Source of the DNA: Arthrobacter gandavensis
Lineage (GTDB): Bacteria; Actinomycetota; Actinomycetes; Actinomycetales; Micrococcaceae
Length of the DNA: 64,000 nt
Assembly (NCBI RefSeq): GCF_015355785.1
Contig: NZ_JADKYW010000006.1
Span: 1-64,000 of the forward strand
Direction: 5' to 3'
The position numbers were made by a program, and so were the translations under genes. The notes under the pieces are model-generated. The model worked only from the letters and a program-made list of their open reading frames with translations, had not been told where the DNA came from and ran no database searches. Below are positions 1 to 64,000 of this stretch, piece by piece; positions within the stretch are counted from its first letter, which is position 1; the number at the start of each line of letters is the position of its first letter.

Positions 1-20
1 CCGCCGGACAATCATTGACA

Positions 21-54
21 GGTTCAGGCCCCGCAGCGCTGCGGGGCCTGAACC
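21..54. terminator. Perfect 34-bp palindrome, terminator-like hairpin
   Basis: A 17-base arm (GGTTCAGGCCCCGCAGC) is followed at once by its exact reverse complement, then by TCTTTAAC. As RNA it would fold into a very stable hairpin with a short T-rich tail. That fits the terminator of a transcription unit lying left of the window. In related actinobacteria tyrS and an rRNA operon can sit upstream of this gene block, but no rRNA sequence is present here, so what it terminates is inferred. Confidence 0.6.
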
Positions 55-217
55 TCTTTAACACCCCGGTCCACCCCGGACCCGTGGGCCGACCCCCGGG
101 GGCCTTGCCTGCCTTCCCTGGCTTCTCGTCTTGTCTGGCTGCCGTGCGCTCACCCTGGACCATGGCCTGTGGCCCTGGACCGGGCACCCGCGGCTGATGC
201 CTTGCCCGCGCCGGTCC

Positions 218-283
218 TGCCCGGCTGCGGCTTCTGCCCGGGTGCGGTTTTTGCCCGGCTGTGGTTTCCGCCCGGGGCTGCCG
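218..283. repeat. 17-bp tandem repeat, about 3.5 copies
   Basis: Units of 17 bp start at 218, 235 and 252, and a degenerate part-copy starts at 269. The first reads TGCCCGGCTGCGGCTTC and the next two differ from it at two to four positions each. The tract lies in a gene-free region just left of the 51-bp periodic array, whose period is three times 17. No function is assigned. Confidence 0.7.
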
Positions 284-310
284 TCCACGGCCGGCAGCCT
301 GGACCCGGGC

Positions 311-1280
311 TCCCACCCCCTGAGGCATCCGTTCACCCCCGGGACCACACCTGGCAACAACCGCCACCACGGTTGGGAACCATCGCAGGGGAGTGCCTCA
401 CGGGCCACCTCCGCCACAACGGCTGGGAACCACTGTCGCAGTCCCGGCCACGAGGACTCGTTCCAGGCCGCCGCACTCCGCCCAGGGACCGCCGCCCGCC
501 CCGGACTCCCACCCCTTGTGACATCCGTTCACCCCCTGGACCACACCAGGCAACATCCGCCACGACGGTAGGGAAGCGCGGGAGCCGGAAAACCTCACGG
601 GCCACCTCCGCCACGACGGGGCGGGAAGCACTGTCGCCGTCCCGGCCACGAGGACTCGTTCCAGCCACCGCGCCCCGCCCAGGGCGGCGGCCCGGACCGG
701 CAACTGTCCCGGATCCGTGCTCCTGCCCCCAGGCCAGCGCTTCCCATCATCTGTGAGATTTGCTGACTAGCGAGGCCACATGCGGCAACACCTGTCACCA
801 CGGTTGGGAACCATCCCCGGGGAATGTCTCACGGGCCACCTTCGTCACGCCGGCTGGGAACCACGGATGCTGCAGAGTCTCATGGGCCACTACTGCCACG
901 ACGGCTGGGAACCGCGGCGGGTGCAGAGCCTCACAGGTATCAACGGCCACGGACGCTGGGAAGATGGGTCGCGCGGAAGCCCGACACGTACCGCCGTCCA
1001 CAACGTCTTGGGAACCACCGCCACAATAGGTGGTCCGAAGTCCGGAGACAGTGCAGACCTGGATCCCACCACCGGGCACTATCTCTGGTCTTGCACCCCG
1101 CCCCAGATTCCCATCCCCTGTGTCATTTGCCGTGCCGCGGGAAATCACAAGGCGTCAAGCGCCACGACAGCTGGGAATCACGACAAGCGCGCACCCCCAC
1201 GGGTCACACCCGGCACGACGGATGGGAAGCAGGGGCAGGTCAGTGTCCCATGGTTATCTACTGTCACGATGTGTGGGAAG
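311..1280. repeat. Degenerate interspersed repeat array, 50-51 bp period
   Basis: A core resembling CACGACGGCTGGGAACC recurs at 365, 415, 561, 612, 796, 846, 897, 948, 999, 1163, 1214 and 1265. Neighbours within a run are 50 or 51 bp apart. Most copies follow a second conserved stretch, CTCACGGGCCACCT. Runs are introduced by an element like TCCCATCCCCTGTGACATTTG near 311, 507, 742 and 1108. The block at about 300-495 is also duplicated at about 496-692 with a 196-197 bp offset. The copies diverge too much for a CRISPR array and no cas gene is near. No continuous plausible ORF covers the array, although reverse-strand frames show a 17-residue periodicity. Function unknown. Confidence 0.8.
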
Positions 1281-1596
1281 AACGGTCGTGAGTGGGTCCC
1301 ATAGGCAGAGTGGGCGGGTCCCAAGGGCAACGATGGCAAACTCGGGTGCGAATCACGCGCGTCAGAAGGCTGCTGCCCCAGAGCAGGCTCGCGGGAAGTG
1401 GTGAGCTTCACGGCGCTTTGCAGGTCAGGCTCGGCCCGGCGGAGCGGGGAGGCTGCGCTCTGCCTTAGAATTGATAAGGACCCCGTGCGGTCCCTATGAC
1501 TTTTGCAGGCCTGATCCTGCCAATCACCTACACATACATAGTGACGAGCGACTGCAGTAAATTCCGTTGGTCGGCTCACGACGAGAGGAACTCAGC
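1281..1596. other. Gene-free leader region before the TPR-type gene
   Basis: About 316 bp without a supported gene. Faint remnants of the periodic array may reach about 1400. A short inverted repeat at 1478-1496 (AGGACC, CCGTGCG, GGTCCCT) could form a weak hairpin. The promoter of the downstream operon must lie here or further left, but I see no convincing -35/-10 pair. Confidence 0.4.
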
Positions 1597-3393
1597 ATGT
1601 CCGAGCAGAACAACCGGGAAGATCGGGACAGCCAGGGGCGCCCCCGCGCGAACGATCGTAAGCCCCCGCAGCGCAAGTCCTACAACGACAGGCAGTCCTC
1701 TGCCGGGCGTCCGGCTCGTGAAGGTGAACGTAAGCCGTTCAGCAAGGACCGGGGAGACCGTAAGCCGTTCAGCTCTGACCGTCCCTCGCGCGATGGAGAA
1801 CGTCGTCCCTTCAACTCTGATCGGGGTGAGCGTAAGCCGTTTGCTGGCCGTGACGATCGTAAGCCGTTCAATAGGGATTCCCGGGATCGCAAGCCTTTTG
1901 GTGATCGTCCGGCTCGTGATGGTGAGCGTGGTTCCTTCAACTCTGATCGGGGTGAGCGTAAGCCGTTTGCTGGCCGTGACGATCGTAAGCCGTTCAATAG
2001 GGATTCCCGGGATCGCAAGCCTTTTGGTGATCGTCCGGCTCGCGACGGTGAGCGTAAGCCCTTTAACTCTGATCGTCCGGCTCGCGACGGTGAGCGTAAG
2101 CCCTTTAACTCTGATCGTGGTGAGCGTAAGCCGTTCAGCTCTGACCGTCCTTCGCGTGATGGTGAACGTCGTCCCTTCAACTCTGATCGTGGTGAGCGTA
2201 AGCCCTTTAACTCTGATCGTCCGGCTCGTGATGGGGAGCGTAAGCCTTTCAGTAAAGAGGGCGGCTCTCGCAAGCCTTTCAGCAGTGATCGCGGTGAGCG
2301 CAAGCCTTTTGGTGATCGTCCGGCCCGCGACGGGGAGCGCAAGCCCTTCCGCAAAGATGATCGTCCGCAGCGGACCAATGATCGTCCGCAGCGCCACAGC
2401 GCCGAGGAAGCGCCCGTCACCGAGCGCAAGCACAACGCCCGCGACCTGCGCAGTGCCAACCGCGCCGGCCGTGAACGCTCACCTGAAATCGACGATGACG
2501 TCACGGGCCAGGAACTGGACAAGGTCACCCGCGCCCAGCTGCGCAACCTCGAGGAAGTCAACGGTGAATGGGTTTCCAAGCACCTGGTGATGGCCGGCCG
2601 CCTGATCGATGCAGATCCCGAGCTCGCCTTCCAGCACGCCCTGGCAGCCAGCCGCCGAGGGGGCCGCCTTGCAGCAGTCCGTGAAGCCGTAGCGCTGACT
2701 GCCTATGCAGCAGGAGAGTTCGGTGATGCGCTGCGCGAGTTCCGGACTCACCGCCGAATCAGCGGATCCAGCGAATACCTGGCCATGATGGCGGACTGTG
2801 AACGCGGTTTGGGCCGCCCGGACCGCGCGCTGGACCTGGTCCGCTCCGAGGAAGCCGCCGGTCTGGACAACGCCGGCAAGGTTGACATCGCAATCGTTGC
2901 CTCCGGCGCCCGGATGGACATGGAGCAGTACGACGCCGCGGTCAGCGCCCTGGAGATTCCGCAGCTGGATAAGAACCGCGCGTTCTCCTACAGCCCGAGG
3001 CTCTTCCGCGCCTACGCCGACGCCCTCGAGCTGGCAGGCCGCCGGAACGAGGCAGAGCCGTGGCGCCGCCAGGCACTGCTGGCTGAGAGTGTTCTGGGCA
3101 TTGGAGAATTCGCTGAGCCGGAAATCATGGATCTTGGAGAGGACGACGAGCCCGCCGGCAAGCCCCGCTTCCGCCGCGACAGCGAGAATGCGGGTCACGA
3201 CGCCGAAGCGGAGGACCGTTCCGCGAACTACGCCGAGCGCCCCGAAACCGCAGCTAACCCTGCCGACATCGACGCCGAGGACGCCGACGCTCTGCCCACC
3301 GATGAGCACGAATCGGTCCTGGGTGCAGAAGAAGCCGAAGCGGACAGCGAGGACGACGACGACGCCCGCCAGAGCGCGGACAGCAATGACTGA
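1597..3393 (+). CDS. Repeat-rich TPR-type protein (Rv1691-like position)
   Basis: A 598-residue protein with two unlike halves. Residues about 1-270 are a low-complexity, probably disordered chain of repeats built on DGERKPFNSDR and DRKPFGDRPAR, rich in Arg, Lys, Asp, Gly and Phe. Residues about 290-500 are Ala/Leu/Arg-rich and helical and look like TPR or solenoid repeats. The C-terminus is strongly acidic. ATG 1597 is chosen because GAGAGGAA lies eight bases upstream. It starts the operon that continues with the HAD gene (8-bp overlap). The mycobacterial gene in this place, Rv1691, is a TPR-type protein; the N-terminal repeats look like a lineage-specific expansion. The charge pattern suggests RNA or ribosome contact, but that is inference. 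Confidence 0.9.
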   Translation: MSEQNNREDRDSQGRPRANDRKPPQRKSYNDRQSSAGRPAREGERKPFSKDRGDRKPFSSDRPSRDGERRPFNSDRGERKPFAGRDDRKPFNRDSRDRKPFGDRPARDGERGSFNSDRGERKPFAGRDDRKPFNRDSRDRKPFGDRPARDGERKPFNSDRPARDGERKPFNSDRGERKPFSSDRPSRDGERRPFNSDRGERKPFNSDRPARDGERKPFSKEGGSRKPFSSDRGERKPFGDRPARDGERKPFRKDDRPQRTNDRPQRHSAEEAPVTERKHNARDLRSANRAGRERSPEIDDDVTGQELDKVTRAQLRNLEEVNGEWVSKHLVMAGRLIDADPELAFQHALAASRRGGRLAAVREAVALTAYAAGEFGDALREFRTHRRISGSSEYLAMMADCERGLGRPDRALDLVRSEEAAGLDNAGKVDIAIVASGARMDMEQYDAAVSALEIPQLDKNRAFSYSPRLFRAYADALELAGRRNEAEPWRRQALLAESVLGIGEFAEPEIMDLGEDDEPAGKPRFRRDSENAGHDAEAEDRSANYAERPETAANPADIDAEDADALPTDEHESVLGAEEAEADSEDDDDARQSADSND

Positions 3394-4381
3394 GCCGCTG
3401 CTGGGGCGTTTCGACGCGGTTTTTGCGGACCTGGACGGAGTGGTCTATGCCGGCCCGCACGCTATCCCCGGAGCGCCGGAGGCGTTGCAGGGTCTGGAGG
3501 CTGCCGGCATCAAGCTCGCATACATCACCAACAATGCATCACGTTCCTCGGCAATGGTCGCGGAGCACCTGCGTGAACTTGGGGCACCCGCCACGGCGGT
3601 GAATGTTTTCGGCTCGGCGCAGGCCGGGGCGGAGCTGCTGGCCGGACTGGTGCCTGCCGGCAGCAAGGTGCTGGTCACCGGAAGTGCAACGCTGAGGGAC
3701 CAGGTGCGGGCCCAGGGCATGGTTCCGGTCGACTCGGCCGAGGACAGCCCCGCAGCGGTGATCCAGGGGTTCGACCCCGGGCTCGGCTGGAAGGACCTCG
3801 CCGAAGCAGCGTTTGCCGTAGCCGCTGGGGCAGTGTGGGTCGCCACGAACACGGACCTGTCCATACCGCAGGCGCGCGGCATCGCCCCGGGCAACGGCAC
3901 GCTGGTAGCTGCAGTGACTGCCGCTACCGGGCGGCGTCCAGTGGTAGCCGGCAAGCCGGAAGCGCCGCTGTTTACGACGGCGGCACGCCACCTGGGAGTG
4001 GAACGCCCGCTCGTCGTCGGCGACCGGCTGGACACCGACATCCTGGGCGGCACCAACGCCGGTTACGCGACCGCCCTGGTACTCACCGGCGTGGACAGCC
4101 CGGCCTCTGCGCTGGCCGCGCGCACCCAGGAGCGGCCCGGCTTCCTCATCCCATCCCTGTCAGCCCTCTACGAGCCGTACCCGGCTTCGCAAGCCGTTGA
4201 GGGTGGAGTTAGCTGCGGTTCAGCCACGGCACGGGTCAGTGGAGAAGAAGTGCTCGTCGAGGCACCCGAGGGGGACCTGGACGGGTGGCGCGCTGCGTGC
4301 GCCGCGTGGTGGGGAGAACACCCGGAGGCTGTTGAGGCAACGAACCCGCAGGTCCGCTGGACTGTCGGTGCCGGACGCTAG
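3386..4381 (+). CDS. HAD-IIA family sugar/nucleotide phosphatase
   Basis: A 331-residue hydrolase of the HAD superfamily, subclass IIA (NagD/PGP-like). The nucleophile motif DLDGV begins at D15, ITNNAS is the second motif, and GKPEAP followed by VVGDRLDTDILGG supplies the Lys and the acidic metal site. About 60 residues at the C-terminus fall outside the usual NagD fold and look like an extra domain. Members dephosphorylate small phosphometabolites; the substrate cannot be read from sequence. ATG 3386 overlaps the upstream gene by 8 bp, so the two are translationally coupled. Confidence 0.92.
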   Translation: MTEPLLGRFDAVFADLDGVVYAGPHAIPGAPEALQGLEAAGIKLAYITNNASRSSAMVAEHLRELGAPATAVNVFGSAQAGAELLAGLVPAGSKVLVTGSATLRDQVRAQGMVPVDSAEDSPAAVIQGFDPGLGWKDLAEAAFAVAAGAVWVATNTDLSIPQARGIAPGNGTLVAAVTAATGRRPVVAGKPEAPLFTTAARHLGVERPLVVGDRLDTDILGGTNAGYATALVLTGVDSPASALAARTQERPGFLIPSLSALYEPYPASQAVEGGVSCGSATARVSGEEVLVEAPEGDLDGWRAACAAWWGEHPEAVEATNPQVRWTVGAGR

Positions 4382-4390
4382 GCTGTGCCC

Positions 4391-4669
4391 GTGGAAGAAG
4401 AGACTGGCGGGGACACCCCAAAACCGGACCTGACCGGGGATCCGGCTGTTGACCAGGTGCTGTCCGGCTTGGCAGACGCCGGCGAAACCCCGGTGGGTGA
4501 ACATGCGGCGCTCTACGGAGCACTGCATGACGGCCTGCTCGCTGCCCTGAATGAGGAGCCGGGCCGATCCCCGGATCCCGTTCCGGGCGCCGGTTCCGCC
4601 TCCGGCCCGCGGCTCCCGTCCGGCGGGGCGCCCGGTCCCGTTCCGCGTCCGGAACAGGGGCACCCCTAG
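4391..4669 (+). CDS. Small conserved hypothetical protein
   Basis: About 92 residues between the HAD gene and tlyA. The first 60 residues are acidic with an amphipathic stretch (VDQVLSGLADAGE, then HAALYGALHDGLLAALNEE). The rest is Pro/Gly-rich and probably disordered. GTG 4391 has AGG eight bases upstream; GTG 4385 is an alternative two codons earlier. The stop lies two bases before the tlyA GTG. Actinobacteria often carry a small uncharacterised gene here (compare Rv1693). Function unknown; it is a real gene mainly because of its snug operon position. Confidence 0.7.
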   Translation: MEEETGGDTPKPDLTGDPAVDQVLSGLADAGETPVGEHAALYGALHDGLLAALNEEPGRSPDPVPGAGSASGPRLPSGGAPGPVPRPEQGHP

Positions 4670-4670
4670 C

Positions 4671-5543
4671 GTGGCCCGGCTTGACCAGGAACTCGTGACC
4701 CGCGGCCTGGCACGTTCGCGCACCCATGCAGCTAAGCTCATCGCGGCTGGCCGCGTACGGCGCGGCCAGACGGTACTCACCAAAGCTTCGTCATCCATCC
4801 AGCCGGACGAGCCGCTCAGCGTGGCCGATGACGGCGGACCAGACTACGTCAGCCGTGCCGGGCACAAGCTGGCCGGCGCACTCGCCGCATTTCCGGGCGT
4901 CGACCCCGCCGGCCTGCGCTGCCTGGACGCCGGAGCCTCGACCGGAGGCTTCACCGATGTGCTGCTGCGCGCCGGGGCCCGCGAAGTCGCAGCAGTGGAC
5001 GTAGGGCATGGCCAGCTGGTCGAGTCGCTGCGCGCGGATCCCCGTGTCCGCGTCTTTGAAGGCATGAACGTCCGCTACTTCACGCCGGCGGACATCGGCG
5101 GCACCGTGGACCTCACCGTAGCCGACCTGAGTTTCATTTCGCTGACCCTGGTGATCGGGCCGCTGGCAGCTGCCACTCGGCCGGGAGGCAGCCTGCTGTT
5201 GATGGCGAAACCCCAGTTCGAGGTGGGCAGGGAGCTGCTGAACCGCACCGGCGTCGTCACCGATCCGGTACGCCACCGGCTTGCCGTGGAGCGGGTGGCC
5301 GGTGCGGCATTGGACGCCGGTCTGGAAATAAGCGGAATCGCCCGCAGTCCTTTGCCCGGGCAGAACGGGAATGTGGAATTCTTTATGTGGATGACGGTCC
5401 CGGAGGGGACTCCCCATGACACCGCAGAGCGTGCGGCAGCGGCATCGGCACTGGTCCACCGCGTTTTTGGCGGACAGGCCGCGTTTGCGGAGGCGCCGCA
5501 GGGCATAGAAGACTGGCGGGACGGCAACACACTTGCTCCGTAA
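4671..5543 (+). CDS. tlyA: TlyA rRNA 2'-O-methyltransferase
   Basis: A 290-residue TlyA/HlyA protein. An S4 RNA-binding domain spans about residues 1-60. An FtsJ-type SAM-dependent methyltransferase follows, with the SAM loop CLDAGASTGGFTDVL and motifs VADLSFISL and KPQFEVG. In mycobacteria TlyA methylates 16S C1409 and 23S C1920 and sets capreomycin susceptibility; the same reaction is inferred. The start is GTG 4671, directly behind the small gene. Domain order and length are normal. Confidence 0.95.
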   Translation: MARLDQELVTRGLARSRTHAAKLIAAGRVRRGQTVLTKASSSIQPDEPLSVADDGGPDYVSRAGHKLAGALAAFPGVDPAGLRCLDAGASTGGFTDVLLRAGAREVAAVDVGHGQLVESLRADPRVRVFEGMNVRYFTPADIGGTVDLTVADLSFISLTLVIGPLAAATRPGGSLLLMAKPQFEVGRELLNRTGVVTDPVRHRLAVERVAGAALDAGLEISGIARSPLPGQNGNVEFFMWMTVPEGTPHDTAERAAAASALVHRVFGGQAAFAEAPQGIEDWRDGNTLAP

Positions 5544-5565
5544 CGGGGCAGAACAGGACTGGAAG

Positions 5566-6510
5566 ATGAGCAGACGGATACTGGTGCTCGCGCACACCGG
5601 CCGGAAGGCCGCCATGGCTGCGGCCCAGGAAGTCTGCACGCAGCTGCACGCCGCCGGTCTGGTGCCGGTGATGCGGCGTAAGGACCTTGAGGACATCCAG
5701 GCCGAATACGGACAGCTCACCGTCCCCACCGAGATTGTCGGAGAAGACGTCCAGCTTGGCGATGTTGACCTCGGCATGGTGCTGGGCGGCGACGGTACCA
5801 TCCTGCGTGCCGCGGAACTGGTGCGCGACACCGAAGTCCCGCTGCTTGGCGTGAACCTGGGCCACGTTGGCTTCCTGGCCGAAAGTGAACGCGAAGATCT
5901 GGAAAAGACCGTGGGCTGGGTTGTGGACCGTGCCTACACGGTAGAGGAACGCCTCACCATCGACGTGAAGGTCTGGCTGGACAGCACGCTGCTCGCCCAC
6001 ACCTGGGCCCTGAACGAAGCCGCAGTCGAGAAGGCCGACCGCCAGCGCATGCTGGAAGTAGTCATGGAGGTGGACGGCCGCCCCATTTCATCCTTCGGCT
6101 GCGACGGCGTTGTCATGGCCACCCCTACAGGTTCCACCGCGTACGCCTTCTCCGCCGGGGGACCGGTGGTCTGGCCCGAGGTGGAGGCACTGCTGATCAC
6201 CCCGATCAGCGCCCACGCCGTGTTCTCCAGGCCCCTCGTGGTGGCCCCGGACTCGATCCTGGCGGTGGAGATCCTGACCCGGAACGCCGCCTACGGACTG
6301 CTCTGGTGCGACGGCCGGCGCAGCCTGGACCTGCCCCCGGGCGCCCGGGTGGAAGTCACCCGGTCCACGATGCCCGTCCGGCTTGCCCGAACCCACCAGA
6401 CACCATTCTCCGAACGCCTGGTCCGCAAGTTCCAGCTGCCCACCCAGGGCTGGCGCGGACCTGCAAACCACCCCGCAGACGCAGCCGAGAGCGGAGGAGT
6501 GCTCCCATGA
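5566..6510 (+). CDS. nadK: NAD kinase
   Basis: A 314-residue ATP/polyphosphate-NAD kinase that makes NADP in the cytosol. The GGDGT motif is in LGGDGTILRAAEL, followed by the NE/D region ALNEAAVEK and the second conserved motif TPTGSTAYAFSAGGP. ATG 5566 gives MSRRILVLAHTGR, the expected Rossmann-like opening; a longer in-frame start at 5533 is less likely. It lies between tlyA and recN, the usual actinobacterial order, and its stop overlaps the recN start. Confidence 0.95.
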   Translation: MSRRILVLAHTGRKAAMAAAQEVCTQLHAAGLVPVMRRKDLEDIQAEYGQLTVPTEIVGEDVQLGDVDLGMVLGGDGTILRAAELVRDTEVPLLGVNLGHVGFLAESEREDLEKTVGWVVDRAYTVEERLTIDVKVWLDSTLLAHTWALNEAAVEKADRQRMLEVVMEVDGRPISSFGCDGVVMATPTGSTAYAFSAGGPVVWPEVEALLITPISAHAVFSRPLVVAPDSILAVEILTRNAAYGLLWCDGRRSLDLPPGARVEVTRSTMPVRLARTHQTPFSERLVRKFQLPTQGWRGPANHPADAAESGGVLP

Positions 6511-8231
6511 TCGAAGAAATCCGCATCCGGGACCTGGGCGTCATCACCGATGCGACGCTGACGCTGGGTTCCGGTTTTACCGTGGTCACCGGTGAGACCG
6601 GCGCGGGAAAGACCATGGTCATCACCGCCCTCGGGCTGCTGCTGGGTGCCCGCTCGGACGCCGGTGCGGTCCGCACGGGCGCCAAGTCCGCCCTGGCCGA
6701 AGCCGTGGTGCGGCTCTCGCCGGACAGCCCTGCCGTTGTCCGCGCTGCGGACGCTGGTGCGGAGCTGGAAGAGTACGACGGCGGCACTGAACTGCTCGTG
6801 GCGCGCACCGTCAACGCCGACGGCCGCAGCCGTGCACACCTGGGCGGACGATCCGCTCCGGTGGGCGTACTGGCAGAGGTGGGCAGCCACCTGGTGGCCG
6901 TCCACGGACAGACTGACCAGCTGCGGCTCAAGAGCACCACCGCCCAGCGGGAAGCCCTGGACAAATACGCCGGGGAAACCCTGAACGCGGCCATGAGCGC
7001 CTACCGGCAGGGCTACGACCGGTGGCGATCCGCGGCCGCGGAGCTGACTGAGCTGCGGGAGACCGCCCGGGAACGCCTGCGCGAAGCCGAATACCTTGCC
7101 GCGTCGCTGGAGGAGATAGACGCCGCCGCCCCCGAACCGGCCGAGGACGAGAACCTGAAGACCGAGGCCATGCGCCTGGGCAACATCGAAGAACTGCGCA
7201 CCGCCTCGGTTGGTGCCCACGCCGCGCTGGTTGCCGGGGATTTCTCCGACGGATCGGACGCCACCTCGCTGGTGGACGCGGCCAAGCGCCAGCTGGAACT
7301 GGCCGGTGAACACGACCCTGCACTGGCTGCTGCAGCCGGTCGGCTCGCCGAGGTGGGCTACATCCTCGCGGACATCGCCGCTGAACTCTCCAGCTACAGC
7401 GCGTCACTGGATTCAGACGGCCCCGGCCGGCTCGCCGAGGTGGAAGCCCGGAGGGCTGAGCTTGCCACTCTGGTGCGGAAGTACGCTCCCAGCATCGATG
7501 AGGTTCTGGAATGGGCCGAGACCAGCCGGGCCCGCCTGGCCGATCTGGGGGACGACGGCAACCGCATCGAATCCCTGGAGGCCGAACTGGCCGAGCTTGA
7601 AGCCAGGCTGCGGGACGAGGCAGAGGGCCTGAGCAAGCTGCGCACCGAAGCCGCCGCCGAATTGGGGGAGCGCGTCAGCGCAGAGCTGACCGCCCTGGCC
7701 ATGCCGGATGCACGGCTCGTGATCAACGTCGAGCCCACCGGTGAGCTTGGTCCGTACGGCGCCGATGCCATTGAGTTCCTGCTCGCGCCGCACCCCGGCG
7801 CCCCGCCCCGCCCGCTGGGCAAGGGTGCCTCCGGCGGCGAACTCTCCCGGGTCATGCTCGCCATTGAGGTGGTGCTGGCAGAGGTGGACCCGGTGCCGAC
7901 CTTCGTCTTCGACGAGGTGGATGCCGGCGTCGGCGGCAAGGCGGCCATTGAAATCGGGCGCCGCCTGGCGATGCTCGCCCGGCACGTCCAGGTGATTGTG
8001 GTCACCCACCTGCCCCAGGTGGCGGCCTTCGCGGGCCACCATATCCGCGTGATTAAAACCTCTTCCTCCGCAGGCGACGGAACCGGCGTAACCGCCAGCG
8101 ACGTCGTCGTGCTGGACCGCGAAGCCCGGATCAGGGAACTGGCCCGGATGCTTGCGGGCCACGAGGACTCGGAGTCGGCCCGCGCCCACGCCGAGGAACT
8201 GCTGGCGACGGCTGCCGTCCCCGGTGAGTAA
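6507..8231 (+). CDS. recN: DNA repair protein RecN
   Basis: A 574-residue SMC-like ATPase for double-strand-break repair. Walker A is GETGAGKT at residues 29-36. A long coiled-coil region fills the middle. The ABC signature and Walker B lie in GKGASGGELSRVML and FVFDEVDAGVGG, followed by the switch region VIVVTHLPQVAAF. ATG 6507 overlaps the nadK stop and has GGAGG-like sequence seven bases upstream. Length and motif order are normal for the family. Confidence 0.96.
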   Translation: MIEEIRIRDLGVITDATLTLGSGFTVVTGETGAGKTMVITALGLLLGARSDAGAVRTGAKSALAEAVVRLSPDSPAVVRAADAGAELEEYDGGTELLVARTVNADGRSRAHLGGRSAPVGVLAEVGSHLVAVHGQTDQLRLKSTTAQREALDKYAGETLNAAMSAYRQGYDRWRSAAAELTELRETARERLREAEYLAASLEEIDAAAPEPAEDENLKTEAMRLGNIEELRTASVGAHAALVAGDFSDGSDATSLVDAAKRQLELAGEHDPALAAAAGRLAEVGYILADIAAELSSYSASLDSDGPGRLAEVEARRAELATLVRKYAPSIDEVLEWAETSRARLADLGDDGNRIESLEAELAELEARLRDEAEGLSKLRTEAAAELGERVSAELTALAMPDARLVINVEPTGELGPYGADAIEFLLAPHPGAPPRPLGKGASGGELSRVMLAIEVVLAEVDPVPTFVFDEVDAGVGGKAAIEIGRRLAMLARHVQVIVVTHLPQVAAFAGHHIRVIKTSSSAGDGTGVTASDVVVLDREARIRELARMLAGHEDSESARAHAEELLATAAVPGE

Positions 8232-8267
8232 TACCCCAACCAACAAAAGGTGATAGGCTCGAATTCC

Positions 8268-9944
<1,677 letters not shown>

Positions 9945-9948
9945 GGCC

Positions 9949-10617
9949 ATGAGCAAGGACTGGGGGCTCGCCGATGAACAAAGTCCGCGACGGCTGCTTG
10001 AATCATCCGTGGTTTACAGCGGTCCCATTTGGGATGTGTTGAGCGAAAAGTTCACCCTGACCGACGGCGGCGAGCCCCTGGTCCGCGACTTCATCCGGCA
10101 CCCCGGTGCCGTGGCCATCCTGGCCATGAATGAGCAGGGTCAAATCCTGCTCATCAACCAGTACCGGCATCCCGTGCGCATGACGCTGTGGGAAATCCCG
10201 GCCGGCCTTCTGGACGTTGAAGGCGAGGACTACCTCACCGCCGCTGTCCGTGAGCTGGCTGAGGAAGCGGACCTGGTGGCAGAGGACTGGAACGTCCTGA
10301 CTGATCTGTTCCTTTCCCCCGGATCCTCGCGTGAAGAGCTGCGTATTTACCTGGCACGGAGCCTGCACCAAATTCCCGAAGCAGACCGTCACGAACGCTT
10401 CCATGAGGAAGCGGAAATCAAAATGATGTGGGTGGACCTCGACGACGCCGTCACAGCCGTGCTGGAAGGGCGGATCCACAGCCCCTCCGCGGCAGCGGCA
10501 GTCCTCGCGGCTGCTGCGGCGCGCAATACCGGTTACACCGGCCTGCGTCCGGGCGACGCACCGTGGCCGGAACACCATTCGGAGCATCACGCCTGGCCCA
10601 ACGGTTCCGTCCGCTAG
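9949..10617 (+). CDS. Nudix hydrolase, ADP-ribose pyrophosphatase type
   Basis: A 222-residue Nudix enzyme of the ADP-ribose pyrophosphatase group. The Nudix helix is [17 protein letters not shown], preceded by PAGLLDVEG; this subfamily has one extra residue compared with the textbook box. The loop [17 protein letters not shown] fits the ADPRase group. It starts four bases after pyrG stops. The mycobacterial counterpart in the same place is Rv1700. It probably hydrolyses ADP-ribose to AMP and ribose-5-phosphate. Substrate inferred from subfamily and position. Confidence 0.9.
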
Positions 10618-10625
10618 GGGAACCA

Positions 10626-11774
10626 ATGCCGTCAAACGTTCCTCCATCCAGTGCCGGAACGGACGGCGCCAACGCCGTGCCGCGGCACAATGACACCATA
10701 AAGCTGGATCTTGCCGGCCAGCTGAACCCCACACTGGTCCTTGACCGGGACGGCATCGCGTCCCAGGCGCAGGTGGAAACGCCGAAGGCTGCCGTGCCGG
10801 CCGCCCGGAGCTCCCGGTCCGCGGAGGAGGAACTCCGTTCCACCGCCGTCGGCCGTGCCATCGGAGCGTATCTGCAGCACATGGCCGTGGAGCGCGGGCT
10901 GGCCCGCAACACCGTCGACGCCTACCGCCGCGACCTGCTGCGCTATGCGCGCTTCCTCTCCTCCGGCGGGCGCACCGCCATTCCCGATATCACCCGGCAC
11001 GACGTCACTGCCTTTGCCCGGTCCATCGCGGAGGGGTCCGACGGCGCCTCCGCCCTCAGCGTGCGCTCCGCCGCCCGGACCATCGTCGCCGTGCGCGGAC
11101 TGCACAAGTTCTGGGCACTGGAAGGACTGACGGCACAGGATCCGGCAGCAGACGTGCATCCGCCGCTTCCGGGCAAGCGCCTGCCCAAGGCCATCAGCGT
11201 GGACGAGGTGACGCGCATCCTGGAAGCCGTTCCGCTGGATACCCCCACCGGTCTGCGGGACCGGGCCCTGCTGGAGTTCCTCTACTCCACCGGCGCACGC
11301 ATCAGCGAAGCGGTGGGCCTGGACATCGACGATCTCTCCCTCGAACGCATCCCGGCCAACGGCCCCGACGTCGTCCGCCTGTTCGGCAAAGGATCAAAGG
11401 AGCGCCTGGTGCCACTCGGCTCCTACGCTGCGCGGGCACTGGATGAGTACCTCGTGCGCGGCCGGCCGGGTGCAGCGGCCAAGGGGAAAGGCACCCCGGC
11501 GCTGTTCCTCAATGCGCGGGGCGGGCGGCTGAGCCGGCAGAGCGCCTGGACGATCCTCAAGACCGCAGCGGACCGGGCGAAAATAGACAGGGATGTTTCC
11601 CCGCACACCCTGCGCCATTCCTTCGCCACCCACCTGCTGGAGGGCGGCGCGGACGTGCGCGTAGTCCAGGAGCTGCTCGGGCACGCCTCGGTCACTACAA
11701 CCCAGGTGTACACGCTGGTTACGGCCGACACGCTGCGGGAGGTCTACGCCGCAGCCCATCCGCGGGCACTGTGA
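10626..11774 (+). CDS. xerD: Tyrosine recombinase XerD
   Basis: A 382-residue tyrosine recombinase. Catalytic residues by count from ATG 10626 are R225, K255, H327, R330, H353 and the nucleophile Y362 (motifs [32 protein letters not shown]). XerD normally has about 300 residues; here roughly 70 poorly conserved residues precede the SAM-like core-binding domain. It resolves chromosome dimers at dif with XerC. Its position after pyrG-nudix is the standard actinobacterial xerD locus, which rules out a mobile-element integrase. Confidence 0.93.
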
Positions 11775-12277
11775 AACCGGCAGGCCGGGCACCGCGCGCC
11801 ACCCCGGTGGTGCTGTGCTTCCTCATGCGCGAAAGCCCCAACGGTGCGCAGGAAGTACTGCTTGGCCTAAAAAAGACCGGATTCGGTGTTGGACGCATTG
11901 TCACGCTCGGCGGGCATGTGGAGCCGGGGGAGAGCCCCGAACAGGCTGCGGTCCGGGAGGTCTTCGAGGAATCAGGGGTCACGATGGCCGAAGCCGATCT
12001 TGAACCGGCCGGGACCATCGAATTCGTTTTTCCCTCAAAGCCCGAATGGGATATGTCCACCGTTGTCTATCGCAGCTGGAACTGGCAGGGCGAGCCTGCG
12101 CCGTCGTCGGAAATCGATCCCGCCTGGTACGCGGCGGACGCGATTCCGTACCCGCAGATGTGGGAGGACTCTGCGCACTGGCTGCCGCGGGTGCTCGACG
12201 GCGACTACGTCGCTGCCGTCATCACCCTGGCGCCGGACAACGAGTGCGTGGCCAGCGTGGTGTTTTCCTCCACCTGA
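11771..12277 (+). CDS. MTH1-like Nudix hydrolase
   Basis: A 168-residue Nudix protein. The box is complete: [18 protein letters not shown] then FEESGV. The preceding [13 protein letters not shown] resembles the animal MTH1 sequence, which hydrolyses oxidised purine nucleoside triphosphates. A nucleotide-pool sanitising role is therefore likely but inferred. GTG 11771 overlaps the xerD stop (GTGA), so it is coupled to xerD. It is the last gene of the plus-strand train. Confidence 0.85.
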
Positions 12278-12296
12278 GCTGGCAGGGGACCGTTGG

Positions 12297-12517
12297 TCAG
12301 GTTCTCTCGGTGCCCGTTTGCGACGGAAAAAGCGGACGGCACGTGGTGCACGCCAAAGCTGGTTCGGCCTCCGGAGCCAGAGCCTGCCGCTCTAGTTTGA
12401 GCCGCGACCACAGCGCCCAGCCCAGAACGGCAAGGGACAGCAGAGCAAACGCGGGCGAAATCAGGCCGGTCAGCACTCCCGGCCGGCGGCTTGTTCGTGC
12501 CTGCTCTCAATGGTCAT
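12297..12517 (-). pseudogene. Probable frameshifted small membrane protein
   Basis: Read on the minus strand, GGAGGGAACCACC precedes an ATG whose complement is at 12515-12517. The frame opens MTIESRHEQAAGR and stops after 15 residues. In the +2 frame a 59-codon reading continues from GTG (12474-12476) to a stop at 12297-12299, with the membrane segment LTGLISPAFALLSLAVLGW followed by ALWSRLKLERQ. Adding one G in the CCGGG run would join both parts into about 74 residues with a basic stretch after one helix. Either the gene is broken, the base call is wrong, or only the downstream GTG frame is used. It lies just downstream of the thioredoxin gene. Confidence 0.4.
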
Positions 12518-12538
12518 GGTGGTTCCCTCCAGCGGCCG

Positions 12539-12901
12539 CTAGGACGCCTGCGCTGCCACCTTGGCGCGGACGTCATCCATGTCCAGGTCCTCGACCGCGG
12601 TAATGAGCTGTTCCAGGCCTGCTGCGTTCATCGCCCCGGCCTGGGAGAACACCAGGATGCCGTCCCGGAAGGCCATTAGGGTGGGAATGGAGGTGATTCC
12701 CGCAGCCCGGGAGAGGCCCTCCTCTGCTTCGGTATCGACCTTGGCGAAGACAACCTCCGGATGCTGGGCTGCCGCCTTGTCGAAGACCGGCGCGAACATC
12801 CGGCACGGCCCGCACCAGGCAGCCCAGAAGTCGACGAGCACAATGCCGCTGACCGAGACGGTTTCGGTGAAGTCTTTTTCGGTGATATTGATTGGAGCCA
12901 T
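12539..12901 (-). CDS. Thioredoxin
   Basis: A 120-residue thioredoxin with active site WCGPC (Cys30 and Cys33) in LVDFWAAWCGPCRMF and the cis-Pro loop ITSIPTLMAF. ATG 12901 is chosen over an upstream in-frame start at 12937, because a perfect 18-bp operator and a promoter lie in between. No Shine-Dalgarno sequence precedes ATG 12901, and the predicted transcription start falls at or next to it, so the message may be leaderless. The operator suggests control by a copper- or sulfur-sensing CsoR-family repressor rather than housekeeping expression. Confidence 0.93.
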   Translation of the reverse strand: MAPINITEKDFTETVSVSGIVLVDFWAAWCGPCRMFAPVFDKAAAQHPEVVFAKVDTEAEEGLSRAAGITSIPTLMAFRDGILVFSQAGAMNAAGLEQLITAVEDLDMDDVRAKVAAQAS

Positions 12902-12911
12902 GATGTCAGCA

Positions 12912-12929
12912 TATACCCCCGGGGGTATA
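12912..12929 (-). promoter_or_regulatory. CsoR/CstR-type operator inside thioredoxin promoter
   Basis: TATACCCCCGGGGGTATA is an 18-bp perfect palindrome of the A/T-flanked C-run/G-run type bound by CsoR-family (DUF156) repressors. On the minus strand it fills the spacer between a -35-like TTGTCG and a -10-like TATATG, ten bases upstream of ATG 12901. Bound repressor would block RNA polymerase. No csoR or cstR gene, nor any copper or sulfur gene other than thioredoxin, is in the window, so the regulator acts from elsewhere. Confidence 0.75.
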
Positions 12930-12977
12930 CTCGACAAGAGGCACCAGGCCTTCGGCCGGAGGCGGCGTGCCGGTCCC

Positions 12978-13034
12978 CTTCACGGACCAATGCCCGCCGC
13001 AGGAGGAAGCTGCGGCGGGCATTGGTCTGTGAAG
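12978..13034 (-). terminator. 25-bp-stem terminator of the prp operon
   Basis: Two 25-base arms (12978-13002 and 13010-13034) pair fully apart from one G-U, around a 7-base loop. The hairpin begins 12 bases after the prpC stop on the minus strand. It lacks a clear T-run on that side. It separates the prp operon from the thioredoxin promoter. Confidence 0.7.
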
Positions 13035-13046
13035 GAGCTGGACTGT

Positions 13047-14183
13047 CTAAGCCACGTGCCGCTCCTCCGGTCCGTTGTATTCGCTCAGCGGGCGGATCAG
13101 CGAGTTGGCTTCCAGCTGTTCCATGATGTGCGCGGTCCAGCCGGGGATCCGTGCCGCGACGAACAGCGGCGTGAACGTGGGCGTGTCAAAGCCCATCAGG
13201 TGGTAGACCGGCCCGGCCGGATAATCCAAATTCGGCAGGATGTTCTTCCGCTCCGCCATGGCCGTTTCCAGAGCAGTGTAGAGCTCGCCCAGGTCCGGAC
13301 GGTCGTAGTGCTTGATCATGGCATCCAGCGACGCCTTCATGGTGGGGACCCGGGAATCGCCGTTCTTGTAGACCCGGTGGCCGAAGCCCATGATCTTCTT
13401 CTTCCCGGACAGCGCCTCGTCCAGCCATGCGGCGGCATTGGCAGCCGCTTCCGAGTCTTCCGCGGTGGCGGCCGTGATCTCCTCGAAGGTGTGCATCACT
13501 GCCTCGTTGGCGCCGCCGTGAAGCGGGCCCTTCAGCGCACCGATGGCTCCGGTGACTGCCGAGTGCAGGTCCGCCAGCGTGGAAGTGATGACCCGCGCCG
13601 TGAACGTGGAGGCGTTGAAGGAATGCTCCGCGTACAGGATCATCGAGACGTTGAAGGCGTCCACGACCTCGGGGGCGGCTTCCTCCCCGAAGGTCATCCA
13701 GAGGAAGTTGGCCGAGTAGCCCAGGTCTTCCCGGGGCTCCACGAGTTCCTGTCCGCGCCGGCGCCGCTGGTCGTAGGCAACGACGGCAGGCATGGCGGCG
13801 AAGAGGCTGACGGACTTGGCGAGGTTGGCCTCGGCACTGGAGTCATTGGCTGCCTCGTGCTGGGCGCCCAGCACCGAGGCAGCCGTGCGGCAGACATCCA
13901 TCGGATGGCAGGTCAGCGGCAGCGCATCGATCACTGCCTTGAGCTCCGGAGTCAGGGCCCGCTGGGAGCGCTCGGCATCGGTAAACACCGCGAGTTCCCC
14001 GGCCGTGGGCAGCTCCCCGTTCCAGAGCAGGTAGGCAACCTCCTCGAACGAGCACTTGGCCGCCAGTTCCTGGACAGGGTAGCCGCGGTAGAGCAGTGAG
14101 TTCGTTTCAGGGTTGACCTTGGAGATGCGGGTGGTGTCCACCAGCACTCCGGCCAGGCCCTTGTGAATCGTGGTGTCGGTCAT
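13047..14183 (-). CDS. prpC: 2-methylcitrate synthase / citrate synthase
   Basis: A 378-residue citrate-synthase-fold enzyme condensing propionyl-CoA (or acetyl-CoA) with oxaloacetate. Catalytic His and Asp are in AEHSFNAST, GFGHRVYKNGD and NLDYPAGPVYH, and GALKGPLHGGANE is conserved. The short length and the prpB/prpD neighbours point to the methylcitrate enzyme rather than the TCA citrate synthase, though such enzymes are often bifunctional. ATG 14183 has AAGGAG upstream. It is the last gene of the minus-strand prp operon. Confidence 0.93.
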   Translation of the reverse strand: MTDTTIHKGLAGVLVDTTRISKVNPETNSLLYRGYPVQELAAKCSFEEVAYLLWNGELPTAGELAVFTDAERSQRALTPELKAVIDALPLTCHPMDVCRTAASVLGAQHEAANDSSAEANLAKSVSLFAAMPAVVAYDQRRRRGQELVEPREDLGYSANFLWMTFGEEAAPEVVDAFNVSMILYAEHSFNASTFTARVITSTLADLHSAVTGAIGALKGPLHGGANEAVMHTFEEITAATAEDSEAAANAAAWLDEALSGKKKIMGFGHRVYKNGDSRVPTMKASLDAMIKHYDRPDLGELYTALETAMAERKNILPNLDYPAGPVYHLMGFDTPTFTPLFVAARIPGWTAHIMEQLEANSLIRPLSEYNGPEERHVA

Positions 14184-14278
14184 GTTCGGACTCCTTCGTC
14201 GTGGTGCGCAGGTCAGTGGTGGTGCTGTGCGTTCCTGTGGCTTTCCTGTGTGCGTGTGCCGGAATTGAGCGGGCCGGG

Positions 14279-15187
14279 TCAGGCCGGGGTGCCGGGGACC
14301 TGGAAATTGAATACCGAAGTATCGAAGCGGTTATACGCCTCATAATCCACCAGATCGTACAGGCGTGCACGTGTGAGCATGCTGGGAACGCTGGCGGACT
14401 GGGTGCCGTCGGCCTTGATGGTCTCCAGTGTCCGCTCGGCAGCGCCCATGGCACTGCGCAGCAGCGTCACCGGGTAGATGACCATGTTCACGCCCACGGA
14501 TGCGAGCTGGTCATAGGTGAACAGCTCGCTCTTTCCGAACTCTGTCATGTTGGCCAGGATTGGCACGTCGACTGCGGCACGGATGGCGGCGAATTCCTCC
14601 ACCGTCTTCATGGCCTCAGGGAAGATGGCGTCAGCGCCGGCCTCGACCAGGGCGCGTGCCCGGTCCTGTGCCGCTTCCAGACCTTCGACGGCGCGGATGT
14701 CCGTGCGCGCCATGATGAGGAAGTTCGGATCCCGGCGGGCGTCGGCGGCCGCGCGGATCCGCTTGGTGGCGGTGTCCAGGTCCACCACGTTCTTGCCGTC
14801 CAGGTGCCCGCAGCGCTTGGGGTTGAACTGGTCCTCGATATGGCAGCCGGCCAGGCCGGCGTTCTCGAGTTCCTGGATGGTGCGGGCTACGTTCATCGGT
14901 TCGCCGAAGCCGGTGTCGGCGTCGACAATCGCCGGCAGGTCCGTCATCCGCGCGATCTGGCCGGCGCGGGCGGCAACCTCCGTGAGCGTGGTCAGCCCGA
15001 TGTCCGGCAGGCCCAGGTCATTGGCCAGGACGGCGCCGGAAATGTAGACGCCGTCGAAGCCCTTTTCCTCAATCAGCCGTGCCGAAAGCGGGTTGAACGC
15101 ACCCGGGTACTGCTGGAGGGTGCCGGAAGCCAGGCCTTCGCGCATAGCGATGCGCTTCTGCTCCGGGGTGGTGGCGGAATACAGCAT
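14279..15187 (-). CDS. prpB: Methylisocitrate lyase
   Basis: A 302-residue member of the isocitrate lyase/PEP mutase superfamily that cleaves 2-methylisocitrate to pyruvate and succinate. The catalytic motif KRCGH is in QFNPKRCGHLDGK. The metal and substrate region IVDADTGFGEPMNVARTIQ and the TEFGKSE loop are present. ATG 15187 directly follows the prpD stop, so translation is coupled. Length is normal. Confidence 0.95.
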   Translation of the reverse strand: MLYSATTPEQKRIAMREGLASGTLQQYPGAFNPLSARLIEEKGFDGVYISGAVLANDLGLPDIGLTTLTEVAARAGQIARMTDLPAIVDADTGFGEPMNVARTIQELENAGLAGCHIEDQFNPKRCGHLDGKNVVDLDTATKRIRAAADARRDPNFLIMARTDIRAVEGLEAAQDRARALVEAGADAIFPEAMKTVEEFAAIRAAVDVPILANMTEFGKSELFTYDQLASVGVNMVIYPVTLLRSAMGAAERTLETIKADGTQSASVPSMLTRARLYDLVDYEAYNRFDTSVFNFQVPGTPA

Positions 15188-16705
15188 TTAGAACAGTCCC
15201 TTCGGTGCGGCCGCCGGGTTGATGACGCCGGCAGCGGCGGTGATGTTGAGCTGGCCGAGTTCCCCGGCGGCGAGTTCGGGCAGGCGTTCTGCGGCCGCGA
15301 TGAAGCGGTCCATTTCCTCTTCCGTGACCAGGCCCGCGGCCAGGGTGCGGAACTTGTGAATGTAGTCGGCGCGCACGAACGGCCGGGCACCCAGCGGGTG
15401 GGCGTCGGCGACTGCAATCTCATCGGTGATGACGGTGCCGTCGGCCAGGGTGATGTCCACGCGTCCGCCGAATGCCTTCTCCGCGATGTCCATGGAGTGG
15501 TAGCGGCGGGTCCACTCCGGATCCTCCACCGTGGTGACCTTGTGCCAGAGCGCCACGGTGTCCGGGCGGCCGGCGCGTTCGGGCGCGTAGGAGTCAACGT
15601 GGTGCCAGGCGCCGTCCTGGAGGGCGACGGTGAAGATGTACGGAATCGAGTGGTCCAGGGTTTCGCGCGAAGCCGTGGGATCGTACTTCTGCGGATCGTT
15701 GGCGCCGGAGCCGATCACGTAGTGGGTGTGGTGCGAGGTGGAGATCAGCACGGAGGCTACGTTGGCCGGGTCGGCCGCCTCGGGGTGCTCGCGGTGGATC
15801 TTCCGGGCCAGGTCGATCCAGGCCTGGGCCTGGTACTCCGCGGAGTGCTCCTTGGTGTAGGTGTCCAGGATGGCGCGCTTCGCTTCACCCGGAGCCGGCA
15901 GCGGCACCTGGTAGGCGGCATCCGGCCCGTCCAGCAGCCAGGCGATCACGCCGTCTTCACCTTCGTAGATGGGGGTGGGGGAGGTTTGTCCGCGCATGGC
16001 ACGGTCTACGGCCTCAACGGCCATCTTCCCGGCGAAGGCAGGTGCGTGTGCCTTCCAGGTGGAGATTTCGCCCTTGCGGGACTGACGGGTTGCGGTGGTG
16101 GTGTGCAGTGCCTGGCCCACGGCCTGGAAGATGGTCTCGGTGTCCAGCCCCAGCAGGGTGCCGATCCCGGCTGCCGCGGACGGGCCGAGGTGCGCAACGT
16201 GGTCGATCTTGTGCTTGTGGAGGCAGATGGCCTTGGCCAGGTCAACCTGGATTTCGTAGCCGGTGGCGATGCCGCGCAGCAGGTCCGCTCCGGAGGCGCC
16301 GGTGTGCTGGGCTGCGGCGAGGATCGGGGGAATGTTGTCCCCGGGGTGCGAGTACTCGGCGGCAAGGAACGTGTCATGGTAGTCGAGTTCACGGACGGCC
16401 ACGCCGTTGGCCCAGGCCGCCCACTCCGGGGAGGTCCTTTCCTGCACGCCGAAGACCGACGCTCCGGATCCGCCGGACGACGGGGCAAAGGAGAGTGCCT
16501 GCGCCCGGGCAGCAACGATCGGTCCGCGGTTCAGGGAGGCCACTGCCACTGAGGCGTTGTCGATGATGCGGTTGATGACCATGTCCGCGACGTCCTCGGT
16601 GACGTGCACAGGGTCTGCGGCAACAGCGGCGATCTTCCAGGCCAGCTGCTCCTCGCGGGGCAGGTTTTCCTCACTGCGGTAGACACGTACGTTCTGCTTT
16701 TTCAA
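15188..16705 (-). CDS. prpD: 2-methylcitrate dehydratase (MmgE/PrpD family)
   Basis: A 505-residue MmgE/PrpD protein, the iron-sulfur-independent dehydratase of the methylcitrate cycle. Typical stretches are [35 protein letters not shown] and [16 protein letters not shown]. The start is TTG at 16705, with GAGAGGA about seven bases upstream on the minus strand; there is no ATG or GTG nearby. It lies between the GntR gene and prpB. Confidence 0.94.
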
Positions 16706-16731
16706 GGCGCGGTCCTCTCGGGTGGTTCGGC

Positions 16732-17379
16732 TCAGGGGTGGTTGACGGTGGTGAAGTGTTCGAGGCTCTTATGCAGATGGACCTTGGTGGCGGCCGCTGC
16801 GAGGGCAGGATCCCCAGCTGCAATGGCCGCAGCGATCGTTGCGTGTTCGGCGGCGGTTTCGCGCAGCCTTGCCGGGTTGTCCTTGGCCAGCCGGCGTACC
16901 CGTGCAAGGTGCAGCCGCACATTGACCAGGGCCTGCGCGAGGTAGGGGTTGGCGGCGGCTTCGTCGATGTCGGCATCCAGCCGGGCTACAAGGGCGTAGT
17001 ACCCCCGCCGCGCAGGGTCTTCGCACGGGTCAGCATCCAGCCGCGCCGCGGCGTCCTGGAAGTCGGTCCGGAGCGCGCGGAAGATGTCGGGCCGGCCCCT
17101 CACGGCCGCCAGGGAGGCTGCCTGGCACTCCAGCGCCTGGCGCAGTTCGAAGAGCGCGCCTACTGTTTCAGCGGAGATGGGGGTGACGACGACGCCGCGG
17201 CCGTTGTGCGGTGCGGTGAGTCCGTCTGCGGTGAGCCGCGCGAGGGCCTCGCGCAGCGGCGTGCGGGAAACGCCCAGCCGCTGGGACTGTTCGACCTCGC
17301 CCAGTACAGTTCCCGGAGGCAGCCGCCACTCGACGATGTCCTCGCGCAGCATGGCGTAGGCCCTGTCGCTGGCCCGCAT
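16732..17379 (-). CDS. GntR (FadR-type) regulator of the prp locus
   Basis: A 215-residue regulator. The winged helix covers about residues 5-70 ([16 protein letters not shown], then [17 protein letters not shown]). An all-helical FCD-type ligand domain follows. ATG 17379 is chosen for GGAAGGG upstream; an in-frame ATG at 17412 lacks a ribosome site. It heads the minus-strand operon and is divergent from prpE, with two TGTATACA palindromes between them, so it likely senses a propionate metabolite and regulates both directions. Ligand and sign of control are inferred. Confidence 0.88.
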
Positions 17380-17415
17380 GGTTGCCCTTCCCACGATCTC
17401 TCTTGCTCGCATCAG

Positions 17416-17487
17416 TGTATACATAGAACGTCTCATCGTGAAGCAGATCTCACATTTGCCCCGGCACGTCGAGCGCTGTGTATACAC
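17416..17487. promoter_or_regulatory. Paired TGTATACA operators between gntR and prpE
   Basis: TGTATACA occurs at 17416-17423 and again at 17479-17486. The second is flanked to give the 10-bp palindrome GTGTATACAC at 17478-17487. The centres are 63 bp apart, about six helical turns. Short T/G/A-C palindromes of this size suit FadR-subfamily GntR dimers. They are placed to control both the prp operon and prpE. Confidence 0.55.
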
Positions 17488-17587
17488 GGCGGGGGTTCTC
17501 ACAGATCCCTCGGTCGCCTACGATGGCCGGTACGCACGGTTGCGTGCGCTGCGTCCAAGCCAACGGGCCGCGAATCAAGGAGGATTC

Positions 17588-19501
17588 ATGGAAACTGCCG
17601 GTTACGCCGAAACCTATGCCGCGAGCGTCAACGACCCCGAGGCGTTTTGGCTGAAGGCAGCGGACCTCGTGGACTGGGATGTCCCTCCGCGGAGGGCCCT
17701 GGACGACTCCGGGGCGCCGCTGTACCGCTGGTTTCCGGACGGTGCGCTGAACACCAGTTACAACGCACTGGACCGCCACGTACTGGCCGGACGAGGCAGC
17801 GATGCGGCACTCGTCTACGACTCCGCGATGCTTGGCAGCCAGCGCACCTACACCTTTGCCGAACTGCTCTCGGAAGTGGAGAACTTCGCCGGGGTCCTGC
17901 ACGGCCAGGGCATCCGTGCCGGGGACCGGGTGGTCATCTACCTGCCCATGATCCCGGAGGCAGTGATCGCCATGCTGGCCTGTGCACGGCTGGGAGCCGT
18001 GCACTCGGTGGTGTTCGGCGGCTTTGCCGCCACGGAACTGGCGGCACGGATCGACGACGCCCGTCCTGACGCCGTGGTGACCGCCAGCGGGGGACTTGAA
18101 CCCAGGCGGCGGGTCGAATACCTCCCCGCCGTCGCCGAGGCACTGGAAGCAGCCTCCCACCGGGTGCGCGCCGTCATCGTCGCGTCGAGGGAGGGGTTTG
18201 CGCATACGGCGGCGGAACTGGACGGCGCGGGCGGCGCGGCATGGCTGGACTGGGCCCGGCTGGCGGCGTCTGCCCAGCCGCAGGGGCCGGTGAGCGTTGC
18301 GGCCACGGACCCGCTCTACATTCTCTATACCTCCGGGACCACGGGATCCCCCAAGGGGGTGGTGCGGGACAACGGCGGCCATGCAGTTGCCCTGGCCTGG
18401 TCGATGGCCAATATCTACGACGTCGCTCCCGGCCAGACAATGTGGACGGCCTCCGACGTGGGCTGGGTTGTGGGGCATTCATACATCGTTTACGGTCCTC
18501 TGATCGCCGGCGCCGCCACCGTTCTGTATGAAGGCAAACCCGTGGGTACCCCCGACGCCGGCGCCTTCTGGCGGGTGGCTGCCGAACACGGCGTCGACGT
18601 ACTCTTCACGGCACCCACGGCGCTGCGGGCGATCCGCCGGGCCGACCCCGAGGCCGCACTCACCGCGGGATACGACCTCTCCGGCCTCCGGACCCTTTTC
18701 GCGGCGGGGGAGCGGCTTGACCCGGAAACGTACCGGTGGGCGTCTGAATCGCTGGGCATCCCGGTAGTAGACCACTGGTGGCAGACCGAAACCGGATGGG
18801 CCATCTGCGCGAACCCGATGGGACTGGACGCGCAGCCGCTGAAGGCCGGGTCGCCGACGTTCCCCGTCCCGGGGTTCCGGGTACGGATCGTCGACGGCGC
18901 CGGTGCGGAGGTCCCGCCCGGGACAGAGGGAAACATCGTGCTGGACCTGCCCCTGCCGCCGGGGACCCTCGCAACGCTGTGGGGCAGCGACGACCGCTAC
19001 CGAGCCTCTTACCTTGAAGCGTTCGAAGGCAGCTATGCCACGGGCGACTCCGGGTACAGGGACGAGGACGGCTACGTGTTTGTGATGGGGAGGACGGATG
19101 ACGTCATCAACGTGGCAGGACACCGGCTCTCCACCGGAGCGATCGAGCAGGTCATAGCCTCGCATCCCGCAGTTGCCGAATGCGCCGTGATTGGGGTGCA
19201 GGACAGTCTCAAGGGACAGCTGCCCTGCGGGTACGTGGTCCTCAAGGCCGGGTCGGAAGCTGCCGAGGACGAGATCCAGGCAGCGCTCGCGGACCTCGTG
19301 CGCACCCGGATCGGGCCGGTGGCCGACTTCCGCGAAGTGCGGGTGGTGGAGGCGCTGCCGAAGACGCGTTCCGGAAAGATCCTGCGGAAGACCATGCGCC
19401 AGATCGCTGACGGCGACGACTTCACCGTGCCCTCCACTATCGAAGACCGCTCAGTGCTCGATGACCTGATCCCGCTGCTGCGTCCCGGTGCCGCATCCTG
19501 A
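17588..19501 (+). CDS. prpE: Propionyl-CoA synthetase
   Basis: A 637-residue adenylate-forming acyl-CoA synthetase of the PrpE/acetyl-CoA synthetase group. Motifs are LYILYTSGTTGSPKGVV (P-loop), VDHWWQTETGWAI, GDSGYRDEDGYVFVMGRTDD and, near the C-terminus, KTRSGKILRKT, whose Lys is the adenylation residue and a common acylation switch. ATG 17588 has AGGAGG just upstream. The enzyme activates propionate for the methylcitrate cycle encoded by the divergent operon. Substrate is assigned from subfamily and locus. Confidence 0.92.
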   Translation: METAGYAETYAASVNDPEAFWLKAADLVDWDVPPRRALDDSGAPLYRWFPDGALNTSYNALDRHVLAGRGSDAALVYDSAMLGSQRTYTFAELLSEVENFAGVLHGQGIRAGDRVVIYLPMIPEAVIAMLACARLGAVHSVVFGGFAATELAARIDDARPDAVVTASGGLEPRRRVEYLPAVAEALEAASHRVRAVIVASREGFAHTAAELDGAGGAAWLDWARLAASAQPQGPVSVAATDPLYILYTSGTTGSPKGVVRDNGGHAVALAWSMANIYDVAPGQTMWTASDVGWVVGHSYIVYGPLIAGAATVLYEGKPVGTPDAGAFWRVAAEHGVDVLFTAPTALRAIRRADPEAALTAGYDLSGLRTLFAAGERLDPETYRWASESLGIPVVDHWWQTETGWAICANPMGLDAQPLKAGSPTFPVPGFRVRIVDGAGAEVPPGTEGNIVLDLPLPPGTLATLWGSDDRYRASYLEAFEGSYATGDSGYRDEDGYVFVMGRTDDVINVAGHRLSTGAIEQVIASHPAVAECAVIGVQDSLKGQLPCGYVVLKAGSEAAEDEIQAALADLVRTRIGPVADFREVRVVEALPKTRSGKILRKTMRQIADGDDFTVPSTIEDRSVLDDLIPLLRPGAAS

Positions 19502-19579
19502 CCCGTCGCCTAGAGGGCAGCTGCGGCTGCTGAGAGCGCCCAAAAGAGCCGTAAGTGCCTTCTCGCCGGCTGGCGCGAA

Positions 19580-20275
19580 TTAGCGGCGCCAGGCGTACTC
19601 GAGCTCGGGCCGTCCCGGCGATCCGTAGCGCGGGGTACGGAGGACGGCGCGCTGGGCCGTGAGGTGTTCGAGGTACCGCCGCACGGTGATCCGTGACATG
19701 GACAGGGCAGCGGAGACTTCTGAGGCGGACATCGGCGCTCCGGCCTGCTTCAGCGTCGCCGAGACGGCCTCGAGTGTTTCCGGAGAGAGTCCCTTGGGAA
19801 GCACTGCCGGCACCGCCGGACGGAGGGCAGCAAGCGCGCGGTCCACCTCGGACTGAGTTGCGGAGGAGCCCTGCGAGGCCAGGTTCGCGTGGAACTCGCG
19901 GTAGGCGCCGAGCTTGGCGCTGAATGCCGCGAAGGTGAACGGTTTGATCAGGTACTGGGCAATTCCCGCAGACATTGCCTGGCGCACGACCGGCAGTTCG
20001 CGCACCGCAGTAACGGCAATGACGTCCGCCGGAATGCCTGAACCCCGGATGCGGCGCAGCAGGTCCAGCCCGTGGAGGTCCGGCAGGTTCATGTCCAGCA
20101 GCACCAGGTCAACTTCCGCATTCGCTGCCTGCAGGAGCTTCAGGGCCTCGGCCGCGGTGTGCGCGATGCCGGCCAGTGCGTATCCGTCGGTGCGGCGCAC
20201 ATATTCTGCGTGCACCTCCGCCACTACCGGTTCGTCCTCCACGACCAGGACACGGATAAGCCTTTCCGGCGTCAT
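19580..20275 (-). CDS. CitB/DcuR-type response regulator
   Basis: A 231-residue response regulator. The receiver domain has the acidic pair in VEDEP, the phospho-acceptor Asp61 in LLDMNLPDLHG, and the conserved Thr/Lys in AVTAVRELP and YLIKPF. The C-terminal third is a helix-turn-helix of the CitB/DctR type (ALSMSRITVRRYLEHL). Its ATG overlaps the kinase stop by four bases. With the divergent dctA this is probably the switch that turns on C4-dicarboxylate uptake. Confidence 0.92.
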   Translation of the reverse strand: MTPERLIRVLVVEDEPVVAEVHAEYVRRTDGYALAGIAHTAAEALKLLQAANAEVDLVLLDMNLPDLHGLDLLRRIRGSGIPADVIAVTAVRELPVVRQAMSAGIAQYLIKPFTFAAFSAKLGAYREFHANLASQGSSATQSEVDRALAALRPAVPAVLPKGLSPETLEAVSATLKQAGAPMSASEVSAALSMSRITVRRYLEHLTAQRAVLRTPRYGSPGRPELEYAWRR

Positions 20276-21948
20276 CGGCGTGCTCCTTCGGGCAGCGGCA
20301 GGAGCACGGTGAACCGTGCTCCTGGTCTCTCCGGGGTTGAGTCCAGCCGGAGCGTCCCGCCGAGCCGGAGCACGGCCTGGTTCACGAGCGCGAGCCCAAA
20401 GCCGCGACCGCTTCCGGGCAGGGCGGCCTTTGTGCTGAAACCCTGCTCGAAGATCCGCTGCTGCGACTCCGCCGGTATTCCTGGCCCGCTGTCCCGGACC
20501 GAGAGCCGGAACGCGGGCTGTCCGCCGTCGTCCGCTACGGCCAGATGCACGGTGACCTTCGGATCCGGCAGGCCCTGGACCGCGTCCATGGCGTTGTCAA
20601 CGAGGTTTCCCACAATGGTTACCAGCTCGCCGGAGTCCAGCACGGCGGGCCCGGTGCCGTCTTCCGGGACCGCCTGGAGCTCCAGTTCCACATCGATTCC
20701 GCGCTCACGCGCCTGCGCTTTCTTGCCCGCGAGCAGGGCGGCCAGGGCCGGTTCGCCAACAGCGCTGACGACGTCGTCCGCCAGCTGCTGGGACTGCTCG
20801 AGGTCCCTGGTGGCAAACTCCAGTGCCTCCGCGGGGCGGTCCAGTTCGATGAGCGATACGACGGTGTGGAGGCGGTTGGCGTGTTCGTGCGCCTGTGCCT
20901 GCAGTGCGTCGGTGAGCGTCCGCATTGACTGCAGCTCTCCCGTCAGGGCTTCCACTTCCGTATGGTCGCGCAGGGTCGTTACTGTTCCCAGCCGTCTTGG
21001 TTCCCCGGACTTCCTTCCGCGGCCTGTACCGCCCGTCCCCGCGGCTACGGCGGGGGACTGGTTGATGACCAGGATGCGGTCTTTCGTGAAGTGGAATTCG
21101 TCAACGGCGGTGCGCCCTGTGCGCAGCAGTTCGGCGAGGGGAGCCGGAAGTCCCAGGGAGCCGAACCCGGTGGGGCTTTGCGCAGCCCCGGAAGGCAGCC
21201 CCAGCAGCTCTGCCGCCTGGTCGTTGCAGAGCACCAGGTCGCCGTCGTTGTTGATGAGCAGCAGGCCCTCCCGCAGCGAATGCAGTGCCGCGTCGTGGAA
21301 GGCGAAGACTCCCGCCAGTTCATCCGGACGCCGGTCCTGGGTGGTCCGGCGCAAATAACGGCTCAGCAGGAAGGAAGCCAGGCTTCCCCAGGCCAGGGCG
21401 GCAGTGGCAATGATGAACAGTCCCGGCAGCTCGGCATCACGGGCGATCGCCACGCGGTCCACGGTCAGCCCGGCCGCGACCAGTGCCCGGACCTCGCCGC
21501 GGCTGTCCAGGACCGGAACGATGGCTCGGACGGAGGGGCCCAGGGTTCCGGTGTACACCTCGGTGAAGGAGCTGCCGGTCAGCGCCTGGTCCACGGATCC
21601 GATGTACTGCCTGCCGATCTCGGATGCATTGCGGTGCGTGTAGCGTGTCCGGTCCGGAGCCATGATCGTGAGGAAATCCACATGGGCGGAGCCCATAACT
21701 GAGGATGCGTAGGGCTGGAGCGCGCTGCTTGGGTCAGCGCCGGCCACTGCTTCAAGTACGAACGGATCAGCCGCGATCGTCTCCGCGACGGAGAGCATGC
21801 GGTCCGCGGTTTCCTCGTAGCTGTGCTGCTCCGCCTGGACGTAGAGCGCCCAGGACAGCCCGGCGGACAGGCAAAGGATGAACGCCAACTGGCCAATGAG
21901 CAGCCGGCTGGCCAGGCTCCACTTGCGCAAGTAACTCCTTCGGCGCAC
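20272..21948 (-). CDS. CitA/DcuS-type sensor histidine kinase
   Basis: A 558-residue membrane sensor kinase. The first transmembrane helix is at about residues 15-35 (LLIGQLAFILCLSAGLSWAL). An extracytoplasmic CACHE-type sensor follows, then a second helix near residue 180. A cytoplasmic PAS region covers about 215-310. The H-box HANRLHTVVSLIEL is of the CitA/DcuS type, and the ATPase has NLVDNAMDAV and GSGRGFGLALV. The start is GTG. The family senses citrate or C4-dicarboxylates outside the cell. It is co-transcribed with the downstream regulator and divergent from dctA. Confidence 0.92.
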   Translation of the reverse strand: MRRRSYLRKWSLASRLLIGQLAFILCLSAGLSWALYVQAEQHSYEETADRMLSVAETIAADPFVLEAVAGADPSSALQPYASSVMGSAHVDFLTIMAPDRTRYTHRNASEIGRQYIGSVDQALTGSSFTEVYTGTLGPSVRAIVPVLDSRGEVRALVAAGLTVDRVAIARDAELPGLFIIATAALAWGSLASFLLSRYLRRTTQDRRPDELAGVFAFHDAALHSLREGLLLINNDGDLVLCNDQAAELLGLPSGAAQSPTGFGSLGLPAPLAELLRTGRTAVDEFHFTKDRILVINQSPAVAAGTGGTGRGRKSGEPRRLGTVTTLRDHTEVEALTGELQSMRTLTDALQAQAHEHANRLHTVVSLIELDRPAEALEFATRDLEQSQQLADDVVSAVGEPALAALLAGKKAQARERGIDVELELQAVPEDGTGPAVLDSGELVTIVGNLVDNAMDAVQGLPDPKVTVHLAVADDGGQPAFRLSVRDSGPGIPAESQQRIFEQGFSTKAALPGSGRGFGLALVNQAVLRLGGTLRLDSTPERPGARFTVLLPLPEGARR

Positions 21949-22118
21949 AACGCGCGTTCTGTTGTCCCGGCGGCGGGTTGCCGCGGGACCTCCGTGAACA
22001 GTATGAACACAACCGTGACCACCGTCACACGCTGGGGAGAGGATGTACCCGGATTACTTCCGGTTCCTGCTGCGCTTCGCCGCCGGGGCCCAGCTACCAA
22101 CGAAGCTAGGAGCATGCG

Positions 22119-23519
22119 ATGGCCTCTGCCACCATACCCGGCGGCGACCAGCCACCGGTCAAAGCCAAAAAGAAGGACCGGACCCACGTCCTGTACATAG
22201 CCGTGATCGCTGCCGTGGTTCTGGGCGCGGTCATTGGGCTGGTCGCGCCCGAAATCGGCAAGTCCATGAAGCCGCTCGGTACAGCGTTCATTGGGCTGAT
22301 CAAGATGATGATCGCGCCGGTGATTTTCTGCACCATCGTCCTGGGTATCGGCTCGATCGCCAAGGCGGCAACGGTCGGCAAGGTAGGCGGCCTGGCGCTT
22401 GGCTACTTCATCGTCATGTCCACCTTCGCGCTCGCCATCGGCATCGTAGTGGGCAACTTCATCCACCCCGGTGAGGGCCTGGACCTGCAGTCATCCGGTG
22501 CCGCGGCACCGGCAGCCCCGGAGGAGGACGGCGGGACAGTCGGATTCCTGCTCGGGATCATTCCCACCACGCTGCTGGCCTCGCTGACCGGCGAGTCGAT
22601 CCTGCAGACCCTTTTCGTGGCACTGCTGGTGGGTTTCGCGCTGCAGAAGATGGGCAAGGGCGGCGCACCGATCCTCAAGGGCATCGGCTACATCCAGGTA
22701 CTGGTCTTCCGGATCCTCATGATGATCATGTGGCTCGCACCGATCGGCGCCTTCGGTGCCATTGCCGCCGTCGTGGGCGAGACCGGCGTGCAGGCGATCG
22801 TCTCCATGGCCACCCTCATGATCGCGTTCTACCTGACCTGCGTGCTCTTCATCGCCGTCATCCTCGGAGGACTGCTGAAGATCGTCACCGGGTTCAACAT
22901 CTTCAAGCTGATGCGTTACCTCGGCCGGGAATACCTGCTGATCTTCTCCACCTCGTCCTCCGAGGTGGCGCTGCCGCGGCTGATCGCGAAGATGGAGCAC
23001 CTGGGCGTGTCCAAGCCGGTTGTCGGTGTCACCGTGCCCACCGGCTACTCCTTCAACCTGGACGGCACCGCAATCTACCTGACTATGGCCGCGCTGTTTG
23101 TCGCCTCCGCGATGGGCAAGCCGCTGGAACTCGGTGAGCAGATCTCCCTGCTGGTCTTCATGATCATCGCTTCCAAGGGTGCTGCCGGTGTTACCGGTGC
23201 AGGCCTTGCGACCCTGGCCGGCGGCCTGCAGTCCCACCGCCCCGACCTGATCGAGGGTGTAGGCCTGATCGTGGGCATCGACCGGTTTATGTCCGAAGCC
23301 CGGGCCCTGACCAACTTCACCGGCAACGCCGTCGCCACCGTGCTGATCGGCACCTGGACCAGGGAGATCGACAAGGATCAGGTCCGCCGTGTCCTGGACA
23401 AGGAACTGCCGTTCGACGAAGCCAGCATGAACGTCGACGCAGGGTCCGGCGAACCGGAGCCGACGGAGGAGTCCCGTGAAGTAGAGAGCGCGGTTCCCGC
23501 TGCAGGCAGCCGGTCCTAG
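22119..23519 (+). CDS. dctA: C4-dicarboxylate:cation symporter (DAACS family)
   Basis: A 466-residue permease with eight or so membrane helices. DAACS hallmarks are the serine-rich hairpin FSTSSSEVALPRLIAKME and the cation/substrate site PTGYSFNLDGTAIYLTMA. It is expected to import succinate, fumarate or malate with H+ or Na+. ATG 22119 has AGGAG seven bases upstream. The promoter region (21949-22118) is shared with the divergent sensor kinase and contains the inverted repeat GTGAC-CACC-GTCAC at 22015-22028, a possible regulator site. A glutamate substrate is possible. Confidence 0.9.
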   Translation: MASATIPGGDQPPVKAKKKDRTHVLYIAVIAAVVLGAVIGLVAPEIGKSMKPLGTAFIGLIKMMIAPVIFCTIVLGIGSIAKAATVGKVGGLALGYFIVMSTFALAIGIVVGNFIHPGEGLDLQSSGAAAPAAPEEDGGTVGFLLGIIPTTLLASLTGESILQTLFVALLVGFALQKMGKGGAPILKGIGYIQVLVFRILMMIMWLAPIGAFGAIAAVVGETGVQAIVSMATLMIAFYLTCVLFIAVILGGLLKIVTGFNIFKLMRYLGREYLLIFSTSSSEVALPRLIAKMEHLGVSKPVVGVTVPTGYSFNLDGTAIYLTMAALFVASAMGKPLELGEQISLLVFMIIASKGAAGVTGAGLATLAGGLQSHRPDLIEGVGLIVGIDRFMSEARALTNFTGNAVATVLIGTWTREIDKDQVRRVLDKELPFDEASMNVDAGSGEPEPTEESREVESAVPAAGSRS

Positions 23520-23556
23520 CCCGCGCCGGAAGCTGAGCCGACAGACAGAGGCAGAT

Positions 23557-23598
23557 AAAAAAGGAACGCTCCCGCACTTGGCGGGAGCGTTCCTTTTT
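23557..23598. terminator. Bidirectional rho-independent terminator
   Basis: GGAACGCTCCCGC pairs with GCGGGAGCGTTCC around the loop ACTTG, with six A on the left and five T on the right. The hairpin works in both directions and separates the convergent dctA and sodium:solute symporter genes. Confidence 0.92.
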
Positions 23599-23609
23599 GT
23601 GTTTAGCTG

Positions 23610-25142
23610 CTAAGCGCGGGAAGCGTCTGCCGCCCGGCCTGCTTCCGCGGTGTCCGGCTGTTCCCGGCCCGCTACCCGCGTCTCCCAGGCAGCCATCACC
23701 GCGGGGTCGGTCCGCGGAGTCAGCAGCGACACCACGAAGTACACCGCAGCGGAGGCGATGAGGCCAAAGTAGATGGGCTCGTTGGCGTACACGCCGTCAT
23801 ACGGTGCGTCTCCGGTGATTTCCAGATAGATCATGGTGGCAAGGGTGGCCACCGTTCCGGCGACCATGGATGCCGCGGCGCCGAAGCCGGTGCCCCGTTT
23901 CCAGAACAGACCGCCCAGGATCGCCACCAGCAGGCCGCCCACCAGGATGTCGTACGCAATGGTCAGGGCAGCTACCACGTCCTGGACCACAATGGCCAGC
24001 AGGATGGTCACGACGCCCAGGCCCAGGACCCAGGCCTGGCTGCGGGCGACGTCGTGCTCCGGGTTTCCGTCGGACGGGGCACCGGTGCCGGCGGACTTTG
24101 AACCGCCGAACCAGCTGCGGACGTAGGGCACGACGTCGGTGCGGGCCACCGTGGCGGCCGCAATGAGGGAACCGGAGGCGGTGGACATCATGGCCGCCAC
24201 GGCGGCGGCAAGGACCAGCCCGCCCAGCCCGACGGGCAGGATGTTCATGGCGACGTCTGCGTAGACGTCATCCTTGGACTCGATGGCCGGCAGGACGACG
24301 GAGGCGGCCATGCCGATCAGCGCCCCGGCGACGCCGTACAGGATGCAGTAGATGCCTGCGGCGGTGCCGCCCCAGCGCGCAATCAGCGGGGTGCGGGCGG
24401 TGAAGACCCGCTGCCAGATGTCCTGGCCGATCAGCAGGCCAAGCGTGTAGACCACAAAATACGTGATGATGCTCTGCGCGCCGATGCCCGTGATGCTGAA
24501 GAACTCGGCGTCAACCCGTTCGCGGATGCCTTCGATGCCACCGGCGTTGGAGAAGGTGAAGGGAAGCATCAGGGCGAACACGCCGATTGTCTTGATGATG
24601 AACTGGGCCATGTCGGCCAGTGTGATGGACCACATACCGCCAATGGTCGAGTAAATGAGCACGACGGCGCCGCCCACGGCGATTGCCAGCCAGCGGTCCC
24701 AGCCGAAGAGCACCACGAAGATGGTGGCGTAGGCGCCCGTGGAAGTGGCGCAGAGCATGAGGGTGTAGGCGAGCATGACCACGGAGGACATCCGGGTGGA
24801 ACCGGCGCCGTAGCGAAGCGACAGCATTTGGGAAACCGTGTAGATCTTCAGCTTCTGCAGCTTCGAGGCGAACAGCACGCTCAGCAGCAGGACACCGGTG
24901 CCGATCGCCACCACCAGCCACATTCCGGAGATGCCGTACTGGTAGCCGAGGCCCACACCGCCTACGGTTGACGCACCGCCCAGGACCACGGCAGCCATGG
25001 TCCCCGTGTAGAAGAGCGGACCTAGGCGCCTGCCGGCAACCAGGTAGTCACTTTCATTTTTGGTGCGGGACTTTCCCCACCATCCGAAAGCAAGCATCCC
25101 CACGAGGTAGGCCACAACGATCGCGGCATTTATATATTCCAC
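23610..25142 (-). CDS. Sodium:solute symporter (SSS family)
   Basis: About 510 residues with 12-14 membrane helices. SSS signatures include SDYLVAGRRLGPLFYTGT, GGASTVGGVGLGYQYGISG and YSTIGGMWSITLADMAQF. GTG 25142 is preferred because AGGA lies six bases upstream and homologous proteins begin close to the first helix (YINAAIVVAYLVGM). An in-frame ATG at 25214 would add 24 hydrophilic residues and sits behind a -35-like TTGACG. Next to dctA and the dicarboxylate two-component pair, a monocarboxylate or dicarboxylate substrate is plausible but unproven. Confidence 0.85.
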   Translation of the reverse strand: MEYINAAIVVAYLVGMLAFGWWGKSRTKNESDYLVAGRRLGPLFYTGTMAAVVLGGASTVGGVGLGYQYGISGMWLVVAIGTGVLLLSVLFASKLQKLKIYTVSQMLSLRYGAGSTRMSSVVMLAYTLMLCATSTGAYATIFVVLFGWDRWLAIAVGGAVVLIYSTIGGMWSITLADMAQFIIKTIGVFALMLPFTFSNAGGIEGIRERVDAEFFSITGIGAQSIITYFVVYTLGLLIGQDIWQRVFTARTPLIARWGGTAAGIYCILYGVAGALIGMAASVVLPAIESKDDVYADVAMNILPVGLGGLVLAAAVAAMMSTASGSLIAAATVARTDVVPYVRSWFGGSKSAGTGAPSDGNPEHDVARSQAWVLGLGVVTILLAIVVQDVVAALTIAYDILVGGLLVAILGGLFWKRGTGFGAAASMVAGTVATLATMIYLEITGDAPYDGVYANEPIYFGLIASAAVYFVVSLLTPRTDPAVMAAWETRVAGREQPDTAEAGRAADASRA

Positions 25143-25433
25143 ATTCGGTCCTGTCGGTTCGGCGGACTGGGGTTTGACGTGGACCTCTGCCTCGTATTGC
25201 CTTACAGTCAACATCTGTTTACCTAGACGCTAACCGCCTTTTCGAAAAAGCGTCAATGGTTTCAGCCAAACTCGTCACAGCGACCGCTCCCCGCGCCGCG
25301 CCTGGCGGAGGAACATTCGAGTTAAGGTTGAGCGTCAAGGCTCGCAGGTGTTGCGGCCCTTGATTCGCAGGATCCGAGTTGCACGGTTGTAACCTTGGAA
25401 AGGACAGCCAGCAGGACAGCTAGAGACGGAAGC

Positions 25434-26345
25434 GTGGATTTATACGTGAGCAGCGAACAGAGTTCCACAACTCTGCAGGACGAGGCGCAGGGCGCGGCCG
25501 ACGAGGCCATGGGTCCCACCGGCCGGCCGCTGACTGAGTTTCCGGAGCCTCCGGTCCTGACTTCCCACGGTCCGGCCCGCATCATTGCGATGGTGAACCA
25601 GAAGGGCGGCGTCGGCAAGACGACGTCCACCATCAACCTCGGTGCTGCGCTGGCGGAAGCCGGACGCAAGGTACTGCTGGTGGACTTCGACCCGCAGGGC
25701 GCCCTGTCCGCCGGGCTTGGCACCAACCCCCACGAGCTGGACGTCACCGTCTACAACGTGCTCATGGACCGGAAGGTGGACATCCGTGACGCGATCCAGG
25801 AAACGCATGTAGACAACATCGACCTGCTGCCGGCCAACATCGATCTCTCCGCCGCCGAAGTCCAGCTGGTCAACGAAGTTGCCCGCGAACAGGTCCTGGA
25901 ACGCGCGCTGCGCCGCGTCTCGGACGACTACGACGTCATCCTGATCGACTGCCAGCCCTCCCTGGGCCTGCTGACGGTCAACGCGCTTACCGCCGCCCAC
26001 GGCGTGATCATCCCGCTGATCTGCGAGTTCTTCGCGCTTCGTGCCGTCGCGCTGCTGGTGGAGACCATCGAGAAGGTCCAGGACCGGCTGAACCCGGGGC
26101 TGCAGGTGGACGGCGTGCTCGCCACCATGTACGACGCACGGACCCTGCACAGCCGGGAAGTCATTGGCCGCCTGGTGGAAGCCTTCGGGGACAAGGTCTT
26201 CGAGACCGTTATCAAGCGCACCATTAAGTTCGCCGACGCCACCGTCGCTGCCGAACCGATCACCTCCTACGCCGGAAACCACGCCGGCGCGGAGTCCTAC
26301 CGCCGCCTGGCCAAGGAACTGATTGCCCGCGGCGGCGCACCCTAG
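25434..26345 (+). CDS. ParA-family ATPase, xerD/scpAB locus
   Basis: A 303-residue deviant Walker ATPase. The Walker A motif KGGVGKT is at residues 57-63, followed by LVDFDPQGALSAGLG and LIDCQPSLGLLTVNAL. About 45 residues of disordered N-terminus precede the fold. It starts at GTG 25434 (GGAAG just upstream); GTG 25446 is an alternative. There is no parB gene here. This is the conserved actinobacterial ParA next to scpA/scpB, distinct from the ParA near the origin. It probably helps position condensin or chromosome regions. Confidence 0.9.
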   Translation: MDLYVSSEQSSTTLQDEAQGAADEAMGPTGRPLTEFPEPPVLTSHGPARIIAMVNQKGGVGKTTSTINLGAALAEAGRKVLLVDFDPQGALSAGLGTNPHELDVTVYNVLMDRKVDIRDAIQETHVDNIDLLPANIDLSAAEVQLVNEVAREQVLERALRRVSDDYDVILIDCQPSLGLLTVNALTAAHGVIIPLICEFFALRAVALLVETIEKVQDRLNPGLQVDGVLATMYDARTLHSREVIGRLVEAFGDKVFETVIKRTIKFADATVAAEPITSYAGNHAGAESYRRLAKELIARGGAP

Positions 26346-27207
26346 CGCCGCAGGGGATACGGCCGCCGCGGCCGGGTTTGAAGTCCGGCTGGAGAACTTC
26401 CGCGGCCCGTTCGACGTGCTGCTGGGCCTCATTACCAAGCATGAGCTGGACATCACTGAAATCGCGCTGGCCACCGTCACCGACGAGTTCATTGCCTATA
26501 TCCGGGCGCTGACTGCCTCCGGCCAGGGCTGGGCCCTGGACGAGGCGAGCGAATTCCTGGTCATCGCGGCCACGCTCCTGGACCTGAAGGCCGCGCGCCT
26601 GCTTCCTGCCGGGGACGTGGAGGACGACGACGACATCGCGCTCCTTGAGGCGCGGGACCTGCTCTTCGCCCGGCTGCTGCAGTACCGGGCCTTCAAACAG
26701 GTGGCCTCCCTGATGGCGAGCCGGCTGGAGGAAGAAGGCCTGCGCTTTCCCCGGGACACCGCACTGGAGCCGCACCTGGCTGCCATGCTGCCGGAACTGA
26801 TCTGGAAGACCAGTGCCGAGGAGTTTGGGCAGCTGGCACGGAAGGCACTCGAGCCCAAACCGGGGCCGCCCACAGAAGTTGGCCTGGCGCATCTGCACGC
26901 ACCGCGGGTCAGCGTGAGGGAACAGGCCCGGATCATCGGGGACAGGCTGCGGCAGGGCAGCCCCCTGACGTTCCTCGAGCTGACAGAGGGCGCCACCCCG
27001 CTGGAAGTAGTCGGCCGGTTCCTGGCCCTGCTGGAAATGTTCCGGGACGGTGTCCTGGCCTTTGACCAGCCGGAGCCGCTGGGCGAGCTGAAGATTACCT
27101 GGACCGGAACCGGCCCCCAGGGTTGGTCCGCCTCCGCCCTCACCGATGAATACGACGACGCTGATGAGGAGACCGATGCAGCCGCAGCTCTCGAACCGGG
27201 GTACTGA
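26323..27207 (+). CDS. scpA: Segregation and condensation protein A
   Basis: A 294-residue kleisin subunit of the SMC-ScpAB condensin. The N-terminal helix bundle is recognisable in FEVRLENFRGPFDVLLGLI, EFLVIAATLLDLKAARLLP and the acidic linker after it. The C-terminal winged helix includes LTFLELTEGATPLEVVGRFLALLEM. The only sensible start is TTG 26323 (AAGGA six bases upstream), lying 23 bp inside parA; no ATG or GTG occurs in frame before the conserved domain. It overlaps scpB as well. Confidence 0.93.
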   Translation: MPAAAHPSAAGDTAAAAGFEVRLENFRGPFDVLLGLITKHELDITEIALATVTDEFIAYIRALTASGQGWALDEASEFLVIAATLLDLKAARLLPAGDVEDDDDIALLEARDLLFARLLQYRAFKQVASLMASRLEEEGLRFPRDTALEPHLAAMLPELIWKTSAEEFGQLARKALEPKPGPPTEVGLAHLHAPRVSVREQARIIGDRLRQGSPLTFLELTEGATPLEVVGRFLALLEMFRDGVLAFDQPEPLGELKITWTGTGPQGWSASALTDEYDDADEETDAAAALEPGY

Positions 27208-27832
27208 AAACTCCGCCATGTCCAGCGAGGCTGTTGTGCAGGAGAGGCCAGGTGGAATACGGGCAGCCGCCGAAGCGGTCCTGATGGTGGCCAGCGAGCC
27301 GGTGGGTGCCGCAAGCCTAGCCGGCGCGCTGGGGATCGGCACCGCGGCTGCCGAAGAGCTCCTTGACGATCTGCGCAAAGAGTATGACGGCTATACTGGG
27401 GATGGACCTGACGGGCTGCGAGCCGTCGAACCGCGTGGTTTTGAGCTCCGGGAAGTTGCCGGCGGCTGGCGAATCTACTCCCGCCCCGCCTTCGCCGACG
27501 TCGTTGGACAGTTCGTCCTCGAAGGGCAGAGCGCACGGCTTTCCCAAGCCGCGCTGGAAACCCTGGCAGTGGTTGCCTACCGGCAGCCGGTTACCCGCGG
27601 ACAAATTTCGGCTATCCGTGGAGTCAACGTTGATTCCGTGGTCCGCACGCTGGTCCAGCGGGGACTGGTAACTGAATCCGGTACCGAACCCGAGACCGGT
27701 TCACTGCTCTACGTGACGACTCCGCTTTTCCTGGAAAAGCTGGGTTTGGGCAGCGTAGAGGAACTGCCGCAGATCGCACCGCACTTGCCCGGGCTGGAAA
27801 ACCTCCCGGAATTTGAAGAAACTACTTACTAA
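27176..27832 (+). CDS. scpB: Segregation and condensation protein B
   Basis: A 218-residue ScpB with two winged-helix domains, recognisable in FELREVAGGWRIYSRP and SQAALETLAVVAYRQPVTR followed by QISAIRGVNVDSVVRTLVQRGL. It binds the ScpA kleisin in the SMC complex. ATG 27176 has GAGGAG just upstream and overlaps scpA by 32 bp. ATG 27218 would be a shorter alternative. Confidence 0.94.
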   Translation: MQPQLSNRGTENSAMSSEAVVQERPGGIRAAAEAVLMVASEPVGAASLAGALGIGTAAAEELLDDLRKEYDGYTGDGPDGLRAVEPRGFELREVAGGWRIYSRPAFADVVGQFVLEGQSARLSQAALETLAVVAYRQPVTRGQISAIRGVNVDSVVRTLVQRGLVTESGTEPETGSLLYVTTPLFLEKLGLGSVEELPQIAPHLPGLENLPEFEETTY

Positions 27833-27856
27833 CCGCTACACCCGAAGGACTTCTCA

Positions 27857-28975
27857 ATGACACAGGCACCCCGTTCCGGCTCCGGCCGCAGTAATCCGCG
27901 CAGCGGCGGGGGAGCAGGCTCCGGCCGCGGCTTCGGCAAGGGCTCCAAGCCCGCCACCGGACGCACCGGCGGCCCGAAGTCCTCGGGCGGCGCAGGCGCC
28001 CCCAAATCGGGCGGCTTCAAGCCCGGCACTCCCAAGTCAGGCGCGCCCAAATCGGGCGGTTTCAAGGGCGGCGCACCCAAGGAAGGCAGCTTCAAGCCCG
28101 GTGGTCCCCGCACCGGTGCCCCCAAGGGGAAGGGCGGGGAGCGGGCCTTCCGCAACGAACGCTTCGGTAAGAACCTGGGCCCGGTGACCAGGCGTCCCTC
28201 GACGCGCCGCCCGGGCAAGCCGGTCATCTCCGAACACCATGACCCTGAGGGCGTCCGCCTGCAGAAGGTCATGGCCAGCGCCGGAGTTGCCTCGCGCCGC
28301 GTCTGCGAGGAAATGATCACCGAGGGCCGCGTGGAGGTCGACGGTGAAGTCGTCACCGAACTGGGCGTGCGCGTTGACCCCAAGACCGTTGCCATCCATG
28401 TGGACGGCATGCGCCTGCAGCTCGACGAGACGCAGAAGTACTACGTCTTCAACAAGCCGCGCGGCGTCGTCTCCACCATGGAGGACCCGGAGGGCCGTCC
28501 GTGCATCAGCGACTACCTCAAGAGCACCAACAAGCATGAGCGCCTTTTCCATGTTGGCCGGCTGGACACCAACACCGAGGGTCTGCTGCTGCTGACCAAC
28601 GACGGCGAGCTGGCCAACCGCCTCACCCACCCTTCCTACGAGGTGCCCAAGACCTACCTGGTGCAGGTGCGTGGCCCCATGGCCCACGGCGTCGGCGCCC
28701 AGATGCGTGAAGGCATTGAGCTGGAGGACGGGTTTGCCAAGGTTGATTCTTTCCGCCTGGTGGATTCAACCCCGGGCCACATCCTTGTGGAGGTTGTGCT
28801 CCACTCCGGCCGGAACCGTATTGTCCGCCGTATGTTCGACGCCGTTGGCCACCCCGTGGAGCGCCTGGTCCGCACCCAGATGGGACCGATCCGCCTGAAC
28901 GACCAGCGCCAGGGCAGCATCCGTGTCCTGGGACGCCACGAAGTCGGCCACCTGATGGCCGTCGTGGGCCTCTAG
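27857..28975 (+). CDS. 23S rRNA pseudouridine synthase, RluB/RsuA family
   Basis: A 372-residue enzyme. Residues about 1-125 are a Gly/Lys/Pro/Ser repeat tail (units like PKSGGFKPG), basic and probably disordered. An S4 domain follows (VRLQKVMASAGVASRRVCEEM). The catalytic Asp is D237 in VGRLDTNTEGLLLLT. C-terminal LHSGRNRIVRRMF is typical for RluB/RsuA. The gene sits 24 bp behind scpB, the standard order. The basic tail probably adds RNA affinity (inference). Confidence 0.93.
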   Translation: MTQAPRSGSGRSNPRSGGGAGSGRGFGKGSKPATGRTGGPKSSGGAGAPKSGGFKPGTPKSGAPKSGGFKGGAPKEGSFKPGGPRTGAPKGKGGERAFRNERFGKNLGPVTRRPSTRRPGKPVISEHHDPEGVRLQKVMASAGVASRRVCEEMITEGRVEVDGEVVTELGVRVDPKTVAIHVDGMRLQLDETQKYYVFNKPRGVVSTMEDPEGRPCISDYLKSTNKHERLFHVGRLDTNTEGLLLLTNDGELANRLTHPSYEVPKTYLVQVRGPMAHGVGAQMREGIELEDGFAKVDSFRLVDSTPGHILVEVVLHSGRNRIVRRMFDAVGHPVERLVRTQMGPIRLNDQRQGSIRVLGRHEVGHLMAVVGL

Positions 28976-28979
28976 TCCC

Positions 28980-30089
28980 GTGACCGTGCTGGCCAACGGG
29001 GGCACCCATCTGTCCGGACCGGTGCTGGTCATCGGCACCGGCCTGCTCGGCGCGAGCATCGGCCTGGGCCTGCGGGCCCGCGGCATCGACGTCGTGCTCT
29101 CCGATATTTCCCCCTCAACCGCCGCGGTGGCAAAGGACATCGGCGCCGGGCGCCTGCTCCAGGACGTGGAGCCCGGCTTCGATCCCCAGCTGGTAGTCGT
29201 CGCTGCGCCGCCGGACGTGACCGCGTCCCTGGCGGCGCAGGCCCTGGCCGACTGGCCGGACGCCGTCGTCGTAGACATAGCGAGCATTAAAGCCGCTGTC
29301 CTGGCTGACCTGCGGGCCACCGGGGCGGATCTGTCCCGGTACGTGGGCACGCACCCCATGGCCGGCCGGGAAAAGTCCGGACCGGTGGCGGCGCTGGGGA
29401 ACCTGTTCACCTCCATGCCCTGGGTTATCTGCGCCGCAGAGGAGAGCTCCCCGGAAGCCGTGAAGACGGCGGAGGCCCTGGCGATCGACCTCGGTGCGGT
29501 GGTTTCACGGATGGATGCCGAAGACCACGACGGTTCGGTGGCGCTGATCAGCCACCTGCCGCAGGTCATGTCCTCCCTGGTGGCGAGCCGGCTGCAGGAC
29601 ACCCCGTCTCCTGCCCTGGCGCTTGCCGGCAACGGGCTGCGGGATGTCACGCGGATAGCCGCAAGCGACCCCAGGCTCTGGGTCCAGATCCTCAGCGGCA
29701 ACGCTCCGCGCCTGGTCAGCATCCTGCACGGGGTGCGGGAGGACCTGAACCGACTGATCAATACGCTCGAAAACCCCTCCGCCGACGGCGCGCGCCTGGA
29801 CATGGCCCAGCTCATTGCGGAGGGAAACACCGGGCAGGCGCGGATTCCGGGCAAGCACGGTGCGCCCCCGCAGTCCTTTGTCAGTTTCACCGTCCTGGTG
29901 GACGACACCCCGGGGCAGATCGCCCGGCTCCTCACGGAGATCGGTGAAATTGGCGTGAACCTGGAAGACCTGCGGCTGGAGCATGCCTCCGGACGCCAGG
30001 TTGGACGGGTGGAAATCTCGGTGCTGCCGAGCAAGGTGCATGGCCTGGTCAGTGAACTGACCACGCGCGGCTGGAAGGTAGTTCAGTGA
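28980..30089 (+). CDS. tyrA: Prephenate dehydrogenase
   Basis: A 369-residue TyrA for tyrosine synthesis. The NAD-binding fold opens with VLVIGTGLLGASIGLGLRAR. Active-site features include GTHPMAGREKSGP and EDHDGSVALISHLPQVM. Residues about 295-369 form an ACT-type domain (SFVSFTVLVDDTPGQIARL), suggesting feedback control by an amino acid. The start is GTG 28980, or GTG 28986. Its stop overlaps the cmk start. Pairing with cmk is common in actinobacteria. Confidence 0.92.
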   Translation: MTVLANGGTHLSGPVLVIGTGLLGASIGLGLRARGIDVVLSDISPSTAAVAKDIGAGRLLQDVEPGFDPQLVVVAAPPDVTASLAAQALADWPDAVVVDIASIKAAVLADLRATGADLSRYVGTHPMAGREKSGPVAALGNLFTSMPWVICAAEESSPEAVKTAEALAIDLGAVVSRMDAEDHDGSVALISHLPQVMSSLVASRLQDTPSPALALAGNGLRDVTRIAASDPRLWVQILSGNAPRLVSILHGVREDLNRLINTLENPSADGARLDMAQLIAEGNTGQARIPGKHGAPPQSFVSFTVLVDDTPGQIARLLTEIGEIGVNLEDLRLEHASGRQVGRVEISVLPSKVHGLVSELTTRGWKVVQ

Positions 30090-30787
30090 TGACAGAGCAG
30101 GACCCGGCACAGTTCCGGCTGGGCAAGCCCCTGGTGGTGGCAATCGACGGACCGTCAGGCTCCGGCAAGTCCAGCATCAGCCGTGAAGTGGCCCGCAGGC
30201 TGCACGCCAACTACCTGGATACCGGCGCCATGTACCGGGCGGTCACCATTGCCTGCATGCGCGCAGGGATAGACCTGGCCGACGCCGTGGCCGTTGAAGC
30301 CGCAACCCGGAACGCGGACATTGAACTGAGCACGTCACCGGATGCCGAGCGGGTGCTGGTCGGGGGAGAGGACGTCACCTTGGCGATCCGCGAACCCGAG
30401 GTCTCCTCCAACGTCTCCGCCGTGGCCACCACCCTTGGCGCCCGCGCCGAACTGGTGCGCCGCCAGCAGCAGCTCATCAAGGACTCCGGTCTGCGGATCG
30501 TGGCCGAAGGCCGGGACATCACCACCGTGGTGGCGCCCACCGCCGAGGTGCGCATCCTCCTCACCGCCTCCGAGGAAGCGCGCCTGCGCCGGCGGGGCGT
30601 CCAGCTGGGGGGTTCCCAGTCCGCTGCGGCGCTGCGGGAGCAGGTCCTTACCCGCGACGTTAAGGACTCGACCGTGGTGAACTTCCAGCAGGCAGCCGAC
30701 GGCGTCATCACCGTAGATTCCTCCGACCTGGATTTCGAGGAAACGGTCCAGGCCGTGCTGGATGTGGTTTTTTCAAGCACGCACTAA
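30089..30787 (+). CDS. cmk: Cytidylate kinase
   Basis: A 232-residue CMP/dCMP kinase. The P-loop is VAIDGPSGSGKSSISR at about residues 17-32, with YLDTGAMYRAVT for CMP binding and GRDITTVVAPTAEVRILLTAS downstream. ATG 30089 directly follows a possible GTG start at 30086; GGAAGG is upstream of both. It overlaps the tyrA stop. The substrate pool links it to pyrG earlier in the window. Confidence 0.94.
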   Translation: MTEQDPAQFRLGKPLVVAIDGPSGSGKSSISREVARRLHANYLDTGAMYRAVTIACMRAGIDLADAVAVEAATRNADIELSTSPDAERVLVGGEDVTLAIREPEVSSNVSAVATTLGARAELVRRQQQLIKDSGLRIVAEGRDITTVVAPTAEVRILLTASEEARLRRRGVQLGGSQSAAALREQVLTRDVKDSTVVNFQQAADGVITVDSSDLDFEETVQAVLDVVFSSTH

Positions 30788-30807
30788 GTACTGACGGCAG
30801 GCGGACA

Positions 30808-30832
30808 GCCGGGACTCCAATGGGGTCCCGGC
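30808..30832 (+). terminator. Hairpin between cmk and der
   Basis: GCCGGGACTCC (30808-30818) pairs with GGGGTCCCGGC (30822-30832) around three bases, including one G-U. No T-run follows, so it may be a weak or factor-assisted terminator or a processing hairpin in the cmk-der leader. Confidence 0.45.
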
Positions 30833-30969
30833 GCCTTGCCGTGTTTCAATGGACTGGTGGCCGTACGGGAATTTCCGTGCCGGCACCCCAACACTTACCC
30901 GGGCTGAACGTCCGGAGACGGCCGTGCGCAGCTGCGCCGACGGCCTCAACGGAAAGAAAGCAATAGTTT

Positions 30970-32514
30970 ATGAACGCCAACCCGACCTTTGACGGTGACT
31001 CCGAAGAGTACATTCCGGCAGGCGAGGACCAGATCGACGAGCGGCTCGCGGCCCTCGACGACGACGAAGCGAACCTGCGCGCCGAAACCCTGCGCGCCGG
31101 GCTCTCCGATTACGAACTCGACGACGAAGACGCCGCCCTGCTGTCCGGCGGCTACGACGAATACGACGAGGACGCCCCGCTGCGCCTTGACCCCGTCGTC
31201 GCGATCGTGGGCCGGCCGAACGTGGGCAAGTCCACTCTGGTGAACCGTATCCTCGGCCGCCGCGAAGCCGTGGTCGAGGACACGCCGGGCGTCACCCGCG
31301 ACCGTGTGTCCTATCCGGCCACCTGGAACGGCGTGAACTTCACCCTGGTAGACACCGGCGGCTGGGAGCACGATGCCCGCGGCATCCACGCCCGCGTTGC
31401 CGACCAGGCTGAAATCGCTGTCGACGTGGCCGACGCCGTCATGCTGGTGGTCGACGCGACGGTCGGCATTACCGCCACCGACGAAGCAGTCGTGCGCATG
31501 CTGCGCAGCAAGGGCAAGCCGGTCATCGTCGTCGCCAACAAGGTGGATGACATCCAGAACGAAGCCGACGCCTCGGTGCTGTGGGGACTGGGCTTCGGCG
31601 AACCGTACCCGGTCTCGGCACTGCACGGCCGCGGCACCGCGGACATGCTCGATGCCGTGCTGGACGTGCTGCCGGAGTACTCCGCCTACGGCGGCCTTGA
31701 ATCCAGCGGCGGCCCGCGCCGCATCGCGCTCATCGGCCGCCCGAACGTGGGCAAGTCCTCCCTGCTGAACAAGCTGGCCGGCAGCGACCGCGTGGTTGTT
31801 GACGACCTCGCCGGAACCACCCGGGACCCGGTGGACGAGCTGATCGAACTGGGCGGGCGCACCTGGCGCTTCGTGGACACCGCCGGCATCCGCCGCCGCC
31901 AGCACATGGCGCAGGGCGCCGACTTCTACGCCTCCCTGCGTACGCAGGCCGCGCTTGAAAAAGCGGAGGTCGCCGTCGTGCTCCTGGCCGTTGATGAAGT
32001 CCTCTCCGAGCAGGATGTGCGCATCCTGCAGCTCGCCATCGATTCCGGCCGCGCACTGGTCCTGGCGTTCAACAAGTGGGACCTGCTCGACGACGAACGC
32101 CGCCGTTACCTCAAGACCGAGATCGAGCGCGACCTGGCCCACGTTGAGTGGGCTCCGAGCGTCAACATTTCCGCCAAGACCGGCTGGCACAAGGACAAGC
32201 TCGTTCCTGCCCTGGACCTGGCCCTTGAAAACTGGGACAAGCGCATCCCCACCGGAAAGCTGAACGCGTTCCTCGGCGAGCTCGTGGCAGCGCACCCGCA
32301 CCCCGTGCGCGGCGGCAAGCAGCCCCGCATCCTGTTCGGCACGCAGGCGTCCTCGCGCCCGCCGAAGTTTGTCCTGTTCACCACCGGGTTCCTGGATCCG
32401 GGCTACCGGCGCTTCATCACCCGCCGCCTGCGGGAGACCTTCGGCTTCGAGGGCACGCCGATTGAGGTTTCAATGCGCGTGCGTGAGAAGCGCGGCAAGA
32501 CCAGCAAGCGCTAG
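30970..32514 (+). CDS. der: Ribosome assembly GTPase Der (EngA)
   Basis: A 514-residue double GTPase for 50S subunit assembly. The first 70 residues are an acidic, disordered extension. G domain 1 has GRPNVGKS at 81-88, DTGGW, and NKVDD. G domain 2 has GRPNVGKS near 256-263, DTAG and NKWDLLDD. The C-terminal KH-like domain ends in [18 protein letters not shown] 30970 follows a purine-rich stretch. The acidic N-terminal tail is usual in actinobacterial Der. Confidence 0.95.
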
Positions 32515-32651
32515 CAGGCGTTAGCACGGCCGCCGGCCCCGGAGCCAATGTGAACTCCGGGCCGGCGCCGATGCTGGGAAAACGCCAACCATGATGTAGA
32601 GTATTTGAGTTGGTTCGGCCGGAAACAAACCGTCCAGGCGGATCAGCGGAA

Positions 32652-32725
<74 letters not shown>

Positions 32726-32735
32726 CAGATACAGG

Positions 32736-32775
32736 AAAAGCCTCGGCGGACATCGTGTCCGGCCGGGGCTTTTTT
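32736..32775 (+). terminator. Rho-independent terminator after tRNA-Pro
   Basis: AAAAGCCTCGGCGGACA pairs with TGTCCGGCCGGGGCTTTTTT around TCG, with one bulged G and a run of six T. It lies ten bases after the tRNA and also faces the convergent monooxygenase gene. Confidence 0.93.
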
Positions 32776-32891
32776 GTGCCCCCAGTGCCGGGCTTCCCTC
32801 ACATCGCTGCGGGTGGCTCCCGGGTGGCCACGGGAAGTCACGGGAGCAATGCGGTGTGGAACTCACGGTCAGCAGAACCCCGAAGGTCCCG

Positions 32892-34040
32892 TCAGGACCG
32901 GACCGGCTCAGCCTCAAACTGCCGAACCAGGGTCCGGACAGCGTCCCGCCCGGCCCGGTTTCCTCCGACGGTGGACTGCGAGGGCCCGAAGCCGATCAGA
33001 TGGACGCGCGGATCCGCGGCGGCCACCGTACCGTGAACCTCTATTCCGCCGCGCTCATTGCGCAGCCGGAGCGGGTCAAGATGTTCCAGCGACGGCTTAA
33101 AGCCCGTGGCCCACAGGATGGCACCCACGCGGGTCAGGGAGCCGTCAGCCTCCCGCACTCCCTCCGGCTCGATGCCGGTGAACATCGGCCGCCGGGCCAG
33201 CGCACCGCGTTCCTTCGCGGCCAGGGCATACGGTGTCCACAGCAGATCCGTGTAGGAGACCACGCTGCCGGTGGGATTGCCCGCCTCCACGTCCGCCGCA
33301 ACCCGGGACACCACATCCTTCCCGGCCTCCGCATCGAAGGAGCCGTCACGGAAAACCGGTTCCCGCCGGGTGTACCAAAAGACCTTGGCCACCCGGGATA
33401 TCTCCTCGAGCTGCTGGACGGCCGAGATTCCGCCGCCAACGACGGCGACCCGCTGGCCGGCGAATTCAGCCGGCGACGCATAGTCCCGGGTATGGAGCTG
33501 GCGGCCGGTAAAGCCCTCGCGGCCCGGATATTCGGGCACGGTGGGGTTGTCCCAGGTTCCGGTGGCATTGATGACGGCCCGGGCGGCCCAGGTTCCGGCG
33601 TCGGATTCGACCAGGAGGTCACCGTCGGGTCCGGCGCCTGCGGGACGCACCGTGATGACTGTGACCGGACGGAGGATCGGAAGCTGCAGGCGTTCCTCGA
33701 ACGCCGCGAAGTATTCGGGCACCGCAATCCGGGCTGGGGCCCCGGGATCGCCAGGGGCCTGCCGGAACCCCGGAAGATCGAAAATGCCGTTGACGGTTGC
33801 CATGGTCAGCGAATCCCAGCGGTGCAGCCAGGCACCCCCGGGTGCCGTCCCGGCATCGAGCATTACGAAGCTTCGCTCGGTGTCCGCGTCGGTCAGGGCA
33901 TTGGCAAAGCCTCGCCGGGCCAGGTGGTAGCCGGCAGAAAGGCCAGCCTGTCCGGCCCCGATGACCACGACGCCCGCCTTGCGGATGCAGCCGGGGCCGG
34001 TTTCGGCCTGTTCCCCTGGTGGGAAGGCGGGGGTATGCAT
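32892..34040 (-). CDS. FMO/YUCCA-like flavin monooxygenase
   Basis: A 382-residue flavoprotein. The FAD site is VVVIGAGQAGLSAGYH near residue 25, and a second Rossmann motif VAVVGGGISAVQQLEE binds NADPH. Between them FTGRQLHTRDY fits the class B monooxygenase fingerprint FxGxxxHxxxY. ATGF near residue 330 is also typical. ATG 34040 has GAGGAGT upstream on the minus strand. It is divergent from a MerR regulator 117 bp away, which probably controls it. Substrate unknown; N- or S-oxygenation or Baeyer-Villiger chemistry are options. Confidence 0.88.
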   Translation of the reverse strand: MHTPAFPPGEQAETGPGCIRKAGVVVIGAGQAGLSAGYHLARRGFANALTDADTERSFVMLDAGTAPGGAWLHRWDSLTMATVNGIFDLPGFRQAPGDPGAPARIAVPEYFAAFEERLQLPILRPVTVITVRPAGAGPDGDLLVESDAGTWAARAVINATGTWDNPTVPEYPGREGFTGRQLHTRDYASPAEFAGQRVAVVGGGISAVQQLEEISRVAKVFWYTRREPVFRDGSFDAEAGKDVVSRVAADVEAGNPTGSVVSYTDLLWTPYALAAKERGALARRPMFTGIEPEGVREADGSLTRVGAILWATGFKPSLEHLDPLRLRNERGGIEVHGTVAAADPRVHLIGFGPSQSTVGGNRAGRDAVRTLVRQFEAEPVRS

Positions 34041-34157
34041 GCGGTAACTCCTCGGGTACTGGGGACACTGGGTAAATGCCTGAAGGCAGGCAAACATTCC
34101 CTTTCGCTGCGGCGGGAGTGCTGTACAGCGCGTTCCCGGGCAGGAAAGATTAGGCGC

Positions 34158-34925
34158 ATGTCCTGGAGTACACGCGAACTGGCCGATCTTGCCGGCACCA
34201 CTGTGAACACCGTGCGCCACTATCACCGGCTGGGACTGCTGGAGGAACCGGACCGGCGTTACAACGGTTACAAGCAGTACGAGGTGCGGCACCTGGTGAG
34301 CCTGCTGCGCATCCGCAGGCTCGCCGTCCTGGGCATTCCACTGTCCCAGCTGGGCAGCGCCGCGGATGCTGCCCGGGGAATGCCGGAAATGCTGCGCGAA
34401 GTGGACGCCGAACTCCAGCAGCGCATTGAATCGCTGAACCAGGCGCGGGCGCACATCGCCGCGATCATAGAACACCAGGCACCGGTGGACGTGCCGGCGG
34501 GCTTCGAAGCGGTTGCTTCCCGTCTGTCGGAGAGTGACCGGTCAATCGTTCACCTCATGACCCGGTTTTATGACGAGAAGGCGCTGGAAGACATCCGCAA
34601 GATGTCCGCGGATGAATCGGATGACACAGGGCCGGAGATGGATAACCTGCCCGCCGACGCCGATGAGCAGACCCGGCAGGCGCTGGCCGAGCGGGTTGCC
34701 GAGATCATCGTGAAGCACCTCGTCAACTATCCCTGGCTCAGAAATCCTGCCCCGCACCTGCCCAAGGGCCGCCAGGCCAGCATGCAGACCTTCGGCCATG
34801 CGCTGGCGGAGCTGTATAACGAGGCCCAGCTGGACGTGCTGTTCCGCGCCAATGTGATCGCTGTGAAGACGATGGAAGCCGCGCAGCCGCAGGAGGGCGA
34901 GGGGAGCATGCACAGCCCCGAGTGA
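34158..34925 (+). CDS. MerR-family transcriptional regulator
   Basis: A 255-residue regulator. The N-terminal winged helix is clear: WSTRELADLAGTTVNTVRHYHRLGLL, with YKQYEVRHLVSLLRIRRLAVLG continuing it. A coiled-coil helix covers about residues 70-105. The C-terminal 150 residues are helical without the Cys pattern of metal-sensing MerR proteins, so a small organic ligand is likelier. It is divergent from the flavin monooxygenase, its probable target. The start ATG 34158 has a weak ribosome site. Confidence 0.88.
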   Translation: MSWSTRELADLAGTTVNTVRHYHRLGLLEEPDRRYNGYKQYEVRHLVSLLRIRRLAVLGIPLSQLGSAADAARGMPEMLREVDAELQQRIESLNQARAHIAAIIEHQAPVDVPAGFEAVASRLSESDRSIVHLMTRFYDEKALEDIRKMSADESDDTGPEMDNLPADADEQTRQALAERVAEIIVKHLVNYPWLRNPAPHLPKGRQASMQTFGHALAELYNEAQLDVLFRANVIAVKTMEAAQPQEGEGSMHSPE

Positions 34926-34946
34926 ACTACGGCCCGCCCGGAGATC

Positions 34947-35894
34947 CTAGACGACCACCAGGTCCTGTCCCGAAGGCTTGTTGTCGGCGAGCGCCGCACT
35001 CTGGATGGCCGGGTCCTCGTAGGTGTTCCAGTAGTAGGTCATGGTCTTGGACGAGAACAGGCCGGTGTAGATGGTCTTCTCGAAGTCTCCGCTGCCCATC
35101 GCCGCGCTGCCCTCCACCATGGCTACCTGCTGCAGCGTGTGGAAGGCGCGGCTGACGTTGTCCGCCTCGCCGGTCTTCTGCGGATAGTGGGCGTTCACGT
35201 AGGCCGCCCGGACGAAGCGCGACGGCGAGTAGTAGTCACCGGGAATGCCGCGCATCAGCGAGCCTGAGCCGAACGGGGTCAGGTGCGCCTGGTTCAGCAC
35301 CACCTCCTCGGGGAACTCCGATGACAGGTTGAGGTAATTGCGCAGGTTTTCATGGTGCCAGGTGAATCCGGGCTGGTTTGCCAGGACATCAACATCGTCA
35401 TGGAAAACCTGCATGCCCGTGCCCGTGTATTCCACGACGATGGACCGGTTCGCGTCACCGATGATCCAGTGCAGCAGCGAACTCGGATACTTGTTATTGA
35501 TGGGTCGGTCCACAATGGCAACGCTGCCCAGTGCTGCTTCGACCTCGTCGACGCTGGCGAACTGGGCGGCTACCCACAGCGGGAACTCAAACGCGGCCAC
35601 GTTGACCGCGCCGCCCACCGGGTCCGGAGCGTAGCTGGCATATCCAGGAAAATTCAGTCCGGCCACTGCTAGGCCGGCGTCGTTACCGCAGTCGAAGTAG
35701 AGCGGGGTGTCTTCCTCCACAATGCCCATGCCGATGACCGCGTGCCTGATTTCCCGGACAGCGCCAAACGGTGACTTTGGCGTGTAGCCGGTGGGCGTGA
35801 CAACCACCCGTTCGCCGTAACCGAATGTCCAGTCCAGGTTGCGTGCGAGATAGAGGTTGCCGCTGCCGTCCGTGTACCGAATGCCTGTGCACAT
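34947..35894 (-). CDS. Choloylglycine hydrolase / penicillin V acylase family
   Basis: A 315-residue Ntn-hydrolase. Cys2 becomes the N-terminal nucleophile after Met removal. R18 and D21 in ARNLDW and N81 in GLNFPGY match the bile-salt-hydrolase catalytic set. ATG 35894 has AGGGAG upstream, and this start is required to place Cys2. There is no signal peptide, so the enzyme is cytosolic. In soil actinobacteria relatives act on conjugated bile salts, penicillin V or acyl-homoserine lactones; which one applies here cannot be read from sequence. Confidence 0.9.
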   Translation of the reverse strand: MCTGIRYTDGSGNLYLARNLDWTFGYGERVVVTPTGYTPKSPFGAVREIRHAVIGMGIVEEDTPLYFDCGNDAGLAVAGLNFPGYASYAPDPVGGAVNVAAFEFPLWVAAQFASVDEVEAALGSVAIVDRPINNKYPSSLLHWIIGDANRSIVVEYTGTGMQVFHDDVDVLANQPGFTWHHENLRNYLNLSSEFPEEVVLNQAHLTPFGSGSLMRGIPGDYYSPSRFVRAAYVNAHYPQKTGEADNVSRAFHTLQQVAMVEGSAAMGSGDFEKTIYTGLFSSKTMTYYWNTYEDPAIQSAALADNKPSGQDLVVV

Positions 35895-36102
35895 GCTGAT
35901 GCTCCCTGTTCCTGGAATGTCGCTCGTCCTCCGGCGAGCTTTCAGGGTAGGCCTGTGGGACGGGTCTGCGGGAGGGACGCCGGGCATTCGGGAGGCCCTG
36001 CGTCCGGATCGCCCGGGGTACGTGCCGTTGAGGTGTCCCCGGGAGGCTTTGCCCAAAGGGTTTGACCCTGTTCCGGGAACACGGTTTCTACTGGCTTCCA
36101 CG

Positions 36103-36125
36103 AGCCGGGGGATAAGCCCCCGGCT
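36103..36125 (+). promoter_or_regulatory. Stable hairpin 22 bp upstream of a membrane-protein gene
   Basis: AGCCGGGGG and CCCCCGGCT are exact complements (9 bp) around ATAAG. The hairpin ends 22 bp before ATG 36148 and no T-run follows. It could be an mRNA 5' stabiliser or a regulatory stem. The rest of the gap 35895-36147 shows nothing recognisable. Confidence 0.45.
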
Positions 36126-36147
36126 ACGAAGACTAGGAATCAGTTCG

Positions 36148-36714
36148 ATGAACCCCACCCAGGAACTCGTCCACAACTTTCAGGAGCTGCTAGGCCAGGT
36201 GCCTGAGTTCATTCAGCCCTTCATCCTGCTGCTCGCCGCCGCCGTCCCCTTCCTGGAGGGTGAAGTGGGCGCGATGCTTGGCGTCGTCGGCGGGCTAAAC
36301 CCCGTCCTTGCCGCCACAACGGCCGCCGTCGGCAACTTCGCCAGTGTGGCGCTGGTGGTGCTTCTGACCTCCCGGGCGCGCGCCGCCGTCACGAACCGGG
36401 TGGATGCGCGGGCAGAAGCCGCGGCGGCCGCAGCGGGCGGCACTTCCACTTCCACTCTGGTCGCGGTGCCCACAGCAAAACCCGAATCGAAGGGACGCCG
36501 CCGCTTCAAGCGCTGGCTGGTCCGCTTTGGCGTTCCGGGGGCGAGCATCATGGGTCCGTTGGCCATCCCCACCCACTTCACGGCATCGATCCTCGTGGCG
36601 GGCGGTACCCCGCGCGGCTGGGTACTGCTCTGGCAGGGCGTAGCGATCGTTATCTGGACCACGATCTCCACGGTCCTCGCCTGGGGCGCGCTTCGGTTCG
36701 TCGTCGGGGCCTAG
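36148..36714 (+). CDS. Small multidrug-export-like membrane protein
   Basis: A 188-residue integral membrane protein resembling the Sm_multidrug_ex family (PF06695 type). Helices are visible at FILLLAAAVPFLEGEVGAML, AATTAAVGNFASVALVVLL, PGASIMGPLAIPTHFTASIL and WQGVAIVIWTTISTVLAWG. A polar Ala/Thr/Lys-rich cytosolic loop lies between the second and third. The family name is historical and transport has rarely been shown. The stop overlaps the convergent alpha/beta hydrolase stop. Confidence 0.78.
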   Translation: MNPTQELVHNFQELLGQVPEFIQPFILLLAAAVPFLEGEVGAMLGVVGGLNPVLAATTAAVGNFASVALVVLLTSRARAAVTNRVDARAEAAAAAAGGTSTSTLVAVPTAKPESKGRRRFKRWLVRFGVPGASIMGPLAIPTHFTASILVAGGTPRGWVLLWQGVAIVIWTTISTVLAWGALRFVVGA

Positions 36715-37232
36715 GAACCCAGGGCGGCCACATCGCGGGCCACTGCATTTATCCGGCCGTCGAACTGGTGTCCGCCGGTGTCATGCCGGCGGACTACCGC
36801 GCCGGGAAGAAGGGCTTCGTAACGGTCAAGGTGCTCGATCGGCACCGTGCCGTCATCCCGGCAGTGGTGCAGGAAAACCGGGAGGCCCGGCGGCAGCGTG
36901 AACCCCACCGGTAGGGCATACTCACCCTGCCAGCCTTCCGATCCCCAGAACGGTGCAGCCAGCAGCACCATCCCCAACGGCATTGGGTCCGGAGGGATAG
37001 CCGCGAAGCGCAGCAGCGCCATTGACGATCCGAAGGAATGCCCAACGATCACGGTATCCGGACCCAGCGGTTCCAGCGCCGCGTCGAGGCCGGCAAGCCA
37101 GGCCTCCGCGGTCATCTCATCATCCGGAAGGCGCGGCATGGACACCGGCACCTTCAGCCATGAGCGCAGTTCCTCCGCGATTGGCTGATCGTCATTCCAT
37201 CCGCCCGCTCCATGCAGGAACAGAACCTCCAC
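36711..37232 (-). CDS. Small alpha/beta hydrolase (RBBP9/YdeN-like)
   Basis: A 173-residue alpha/beta hydrolase. The nucleophile elbow is VGHSFGSS, the acid is probably in HHCRDDGTVP, and the catalytic His in TGGHQFDGR. The N-terminal VLFLHGAGG supplies the oxyanion hole. Small size fits the RBBP9/YdeN group of serine hydrolases. The start is GTG 37232. Substrate unknown. Confidence 0.85.
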   Translation of the reverse strand: MEVLFLHGAGGWNDDQPIAEELRSWLKVPVSMPRLPDDEMTAEAWLAGLDAALEPLGPDTVIVGHSFGSSMALLRFAAIPPDPMPLGMVLLAAPFWGSEGWQGEYALPVGFTLPPGLPVFLHHCRDDGTVPIEHLDRYEALLPGAVVRRHDTGGHQFDGRINAVARDVAALGS

Positions 37233-37335
37233 GGCCTACCACCCGCTTCCCTTCGATCTCCTCCCACTGTCCCGCATCAGCCCGGCCGCCAACAGGGGTA
37301 CAGCAAAGTGCCCGCGTTCGGCTGCACGGAGCCAA

Positions 37336-38736
37336 ATGGCCGGAGCTCTGAGTCCGGCGTCACAATTCCCGAATTTGGACGGTGTCCAGCATTATGAACT
37401 GGTGACGAACACAGACTTGATTCCCGCGGACGGCACGGGTGCCGTCGAACCCGCTGCCCGGCGCCGTGCGCGCGTCCGAACCTATGTGGCGCTTTTCGCC
37501 GGCGTGCTCATCGCCAACGCGGTGCTCTTCGGCTGGGGCCTCGCGGAGGGGTGGTGGCATCCGCACGCCTCCAGCCTGCAGATCATCGCTGCCATCTCGC
37601 AGATCAACATCCTGTTCTCGATCCTGCCGCGCCAGCACTGGATGGTGAACCTGCTGTCCTTCCTGGCCACCAGGGCACCCACGTCCTGGCCACTCCGACT
37701 CCGCTGGCGGCTGGCGCAGTACTACCACGTGGGCGGACTGCACGTAGGTGGCGCCATCGCAGGAACCCTCTGGTACGTGGTCTACGTTGCCGAGCTGGCT
37801 CCGGCCTGGGCCGACGGGGAAGCGGGGTACGACGACGCTTCCCTGGCCATCGCCGTTACCGTCTGCCTGGTGCTGCTCACCATCTGCGCGCTCGCAGCAC
37901 CCGGGTTCCGCACCCGCCACCATGACGTCTTTGAGGCGTCGCACCGGTTCGGCACCTGGACCGTTCTGGGCCTGGGCTGGGCGAACACCACGATCCTCGC
38001 GCAGCTGCAGACCCCCCAGCGCGCTTTTGGCGAGGCACTGCTCGCGTCACCGATCTTCTGGATGCTGGTGGTCTCCACCGGCCTGGCGCTCTGGCCCTGG
38101 CTGCTCCTGCGGAAAGTGCCCATCACCACCGAGCGGCCGTCGAGCCACACGATCATTGTCCGGCTGGACCACGGCTTTGTTCCGCCTGTCGGCACCACCC
38201 GGGCCATCAGCCGCCACCCACTGCTGGGCTGGCACCCCTTTGCCTGCATTCCGGCCGCCGCAGGGGAGAGCGGCTATCGGATGGTCATTTCCCGCGCCGG
38301 CGGCTGGACCAGCCAGTTCATCGAAAACCCGCCGCCCCACGTGTGGGTCCGCGGTATCCCAACCGTTGGCGTTGCCAACGCCAAGCGCCTCTTCAACCGT
38401 GTGCTGTACGTTGCCACAGGCAGCGGCATTGGCCCTGCCCTTGGGCACCTGCTCACGGACACCCGGGGAGCCCGGCTGGTGTGGGTCACCAAGACTCCGC
38501 GGGCCACCTACGGAGACGGACTTGTTGATGAGGTGGAGAAAGCCCAGCCGGAGGCCGTTATCTGGAACACCAGCAAACAGGGGAAACCGGACGTGTTTGA
38601 ACTGTCCTATGAAACGTTCGAGGCTTCCGGGGCCGACGCCGTCATCATCGTTTCCAACAAGGTCGTTACCGGGCGTGTGGTGAGTGAATTCGAACGCCGC
38701 GGCATCCCCGCCTTCGGACCGATCTGGGATTCGTGA
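37336..38736 (+). CDS. TmpA-like integral membrane reductase
   Basis: A 466-residue protein with about six membrane helices in the first 260 residues (for example ALFAGVLIANAVLFGWGLAE and WMLVVSTGLALWPWLLLR), followed by a soluble region with a nucleotide-binding-like loop YVATGSGIGPALGHLL. This layout resembles ferric/NADPH-oxidase-type transmembrane reductases and especially the fungal TmpA family. His residues in YYHVGGLHVGG and HHDVFEASHRFGTW may ligate haem. ATG 37336 is taken as start; GTG 37402 is an alternative. Redox partner and role unknown. Confidence 0.7.
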   Translation: MAGALSPASQFPNLDGVQHYELVTNTDLIPADGTGAVEPAARRRARVRTYVALFAGVLIANAVLFGWGLAEGWWHPHASSLQIIAAISQINILFSILPRQHWMVNLLSFLATRAPTSWPLRLRWRLAQYYHVGGLHVGGAIAGTLWYVVYVAELAPAWADGEAGYDDASLAIAVTVCLVLLTICALAAPGFRTRHHDVFEASHRFGTWTVLGLGWANTTILAQLQTPQRAFGEALLASPIFWMLVVSTGLALWPWLLLRKVPITTERPSSHTIIVRLDHGFVPPVGTTRAISRHPLLGWHPFACIPAAAGESGYRMVISRAGGWTSQFIENPPPHVWVRGIPTVGVANAKRLFNRVLYVATGSGIGPALGHLLTDTRGARLVWVTKTPRATYGDGLVDEVEKAQPEAVIWNTSKQGKPDVFELSYETFEASGADAVIIVSNKVVTGRVVSEFERRGIPAFGPIWDS

Positions 38737-38805
38737 AACTGCAGGCGTGCCGCCACCGGGTGTGAACTGGTAGCTTCGGCTTCCACGACCCGAGGAGTGT
38801 AAGCC

Positions 38806-39885
38806 ATGCAGACACGGCAGCAGCGGCGCGGACGTGTCTCGGCGGTGGCCGCGTCCGCCGCTGTACTGGCCCTCGCCGCCTGCAGCGCCAGCGACCGGAC
38901 AGCGCCGACGCCGGCCCCGGCGGTCTCCACGGCGACGCTCTCCGAGCCCGAGACCATCAGCACCGGGCTGCAGTCGCCGTGGTCCATCGCGTTCCTGGAG
39001 AGCACCCCGCTGGTTAGTGAACGGGACACGGGCCGGATCCTGGAGCTCGACGGCGACGGGAACCAGCGCGAAGTAGGGATGGTCGACACGCAGGGACGCG
39101 GTGAAGGCGGTCTGCTGGGCATTGCCGTGCACCGGCGCTACCTCTACAGCTACCTCACCGCCGGAAACGAGAACCGGATCGAACGCCGGCAGCTGCGCGG
39201 AGCGCCGGGAACCCTCAGCCTGGGCGAGCCGGAGCAAGTGCTCGCAGGTATCCCGGCCGGACCGGTGCACAACGGCGGCCGCCTCGCTTTCGGCCCGGAC
39301 GGGATGCTCTATGCCACAGCCGGTGACGCAGGCAACCGGGACAGTGCCCAGGACACTGGATCACTCGCGGGCAAGATCCTGCGGCTGATGCCCGACGGCG
39401 GTGTCCCCGGGGACAATCCGTTCCCCGGGTCTGCGGTTTACAGCTACGGACACCGCAACCCGCAGGGTATCGCCTGGGACAGTGAAGGAACGCTGTACGC
39501 CAGTGAATTCGGCCAAAACACCTGGGATGAACTGAACGTCATTGAACCCGGAGGAAACTACGGCTGGCCGGACGCCGAAGGGATCGCGGGGCAGGAGGGG
39601 TACATCGACCCTGTCCAGCAGTGGGAGCCTTCCGCAGCCAGCCCCAGCGGCATCGCCGTACTGGGGAACTCGGTCTTCATCGCCAATCTGCGCGGCGAGC
39701 GTTTGCGGGAAGTGCCGCTGCAGGAGCCGGGCAGCGCCGTCGAACATTTGACCGGCGAAGGACGGCTGCGCGATGCCGTCGCCGCCCCGGACGGCAGCCT
39801 CTGGGTCCTGACCAGCAACACGGACGGCAGGGGCAGGCCGGGCGCTGAGGACGACCGCATCCTGCGGCTGGACGTCGTGCCGTGA
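38806..39885 (+). CDS. PQQ-type aldose sugar dehydrogenase lipoprotein
   Basis: A 359-residue secreted lipoprotein. The signal peptide ends in lipobox ALAAC with Cys26. The remainder is a six-bladed propeller of the soluble glucose/sorbosone dehydrogenase type: LQSPWSIAF, GGLLGIAVH, HNGGRLAFGPDGMLYATAGDAG, YGHRNPQGIAWD and GGNYGWPD. Members oxidise aldoses using PQQ at the outer face of the membrane. No PQQ synthesis genes lie in the window, so the cofactor may be taken up or made elsewhere. Confidence 0.9.
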   Translation: MQTRQQRRGRVSAVAASAAVLALAACSASDRTAPTPAPAVSTATLSEPETISTGLQSPWSIAFLESTPLVSERDTGRILELDGDGNQREVGMVDTQGRGEGGLLGIAVHRRYLYSYLTAGNENRIERRQLRGAPGTLSLGEPEQVLAGIPAGPVHNGGRLAFGPDGMLYATAGDAGNRDSAQDTGSLAGKILRLMPDGGVPGDNPFPGSAVYSYGHRNPQGIAWDSEGTLYASEFGQNTWDELNVIEPGGNYGWPDAEGIAGQEGYIDPVQQWEPSAASPSGIAVLGNSVFIANLRGERLREVPLQEPGSAVEHLTGEGRLRDAVAAPDGSLWVLTSNTDGRGRPGAEDDRILRLDVVP

Positions 39886-39941
39886 ACCGCCGCCCTCAAC
39901 ATTTCCGCGGCGAGGACGTACGCTGTCCGGCACCGTCATGA

Positions 39942-41459
<1,518 letters not shown>

Positions 41460-41503
41460 AGAAGACCCGGCGTCGGAAGCGCCCGCCCAAGAAGGAGCGG
41501 ATC

Positions 41504-41887
41504 ATGACCGGTGGAATACTCGCGTTCGGGATCTCCCTCAATGTTCCGGACCCGGTTGCCTCTGCCGCCTTCCTGCGGCAGCACTTCGGCTTCCTTCCAG
41601 AAATGCAGGACGAAGGGTTCATCTCCCTTAAACATCCCGACGGCGAGCCGAACATCGTATTTCTGCGTACTGGTCTTCCCACCTTCAAGCCAGCGGAGAT
41701 TGCCGGCCGTGCGCGCGACGGACTCCTCCTTGTGCTGGTGGTCGATGACCTGGAGGAGCGCCACGGGCGCCTGGCAGCTGCGGACGCCGACGTCGTTGCC
41801 CCACCCGAGACGGAGCCCTGGGGCGAACGCTTTGCCCAGTACCGGGATCCGAACGGCCTCATCATCCAGCTCGTGCAGTGGGTCTGA
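41504..41887 (+). CDS. VOC (glyoxalase/bleomycin-resistance fold) protein
   Basis: A 127-residue two-module VOC protein. The first beta-alpha-beta unit is ISLNVPDPVASAAFLRQHFGF and the second is LVVDDLEERHGRLAAAD. Near the end are the metal-site-like Glu/Gln positions of DPNGLIIQLVQWV. It follows the flavin hydroxylase by 44 bp and may share its transcript. It could bind or detoxify an aromatic or antibiotic compound. Confidence 0.85.
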   Translation: MTGGILAFGISLNVPDPVASAAFLRQHFGFLPEMQDEGFISLKHPDGEPNIVFLRTGLPTFKPAEIAGRARDGLLLVLVVDDLEERHGRLAAADADVVAPPETEPWGERFAQYRDPNGLIIQLVQWV

Positions 41888-42520
41888 CCGGGCCGGGAAA
41901 CTAAGCCCCTGCCGGCGCCCACACGGTTTAGCCAGGAGCGGAAACAGTTCCCGCAGCGCATCTGCCGGGACGCCCTCCAACGGCTGGTGACGGCTGGCAG
42001 GTGTTCTCCGGCCGGGAGGTGGATCCACTGATGCAATGACGTCGTTTAGAACCTGGATGCATAAACCATTGTTGCAATAACGTCGAATTGAGTCGCAGAA
42101 GACAGCGCCAATACATCAGAGGATGAACGGCGGGGCCTGAAAGCAGCGGCAATGCGTCAATGGATGAACGGTCCAGCCGGGCGGTTAAGGAGCCGGTCTC
42201 TCCGCCCGCACAATCTCGCCCCGGCCCCGACCCGGCCCGGCCCGTCCCCGCCCCGCCCTGCCCCGGCCTGGCACCGGCCCGGCGCAGCGTCGCCCACGCA
42301 CCAAAAGCCCAAAAGCTGCGGAGGTCAGGCCAAGGCTGCGGAGCACGGCATCCGAATCTTCGAACGCAGGGGCCGCCCAAGTCAGGCGGGCAATGACGGC
42401 CAACGCAGGGCCCGGCGTACGGGGCCGGACGCTGGGAGGAGATCCGCTGTGCCGCAGACGGCTCATAACAGGTAGGCTAAGACAGCCGGTAAGGCACGAA
42501 CGGTAAGTGAGTGTACATAT
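41888..42520. other. Gene-free gap with degenerate repeats and C-rich tract
   Basis: No credible gene is present. At 42034-42171 the motif CAAT(G/A)ACGTCG occurs at 42034 and 42075, and the related CAATACATCAG and CAATGCGTCAA at 42109 and 42150. The last two are each followed by GGATGAACGG at the same distance, giving a 41-bp repeat pair. Positions about 42205-42290 form a C/G tract with almost no A or T on this strand. ORFs drawn through it are low-complexity. Confidence 0.6.
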
Positions 42521-42558
42521 GGCCAGTCGCCTCAGGGGCGGGTTGGCCGGTTCTTTTT
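42521..42558 (+). terminator. Terminator-like hairpin in the garA leader
   Basis: GGCCA (42521-42525) pairs with TGGCC (42544-42548), with an inner CGCC/GGCG pair at 42528-42531 and 42537-42540. TTCTTTTT follows at 42551-42558. The garA ribosome site GGAGGAAA begins directly after it. It may be an attenuator, or the end of a transcript from the gap. Confidence 0.5.
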
Positions 42559-42572
42559 GGGGAGGAAACACC

Positions 42573-43043
42573 ATGGCGGGCGAGGAACACAACGCCGCAC
42601 GAGCGGATGATCAGCGTGGCTTCAGTGCGGAGGACACGACGTCGATCAGCCTTCCGCCTATCTCCGATGCCACAACGATCGAACCGAAGCTCAGTGCGGA
42701 CGAGCGGGCCGCCGTAGCGGCACTCCCGGCCGGGTCCGCACTCCTCATCGCCCACACCGGGCCCAATGCCGGCGCACGGTTCCTGCTGGACCAGGACGTG
42801 ACGACGGCCGGGCGCCACCCCAACGCGGACGTGTTCCTGGATGACGTAACGGTTTCCCGCAAGCACGTCGAGTTCCGCCGCACTCCGGAGGGCTTCCGGG
42901 TGGTGGACTCGATGAGCCTGAACGGTACATACGTCAACAATGACCGCGTGGACAACCTCCTGCTGCGCACCGGCAATGAAGTCCAGATTGGAAAGTTCCG
43001 GCTCACCTTCTACGCTGCGCGCCCGGCTGCCGGCACGGCCTAA
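42573..43043 (+). CDS. garA: FHA-domain metabolic regulator GarA/OdhI
   Basis: A 156-residue protein. The N-terminal tail carries EDTTSIS with T22 and T23, matching the PknB/PknG phosphorylation site of GarA/OdhI. The FHA domain includes AGRHPNADVFLDD, VSRKHVEF and LNGTYVNN. In mycobacteria and corynebacteria unphosphorylated protein inhibits 2-oxoglutarate dehydrogenase and directs glutamate flux; phosphorylation makes the FHA domain bind its own tail. ATG 42573 has GGAGGAAA upstream. A PASTA kinase (PknL) lies at the window end. Confidence 0.94.
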   Translation: MAGEEHNAARADDQRGFSAEDTTSISLPPISDATTIEPKLSADERAAVAALPAGSALLIAHTGPNAGARFLLDQDVTTAGRHPNADVFLDDVTVSRKHVEFRRTPEGFRVVDSMSLNGTYVNNDRVDNLLLRTGNEVQIGKFRLTFYAARPAAGTA

Positions 43044-43055
43044 GGGCGGACGCGT

Positions 43056-43811
43056 ATGCCAGGACCAGAGGCGGCGCGGCGGGCCATCGGCTCCGCTGCG
43101 GAGCGGGCGCGCCCGCGTGTACTCAACATCGGCCAGGTCCTCGCGGACCTGAGTGCCGAATTTCCCGGCATCAGCGCCTCCAAGATCCGGTTCCTGGAAG
43201 AAAAAGGACTGGTTTCCCCGCAGCGGACCGCCGCCGGATACCGGAAGTACACCTCCCAGGACGTCGAACGGCTCCGCTTTGTCCTGGCCCTGCAACGGGA
43301 CCAGTACCTGCCGCTGAAAGTCATCAAGGACTACCTCGATGCCGTTGACCGCGGAGAACGTCCCGAATCCCTGCCGGGGGGACTCACGCTGGCGCCCCGT
43401 GCGGTATCGGACCAGCTCGCCGGAGAACTGGCCGCCCGGACCCGTACCCGCCTGCTCTCGTTCGAAGAGCTCGTTACGGAATCGGGTGCCTCAGCTGAAC
43501 TGGTTCGCAGCCTGATCAGTTTCGGTCTTATCAGCGCACCAGAGCAGCAGTATGATGAACACGCCCTGAAGGTCACCAGGGCCTGCCGCCAGCTCGAGGC
43601 CCACGGCATCGAACCGAGGCACCTGCGGCCGTTCAGGGCGGCAGCGGACCGGGAAATGGGACTAGTGGAACGTGCCATTGCACCCGTTGCCTCGCGGCGG
43701 GATGTTGCCTCGCAGGCGAGGGCCGCCGAGGCGGCCCGGGAGATCAGCGACCTATGCCTGAGCCTGCACAGTGCCCTGGTCCACGGACAAATAGCCCGGA
43801 TGGAGAGCTGA
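43056..43811 (+). CDS. ftsR: MerR-type cell-division regulator FtsR
   Basis: A 251-residue regulator next to garA, the place of Rv1828 and corynebacterial FtsR. The winged helix reads LNIGQVLADLSAEFPGISAS, then IRFLEEKGLVSPQRTAAGYR. A second HTH-like part is SFEELVTESGASAELVRSLI, and the C-terminal helices follow. FtsR activates ftsZ in Corynebacterium. Twelve bases separate it from garA, so both are co-transcribed. The symbol is assigned from synteny and family. Confidence 0.88.
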   Translation: MPGPEAARRAIGSAAERARPRVLNIGQVLADLSAEFPGISASKIRFLEEKGLVSPQRTAAGYRKYTSQDVERLRFVLALQRDQYLPLKVIKDYLDAVDRGERPESLPGGLTLAPRAVSDQLAGELAARTRTRLLSFEELVTESGASAELVRSLISFGLISAPEQQYDEHALKVTRACRQLEAHGIEPRHLRPFRAAADREMGLVERAIAPVASRRDVASQARAAEAAREISDLCLSLHSALVHGQIARMES

Positions 43812-43816
43812 AACCG

Positions 43817-44314
43817 ATGCAGGAAGTCGAAGTGGTGGGCGTTCGGATCGAACTCCCGTCCAACCAGCCCCTGGTCCTGCTGAAGGAAACGGAGGGGGAG
43901 CGGCACCTGCCCATCTGGATTGGTGCACCCGAAGCAAGCGCCATAGCCTTTGTGCAGCAGGGGATTGTTCCGCCGCGTCCCATGACCCATGACCTGATGG
44001 CAGCCGTGATCAAGGCGCTGGGCCGCCGGGTCACCGAAGTTCGACTGGTCTCCGTGGAAGACACGGTCTTCCACGCCGAGCTGGTGTTCGACGACGGCAC
44101 GCGGGTGGGGTCCCGCGCTTCCGACGCGATCGCCGTCGCACTTCGGGTTCCGTGCCCCATTATGTGTGCCGAGACCGTCCTGGAAGAGGCCGGGGTGCGA
44201 ATTACCGAGTCCGATGCCGAGGACGACGAGGATGAAGCCGAGAACGCCGAGCAGGAGCTGCGGCAGTTCCGGGAGTTCCTCGCCGACGTCGAACCCGAGG
44301 ACTTTGAGCGCTGA
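43817..44314 (+). CDS. Bifunctional nuclease family protein
   Basis: A 165-residue protein of the BFN domain family (Rv1829-like position). The domain covers about residues 1-125: VVGVRIELPSNQPLVLLKE, LPIWIGAPEASAIAF, and SDAIAVALRVPCPI. A short acidic helix forms the C-terminus. Plant members have DNase and RNase activity; the bacterial role is unknown. ATG 43817 follows ftsR by five bases and has GGAGAG nine bases upstream. An alternative start inside ftsR adds a Pro-rich tail and is less likely. Confidence 0.9.
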   Translation: MQEVEVVGVRIELPSNQPLVLLKETEGERHLPIWIGAPEASAIAFVQQGIVPPRPMTHDLMAAVIKALGRRVTEVRLVSVEDTVFHAELVFDDGTRVGSRASDAIAVALRVPCPIMCAETVLEEAGVRITESDAEDDEDEAENAEQELRQFREFLADVEPEDFER

Positions 44315-44351
44315 CGGATTCGACACGATCCAAAAAATACCCGCCGCATCT

Positions 44352-44380
44352 TTGACCTTGCCCGTGCACGGATCTAACGT
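44352..44380 (+). promoter_or_regulatory. Sigma-A-type promoter of the MerR gene
   Basis: TTGACC (44352-44357), a 17-bp spacer and TAACGT (44375-44380) form a good housekeeping promoter. Transcription would begin near 44387, giving a leader of about 160 bases before GTG 44547. This promoter separates the MerR gene from the preceding garA-ftsR-nuclease operon. Confidence 0.6.
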
Positions 44381-44394
44381 CGAAGCATAGAGTT

Positions 44395-44510
44395 CCCATT
44401 GCGCCGATGGGTTACCGGAGACACACTAGGAAAACTGCAGGCACCAGTGCCTGCAGGACCCAGGTCCAGCAGGGCACGGTCGGTCCGTCTCCGCTTAGGT
44501 AACCAAGCGG
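44395..44510 (+). promoter_or_regulatory. Candidate structured 5' leader with alternative helices
   Basis: Several complementary segments lie in this leader. GGTTACC (44410-44416) pairs with GGTAACC (44498-44504). GGAGAC (44417-44422) pairs with GTCTCC (44487-44492). Inside is the 10-bp hairpin CTGCAGGCAC/GTGCCTGCAG (44435-44456). CCGCTT (44491-44496) can pair instead with AAGCGG (44505-44510), enclosing GGTAACC in its loop. CCCAT (44395-44399) competes for ATGGG (44407-44411). The ribosome site AGGAGG begins 27 bases after 44510. The layout looks like a switch or pseudoknot; I cannot match it to a known riboswitch class. Confidence 0.5.
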
Positions 44511-44546
44511 CTTCAGACGTTGCGGGGACCAATACTAGGAGGAACA

Positions 44547-45137
44547 GTGAGTCCGAAAGGCGATGCCGGCGAACACCGCGCTGCAGCACCCGGAAAGGTT
44601 CTGCCGGCAAGTGCCCAGGGACTGCTGTTCACCGAAGACCTGCCGGTTCTTGATAAAGACGCCGGTTACCGCGGACCTACTGCCTGCAAGGCAGCAGGCA
44701 TCACGTACCGCCAGCTCGACTACTGGGCACGCACCGGGCTGGTGGAGCCCGCGGTCCGCGGAGCTTCCGGATCCGGGACCCAGCGCCTCTACAGCTTCCG
44801 GGACATCCTCGTCCTGAAGGTCGTGAAGCGCCTGCTTGATACCGGGGTGTCCCTGCAGCAGATCCGTACCGCCGTGGAACACCTGCGCGAGCGCGGCGTG
44901 GAGGATCTTGCCCAGATCACCCTGATGAGCGACGGCGCGAGCGTCTATGAATGCACGTCCGCGGATGAAGTCATTGACCTGGTCCAGGGCGGACAGGGTG
45001 TCTTCGGGATCGCCGTCGGCCGGGTGTGGCGTGAAGTTGAGGGCAGCCTGGCGCAGCTTCCCAGTGAACACGCAGATGATCATTCTTTCCCGGAAGACGA
45101 GCTCAGCCGCCGCCGGGCTGCACGCAAAATCAGCTAG
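44547..45137 (+). CDS. MerR-family regulator (Rv1830-like)
   Basis: A 196-residue regulator. After about 50 residues of tail, the MerR winged helix reads ACKAAGITYRQLDYWARTGL then SFRDILVLKVVKRLLDTG and SLQQIRTAVEHLRERG. A small C-terminal domain has ECTSADEVIDLVQGGQGVFGIAVG. It is the homolog by position of Rv1830 (McdR/ResR), linked to growth and division in mycobacteria. The start is GTG 44547 with AGGAGG four bases upstream. A long structured leader precedes it. Confidence 0.88.
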   Translation: MSPKGDAGEHRAAAPGKVLPASAQGLLFTEDLPVLDKDAGYRGPTACKAAGITYRQLDYWARTGLVEPAVRGASGSGTQRLYSFRDILVLKVVKRLLDTGVSLQQIRTAVEHLRERGVEDLAQITLMSDGASVYECTSADEVIDLVQGGQGVFGIAVGRVWREVEGSLAQLPSEHADDHSFPEDELSRRRAARKIS

Positions 45138-45154
45138 TTTCGAGGTTCTCATGC

Positions 45155-45189
45155 GAAAGGCCGCTTTCCCGGGAGGGAAGCGGCCTTTC
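45155..45189. terminator. Bidirectional terminator
   Basis: GAAAGGCCGCTTTCCC (45155-45170) faces AGGGAAGCGGCCTTTC, a stem of at least 14 bp with A and T edges. It separates the convergent MerR and ParA-like genes. Confidence 0.85.
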
Positions 45190-45215
45190 GGCTGTCCGGC
45201 GTCCTGCTGCGGGGA

Positions 45216-46058
45216 CTAGTTCGCGGGCCTCCGCATGACCCGGTTGCGCACGCTCCCGGTCTGCACCAGGTTCTTGAGCAGCGCGTCGAAGGATCCTGCC
45301 GCCTGCTTGGCGGAGTCACCGGGCCAGTGGTGGACCGAGTGGGCCGCGCCCTGGATCTGCTGCCAGTTGGCGTGCTCGGCAATATTCGGCTCCATCAGCA
45401 GGTCGCCGAACATCTGCTTCATTTCGGCAAGCCGGAAAGTGTGTTCGTTGGAGGTGGGACGCACGCGGTTGGCGACGATCCCCGCGGGAGCGAGGTTCGG
45501 TGCGAACTCCTGGCGGAACAGGTCCAGTGCGCGCATGGTCCGCTCGGTGCCGGCAACGGAGAAAAGTCCGGGTTCGGCGACCAGCAGTACCCGGTTGCTC
45601 GCGCTCCACGCCATCCGGGTCAGCCCGTTCAGGGACGGCGGGCAGTCAATCAGCACCAGTCCGTAGCCGGTTACCTTTCCCAGGAGGGTGGAGAGGCGGC
45701 GGAGGTCCCGTTTGCCAAGGTCCGGACGGTCATAGATGCCGGAGTAGGCGGAACCCATGGCCACGTCCAGCAGGAGACGGCGCTTGGGATCGCTGCCGGG
45801 CTGTTTGCGGGCCGTCTCTACCCAGCCGCTGGGCACTGCGTTGGCGGCGAGGTCTGCCCGGCGGGCGCTGCGGAGCATGTCCCCGATGCCCAAGCTGTCC
45901 CCGGGCGACACAGCCAGACCGGTGGTGGCATCGGCATGCGGATCCAGGTCAACTACCAGGGTAGGGATGCCGGCTGCCAGGGCAGCTGAGGCCAAACCCA
46001 GCGTGACGGAGGTCTTGCCGACGCCGCCCTTCAGGCTGCTGATGCTCACTACTTGCAC
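45216..46058 (-). CDS. Orphan ParA/MinD-like ATPase
   Basis: A 280-residue deviant Walker ATPase. Motifs are SSLKGGVGKTSVTLGLA, VVDLDPHADATTGL and VLIDCPPSLNGLTRMAW. GTG 46058 is chosen; a TTG at 46070 gives four more residues. No partner ParB is nearby. It is divergent from pyruvate carboxylase. It differs from the ParA at 25434 and may position another cargo such as a protein cluster or carry out a chromosome-related task. Its role is unknown. Confidence 0.85.
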   Translation of the reverse strand: MQVVSISSLKGGVGKTSVTLGLASAALAAGIPTLVVDLDPHADATTGLAVSPGDSLGIGDMLRSARRADLAANAVPSGWVETARKQPGSDPKRRLLLDVAMGSAYSGIYDRPDLGKRDLRRLSTLLGKVTGYGLVLIDCPPSLNGLTRMAWSASNRVLLVAEPGLFSVAGTERTMRALDLFRQEFAPNLAPAGIVANRVRPTSNEHTFRLAEMKQMFGDLLMEPNIAEHANWQQIQGAAHSVHHWPGDSAKQAAGSFDALLKNLVQTGSVRNRVMRRPAN

Positions 46059-46304
46059 TTGTTGAACCAAAACCTAACGTGTCGAGGGATCACGGGCGCC
46101 GGGTCCGTGCCGGGGAACCGTAATCATTCTATGTGACACAACCCGACAGGCCCGGCAGGCGCGGGTTTGCACATCTGAGCCGTGCACTGAACTATGTTCG
46201 ATGTGATGTGAATTACCCGCTTGCCGAATGATCGGGCCGTGCAGAGACTGAAGACACAGCGATATACGGCCCGTTCCATCCCGACGCAACGACGCAGGAG
46301 TGCA

Positions 46305-49300
46305 ATGTTCTCGAAGATCCTGGTAGCCAACCGCGGCGAAATTGCCATCCGTGCGTTCCGCGCGGCCTATGAACTTGGGGCCAAGACCGTTGCCGTCTTT
46401 CCCTATGAGGACCGCAATTCGATCCACCGCCAGAAGGCCGATGAGGCCTACCTGATCGGAAGCGAAGGGCATCCTGTCCGCGCGTACCTCGATGTAGACG
46501 AGATCATCCGTGTAGCCAGGGAATCCGGCTGCGACGCGATTTACCCCGGCTACGGTTTCCTGTCCGAAAATCCGCAGCTGGCCCGCGCGGCCAAGGCGGC
46601 AGGCATCACCTTCATCGGCCCGGACGCAGATGTCCTGGAACTGGCCGGGCATAAGGTCCACGCCATCAATGCGGCCCGCGAGGCGGGGATCCCGGTCCTT
46701 CGCTCAACCGCTCCGAGCGCTGACGCCGAAGCGCTGCTGGCCGAGGCGGAAGAGATCGGATTCCCCATCTTCGTCAAGGCAGTGGCCGGAGGAGGCGGCC
46801 GCGGCATGCGGAGGGTGGATACCGCCCATGACCTGCCCGACGCGCTGAAGGCGGCCATGCGGGAAGCTGACACCGCGTTCGGGGATCCCACCGTGTTCCT
46901 CGAACAGGCGGTACTGCGCCCCCGCCACATCGAAGTGCAGATCCTGGCGGACAACGACGGCAACGTGATCCACCTCTTTGAGCGTGACTGCTCCCTCCAG
47001 CGCCGGCACCAGAAGGTCATTGAGATTGCGCCGGCGCCGAACCTGGACGAGGGCATCCGCCAGGCACTGTACCGCGACGCCGTGGCGTTCGCCAAGTCCC
47101 TGAAGTACGTCAACGCCGGCACCGTCGAATTCCTGGTTGACACTATCGGGGAGCGGGCCGGACAACATGTCTTTATCGAGATGAACCCGCGCATCCAGGT
47201 GGAGCACACGGTGACCGAAGAAATCACCGACGTTGACCTGGTTCAGTCCCAGATGCGTATTGCAGCAGGCGAGAACCTGGCCGACCTCGGACTGGTGCAG
47301 GAGGACCTGCAGATCAGGGGAGCGGCGCTCCAGTGCCGCATCACCACGGAGGACCCGGCCAACGGTTTCCGTCCGGACGTAGGCAAGATCAGCGCGTACC
47401 GGTCCGCCGGCGGCGCAGGCGTGCGGCTGGACGGCGGCACGGTATATTCCGGTGCGGACATCAGCCCGCACTTCGACTCGATGCTGGTGAAGCTCACCTG
47501 CCGCGGACGCACCTACCCGGCGGCCGTCAATCGCGCACGCCGGGCACTGGCAGAATTCCGCATCCGCGGAGTGTCCAGCAACATTTCGTTCCTGCAGGCG
47601 GTCCTGGAGGACCCGGATTTCGTGGCCGGCGACGTCGCCACTTCCTTCATCGAAGAACGTCCCGAGCTGCTCAATGCCCGTGGTCCTGCGGACCGCGGCA
47701 CGAAACTGCTGAACTGGCTCGCCGACGTCACCGTCCACAAGCCCCACGGTGAGCTGCAGGCACGGATCGACCCGCGGGAAAAGCTGCCAGCGGAGCTTCC
47801 GGAGCCGAAGCCGGGATCGCGCCAGCGGCTGCTGGAACTTGGCCCGGAAAAGTTTGCCGCCGCACTGCGCGCGCAGCAGCCGCTGGCTGTCACCGACACC
47901 ACCTTCCGCGATGCCCACCAGTCCCTGCTCGCCACACGTGTGCGCACCCGCGATCTGGCGGGGGTAGCCCCCGCCGTCGCGGCGCTGACCCCAGAGCTGT
48001 TCTCGGTCGAAGCCTGGGGCGGTGCCACCTACGACGTCGCTCTCCGCTTCCTGGGCGAGGATCCGTGGGAGCGGCTGGACACCCTGCGCCAGGCGCTGCC
48101 CAACATCTGCATCCAGATGCTCCTGCGCGGCCGGAACACGGTGGGATACACGCCATACCCCACCGAGGTCACCGACGCCTTCGTGGAAGAGGCTGCCGCG
48201 GCCGGCGTCGACATCTTCCGTATCTTCGACGCACTGAACGACGTCTCGCAGATGGCCCCGGCCATTGAAGCCGTCCGCCGTACCGGGACAGCCGTCGCCG
48301 AGGTGGCGCTCTGCTACACGGCGGACATGCTCGACCCCCAGGAGAAGATCTACACCCTGGACTACTACCTGGGCCTGGCCCAGCAAATGGTCGACGCCGG
48401 TGCCCACATCCTGGCCATCAAGGACATGGCGGGACTGCTCCGTCCCGCGGCCGCCGCGAAGTTGGTAGCGGCCCTGCGGGAACGGTTCGACCTGCCGGTC
48501 CACCTGCATACGCACGACACCGCCGGCGGCCAGCTCGCCACGCTGCTCGCTGCGGCGGAAGCGGGCGTAGACGCCGTCGACGTAGCCAGCGCAACTATGG
48601 CCGGCACCACCAGCCAGCCGTCGGCATCCTCCCTGGTGGCCGCCCTGGCACACACGGAGCGGGACACCGGGCTGGACCTGGCAGCCGTGAGTTCCCTGGA
48701 ACCCTACTGGGAAGCCGTGCGCCGGGTCTACGCACCCTTTGAGTCCGGCCTGGCCGGACCCACCGGACGGGTCTACCGCCATGAGATCCCCGGCGGGCAG
48801 CTCTCCAACCTCCGCCAGCAGGCCATTGCCCTGGGCCTGGGGGAGCGCTTCGAAGCTATCGAGGACATGTATACGGCATCTGACCGGATCCTGGGCCGTC
48901 TGGTCAAGGTCACTCCTTCCTCCAAGGTGGTGGGCGACCTTGCCCTTCAGCTCGTGGGCAGCAACGTCTCCCCGGAGGACTTCGAAGAGAATCCGCAGAA
49001 CTACGACATCCCCGATTCGGTCATCGGTTTCCTCAGCGGAGAGCTGGGTGATCCCCCGGGGGGCTGGCCGGAGCCTTTCCGGACCAAGGCGCTCCAGGGC
49101 CGGAAGCCCAAGGCCCGGCAGGTTGCGCTGACCGAGGTGGACAGCCAGGGGCTGGCCGGGGACTCCGCCACCCGGCGGGACACCCTGAACCGGCTGCTGT
49201 TCGCCGGGCCGGCCCGTGAGTTTGCCACAGTGCGGGAAACCTACGGGGACCTGTCCGTGCTGGACACCCGGGACTACCTGTTCGGGCTGCGCACCGGGGT

Positions 49301-49703
49301 GGAACACGTGGTCGAGCTTGAAAAGGGCGTCCGTCTCATCGCCACCCTGGAAGCGGTGTCCGAGCCGGATGAGAAGGGTATGCGCACCGTGATGACCACG
49401 CTCAACGGCCAGATGCGCCCCGTCATGGTGCGCGACCGCAACGTGACGACGGACGAGAAGGTCTCCGAACGTGCCGACCCCGCCCAGCCGGGCCACGTCG
49501 CTGCACCGTTTGCCGGGGCCGTGACCGTGACGGTGGAGGAAGGCGCACAGGTTGGGGCCGGGGAGACAGTCGCGACGATCGAGGCCATGAAGATGGAGGC
49601 ATCCATTACGGCTCCCGTTGCCGGTACGGTCACGCGCCTAGTCGTCAGCGGCGTGCAGCAAGTGGACGGCGGTGACCTGCTGGTGGTTATCGAGCAGGGC
49701 TGA
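46305..49703 (+). CDS. pyc: Pyruvate carboxylase
   Basis: A 1132-residue single-chain biotin enzyme making oxaloacetate from pyruvate and bicarbonate. The biotin carboxylase part opens with KILVANRGEIAIRAFR and includes GGGGRGMR and VEFLVDT. The carboxyltransferase part begins near residue 530 (VTDTTFRDAHQSLLATRVR) with IAIKDMAGLL-like ILAIKDMAGLL. The biotinyl lysine is K1096 in EAMKMEAS. ATG 46305 has GCAGGAG upstream. It supplies oxaloacetate for the TCA and methylcitrate cycles. Confidence 0.97.
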   Translation: MFSKILVANRGEIAIRAFRAAYELGAKTVAVFPYEDRNSIHRQKADEAYLIGSEGHPVRAYLDVDEIIRVARESGCDAIYPGYGFLSENPQLARAAKAAGITFIGPDADVLELAGHKVHAINAAREAGIPVLRSTAPSADAEALLAEAEEIGFPIFVKAVAGGGGRGMRRVDTAHDLPDALKAAMREADTAFGDPTVFLEQAVLRPRHIEVQILADNDGNVIHLFERDCSLQRRHQKVIEIAPAPNLDEGIRQALYRDAVAFAKSLKYVNAGTVEFLVDTIGERAGQHVFIEMNPRIQVEHTVTEEITDVDLVQSQMRIAAGENLADLGLVQEDLQIRGAALQCRITTEDPANGFRPDVGKISAYRSAGGAGVRLDGGTVYSGADISPHFDSMLVKLTCRGRTYPAAVNRARRALAEFRIRGVSSNISFLQAVLEDPDFVAGDVATSFIEERPELLNARGPADRGTKLLNWLADVTVHKPHGELQARIDPREKLPAELPEPKPGSRQRLLELGPEKFAAALRAQQPLAVTDTTFRDAHQSLLATRVRTRDLAGVAPAVAALTPELFSVEAWGGATYDVALRFLGEDPWERLDTLRQALPNICIQMLLRGRNTVGYTPYPTEVTDAFVEEAAAAGVDIFRIFDALNDVSQMAPAIEAVRRTGTAVAEVALCYTADMLDPQEKIYTLDYYLGLAQQMVDAGAHILAIKDMAGLLRPAAAAKLVAALRERFDLPVHLHTHDTAGGQLATLLAAAEAGVDAVDVASATMAGTTSQPSASSLVAALAHTERDTGLDLAAVSSLEPYWEAVRRVYAPFESGLAGPTGRVYRHEIPGGQLSNLRQQAIALGLGERFEAIEDMYTASDRILGRLVKVTPSSKVVGDLALQLVGSNVSPEDFEENPQNYDIPDSVIGFLSGELGDPPGGWPEPFRTKALQGRKPKARQVALTEVDSQGLAGDSATRRDTLNRLLFAGPAREFATVRETYGDLSVLDTRDYLFGLRTGVEHVVELEKGVRLIATLEAVSEPDEKGMRTVMTTLNGQMRPVMVRDRNVTTDEKVSERADPAQPGHVAAPFAGAVTVTVEEGAQVGAGETVATIEAMKMEASITAPVAGTVTRLVVSGVQQVDGGDLLVVIEQG

Positions 49704-49759
49704 GGCAGCAGGGACAACGCACACCGGGATGCCGGAACCGGCGCCGATAGACTGGGAGG

Positions 49760-51187
49760 GTGACTCATTACGATCTCGCCATCATTGGCTCCGGCTCCGG
49801 CAATTCCCTCATCACCCCCGACTGGGACGACCGCAAGGTAGCCGTTATTGACGGCGGTACCTTCGGTGGTACCTGCCTGAATGTGGGCTGCATTCCCACG
49901 AAAATGTTCGTCTACCCGGCGCAGCTCGCCACTTCTGCAGCCGAAGCGGCTCGGCTGGGAGTGGACCAGCGGGTTGACAAAGTCCGCTGGCGCGAAATCC
50001 GGGACCGCATCTTCGGCCGGATCGATGCGATCTCCGAGGGCGGACGCCGCTACCGGGACGAAGAGCTGGAAAACGTCACCCTCTACAGCGAGTATGCGCG
50101 TTTCACCGGCCCGCACCGGCTGGAGACAGCCTCCGGGAAGGAAATCACCGCCGACCAGATCGTGGTGGCAGCCGGTTCCCGGCCCATCCTGCCGGACATT
50201 CCGGGAATGGACCTGCCGCAGGTGCACACATCGGACACCGTCATGCGCGTCGAAGAGCTGCCGGGACGTGTCCTGGTCCTGGGCGGCGGCTACATTGCCG
50301 CCGAGTTCGGCTTCGTCTTCTCGGCCTTCGGATCCGAGGTGACCATGGCCGTGCGGTCGGGTGCGCTGCTCCGCGCCCAGGACGAAACCGTTTCGGAGCG
50401 CTTCACCGCCGCAGCATCAGGCCAATGGGACGTCCGGCTGAACACACAGCTCACCTCCCTGGCAGAAAACCCGGACGGGTCGGTCCGCGCCGTCCTGCAC
50501 GGACCGGCCGGAACCTCGGAGCTCGACGTCGACCTGGTGCTGGTTGCCACCGGCCGGGTCCCGAACACGGACCGCCTGGACCCCGAGGCAGCAGGCCTGG
50601 ACGTGGAAGCGGACGGTCGCCTGGCCGTGGACGAATACCAGCGGGTGCTCAGCGGAGGCACGCCGGTTCCCGGGCTGTGGGCCTTGGGGGACGTGAGCGG
50701 GGCCGACCAGCTCAAGCACGTGGCGAACCTGGAAGCACGTACGGTGGCCCACAACCTGGTCCACCCCGATGACCTGCAGGCCTCCTCCCGCCGTTTCGTT
50801 CCCTCGGCCGTGTTCAGCCATCCGCAGATCGCCTCCGTGGGCCTGACCGAAGCTGAGGCACGCGACTACGCCCTGGGCAACGGCATGGACCTGGTGATGG
50901 CGGTGCAGGAATACGGTTCGACGGCGTACGGCTGGGCCATGGAGGACAGCACCGGATTCGTGAAGCTGCTCGCGGACCGAACCACCGGGCAGCTGCTGGG
51001 TGCCCACATTATGGGCCACGAGGCGTCCATGCTGATCCAGCCGCTGATCCAGGCCATGGCCTTCGGGCTCGACGCGGCCGCCATGGCACGCGGCCAGTAC
51101 TGGATCCATCCGGCACTCACCGAGGTAGTGGAAAATGCGCTCCTGTCCCTGGGAACGAACCCCCAGGGCATCGCGCTTCGGCCTTAA
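49760..51187 (+). CDS. mtr: Mycothione reductase
   Basis: A 475-residue pyridine nucleotide-disulfide oxidoreductase that reduces mycothione to mycothiol using NADPH. The FAD site is IIGSGSGN near residue 8. The redox cysteines are C39 and C44 in GGTCLNVGCIPTK. The NADPH-binding loop is VLGGGYIAAEFGFVFSAFG. The C-terminal HPALTEVVENA carries the catalytic His. The gap before the conserved fold is minimal and the start is GTG 49760. The gene indicates a mycothiol-using actinobacterium. Confidence 0.94.
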   Translation: MTHYDLAIIGSGSGNSLITPDWDDRKVAVIDGGTFGGTCLNVGCIPTKMFVYPAQLATSAAEAARLGVDQRVDKVRWREIRDRIFGRIDAISEGGRRYRDEELENVTLYSEYARFTGPHRLETASGKEITADQIVVAAGSRPILPDIPGMDLPQVHTSDTVMRVEELPGRVLVLGGGYIAAEFGFVFSAFGSEVTMAVRSGALLRAQDETVSERFTAAASGQWDVRLNTQLTSLAENPDGSVRAVLHGPAGTSELDVDLVLVATGRVPNTDRLDPEAAGLDVEADGRLAVDEYQRVLSGGTPVPGLWALGDVSGADQLKHVANLEARTVAHNLVHPDDLQASSRRFVPSAVFSHPQIASVGLTEAEARDYALGNGMDLVMAVQEYGSTAYGWAMEDSTGFVKLLADRTTGQLLGAHIMGHEASMLIQPLIQAMAFGLDAAAMARGQYWIHPALTEVVENALLSLGTNPQGIALRP

Positions 51188-51206
51188 AACCGCAGGCCCA
51201 GACGCC

Positions 51207-51250
51207 AGAGAGGCGGAAGTCCCGGGATGAACCGGGGCTTCCGCCTCTCT
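51207..51250. terminator. Terminator between mtr and the acyl-CoA synthetase
   Basis: AGAGAGGCGGAAG pairs with CTTCCGCCTCTCT, continued by CCCGG/CCGGG around GATGAA. The 13-bp outer stem serves both convergent genes. Confidence 0.88.
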
Positions 51251-51270
51251 GTGCCCAGGCCGCGCGGCGG

Positions 51271-53079
51271 TTAGACCTTCTGGCCGGAATAGATGTCCTC
51301 GACGACGTCGGAGAAGTCCTTGAGCACCTGGGCGCGCTTGATCTTCAGGGAAGGCGTCAGGTGTCCGCTGGATTCGGTGAAGTCCGTGGTGACGACGCGG
51401 AATACCTTGATGGCCTCAGCCTGGGACACGGCCTTGTTGGCGCGGTCCACCAGGGCCTGCAGCTCGTCCCGGAGCTGCTGGGACTGTGCCGCTTCGGCCA
51501 CCGTGGTGGAAGCCGGCATGCCGTGGCGTTCCAGCCATCCCGGCAGCGCTTCCTCGTCGATGGTGATCAGCGCGGAGATGAAGGGCCGCTGGTCGCCGAC
51601 GACGACGCACTGGGAGACGATTGCGTCCGCGCGGATAGAGTCTTCCAGCATCGCCGGGATGACGTTCTTGCCGCTGGCGGTGACGATGATTTCCTTCTTC
51701 CGGCCGGTGATCCTCAGGAAGCCGTCGGAATCGAGCTGGCCGATGTCGCCGGTACGGAACCATCCGTCAGCGAAGTTCTCGTCCGTGAGGTCCGGGCGCT
51801 TGAAGTAGCCCTTCATCACGCTGATGCCCTTCGTCAGGATTTCGCCGTCCTCGGCGATCTTCACGGCATTGCCCGGCAGGGGTGCGCCTACGGTGCCGAT
51901 CTTGATCAGCTGCGGGGTGTTCACGCTGATCGGTGCCGTGGTTTCAGTCAGGCCGTAGCCTTCAAGGACCATGACGCCGATTCCGTCGAAGAAGTGGCCC
52001 AGCCGGTCGCCCAGCGGAGCGCCGCCGGAAATGGCGTACTGGACCCGTCCGCCCATGGCGGTGCGGATTTTCGAGTAGAGGAGCTTGTCGAACAGCGCGT
52101 GGCGGAGCTTCAGCCCCAGGGGCACCTTGCCCGTTTCCTTGGCCTTGGAGTACTCGATGGCGGTCTTGGCTCCGGCGTGGAAGATCTTGCCCTTGCCGCC
52201 GTCCTCCGCCTTCAGCATCGAGGAGTTGTAGACCTTCTCGAAGACGCGGGGGACCACCAGAAGGAAGGTGGGCTTATAGCTCTGCAGGTCCGGGAGCAGG
52301 TTCTTCACGTCCGGCGTGTGGGCGACGGTGGATCCGGCCGCGACGGCGAGCACGGAAATGAACCGCGCGAAAACGTGTGCCAGGGGCAGGAACATGATGG
52401 TCTGGGCGCCCTCCTTGGCAACTTCGGGCAGCGCTGCCGTCGAATTGCGGGAGAGGTTGACGAAGTTGCCGTGCGTCAGCTCGCAGCCCTTGGGCTTTCC
52501 GGTGGTGCCCGAGGTGTAGATGATCGTTGCCGTATCCGCCAGGCTGGCCGAGGACCGGCGGGATTCAAGTTCCTCGTCCGTGACGTTTGCGCCGGCTTCG
52601 CGAAGCGCGTCGAGTCCGCCGCCGTCGATCTGCCAGACGTTCTTCACGGCAGAGAGATCCTCATCCGCACCTGCCTGGCGCACCACGTTCTCGTGGCGGG
52701 CGGCCTCCACCACCACGCCAACCGCCTCGGAGTCACCGAGAATCCATGCGACCTGTGCGGGGGAAGACGTCTCGTAGACGGGAACCGAGACTGCTCCGGC
52801 AAACCAGATCGCAAAGTCCACCAGGGTCCATTCATAGCGGGTGCGGGCCATGATGCCGACCCGGTCGCCCTGTCCGATGCCGCTGGCGATGAGGCCCTTG
52901 GCAATCCGGGAGACATCAGCGAGGAACTCCGTGGCGGAGATGTTCTTCCACTCATCACCGGTTGAACGCACGGCGAAGAGGGCCGGATTGGAAGGCTTGG
53001 CGGCCTGTTCCAGAAGCAGATCCGTAGTGTTCGTCTCCGGTGGTGATTCCCCCAGGACTGGAACGCTGTATTCGCGCAC
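51271..53079 (-). CDS. Long-chain acyl-CoA synthetase (FadD15-like)
   Basis: A 602-residue adenylate-forming enzyme. The P-loop is IIYTSGTTGKPKG, followed by GYGLTETTAPISVN, the linker region WFRTGDIGQLDSDGFLRITGR and KEIIVTASGKNVIP. It activates long-chain fatty acids to acyl-CoA at the membrane. GTG 53079 has AAGGAG six bases upstream. The short palindrome 53162-53173 upstream may be a regulator site. The substrate chain length is inferred from the family. Confidence 0.93.
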   Translation of the reverse strand: MREYSVPVLGESPPETNTTDLLLEQAAKPSNPALFAVRSTGDEWKNISATEFLADVSRIAKGLIASGIGQGDRVGIMARTRYEWTLVDFAIWFAGAVSVPVYETSSPAQVAWILGDSEAVGVVVEAARHENVVRQAGADEDLSAVKNVWQIDGGGLDALREAGANVTDEELESRRSSASLADTATIIYTSGTTGKPKGCELTHGNFVNLSRNSTAALPEVAKEGAQTIMFLPLAHVFARFISVLAVAAGSTVAHTPDVKNLLPDLQSYKPTFLLVVPRVFEKVYNSSMLKAEDGGKGKIFHAGAKTAIEYSKAKETGKVPLGLKLRHALFDKLLYSKIRTAMGGRVQYAISGGAPLGDRLGHFFDGIGVMVLEGYGLTETTAPISVNTPQLIKIGTVGAPLPGNAVKIAEDGEILTKGISVMKGYFKRPDLTDENFADGWFRTGDIGQLDSDGFLRITGRKKEIIVTASGKNVIPAMLEDSIRADAIVSQCVVVGDQRPFISALITIDEEALPGWLERHGMPASTTVAEAAQSQQLRDELQALVDRANKAVSQAEAIKVFRVVTTDFTESSGHLTPSLKIKRAQVLKDFSDVVEDIYSGQKV

Positions 53080-53161
53080 GATAGCTCCTTTGATACCTGT
53101 TTGAACGGCGGGTTTTTGGACGGCGGGTTGGAACTTAGCCTATAACCTGGATCACATTTTA

Positions 53162-53173
53162 TACCCGCGGGTA
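53162..53173. promoter_or_regulatory. Palindrome TACCCGCGGGTA, candidate operator
   Basis: A perfect 12-bp palindrome, 83 bp upstream of the fadD start on one side and 61 bp before the ROK gene on the other. Palindromes of this type are common TetR-family targets at fatty-acid genes. No regulator gene is adjacent. Confidence 0.45.
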
Positions 53174-53219
53174 ACTTTCGAATGCATAACGCTTGCATGT
53201 TCGCGGGCCGCCCGTTGCC

Positions 53220-53225
53220 TACAAT
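53220..53225 (+). promoter_or_regulatory. Probable -10 element of a leaderless ROK transcript
   Basis: TACAAT lies nine bases before ATG 53235, so transcription should start at or next to the ATG. The -35 region is weak: TTGCAT at 53193-53198 would give an overlong 21-bp spacer. There is no Shine-Dalgarno sequence before the ATG, which agrees with leaderless translation. Confidence 0.45.
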
Positions 53226-53234
53226 GGGTCTTTG

Positions 53235-54308
53235 ATGCATTCCCCTAACCCAGCTCCGGTTCCCTTTCCCGCTCCTGCCGCGCGGTGGTCCCGCAGGCCA
53301 TCCGACCCCCTGCGTCCACGGCGGAGTGCACGGCTCTCGTCTCCGATGCGCCGGCGCGGCCTGGCGATCGGGATTGATATTGGCGGAACCAAGGTCGCCG
53401 CCGGCCTGGTCGATGCCGGCGGCAGGGTGCTCGAGGTCCTCCGCCGGTCCACGCCCGGGCAGGACCCGCGAGAGGTCGAAAACGTCATCGTCGATCTGGT
53501 CCGTGAACTTTCCGCGCACAAGCACGTGTGGTCGGTTGGAATCGGGGCTGCCGGATGGATGGACCTGGCCGGCAGCACGGTGCTTTTCAGCCCGCACCTG
53601 GCCTGGCGCAATGAGCCCCTGCAGGAGAACCTGGAGCGGCTGCTGCGCCGCCGGGTCTACCTTGCCAACGATGCCGACGGCGCTGCCTGGGCGGAGTGGC
53701 GCTTCGGTGCGGGCAGGGGGGAGAGCCGGCTTGTCTGCATCACCCTCGGCACCGGAATCGGCGGAGCAATGATCATGGACGGCCGCCTTGAACGCGGACG
53801 CTTCGGCGTGGCCGGGGAATTCGGCCACCAGATCATCATGCCGCAGGGACAGCGCTGCGAGTGCGGCAACCGCGGCTGCTGGGAACAGTACGCCTCCGGC
53901 AACGCCCTGGGCCGCGAGGCCCGTGAGCTCGCTGCCGCCAATTCGCCGGTGGCCCAGGAAATACTGGCCAGCGTCCGGGGGAGCATTCCGGACATCACCG
54001 GTGCGGTTGTCACCCGGCTTGCGCTGGAGGGGGACCGTACCGCGATCGAGCTGGTCGGTGAGGTTGGCGAGTGGCTCGGCCTGGGACTGTCCAACCTTGC
54101 TGCCGCACTCGACCCAGGCATGTTCGTCATCGGCGGGGGACTCAGCGACGCAGGTGAGCTGCTGCTGGAACCGGCCCGGAGGGCCTATGCCCGGAACCTC
54201 ACCGGGCGCGGTTTCCGCCCGGAAGCCCGCATCGAAAAAGCGGCGCTCGGTCCCGAAGCCGGACTGATCGGTGCAGCGGACCTTTCCCGGGTCGCCGCCC
54301 GGCGCTGA
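53235..54308 (+). CDS. ROK-family glucokinase
   Basis: A 357-residue ROK kinase. The ATP motif is GIDIGGTKVAAGLVD, the phosphate loop is CITLGTGIGGAMI, and the zinc signature is CECGNRGCWEQYASG with the conserved His in GEFGHQI. About 45 basic, Pro/Arg-rich residues precede the fold if ATG 53235 is used; ATG 53346 would skip them. Glucose phosphorylation is the likely reaction. It is divergent from fadD. Confidence 0.9.
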   Translation: MHSPNPAPVPFPAPAARWSRRPSDPLRPRRSARLSSPMRRRGLAIGIDIGGTKVAAGLVDAGGRVLEVLRRSTPGQDPREVENVIVDLVRELSAHKHVWSVGIGAAGWMDLAGSTVLFSPHLAWRNEPLQENLERLLRRRVYLANDADGAAWAEWRFGAGRGESRLVCITLGTGIGGAMIMDGRLERGRFGVAGEFGHQIIMPQGQRCECGNRGCWEQYASGNALGREARELAAANSPVAQEILASVRGSIPDITGAVVTRLALEGDRTAIELVGEVGEWLGLGLSNLAAALDPGMFVIGGGLSDAGELLLEPARRAYARNLTGRGFRPEARIEKAALGPEAGLIGAADLSRVAARR

Positions 54309-54321
54309 TGGTGCGCTGCGG

Positions 54322-54837
54322 TTAGACCGCCGCGCCGTCGTCGCCTTCATCCCGGGACTGGGGCAGCCGGAACAGGAGATAGCCGGCGCAGGTGACGAAG
54401 ATCGCGACGACGCCAAGGACCACGGGCATTGGCGCGCCGCGCCAGAACATGGCAAACAGGAGCAGCAGCAGCGGTCCTCCCGCAGCGCCGAGCCAGGCCA
54501 GAATGACCAGCGGCTCGCCGCTTCCCAGCGGCGGCGGTTCTTCCGGCACGAACGAGCCGTCCTCCTCGTCGGGGCTGTAGTCACGGGGTCCGGAGGGGGG
54601 CTGCGGTGACGCGCGCAGCGGCTGGTTCTCGAAAATGGCCCGGGTACGGTCCGCTGCGGAGCGCGGCCCTGCGGGCGGAGCGCCGGGGCCGGGCGCCTGG
54701 GTCGAGTCATCCGGGGCAGGCTGGTCCGGGGACGGCTGCCGGGGATCTGTTTCCGGTGTTTCCTGCAGCCGGGCAACCAGGTCCAGCCAGGTGGCCTCGT
54801 CCGTGGACTCGTTGCGGTCCGGTTCGCGTTCAGTCAT
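54322..54837 (-). CDS. Membrane-anchored hypothetical protein
   Basis: A 171-residue protein. Residues 1-105 are polar, Pro/Asp/Glu-rich and probably disordered. Two membrane helices follow, in VILAWLGAAGGPLLLLLFAMF and VVLGVVAIFVTCAGYLLFR. A short polar tail ends it. The ATG overlaps the stop of the upstream alpha/beta hydrolase, so both form one operon. No family recognised; helix-plus-acidic-tail layouts are common among actinobacterial membrane adaptors. Confidence 0.75.
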   Translation of the reverse strand: MTEREPDRNESTDEATWLDLVARLQETPETDPRQPSPDQPAPDDSTQAPGPGAPPAGPRSAADRTRAIFENQPLRASPQPPSGPRDYSPDEEDGSFVPEEPPPLGSGEPLVILAWLGAAGGPLLLLLFAMFWRGAPMPVVLGVVAIFVTCAGYLLFRLPQSRDEGDDGAAV

Positions 54838-55598
54838 GCTGCGGCACCTGCACTCACCCGTTGGATGAATTCATGGGAACGGTCAAAGATCAGCTGTGCG
54901 TCATGGTCCATTGTGGCCACATGGTAGCTGTTGGGAAGCGGTACTACCTCAAAATCCGTGCTGCCAAGCTGCCTGCGGACCAGGTCCATGCTGGATTCGG
55001 GCACCACCGGGTCCACCGTTGACCGGAACGCGATGACGGGCGCCTTGACGTCCGGCAGGTGCGCGGCTGTGTCTTTGAAGAGCCGAAGCAGCTGGGCCAC
55101 CGCCCCCACCGGAGTGCGGGAATAGGCTCCCTCATCCTGTCCCGGGAGCCGGATGCTGTTTCCAATCGCGGGAACGGACGGCATCACATACTTCAGCAGG
55201 TGGGCATAGCGGGCGCGGGGGTCCGCCACAGTCAGTCCGGGATTGACGACGGCGACCCCTGCAACCGGCTGCCGGGCGGCCAGGCGCAGTGCCAGGGCCC
55301 CGCCCATCGACAGGCCGGCGGCGAATACACGGTCGGTCCGTCCGGCCAGTTCCGTGTACGCCTCCTCATAGCCCCGGTACCAGTGCTGCCACGGAGTGCG
55401 GGCCAGCTCCTGCCAGGTGGTTCCGTGACCGGGCAGCAGTGACAGGCTGACGGCATACCCGGCATCTGCCAGATACCGGGCCCAGCCCAGCATGCTCACG
55501 GTTGAGCCGGTGAACCCATGGCTGAGCAGCACGCCGGTGGATGCATTCGGGCCCTCGCCGGCACTTGAAAACGGCGCCGGGCCCCCAGGGGAAGTCAT
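54834..55598 (-). CDS. Alpha/beta hydrolase (Est30-type carboxylesterase)
   Basis: A 254-residue alpha/beta hydrolase. The oxyanion strand is VLLSHGFTGSTVSML, the nucleophile elbow GLSMGG, the acid in RSTVDPVVPESSM, and the His in LPNSYHVATMD. This matches the Est30/monoglyceride-lipase-like group with its serine and small lid. It probably splits short acyl esters or monoacylglycerols. The gene is the first of a two-gene minus-strand operon. Confidence 0.88.
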   Translation of the reverse strand: MTSPGGPAPFSSAGEGPNASTGVLLSHGFTGSTVSMLGWARYLADAGYAVSLSLLPGHGTTWQELARTPWQHWYRGYEEAYTELAGRTDRVFAAGLSMGGALALRLAARQPVAGVAVVNPGLTVADPRARYAHLLKYVMPSVPAIGNSIRLPGQDEGAYSRTPVGAVAQLLRLFKDTAAHLPDVKAPVIAFRSTVDPVVPESSMDLVRRQLGSTDFEVVPLPNSYHVATMDHDAQLIFDRSHEFIQRVSAGAAA

Positions 55599-55745
55599 GT
55601 CTCTATGGTTGCACTAGGCTGACGATTTTCCACCCTGCGGGAAACAAAGTCGCCCGTGTCAGAAGCGGCGGAAACTCTACGCTGCCGCTGCGGCGCTTAC
55701 AGTAGTAGTAAGGGAGCCAGTCGGGTCCTTGGGGTGTTCCCTCAT

Positions 55746-55793
55746 TGTGTTGTTAGTTGTGCTGTTATGTGTGTTGTCAATTGTGTTGTCCGG
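55746..55793. repeat. Four 12-bp tandem repeats (iteron-like)
   Basis: TGTGTTGTTAGT, TGTGCTGTTATG, TGTGTTGTCAAT and TGTGTTGTCCGG start at 55746, 55758, 55770 and 55782, exactly 12 bp apart. The strand is T/G-rich in a GC-rich genome. The array ends 17 bp before the PlsC start. It could be a protein-binding array or a slippage-prone promoter element. Confidence 0.7.
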
Positions 55794-55810
55794 ACGGGAG
55801 AGCTGGCCGC

Positions 55811-56731
55811 GTGTTCTATTGGGTGATGAAGACGATATTCATCGGACCGGTGGTGAATCTCCTGTTCAGGCCGTGGGTAAAGGGCATTGATAATGTTCCC
55901 GCCACGGGGCCGGCGATTCTCGTCAGCAACCATCTCTCCTTCTCGGACTCCATCTTCCTGCCGCTGGCAGTGCCGCGTCCGGTCAGCTTCCTGGCTAAGT
56001 CGGAGTACTTTACGGGCCAGGGCCTGAAGGGCAAGCTCACTGCAGCGTTCTTCCGCCTCACCAACCAGCTGCCGATCGACCGTTCCGGGGGCGCTGCCTC
56101 CGAGGCAGCGCTGCGGGCCGGCGTCAAGGTCCTTGAGGGAGGTGACCTCCTCGGCATCTACCCGGAGGGCACCCGCAGCCCCGACGGGCGCCTGTACCGC
56201 GGCAAAACCGGTGTGGCAAAGATGGCGCTGCAGACCGGCGTACCAGTGATACCCGTGGCCATGATCGGCACCGACAAGGTGCAGCCGATCGGCCGCCGAA
56301 TCCCCAATATCCGCCGGATCGGCATTATTGTCGGTGAGCCGCTGGATTTCTCCCGCTACGCAGGAATGGAAAATGACCGTTTCGTGCAGCGCTCAGTCAC
56401 TGACGAGATTATGTACGAGCTCATGCGCCTTTCGGGCCAGGAGTACGTGGATGTGTATGCCAGCACCGTGAAGGACAAGATGGCGGCGGCGCGGAAGGCC
56501 TCCAGGACGGCCGAATCACGCAGCGCGGCGGTCCGCCTGCCGCATGCTGAAACCCCGGAGACGGGGGTAGGTCCCCGGACCGGACGCGGGAACGGCCGCA
56601 AGGAACCGGGTGAGGTCACCGTCATTGGGACCCCGGACAAGCCGGAACAGCCGCCGGCGCCGGAGAAGAAACCAAGCGAAACCGGGGACAACAGCTCCGG
56701 AGGGTCGCAGCAGGCCCCTCATGGTGCCTGA
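55811..56731 (+). CDS. 1-acyl-glycerol-3-phosphate acyltransferase
   Basis: A 306-residue PlsC-type acyltransferase making phosphatidic acid. The HX4D motif is SNHLSFSDS, and the second motif is YPEGTRSPDG. The first residues FYWVMKTIFIGPVVNLLF form a membrane anchor. A Pro/Gly/Lys-rich tail of about 80 residues follows the fold. GTG 55811 has GGGAGAG upstream; ATG 55826 is an alternative. The four 12-bp tandem repeats sit just ahead of it. Confidence 0.9.
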   Translation: MFYWVMKTIFIGPVVNLLFRPWVKGIDNVPATGPAILVSNHLSFSDSIFLPLAVPRPVSFLAKSEYFTGQGLKGKLTAAFFRLTNQLPIDRSGGAASEAALRAGVKVLEGGDLLGIYPEGTRSPDGRLYRGKTGVAKMALQTGVPVIPVAMIGTDKVQPIGRRIPNIRRIGIIVGEPLDFSRYAGMENDRFVQRSVTDEIMYELMRLSGQEYVDVYASTVKDKMAAARKASRTAESRSAAVRLPHAETPETGVGPRTGRGNGRKEPGEVTVIGTPDKPEQPPAPEKKPSETGDNSSGGSQQAPHGA

Positions 56732-56809
56732 GGGCCCTGCCGCCGCTCCGGCTGCGTAACAGGACACATTGGATCGCTGACGGCGGACGCAGGGACGTAG
56801 GCTTAAGGG

Positions 56810-58198
56810 GTGATCCATAAACCTGCTGAACTTGATCCCAGTTTTCCCCCGTCCTCCGGCGCCGCCGTATATCCCGGACTCGATGACTGGCGGTCGCTGC
56901 CCATCTCCCAGCAGCCCACCTGGCGCGAAGACCCCGGGTATGAGGCAGCCGTGGCGGAGCTCTCCATGGTTCCGCCGCTGGTGTTTGCCGGCGAGGTGGA
57001 CATCCTGCGCGAGCGGCTTGCCCAGGCTGCCCAGGGCAAGGCCTTCCTCCTGCAGGGCGGCGACTGCGCTGAGACGTTCGAGGCGGCGACGGCGGACAAG
57101 ATCAGCGCGCGCGTGCGCACCATCCTGCAGATGTCGGTGGTGCTGACCTATGGTGCTTCCCTGCCTGTCATCAAGATGGGACGGATGGCCGGCCAGTTCG
57201 CCAAGCCGCGTTCCTCGAACGACGAGACGCGGAACGGTGTGACGCTGCCGGCGTACCGCGGGGACATGGTCAACGGCTTTGAATTCACCCCGGAATCCCG
57301 CCGGCATGACCCGGCCCGCATGGTGCGGGCGTACCACACCTCGGCTTCCACCCTGAACCTGATCCGCGCCTTCACCCAGGGCGGCTTCGCCGACCTCCGG
57401 TTGGTCCATCACTGGAACCGCGGCTTCACAGCCAATCCGGCGCACTCGCGCTACGAGTCACTTGCCCGTGACATTGACCGTGCCGTGCGCTTCATGGACG
57501 TCTGCGGTGCCGATTTCGAGGCACTGAAACGCGTGGAGTTCTTCGCCAGCCACGAGGCCCTGCTGCTTGACTATGAGCGGGCACTGACCCGAATCGATTC
57601 CCGGACCGGCCAGCCGTACGACACCTCTGCCCACTTCCTGTGGATCGGCGAACGTACCCGTGACCTTGACTCCGCCCACGTGGATTTCCTCTCCCGTGTC
57701 CGCAACCCGATCGGTGTGAAGCTTGGCCCCAACAGCACGGCCGAGGATGCGCTGGCGCTGATCGACAGGCTGGATCCGGAGCGTGAACCGGGGCGCCTGA
57801 CTTTTATCACCCGCATGGGTGCGAAAAATATTCGAGAGAAGCTCCCGCCCCTCGTGGAGAAGGTCACTGCATCAGGCGCACAGGTGCTCTGGGTGACTGA
57901 TCCGATGCACGGGAACACGGTAACGTCCCCTAACGGATACAAGACCCGGAACTTCGACGACGTCATGGATGAGGTCCGCGGCTTCTTCGAAGTCCACAAC
58001 GAACTGGGGACCTTCCCCGGCGGCCTGCACGTGGAGATGACGGGCGATGACGTTTCCGAGTGCCTGGGCGGTGCGGACCCGGTGGACCAGGAGGCGTTCG
58101 TGGACGGCTACGAATCGGTCTGCGACCCCCGCCTGAACCACATGCAGTCCCTTGAGATGGCCTTCCTGGTAGCGGGAGCCCTCGCGGAGAAGAGCTAA
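56810..58198 (+). CDS. Class II DAHP synthase
   Basis: A 462-residue enzyme starting the shikimate pathway from PEP and erythrose-4-phosphate. Class II signatures are GGDCAETF (metal-binding Cys), KMGRMAGQFAKPRS, RVEFF-like VEFFASHEALLLDYE, and LWVTDPMHGNT with the conserved His. Feedback by aromatic amino acids is typical of class II. The start is GTG 56810. TyrA, earlier in the window, uses the product of this pathway. Confidence 0.95.
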   Translation: MIHKPAELDPSFPPSSGAAVYPGLDDWRSLPISQQPTWREDPGYEAAVAELSMVPPLVFAGEVDILRERLAQAAQGKAFLLQGGDCAETFEAATADKISARVRTILQMSVVLTYGASLPVIKMGRMAGQFAKPRSSNDETRNGVTLPAYRGDMVNGFEFTPESRRHDPARMVRAYHTSASTLNLIRAFTQGGFADLRLVHHWNRGFTANPAHSRYESLARDIDRAVRFMDVCGADFEALKRVEFFASHEALLLDYERALTRIDSRTGQPYDTSAHFLWIGERTRDLDSAHVDFLSRVRNPIGVKLGPNSTAEDALALIDRLDPEREPGRLTFITRMGAKNIREKLPPLVEKVTASGAQVLWVTDPMHGNTVTSPNGYKTRNFDDVMDEVRGFFEVHNELGTFPGGLHVEMTGDDVSECLGGADPVDQEAFVDGYESVCDPRLNHMQSLEMAFLVAGALAEKS

Positions 58199-58200
58199 AC

Positions 58201-58242
58201 GCACCGGGACGGGGACTGCGCTGCGCCTCCCCGTCCCGGTGC
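58201..58242. terminator. Terminator between aroG-type gene and pknL
   Basis: GCACCGGGACGGGGA (58201-58215) pairs exactly with TCCCCGTCCCGGTGC (58228-58242). The 15-bp stem lies between convergent genes. Confidence 0.85.
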
Positions 58243-58251
58243 CCGCGGTGC

Positions 58252-60342
58252 CTACACCACGGTCAGCCTGATAACCGAACCCTCCGGTGCCGTGCCGCCG
58301 GACGGGTCCTGGGCCCTGACTGTTCCGAAGAAGCCGCCGAGGATCTCGTTTACCTCGACGCGGAAGCCCAGCTGTTCAAGTTCCCGGCGTGCGGTGTCCG
58401 CCTGCTTGCCCACAAAGCTGGGCACCTGGACCATGCGGGGTCCGTCAGAAATGGTCAGCGTTACGGTTCCGCCCCGCTCCAGGAGCCCGGAGGACGGTGT
58501 CTGCACTGCCACTGATCCGCTGGGAACATCGGTGCTGTTGACGCGCTCGGGGGAGACAGCGGCTGCCAGTCCGGCTTCCTGGATCAGCCGCACGGCTTCC
58601 TGCTCGGTCTTCCCGGTCACCACAGGCACCTCTACCGGTGCCGGCCCCTTGGAGACGGTCAGGTCCACGGGGGTGCCGCGGCGGAGGTCTGCGTCAGCTG
58701 ATGGGACCTGGGCGAGGACCTGCCCTGCAGGAACGTCCTCACTGAACTCTTCGGTGACGGAGCCGGCGGTTAGTCCGGCCTCAGTGATCTTCTCCTCGGC
58801 ATCTGCCAGGGAACGCTGAATGACGTTGGGGACGCTGAACAGTTCCGGTCCCCGGGACACCAGCAGCGTCACCGGCTGGAACCGGCGGACCTGCTGGGCT
58901 GCCGCCGGATCGGTTCCGACGACCATTCCGGCCGCAATCACCTCGTCATACACCTCGCTGGTGGTGTAACGGAGCCCCTCCTCGCCAAGCCTGCCGCCCG
59001 CTGCCTCAACCGAGGTGTTCGACACCTCCGGGATTGACACGAGGGCTCCGGGGCCGGCTCCGAAGAACCAGCCCGCAAAGGCCGCGGCAGCGACAAGCAG
59101 GGTGAGCAGGAGCGCCACCAGGACGCCCCTCCTGCGCGGACGGCCCGGGCGCAGGGATACCTCCGGGCGCTGCGCGGCGCGGCTGGCCTCTTTCTGGCTG
59201 GCCTTGAAATCCTTCCGGGCCAGTCGCCGGCCGGCACGTGAGGACAGATCGGTATGGTCGCCGCCGTCTTCTGCGGGTCCGTCATAACCGTCGTCGTCCC
59301 GGTAGCCGTCCCCGGCCGGGGGATTCCCGAGGACGGTTGTGGCGTTGTCGGTGCGCTGCAGGACTTCCGTGGCGTTTGGCTGCGCCTGGCTGATTACTTC
59401 CGTGGCACCCGGGGGCGGGGGCGGGACCGCACTGGTCCGTGCGTCCTGGGCGGGAAGCTGCGCCGGGGGACCGCCCGGTGCGTGGAAGTCCAGCTGTTCA
59501 TCGGTCAGCGACGTACGGATGTGGCGCAGCTCCCCGAGCAGGGCGCCCCCGTCCACCGGACGGTCTTCCGGGTCCTGCGAGGTGCACCAGAGAACCAGCT
59601 CGTCCAGGTCCTCGGCAAGCCCGGGGCAGGCAGCGGAGGGTGCAGGGACGGACGAGTGAACGTGGGCGAATGCCACCTGGATCGGCACTTCGCCGGTGAA
59701 GGGCTGGGATCCCGTGAGCATCTCGTAGAGCATGATGCCGGCCGAATAGATGTCGCTGCGTGCGTCAGCGCCGGCTCCCGTGACAAGTTCAGGTGCCAGG
59801 TAGGCAACCGTTCCAACCAGCGTTCCGGTGTTGGTGCTGGTGGTCACGGCCCGGGCGAGGCCGAAGTCCGCAATCTTAATGGCTCCGCTGCTTGCCAGCA
59901 AGACGTTCTCGGGTTTCACGTCGCGGTGTACCAGGCCGGCTTCGTGTGCGGCGGCGAGGCCGTCCACCACGGCATCCATCATGGCAAGGGCCAGGCGCGG
60001 GGAGAGCCTGCGCCGCTCAGTGAGGACGTCACGCAGCGTGCGGCCGGGAACGTATTCCATGACCAGGTAGGACAGAGTGTCCGTCACGCCCTGGTCCAGG
60101 ACGCCGACGACGTGCGGATGGGACAGGCGCGCTGCCGACTTCGCTTCACGTTCAAACCGGTCGAGGAAGCCCCGGTCCGCCGCGAGGTGGGGGTACAGCA
60201 CTTTCAGGGCGACATCGCGGTCCAGCCGGGTATCCATGGCCAGGTAGACAGTGGACATTCCGCCGCGCGCAATGCGGGAACGGACCAGGTAGCGGTTGTC
60301 TACCAAGGTGTCCAAAAGAGGGTCACTCACGGGATCATGCAC
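58252..60342 (-). CDS. pknL: PASTA-domain Ser/Thr kinase PknL
   Basis: A 696-residue membrane kinase. The kinase domain (about 15-275) has ARGGMSTVYLAMD, the Lys in VALKVLY, HRDVKPEN and ADFGLARA. A cytosolic linker follows, then one membrane helix (GVLVALLLTLLVAAAAFAGW) near residue 415. Four PASTA repeats, usually muropeptide-binding, fill the outside part. Mycobacterial PknL lacks PASTA, while corynebacterial PknL has them. GTG 60342 is used, or GTG 60327. It neighbours DAHP synthase and an Rv2175c-like gene, the conserved pknL locus. Confidence 0.93.
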   Translation of the reverse strand: MHDPVSDPLLDTLVDNRYLVRSRIARGGMSTVYLAMDTRLDRDVALKVLYPHLAADRGFLDRFEREAKSAARLSHPHVVGVLDQGVTDTLSYLVMEYVPGRTLRDVLTERRRLSPRLALAMMDAVVDGLAAAHEAGLVHRDVKPENVLLASSGAIKIADFGLARAVTTSTNTGTLVGTVAYLAPELVTGAGADARSDIYSAGIMLYEMLTGSQPFTGEVPIQVAFAHVHSSVPAPSAACPGLAEDLDELVLWCTSQDPEDRPVDGGALLGELRHIRTSLTDEQLDFHAPGGPPAQLPAQDARTSAVPPPPPGATEVISQAQPNATEVLQRTDNATTVLGNPPAGDGYRDDDGYDGPAEDGGDHTDLSSRAGRRLARKDFKASQKEASRAAQRPEVSLRPGRPRRRGVLVALLLTLLVAAAAFAGWFFGAGPGALVSIPEVSNTSVEAAGGRLGEEGLRYTTSEVYDEVIAAGMVVGTDPAAAQQVRRFQPVTLLVSRGPELFSVPNVIQRSLADAEEKITEAGLTAGSVTEEFSEDVPAGQVLAQVPSADADLRRGTPVDLTVSKGPAPVEVPVVTGKTEQEAVRLIQEAGLAAAVSPERVNSTDVPSGSVAVQTPSSGLLERGGTVTLTISDGPRMVQVPSFVGKQADTARRELEQLGFRVEVNEILGGFFGTVRAQDPSGGTAPEGSVIRLTVV

Positions 60343-60363
60343 CCTTTGATCCTATAAGCGGAA

Positions 60364-60406
60364 GGAGCCGGGAGGCGGATCGACACCCGATCCGCCTCCC
60401 GGCTCC
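60364..60406 (-). terminator. 19-bp perfect-stem terminator
   Basis: GGAGCCGGGAGGCGGATCG (60364-60382) pairs perfectly with the complement at 60388-60406 around a 5-base loop. It follows the LysM transglycosylase on the minus strand and precedes pknL. Confidence 0.8.
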
Positions 60407-60420
60407 AGTCCGCTGGCGTG

Positions 60421-61797
60421 CTAGAAGCCGGCCCGGTGGGCCAGGACGGATGCCACGTATGCCTTGGTATCCGCGTACATCCCCTGCGTGGTCACCGAGT
60501 ACTGACCCTGGTAGTAGGACGCAATGGCCACCTCCAGGCTGGGGCTGGTGCGGACCAGTGCGCGGATGATGGCCACGCCGGCGGTGACGTTGTCCTGCGG
60601 ATCCAGCAGGTTCAGCTCACGGCCCACCAGCCCGGACGCCCACTCGCCGGAGGAAGGGATGACCTGCATGGTGCCGATGGCGTTTGCCGGGGACACAGCA
60701 CGCTGGTCAAAGCCGGACTCCTGCAGGGCGAAAGCCTGTGCCAGTGCCGGATCAACTCCCATGGAAGCGGCGGTGTCAGCAACCATCTGCTGCATCTGTG
60801 CCCGTGACGGCACGGCCACGGAGTTCAGTGCCTGTTTGTTCAGGTTGGCGTTGGCAACAACATGCTGCGGATAGGTGTAGTGCAGGAAAGTGCTCGGCAC
60901 CAGGTCCGTGGGTGCGGCCGCGGGAGCAGCCGGCGCCGAGGAAGCCGTGGTGACGGTTGATCCGCCGGACAGGGAGATCTTCTGGCCCGGGCGGATGATG
61001 GAGTTCATGCTGAGGTTGTTGCCGTCCAGCACCGATTTCAGGCTGACGCCGTGCTTGGCGGCAATGGCACCCAGGGTGTCGCCCGGGACCACGGTGTACG
61101 TCCCGGCCGACGGAGCGGCGGGCGCGGGGGCTGCCGGAGCGGGAGCCGGAGCGGGAGCGGCGGATGAAGGGACGGTCACCGAGGTGGGGGCGCCTGCTCC
61201 AAGGGTGATCTTGTCCCCGGGGTAGATCACGGTGGTCATGCTCAGGTTGTTGGCCTGGAGGATGGAGGCCAGGCTCACGCCGTGCCTGGCAGCGATGGCG
61301 CTCAGGGTATCCCCGGCGGCCACGGTGTACGTTCCGGCGGCCTGGGCCGGTGCCTGGGCCGCGGGAGCAGCCTGGGCCGGTGCGGACCCGGTCAGCTTGA
61401 GTTCTCTGCCTGCGTAAATGATCGACGACGGTGCAAGGTTGTTGATGCGCAGCAGTTCGTTCATGTCCAGGCCGTACCGGGCGGCGATGGCGCTGACCGT
61501 GTCTCCCGGAACAATCCGGTGGGTCGCCGGAACCGAGGATTCGGCGGCCACCGTAGCCGGGACCTGTGCGGCGAGCTGGCCTGCAGGAATGACGGCGGAC
61601 GGAAGGGTCTTCTTTGCCTGCAGCGGAAGCTGGGGGAACAGTGCCTTGGCCGGAGACTGGGGAGCCAGGGCATGGGCCGGTTCCGCAAGAGCCAATGAGG
61701 ACATCATGACAGCCGGGATCGCTGCCGTGGTTACAGCAACGCTCAGTTTGCGGGGCAAGGCAGCGGTACGCGGCCTGGCATTGGGCTGCACTGTCAT
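60421..61797 (-). CDS. LysM-repeat lytic transglycosylase
   Basis: A 458-residue secreted cell-wall enzyme. A signal peptide of about 45 residues (PRKLSVAVTTAAIPAVMMSSL) ends near AEPAHA. Three LysM repeats follow, each with GDT(V/L)xAIAAxxGV-like sequence (HRIVPGDTVSAIAARYG, TYTVAAGDTLSAIAARHG, TYTVVPGDTLGAIAAKHG), separated by Ala/Pro linkers. The C-terminal domain is SLT-like: LAQAFALQESGFDQRAVSPANAIGTMQVIP. ATG 61797 has GAGGAA upstream. It cuts peptidoglycan near growth sites. Confidence 0.93.
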   Translation of the reverse strand: MTVQPNARPRTAALPRKLSVAVTTAAIPAVMMSSLALAEPAHALAPQSPAKALFPQLPLQAKKTLPSAVIPAGQLAAQVPATVAAESSVPATHRIVPGDTVSAIAARYGLDMNELLRINNLAPSSIIYAGRELKLTGSAPAQAAPAAQAPAQAAGTYTVAAGDTLSAIAARHGVSLASILQANNLSMTTVIYPGDKITLGAGAPTSVTVPSSAAPAPAPAPAAPAPAAPSAGTYTVVPGDTLGAIAAKHGVSLKSVLDGNNLSMNSIIRPGQKISLSGGSTVTTASSAPAAPAAAPTDLVPSTFLHYTYPQHVVANANLNKQALNSVAVPSRAQMQQMVADTAASMGVDPALAQAFALQESGFDQRAVSPANAIGTMQVIPSSGEWASGLVGRELNLLDPQDNVTAGVAIIRALVRTSPSLEVAIASYYQGQYSVTTQGMYADTKAYVASVLAHRAGF

Positions 61798-62023
61798 AAC
61801 GGGTCGTTTCCTCATCTGTTGGCGGGCGGCCTTCTACCGCAATCCGCGGGACAAAAATAAGTAGTGATACGGGTGTTACGGGTGTGATTACTGTGACTAA
61901 TGCGAATTTACACGAGAATTGCCGCATTGCGATACCCGCCGGGAAAAGTTATGCGCGCGTACCGAACGGGTGAAAGTGGCTCCGACTGGCCGGGATTGCT
62001 GCCGCCATGGCAATCTTGGAAAC

Positions 62024-62377
62024 GTGAATGAACTCGAGGAACTGGTTTCCGACTGGCTGACCCTGCCCGATGTGGCTGAACAACTAGACGTAACAATCAG
62101 CAAGGTGCACAGCCTTGTGGAAGAACGGGCCCTGCTGGCGGTGCGGCTCGGGGAACGCAAAATCCGCAGCGTGCCCGCCGCCTTCATCAGCGACGGCGCG
62201 GTTTTGGATAGCCTAAAGGGGACTATTTCGGTCCTCGCCGACGCGGGTTTCTCTGACGAAGAGATGCTCCGCTGGCTCTTCACCGCGGACGACACCCTTC
62301 CCGGACGTCCCGTCGATGCCCTGAAGGAAGGCCGCAAGACCGAAATCCGCCGCCGGGCGCAGGCCCTGGCCTGGTAG
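62024..62377 (+). CDS. Rv2175c-like DNA-binding protein (PknL substrate)
   Basis: A 117-residue protein with a winged-helix-like start (WLTLPDVAEQLDVTISKVHSL). The end FSDEEMLRWLFTADDTLPGRPVDAL and EIRRRAQALAW is recognisable from Rv2175c, a PknL-phosphorylated DNA-binding protein. GTG 62024 is the start. It lies beside pknL as in mycobacteria, only with the LysM gene in between. It probably ties kinase signalling to transcription. Confidence 0.88.
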   Translation: MNELEELVSDWLTLPDVAEQLDVTISKVHSLVEERALLAVRLGERKIRSVPAAFISDGAVLDSLKGTISVLADAGFSDEEMLRWLFTADDTLPGRPVDALKEGRKTEIRRRAQALAW

Positions 62378-62384
62378 GGCTGCC

Positions 62385-63521
62385 TTAGGCAGTCCGGGTC
62401 ACGGCCGCATGGGCCAGTAACTCAAGCGCCGAGCGGGTCTGCTCATCCACAGCCAGTGCTGCAAGGGTGGTGAAGGCCTGCTCGGTGTGCTCGGCGATAA
62501 GCGCCTCGGTCGTGGCCAGCGCCCCGCTCTCTTCGATGGCATCCCGCAGGGAGGACACGGCGTCGTCATCCAGGTCCGGCCGGCCCAGCTTGTCCGTGAT
62601 TTCCCTGCGGACAGCCGCGGATCCGGTGCTCAGCGCGTAGGCGATCAGTACCGTCCGCTTGCCCTCACGCAGGTCGTCCCCGGCCGGCTTCCCGGTCAGC
62701 TCCGGGTCACCGAAGACTCCCAGCACATCGTCCCGCAGCTGGAAGGCTTCGCCCAGCGGCAGCGCGAACTTCGAGTATGCTGCCAGCAGCTCGTCTCCGG
62801 CGCCTGCCAGCGCCCCGCCGATGGCAAGGGGATGCTCAATGCTGTACTTCGCGGATTTGTAGCGGAGGATGTTCCGGGCGCGTACAACCGCGCGTTCGGG
62901 CTCATGACCGGGTCCAACCACTTCTTCAAGAATGTCCAGGTACTGCCCGGCCATCACTTCGGTGCGCATGCGGTTGAACAGCGCCCGTGCCCGGGTGTTG
63001 TAGGCGGCACGTTCACCCACGGAGGTGAACGCCTCTTCGCTGAGGGCAAGGCAGAGGTCACCGGCGAGGATCGCCGCCGATGAACCGAAGTGCTGTCCGT
63101 CCAGGAACCATTTGGCTTCGGCATGCCGGTTGCTGAAGTGCCGGTGCACGCTCGGCGCTCCGCGGCGGGTATCGGAGCGGTCAATGATGTCGTCGTGGAT
63201 CAACGCCGCACTCTGGAACAGCTCCAGCGCAACGCCCGCCCGGATGGCGGGAGCCGCAAGCTCGTCTCCGCCAGCGCCGCGCCAGCCCCAGTAGTTCAGC
63301 AGGGCACGCAGCCGCTTGCCGCCTTTCGCCAGCGAGTGGACGGCGCCAAGCAGTGGAACCGACTCGCTGGATACATCCTCCAGGACCCCGCGCTGGTAGC
63401 TGAGGAACTGCTCCAGGTCAGCTGCCAGGGAGCGGCGGTACGCCGTCTGTTCCTGCGCCGCATTCCCGGGTGTCTGTCCGGGTTCCATGTTCGCTTCCGA
63501 TGCGGCGGGGGCCCGGCTCAC
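62385..63521 (-). CDS. Polyprenyl diphosphate synthase
   Basis: A 378-residue trans-prenyltransferase. The first aspartate-rich motif is HDDIID and the second is RDDVLG. Other motifs are KGGKRLRALLNYW and GQYLDI. The chain length cannot be fixed from sequence; geranylgeranyl to heptaprenyl are likely, for quinones or cell-wall lipid carriers. The GTG start overlaps the stop of an upstream lipoprotein gene by four bases. In M. tuberculosis the corresponding gene, idsA2 (Rv2173), is nearby too. Confidence 0.93.
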   Translation of the reverse strand: MSRAPAASEANMEPGQTPGNAAQEQTAYRRSLAADLEQFLSYQRGVLEDVSSESVPLLGAVHSLAKGGKRLRALLNYWGWRGAGGDELAAPAIRAGVALELFQSAALIHDDIIDRSDTRRGAPSVHRHFSNRHAEAKWFLDGQHFGSSAAILAGDLCLALSEEAFTSVGERAAYNTRARALFNRMRTEVMAGQYLDILEEVVGPGHEPERAVVRARNILRYKSAKYSIEHPLAIGGALAGAGDELLAAYSKFALPLGEAFQLRDDVLGVFGDPELTGKPAGDDLREGKRTVLIAYALSTGSAAVRREITDKLGRPDLDDDAVSSLRDAIEESGALATTEALIAEHTEQAFTTLAALAVDEQTRSALELLAHAAVTRTA

Positions 63522-64000
63522 GGAGTGTCCTGTCCAGCGGACTCGACGGTAGCGGGAAGCACGTTCGCCCCCACGGTGTAGATGGAGCTGCCGTTCCGGG
63601 TGATGACCGAAACGTTTACCGTCTCGGTCTCGGTGTCAGCAGTGCGGGCGAAGTCCTTCGCCGGGGTTGAATCCACCGCGTCGCCATCCAGGGCCGTGAA
63701 GCCAAGCTCCTCGAAGTGGGCGGTGTAGAAAGCGAGAATCTCGTCAGCGTCCGCAGAGGAGGAAGCCGTCATGGACGCAGTAACCAGTCCCGCTTCAGAT
63801 TCGTAGCTGGAAGCGGCGGGCTGGGATCCCGCGAAGACGGGAACGAGCGCTTCCGGGAATCCTGCCGCGATGGCGGACGTAGGCGAGGGGGACGACATCG
63901 GGCCGGCCTCCGTGGCCGAAGGCGATGCGGGCGCCGCCGAGGTGGTGGGGGATGCGGAAGCATCGGGGGAGCTGGTCTCGGAACTGCAGCCGGCTACGGC
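63518..64000 (-). CDS. Lipoprotein, incomplete at the window edge
   Basis: Only the 3' part is inside the window; the start lies beyond base 64000. The first complete codons read AVAGC SSETSS, where the Cys is probably the lipobox Cys at residue five of the visible part, followed by a Ser/Thr/Ala-rich linker and a mixed alpha-beta domain (YESEAGLVTASMT, ILAFYTAHFEELGF, SVITRNGSSIYTVG). It is upstream of and overlapping the polyprenyl synthase. Function unknown. Confidence 0.75.
   Translation of the reverse strand, partial: AVAGCSSETSSPDASASPTTSAAPASPSATEAGPMSSPSPTSAIAAGFPEALVPVFAGSQPAASSYESEAGLVTASMTASSSADADEILAFYTAHFEELGFTALDGDAVDSTPAKDFARTADTETETVNVSVITRNGSSIYTVGANVLPATVESAGQDTP

Follow-up and report, generated by a model that had tools for sequence, protein, structure and literature searches.

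ResR/McdR (Rv1830) is reportedly required for growth and tied to drug resilience in Mycobacterium tuberculosis (PMC10336103). A four-gene cluster of Actinobacteria, odhI/garA-ftsR-nuclease-MerR, sets a MerR-family gene close to ftsR, whose product, the neighbour of ResR, controls ftsZ (PMC6683498). In M. tuberculosis, a dedicated SigA promoter serves resR, with a start mapped 90 bases upstream, and the published ResR operator reads AATnACA-n4-TGTnATT (PMC10336103). Candidate structured RNAs of Actinobacteria include mraW, msiK, and Actino-pnp (PMC2864571). Within the literature searched, which included the accessible parts of PMC10336103, PMC6683498, PMC6429828, and PMC2864571, with subscription papers outside the search, the regulation of the growth and division regulator ResR itself is little described, and the leader that we analyze here is not described.

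The window analyzed is a 64,000-nucleotide stretch of Arthrobacter gandavensis DNA, in which the leader lies on the forward strand between a bifunctional nuclease gene and a MerR-family gene (Table 1). An OdhI/GarA-like FHA gene also precedes the leader; it scores 165, where the OdhI cut-off is 200. Because this gene order is that of the odhI/garA-ftsR-nuclease-MerR cluster, and given the MerR domain of the product, we take the MerR gene to be the orthologue of Rv1830 and refer to it as resR. A reading made earlier from the sequence alone (the sequence-only reading) had called this gene division-linked, which accords with the synteny (PMC6683498) and with the ResR/McdR literature as far as the consulted text goes (PMC10336103). 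All 245 family genomes contain resR. Downstream, a G+C-rich inverted repeat at 45156-45188, AAAGGCCGCTTTCCC/GGGAAGCGGCCTTT, lies between the convergent resR and ParA-like genes and is probably their shared terminator.

Table 1. Features of the resR locus and of its leader in the A. gandavensis window.
Feature	Position	Strand	Basis
ftsR	43056-43811	+	NF050798, 277.7 bits, cut-off 150
Bifunctional nuclease gene, 5' of the leader	43817-44314	+	PF02577, 7.5e-40
Distal promoter (putative): -35 TTGACC 44352-44357, N17, -10 TAACGT 44375-44380	44352-44380	+	sequence
Leader RNA of resR	44387-44546	+	fold z -2.38; covariance model R1 match 44387-44541
P1a 5' strand, GUUCCC	44392-44397	+	pairs with 44524-44529, p 0.75; pairing kept in relatives
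Internal promoter-like element: TTGCGC 44399-44404, 17 bases, CACACT 44422-44427	44399-44427	+	box spacing
P1b 5' strand, GCCG	44403-44406	+	pairs with 44508-44511, p 0.95
P2 5' strand, GGUUACC + GGAGAC	44410-44422	+	p 0.96 and 0.99
Inner hairpin, CTGCAGGCAC/GTGCCTGCAG, arms 44435-44444 and 44447-44456	44435-44456	+	mean p 0.84
P2 3' strand: GUCUCC 44487-44492, GGUAACC 44498-44504	44487-44504	+	ensemble, subgroup comparison
Alternative hairpin, CCGCTT/AAGCGG	44491-44510	+	predicted only in the internal-promoter transcript
P1b 3' strand, CGGC	44508-44511	+	ensemble pairing with 44403-44406
P1a 3' strand, GGGGAC	44524-44529	+	ends 7 bases before AGGAGG
Shine-Dalgarno AGGAGG	44537-44542	+	sequence
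MerR-family gene (resR), GTG start	44547-45137	+	PF13411, 1.8e-15; after FtsR and bifunctional nuclease

The predicted start of transcription from the distal promoter, about 44387-44389, fits the left edge given to the leader in the sequence-only reading. The spacing of this promoter is 17 in all 122 leaders compared, which had been pre-selected by a promoter pattern allowing a spacing of 16-19, and loci of more remote relatives share the layout (e.g. TTGACC-N17-TACCGT/TACCTT). With a stricter consensus, scanning gave no sigma-70 promoter at the position of the distal promoter. The predicted folding energy of the 160-base leader is -61.6 kcal/mol (z = -2.38), and 4 of 200 dinucleotide shuffles fold as well or better. 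Every pairing that had been named for the leader is present in the sequence. Duplex folding (leader L081) recovered the same 13-bp two-part closing stem, whose parts we call P1a and P1b; the strands of P1a are 126 bases apart. Inside it, GGTTACC at 44410-44416 pairs with GGTAACC at 44498-44504, as had been proposed, and GGAGAC at 44417-44422 pairs with GTCTCC at 44487-44492 (probabilities of 0.96 and 0.99 in the ensemble of the 160 bases); together these form P2. An inner hairpin described as having 10 bp is present with 9 pairs in the best structure, and is also a palindrome at the level of DNA. On the minus strand, this hairpin followed by TTTTCCTAGT (44435-44456) resembles an intrinsic terminator; a minus-strand terminator scan gave one match against a shuffle mean of 0.5, which is not above chance, and the T run beside the hairpin is absent in leaders L083 and L084.

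We then compared leaders across the Micrococcaceae. Sources were genome contigs encoding 80 relatives of the MerR protein and DNA matches in 31 of 59 genomes, and 80 upstream stretches, selected by hand from 245 genomes, were retrieved. The distal promoter pattern was present in 151 upstream sequences, 123 of them distinct; L064 was dropped because no Shine-Dalgarno was found, leaving 122 leaders, of which 108 were anchored for box spacing. Most distinct leaders carry GUUCCC-A-UUGC or a variant at the 5' end and GGGAAC, GGGAGC, or a variant before the Shine-Dalgarno, and four, Glutamicibacter among them, are without P1 strands (L024, L031, L217, L218). For many Micrococcaceae, a two-part closing helix is predicted between the putative start of the transcript and the bases just ahead of the Shine-Dalgarno. 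Among leaders with P1 strands, the distance from the distal -10 region to the Shine-Dalgarno anchor ranges from 91 to 251 bases.

In a swap test on 108 leaders with a TTGC-like anchor, forming 39 clusters, cognate P1b strands paired better than swapped strands by a mean of -1.68 kcal/mol (p 0.0026), and a control strand from the untranscribed promoter spacer gave p 0.78. For P1a, the same test gave p 0.022. The variable pair of P1a is U-A in 71, U-G in 24, C-G in 10, and C-A in 1 of 106 leaders, a count that omits 10 leaders failing the strand pattern (L019, L146, L148, L161, L179, L202, L211, L214, L216, L219) as well as L213, L215, L024, L031, L217, and L218. A dependent-evolution test on P1a gave p 0.025, and its covariation was weak in tree-based simulation (P 0.076). 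By inspection, additional versions of P1a are GGUUCCAC/GUGGAACC (L220), GUUUCC/GGAAAC (L179), and GCUUCC/GGAAGC (L161), and the helix is broken in L170. RNAalifold, run on alignment A1 (21 short leaders of 25; four from the genus of A. gandavensis, L090, L094, L102, L109), found P1a alone, with six almost invariant pairs and no double change; DNA-level conservation could account for part of this invariance.

At the level of whole leaders, P1 was predicted with a probability above 0.5 in 75 of 116, and end-to-end pairing beat shuffled leaders only modestly, z averaging -0.88 and falling below -1.5 in 23 of 116. Eighteen distant loci, from other families plus Glutamicibacter and Nesterenkonia, retain the distal promoter layout, and their end-to-end z lies between -1.6 and +2.0, a single locus being below -1.5. 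When whole 5' and 3' segments were swapped, the cognate combination was better in 70 of 122, a comparison that is uninformative because the strands are alike between species. A conserved hairpin P3 at the CACACU motif was considered and rejected, being clear in single leaders and giving p 0.26 over clusters. By inspection, L214 and L216 have a local hairpin, AAACUCCC/GGGGGAGUUU, right before the Shine-Dalgarno and a weak long-range P1a; the local hairpin is a possible competing or alternative form.

Within the subgroup of the A. gandavensis leader, six of the eight leaders have a full 7/7 complement to the P2 strand at one constant place (38 or 40 bases ahead of the Shine-Dalgarno anchor), and four sequence versions occur: GGUUACC/GGUAACC (A. 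gandavensis and L082), GGCUACC/GGUAGCC (L084), GGUCAUC/GAUGACC (L001 and L087), and GGUUAUC/GAUGGCC (L086). L083 and L085 have a 6/7 complement at this place. Leader L088, of the same genus as A. gandavensis, is identical to L001 (Arthrobacter gallicola, Micrococcaceae). As a 7/7 match anywhere in a shuffled leader has a chance of 0.065-0.24 each, what matters in the P2 evidence is the fixed place together with the changing sequence, which points to a compensated helix. Comparative support for the closing helix is moderate to good through P1b and subgroup P2, and moderate through P1a. The covariation that the sequence-only reading had named as its own check is therefore present for P1b and subgroup P2 and of moderate degree for P1a, and with covarying helices in orthologous leaders the 160-base stretch qualifies as a structured leader RNA, as had been proposed.

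The same 5' half of the leader is also an internal promoter-like element with a fixed 17-base spacing, which the sequence-only reading had overlooked; it would start transcripts at about 44434-44436. For the pattern TTGC-N17-NANANT, the spacing was 17 in 92 and 18 in 4 of the 108 anchored leaders, with none at 10-16 or 19-23, and 14 further hexamer matches fell at spacings of 24-26, mostly in leaders already having one at 17. Among 116 leaders classified for co-loss of the boxes, 5 lacked the anchor; in the other 111, TTGC and NANANT were both kept in 93, both lost in 11, and discordant in 7. Boxes 16-18 apart with conserved A2 and T6 of the -10 are features of a sigma-A promoter, and the internal element shows them; A2, A4, and T6 are also the positions fixed by the hexamer search pattern. 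The internal -10 starts with C in most leaders and is thus a poor sigma-A match, and a strict promoter scan returned none at the internal element in the 64-kb window. A purely RNA role for the motif CACACUGGA was rejected, since a -10 box better explains both the NANANT pattern and the constant distance of 17 bases from TTGC, though the -10-box reading of CACACUGGA is not exclusive.

We tentatively read the resR leader of many Micrococcaceae as a clamp on the mRNA from the distal promoter, acting on stability or translation, and hold this at somewhat below even confidence. Distal-promoter transcripts would begin at most about 5 bases from the long-range helix of P1a and P1b, which P2 would extend in the subgroup. 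The clamp would join the 5' end to the stretch right before the Shine-Dalgarno and loop out a poorly conserved interior, while the same 5' bases would form the -35 box and spacer of the internal promoter-like element. A transcript from the internal promoter would lack the 5' strand and hence the clamp. Because the internal start omits that strand, there would be two resR mRNA isoforms with different 5' structures, and the distal isoform, with its base-paired 5' end, would carry a gene-specific stability or translation element. In some genera, a ResR-like operator just 3' of the internal -10 may let ResR set the isoform ratio. We infer that both promoters fire, that the isoforms exist and affect expression, and that ResR binds.

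A rather unlikely alternative is that regulation occurs at the DNA level alone, through tandem promoters and operators, with the helices a by-product of GTTCCC/GGGAAC repeats in G+C-rich DNA. The fixed 17-base spacing, the co-loss of the boxes, and the near-invariance of P1a would all be expected from it. It cannot readily accommodate P1b and subgroup P2, which change sequence yet keep pairing, nor the distance of 91-251 bases that separates the Shine-Dalgarno anchor from the distal -10 region, a variation unlike that of an operator. An insertion clade of eight leaders from the same genus (L089, L091, L092, L095, L096, L097, L103, L107) bears on both readings. All eight are without TTGC, which supports a DNA constraint, from which an RNA constraint is only partly separable. 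When the two strands alone are paired, P1 is strong in four leaders (L095-L097, L107), and L089 shows P1b, whereas in the full fold P1 exceeds 0.5 in two of the eight (L089 and L107) and is poorly predicted in the other six. Taking this clade as proof of separate RNA and DNA constraints is weakened by the full-fold result, and because of it we weighted the clamp reading down and the DNA-level alternative up. In this clade, long C+T-rich insertions separate the 5' strand from the CACACTGAAG-type motif. CACACTGAAG or close variants persist there although no TTGC lies 17 bases away, a pattern equally compatible with an RNA role or a -10-only role.

Operator-like sites bear on the same question. 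The pattern AATnACA-N4-TGnnnTT, its right half having been loosened after the leaders had been inspected, occurs in 29 of 203 distinct upstream regions and in 1 of 10,500 shuffles; when scored by the consensus as published, 34 of 210 regions attain 10 of 12 positions. In 23 of 23 measurable cases, the site lies 19-21 bases after the internal -10, while its distance to the gene runs from 71 to 101 bases. Because the site is phased to the -10 while the gene distance varies, it supports the putative internal promoter and suggests ResR self-regulation in genera with the site; the same phasing would follow from regulation at the DNA level alone. A ResR-like operator is absent from the A. gandavensis leader, where the best match has 8 of 12 defined positions (p 0.23). 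Elsewhere in the genome to which this leader belongs (G000), a near-perfect ResR-type operator, AATTACACGCGTGTAATA, lies at L234:1501-1518 (G000:C6:339301-339318), with a plus-strand ORF at L234 1590-2357 downstream; the published consensus with one mismatch is found at four places in genome G000 and the reversed control pattern at none. An FtsR-like motif (published as AACCCTAAAGTAAAGGTTGAGGGTA) is seen 5' of the distal promoter in L007, L173, L042, and others, at 18-20 of 25 positions, and FtsR may control resR in these. We make no claim for this motif, as its best scores are 20 of 25 at most in other groups and 18 in certain leaders of the Arthrobacter type, against shuffle maxima of 13-19; the A. 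gandavensis upstream region scores 13 of 25.

A stronger form of the clamp reading would make the leader a promoter-choice RNA switch, in which about 30 bases serve as internal -35 and spacer in DNA and as clamp strand in RNA, and the choice of promoter, set by ResR in some genera, decides whether the clamp forms. We regard this version as improbable.

The clamp reading also makes the accessibility of the Shine-Dalgarno relevant. In the 75 of 116 leaders with P1 above 0.5, blocking the 5' strand in silico reduced Shine-Dalgarno accessibility from 0.64 to 0.49 (lower in 53 leaders, higher in 10), compared with 0.605 for other blocked windows. Long transcripts had, on average, a more open Shine-Dalgarno than short ones across 96 leaders (0.59 vs 0.46; 55 more open, 16 less). 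For the A. gandavensis leader, the unpaired probability was 0.83 in the long and 0.79 in the short transcript, no clear effect, and 0.36 vs 0.49 when 60 bases of the gene were added. The clamp may keep the Shine-Dalgarno more open in many species, and not clearly in A. gandavensis. We rejected a model in which a C-rich strand hides the Shine-Dalgarno once the clamp forms, as folding gave the opposite sign on average.

Both the fall in predicted access when the 5' strand is blocked and the closing-helix architecture would suit a ligand- or protein-binding, riboswitch-like leader, in which an aptamer with the CACACURGA motif toggles P1 and the Shine-Dalgarno upon binding; the persistence of the CACACTGAAG-type motif in the insertion clade, where the 17-base spacing is gone, would suit it as well. 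We nonetheless consider it very doubtful, given that the interior is poorly conserved, that the hexamer variants follow a -10-like pattern, and that copies are confined as follows. Covariance model R1, built from 21 short leaders, four of the genus of A. gandavensis and none from the subgroup L081-L088, matches 36 of 120 family genomes, some of which had contributed sequences to R1, once each; the A. gandavensis leader (E 3.6e-7) is one of these matches. In at least 33 of the 36 genomes, among the resR matches listed, the R1 match ends 6-75 bases ahead of that to resR; the match in genome G088 (E 0.007) is not at resR, and G036 and G128 have no resR place among the matches listed. For the 84 genomes without an R1 match, a miss does not equal absence of the leader, as some have a resR leader too divergent for the model (e.g. 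G025, with leader L082) and stricter filters may lose weak copies. This single copy per matched genome, mostly directly upstream of resR, had escaped the sequence-only reading. Metabolite riboswitches recur before several pathway genes; here all 36 matched genomes have one copy, and because at least 33 of these are directly upstream of resR, a multi-gene riboswitch is unlikely.

Searches of known families agree with this. A cmscan of the 64-kb window against Rfam 15 found one tRNA elsewhere and no other family at the gathering threshold; at E<=10, the leader gave one chance microRNA match (13.4 bits against a threshold of 100), and the leaders of 12 relatives gave no match. A known riboswitch finds no support, given this lack of Rfam matches, in line with the sequence-only reading, which had recognized no riboswitch consensus. 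Returning to the clamp reading, comparison between genomes provides its helices, its box spacing, the one model match per matched genome, and the position of the putative operator.

It is highly improbable that a single transcript switches between the closing structure and the two competing helices of the sequence-only reading, for although the complementary sequences exist and CCGCTT/AAGCGG is predicted to form in a transcript that lacks the 5' half (0.97, reached only with a start near 44435), CCGCTT/AAGCGG and CCCAT/ATGGG are both unpopulated in the full-length leader (0.00 and 0.01), and the former is recognizable, by inspection, only in the closest relatives of the A. gandavensis leader. 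The pseudoknot that the sequence-only reading had considered possible is likewise unsupported by the present analysis.

As a gene-specific leader RNA the resR leader is new, while its general kind is known, and what is unusual is that it overlaps an internal promoter-like element. It is a candidate case of a single DNA stretch under constraint in two roles, promoter and RNA strand. Together with a possible self-regulated second promoter, the leader RNA offers a testable control point for resR in laboratory actinobacteria that are harmless. 5'-terminal stem elements, such as that of ompA, stabilize bacterial mRNA. Like these, the resR leader is predicted to be paired from only a few bases after its putative 5' end; unlike them, it has its partner strand far away (126 bases in A. 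gandavensis), right before the Shine-Dalgarno, and its role in stability is hypothetical. With mraW, msiK, and Actino-pnp, it shares the character of a structured RNA from comparative genomics confined to one bacterial group, and it differs from them in having no Rfam match by cmscan and in the genes concerned. The left half and 18-bp layout of the published ResR operator (PMC10336103) match the element in 29 of 203 upstream regions, whereas the putative sites have a relaxed right half, TGnnnTT, and the A. gandavensis leader is without a site. At the M. tuberculosis ResR/McdR (Rv1830) locus, the genes for FtsR and the nuclease are arranged in the same way (PMC6683498), and the available text of the two reports on it describes no folded clamp (PMC10336103, PMC6683498). 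Compared with the M. tuberculosis resR leader, that of A. gandavensis is longer and carries, in addition, a second promoter-like element.
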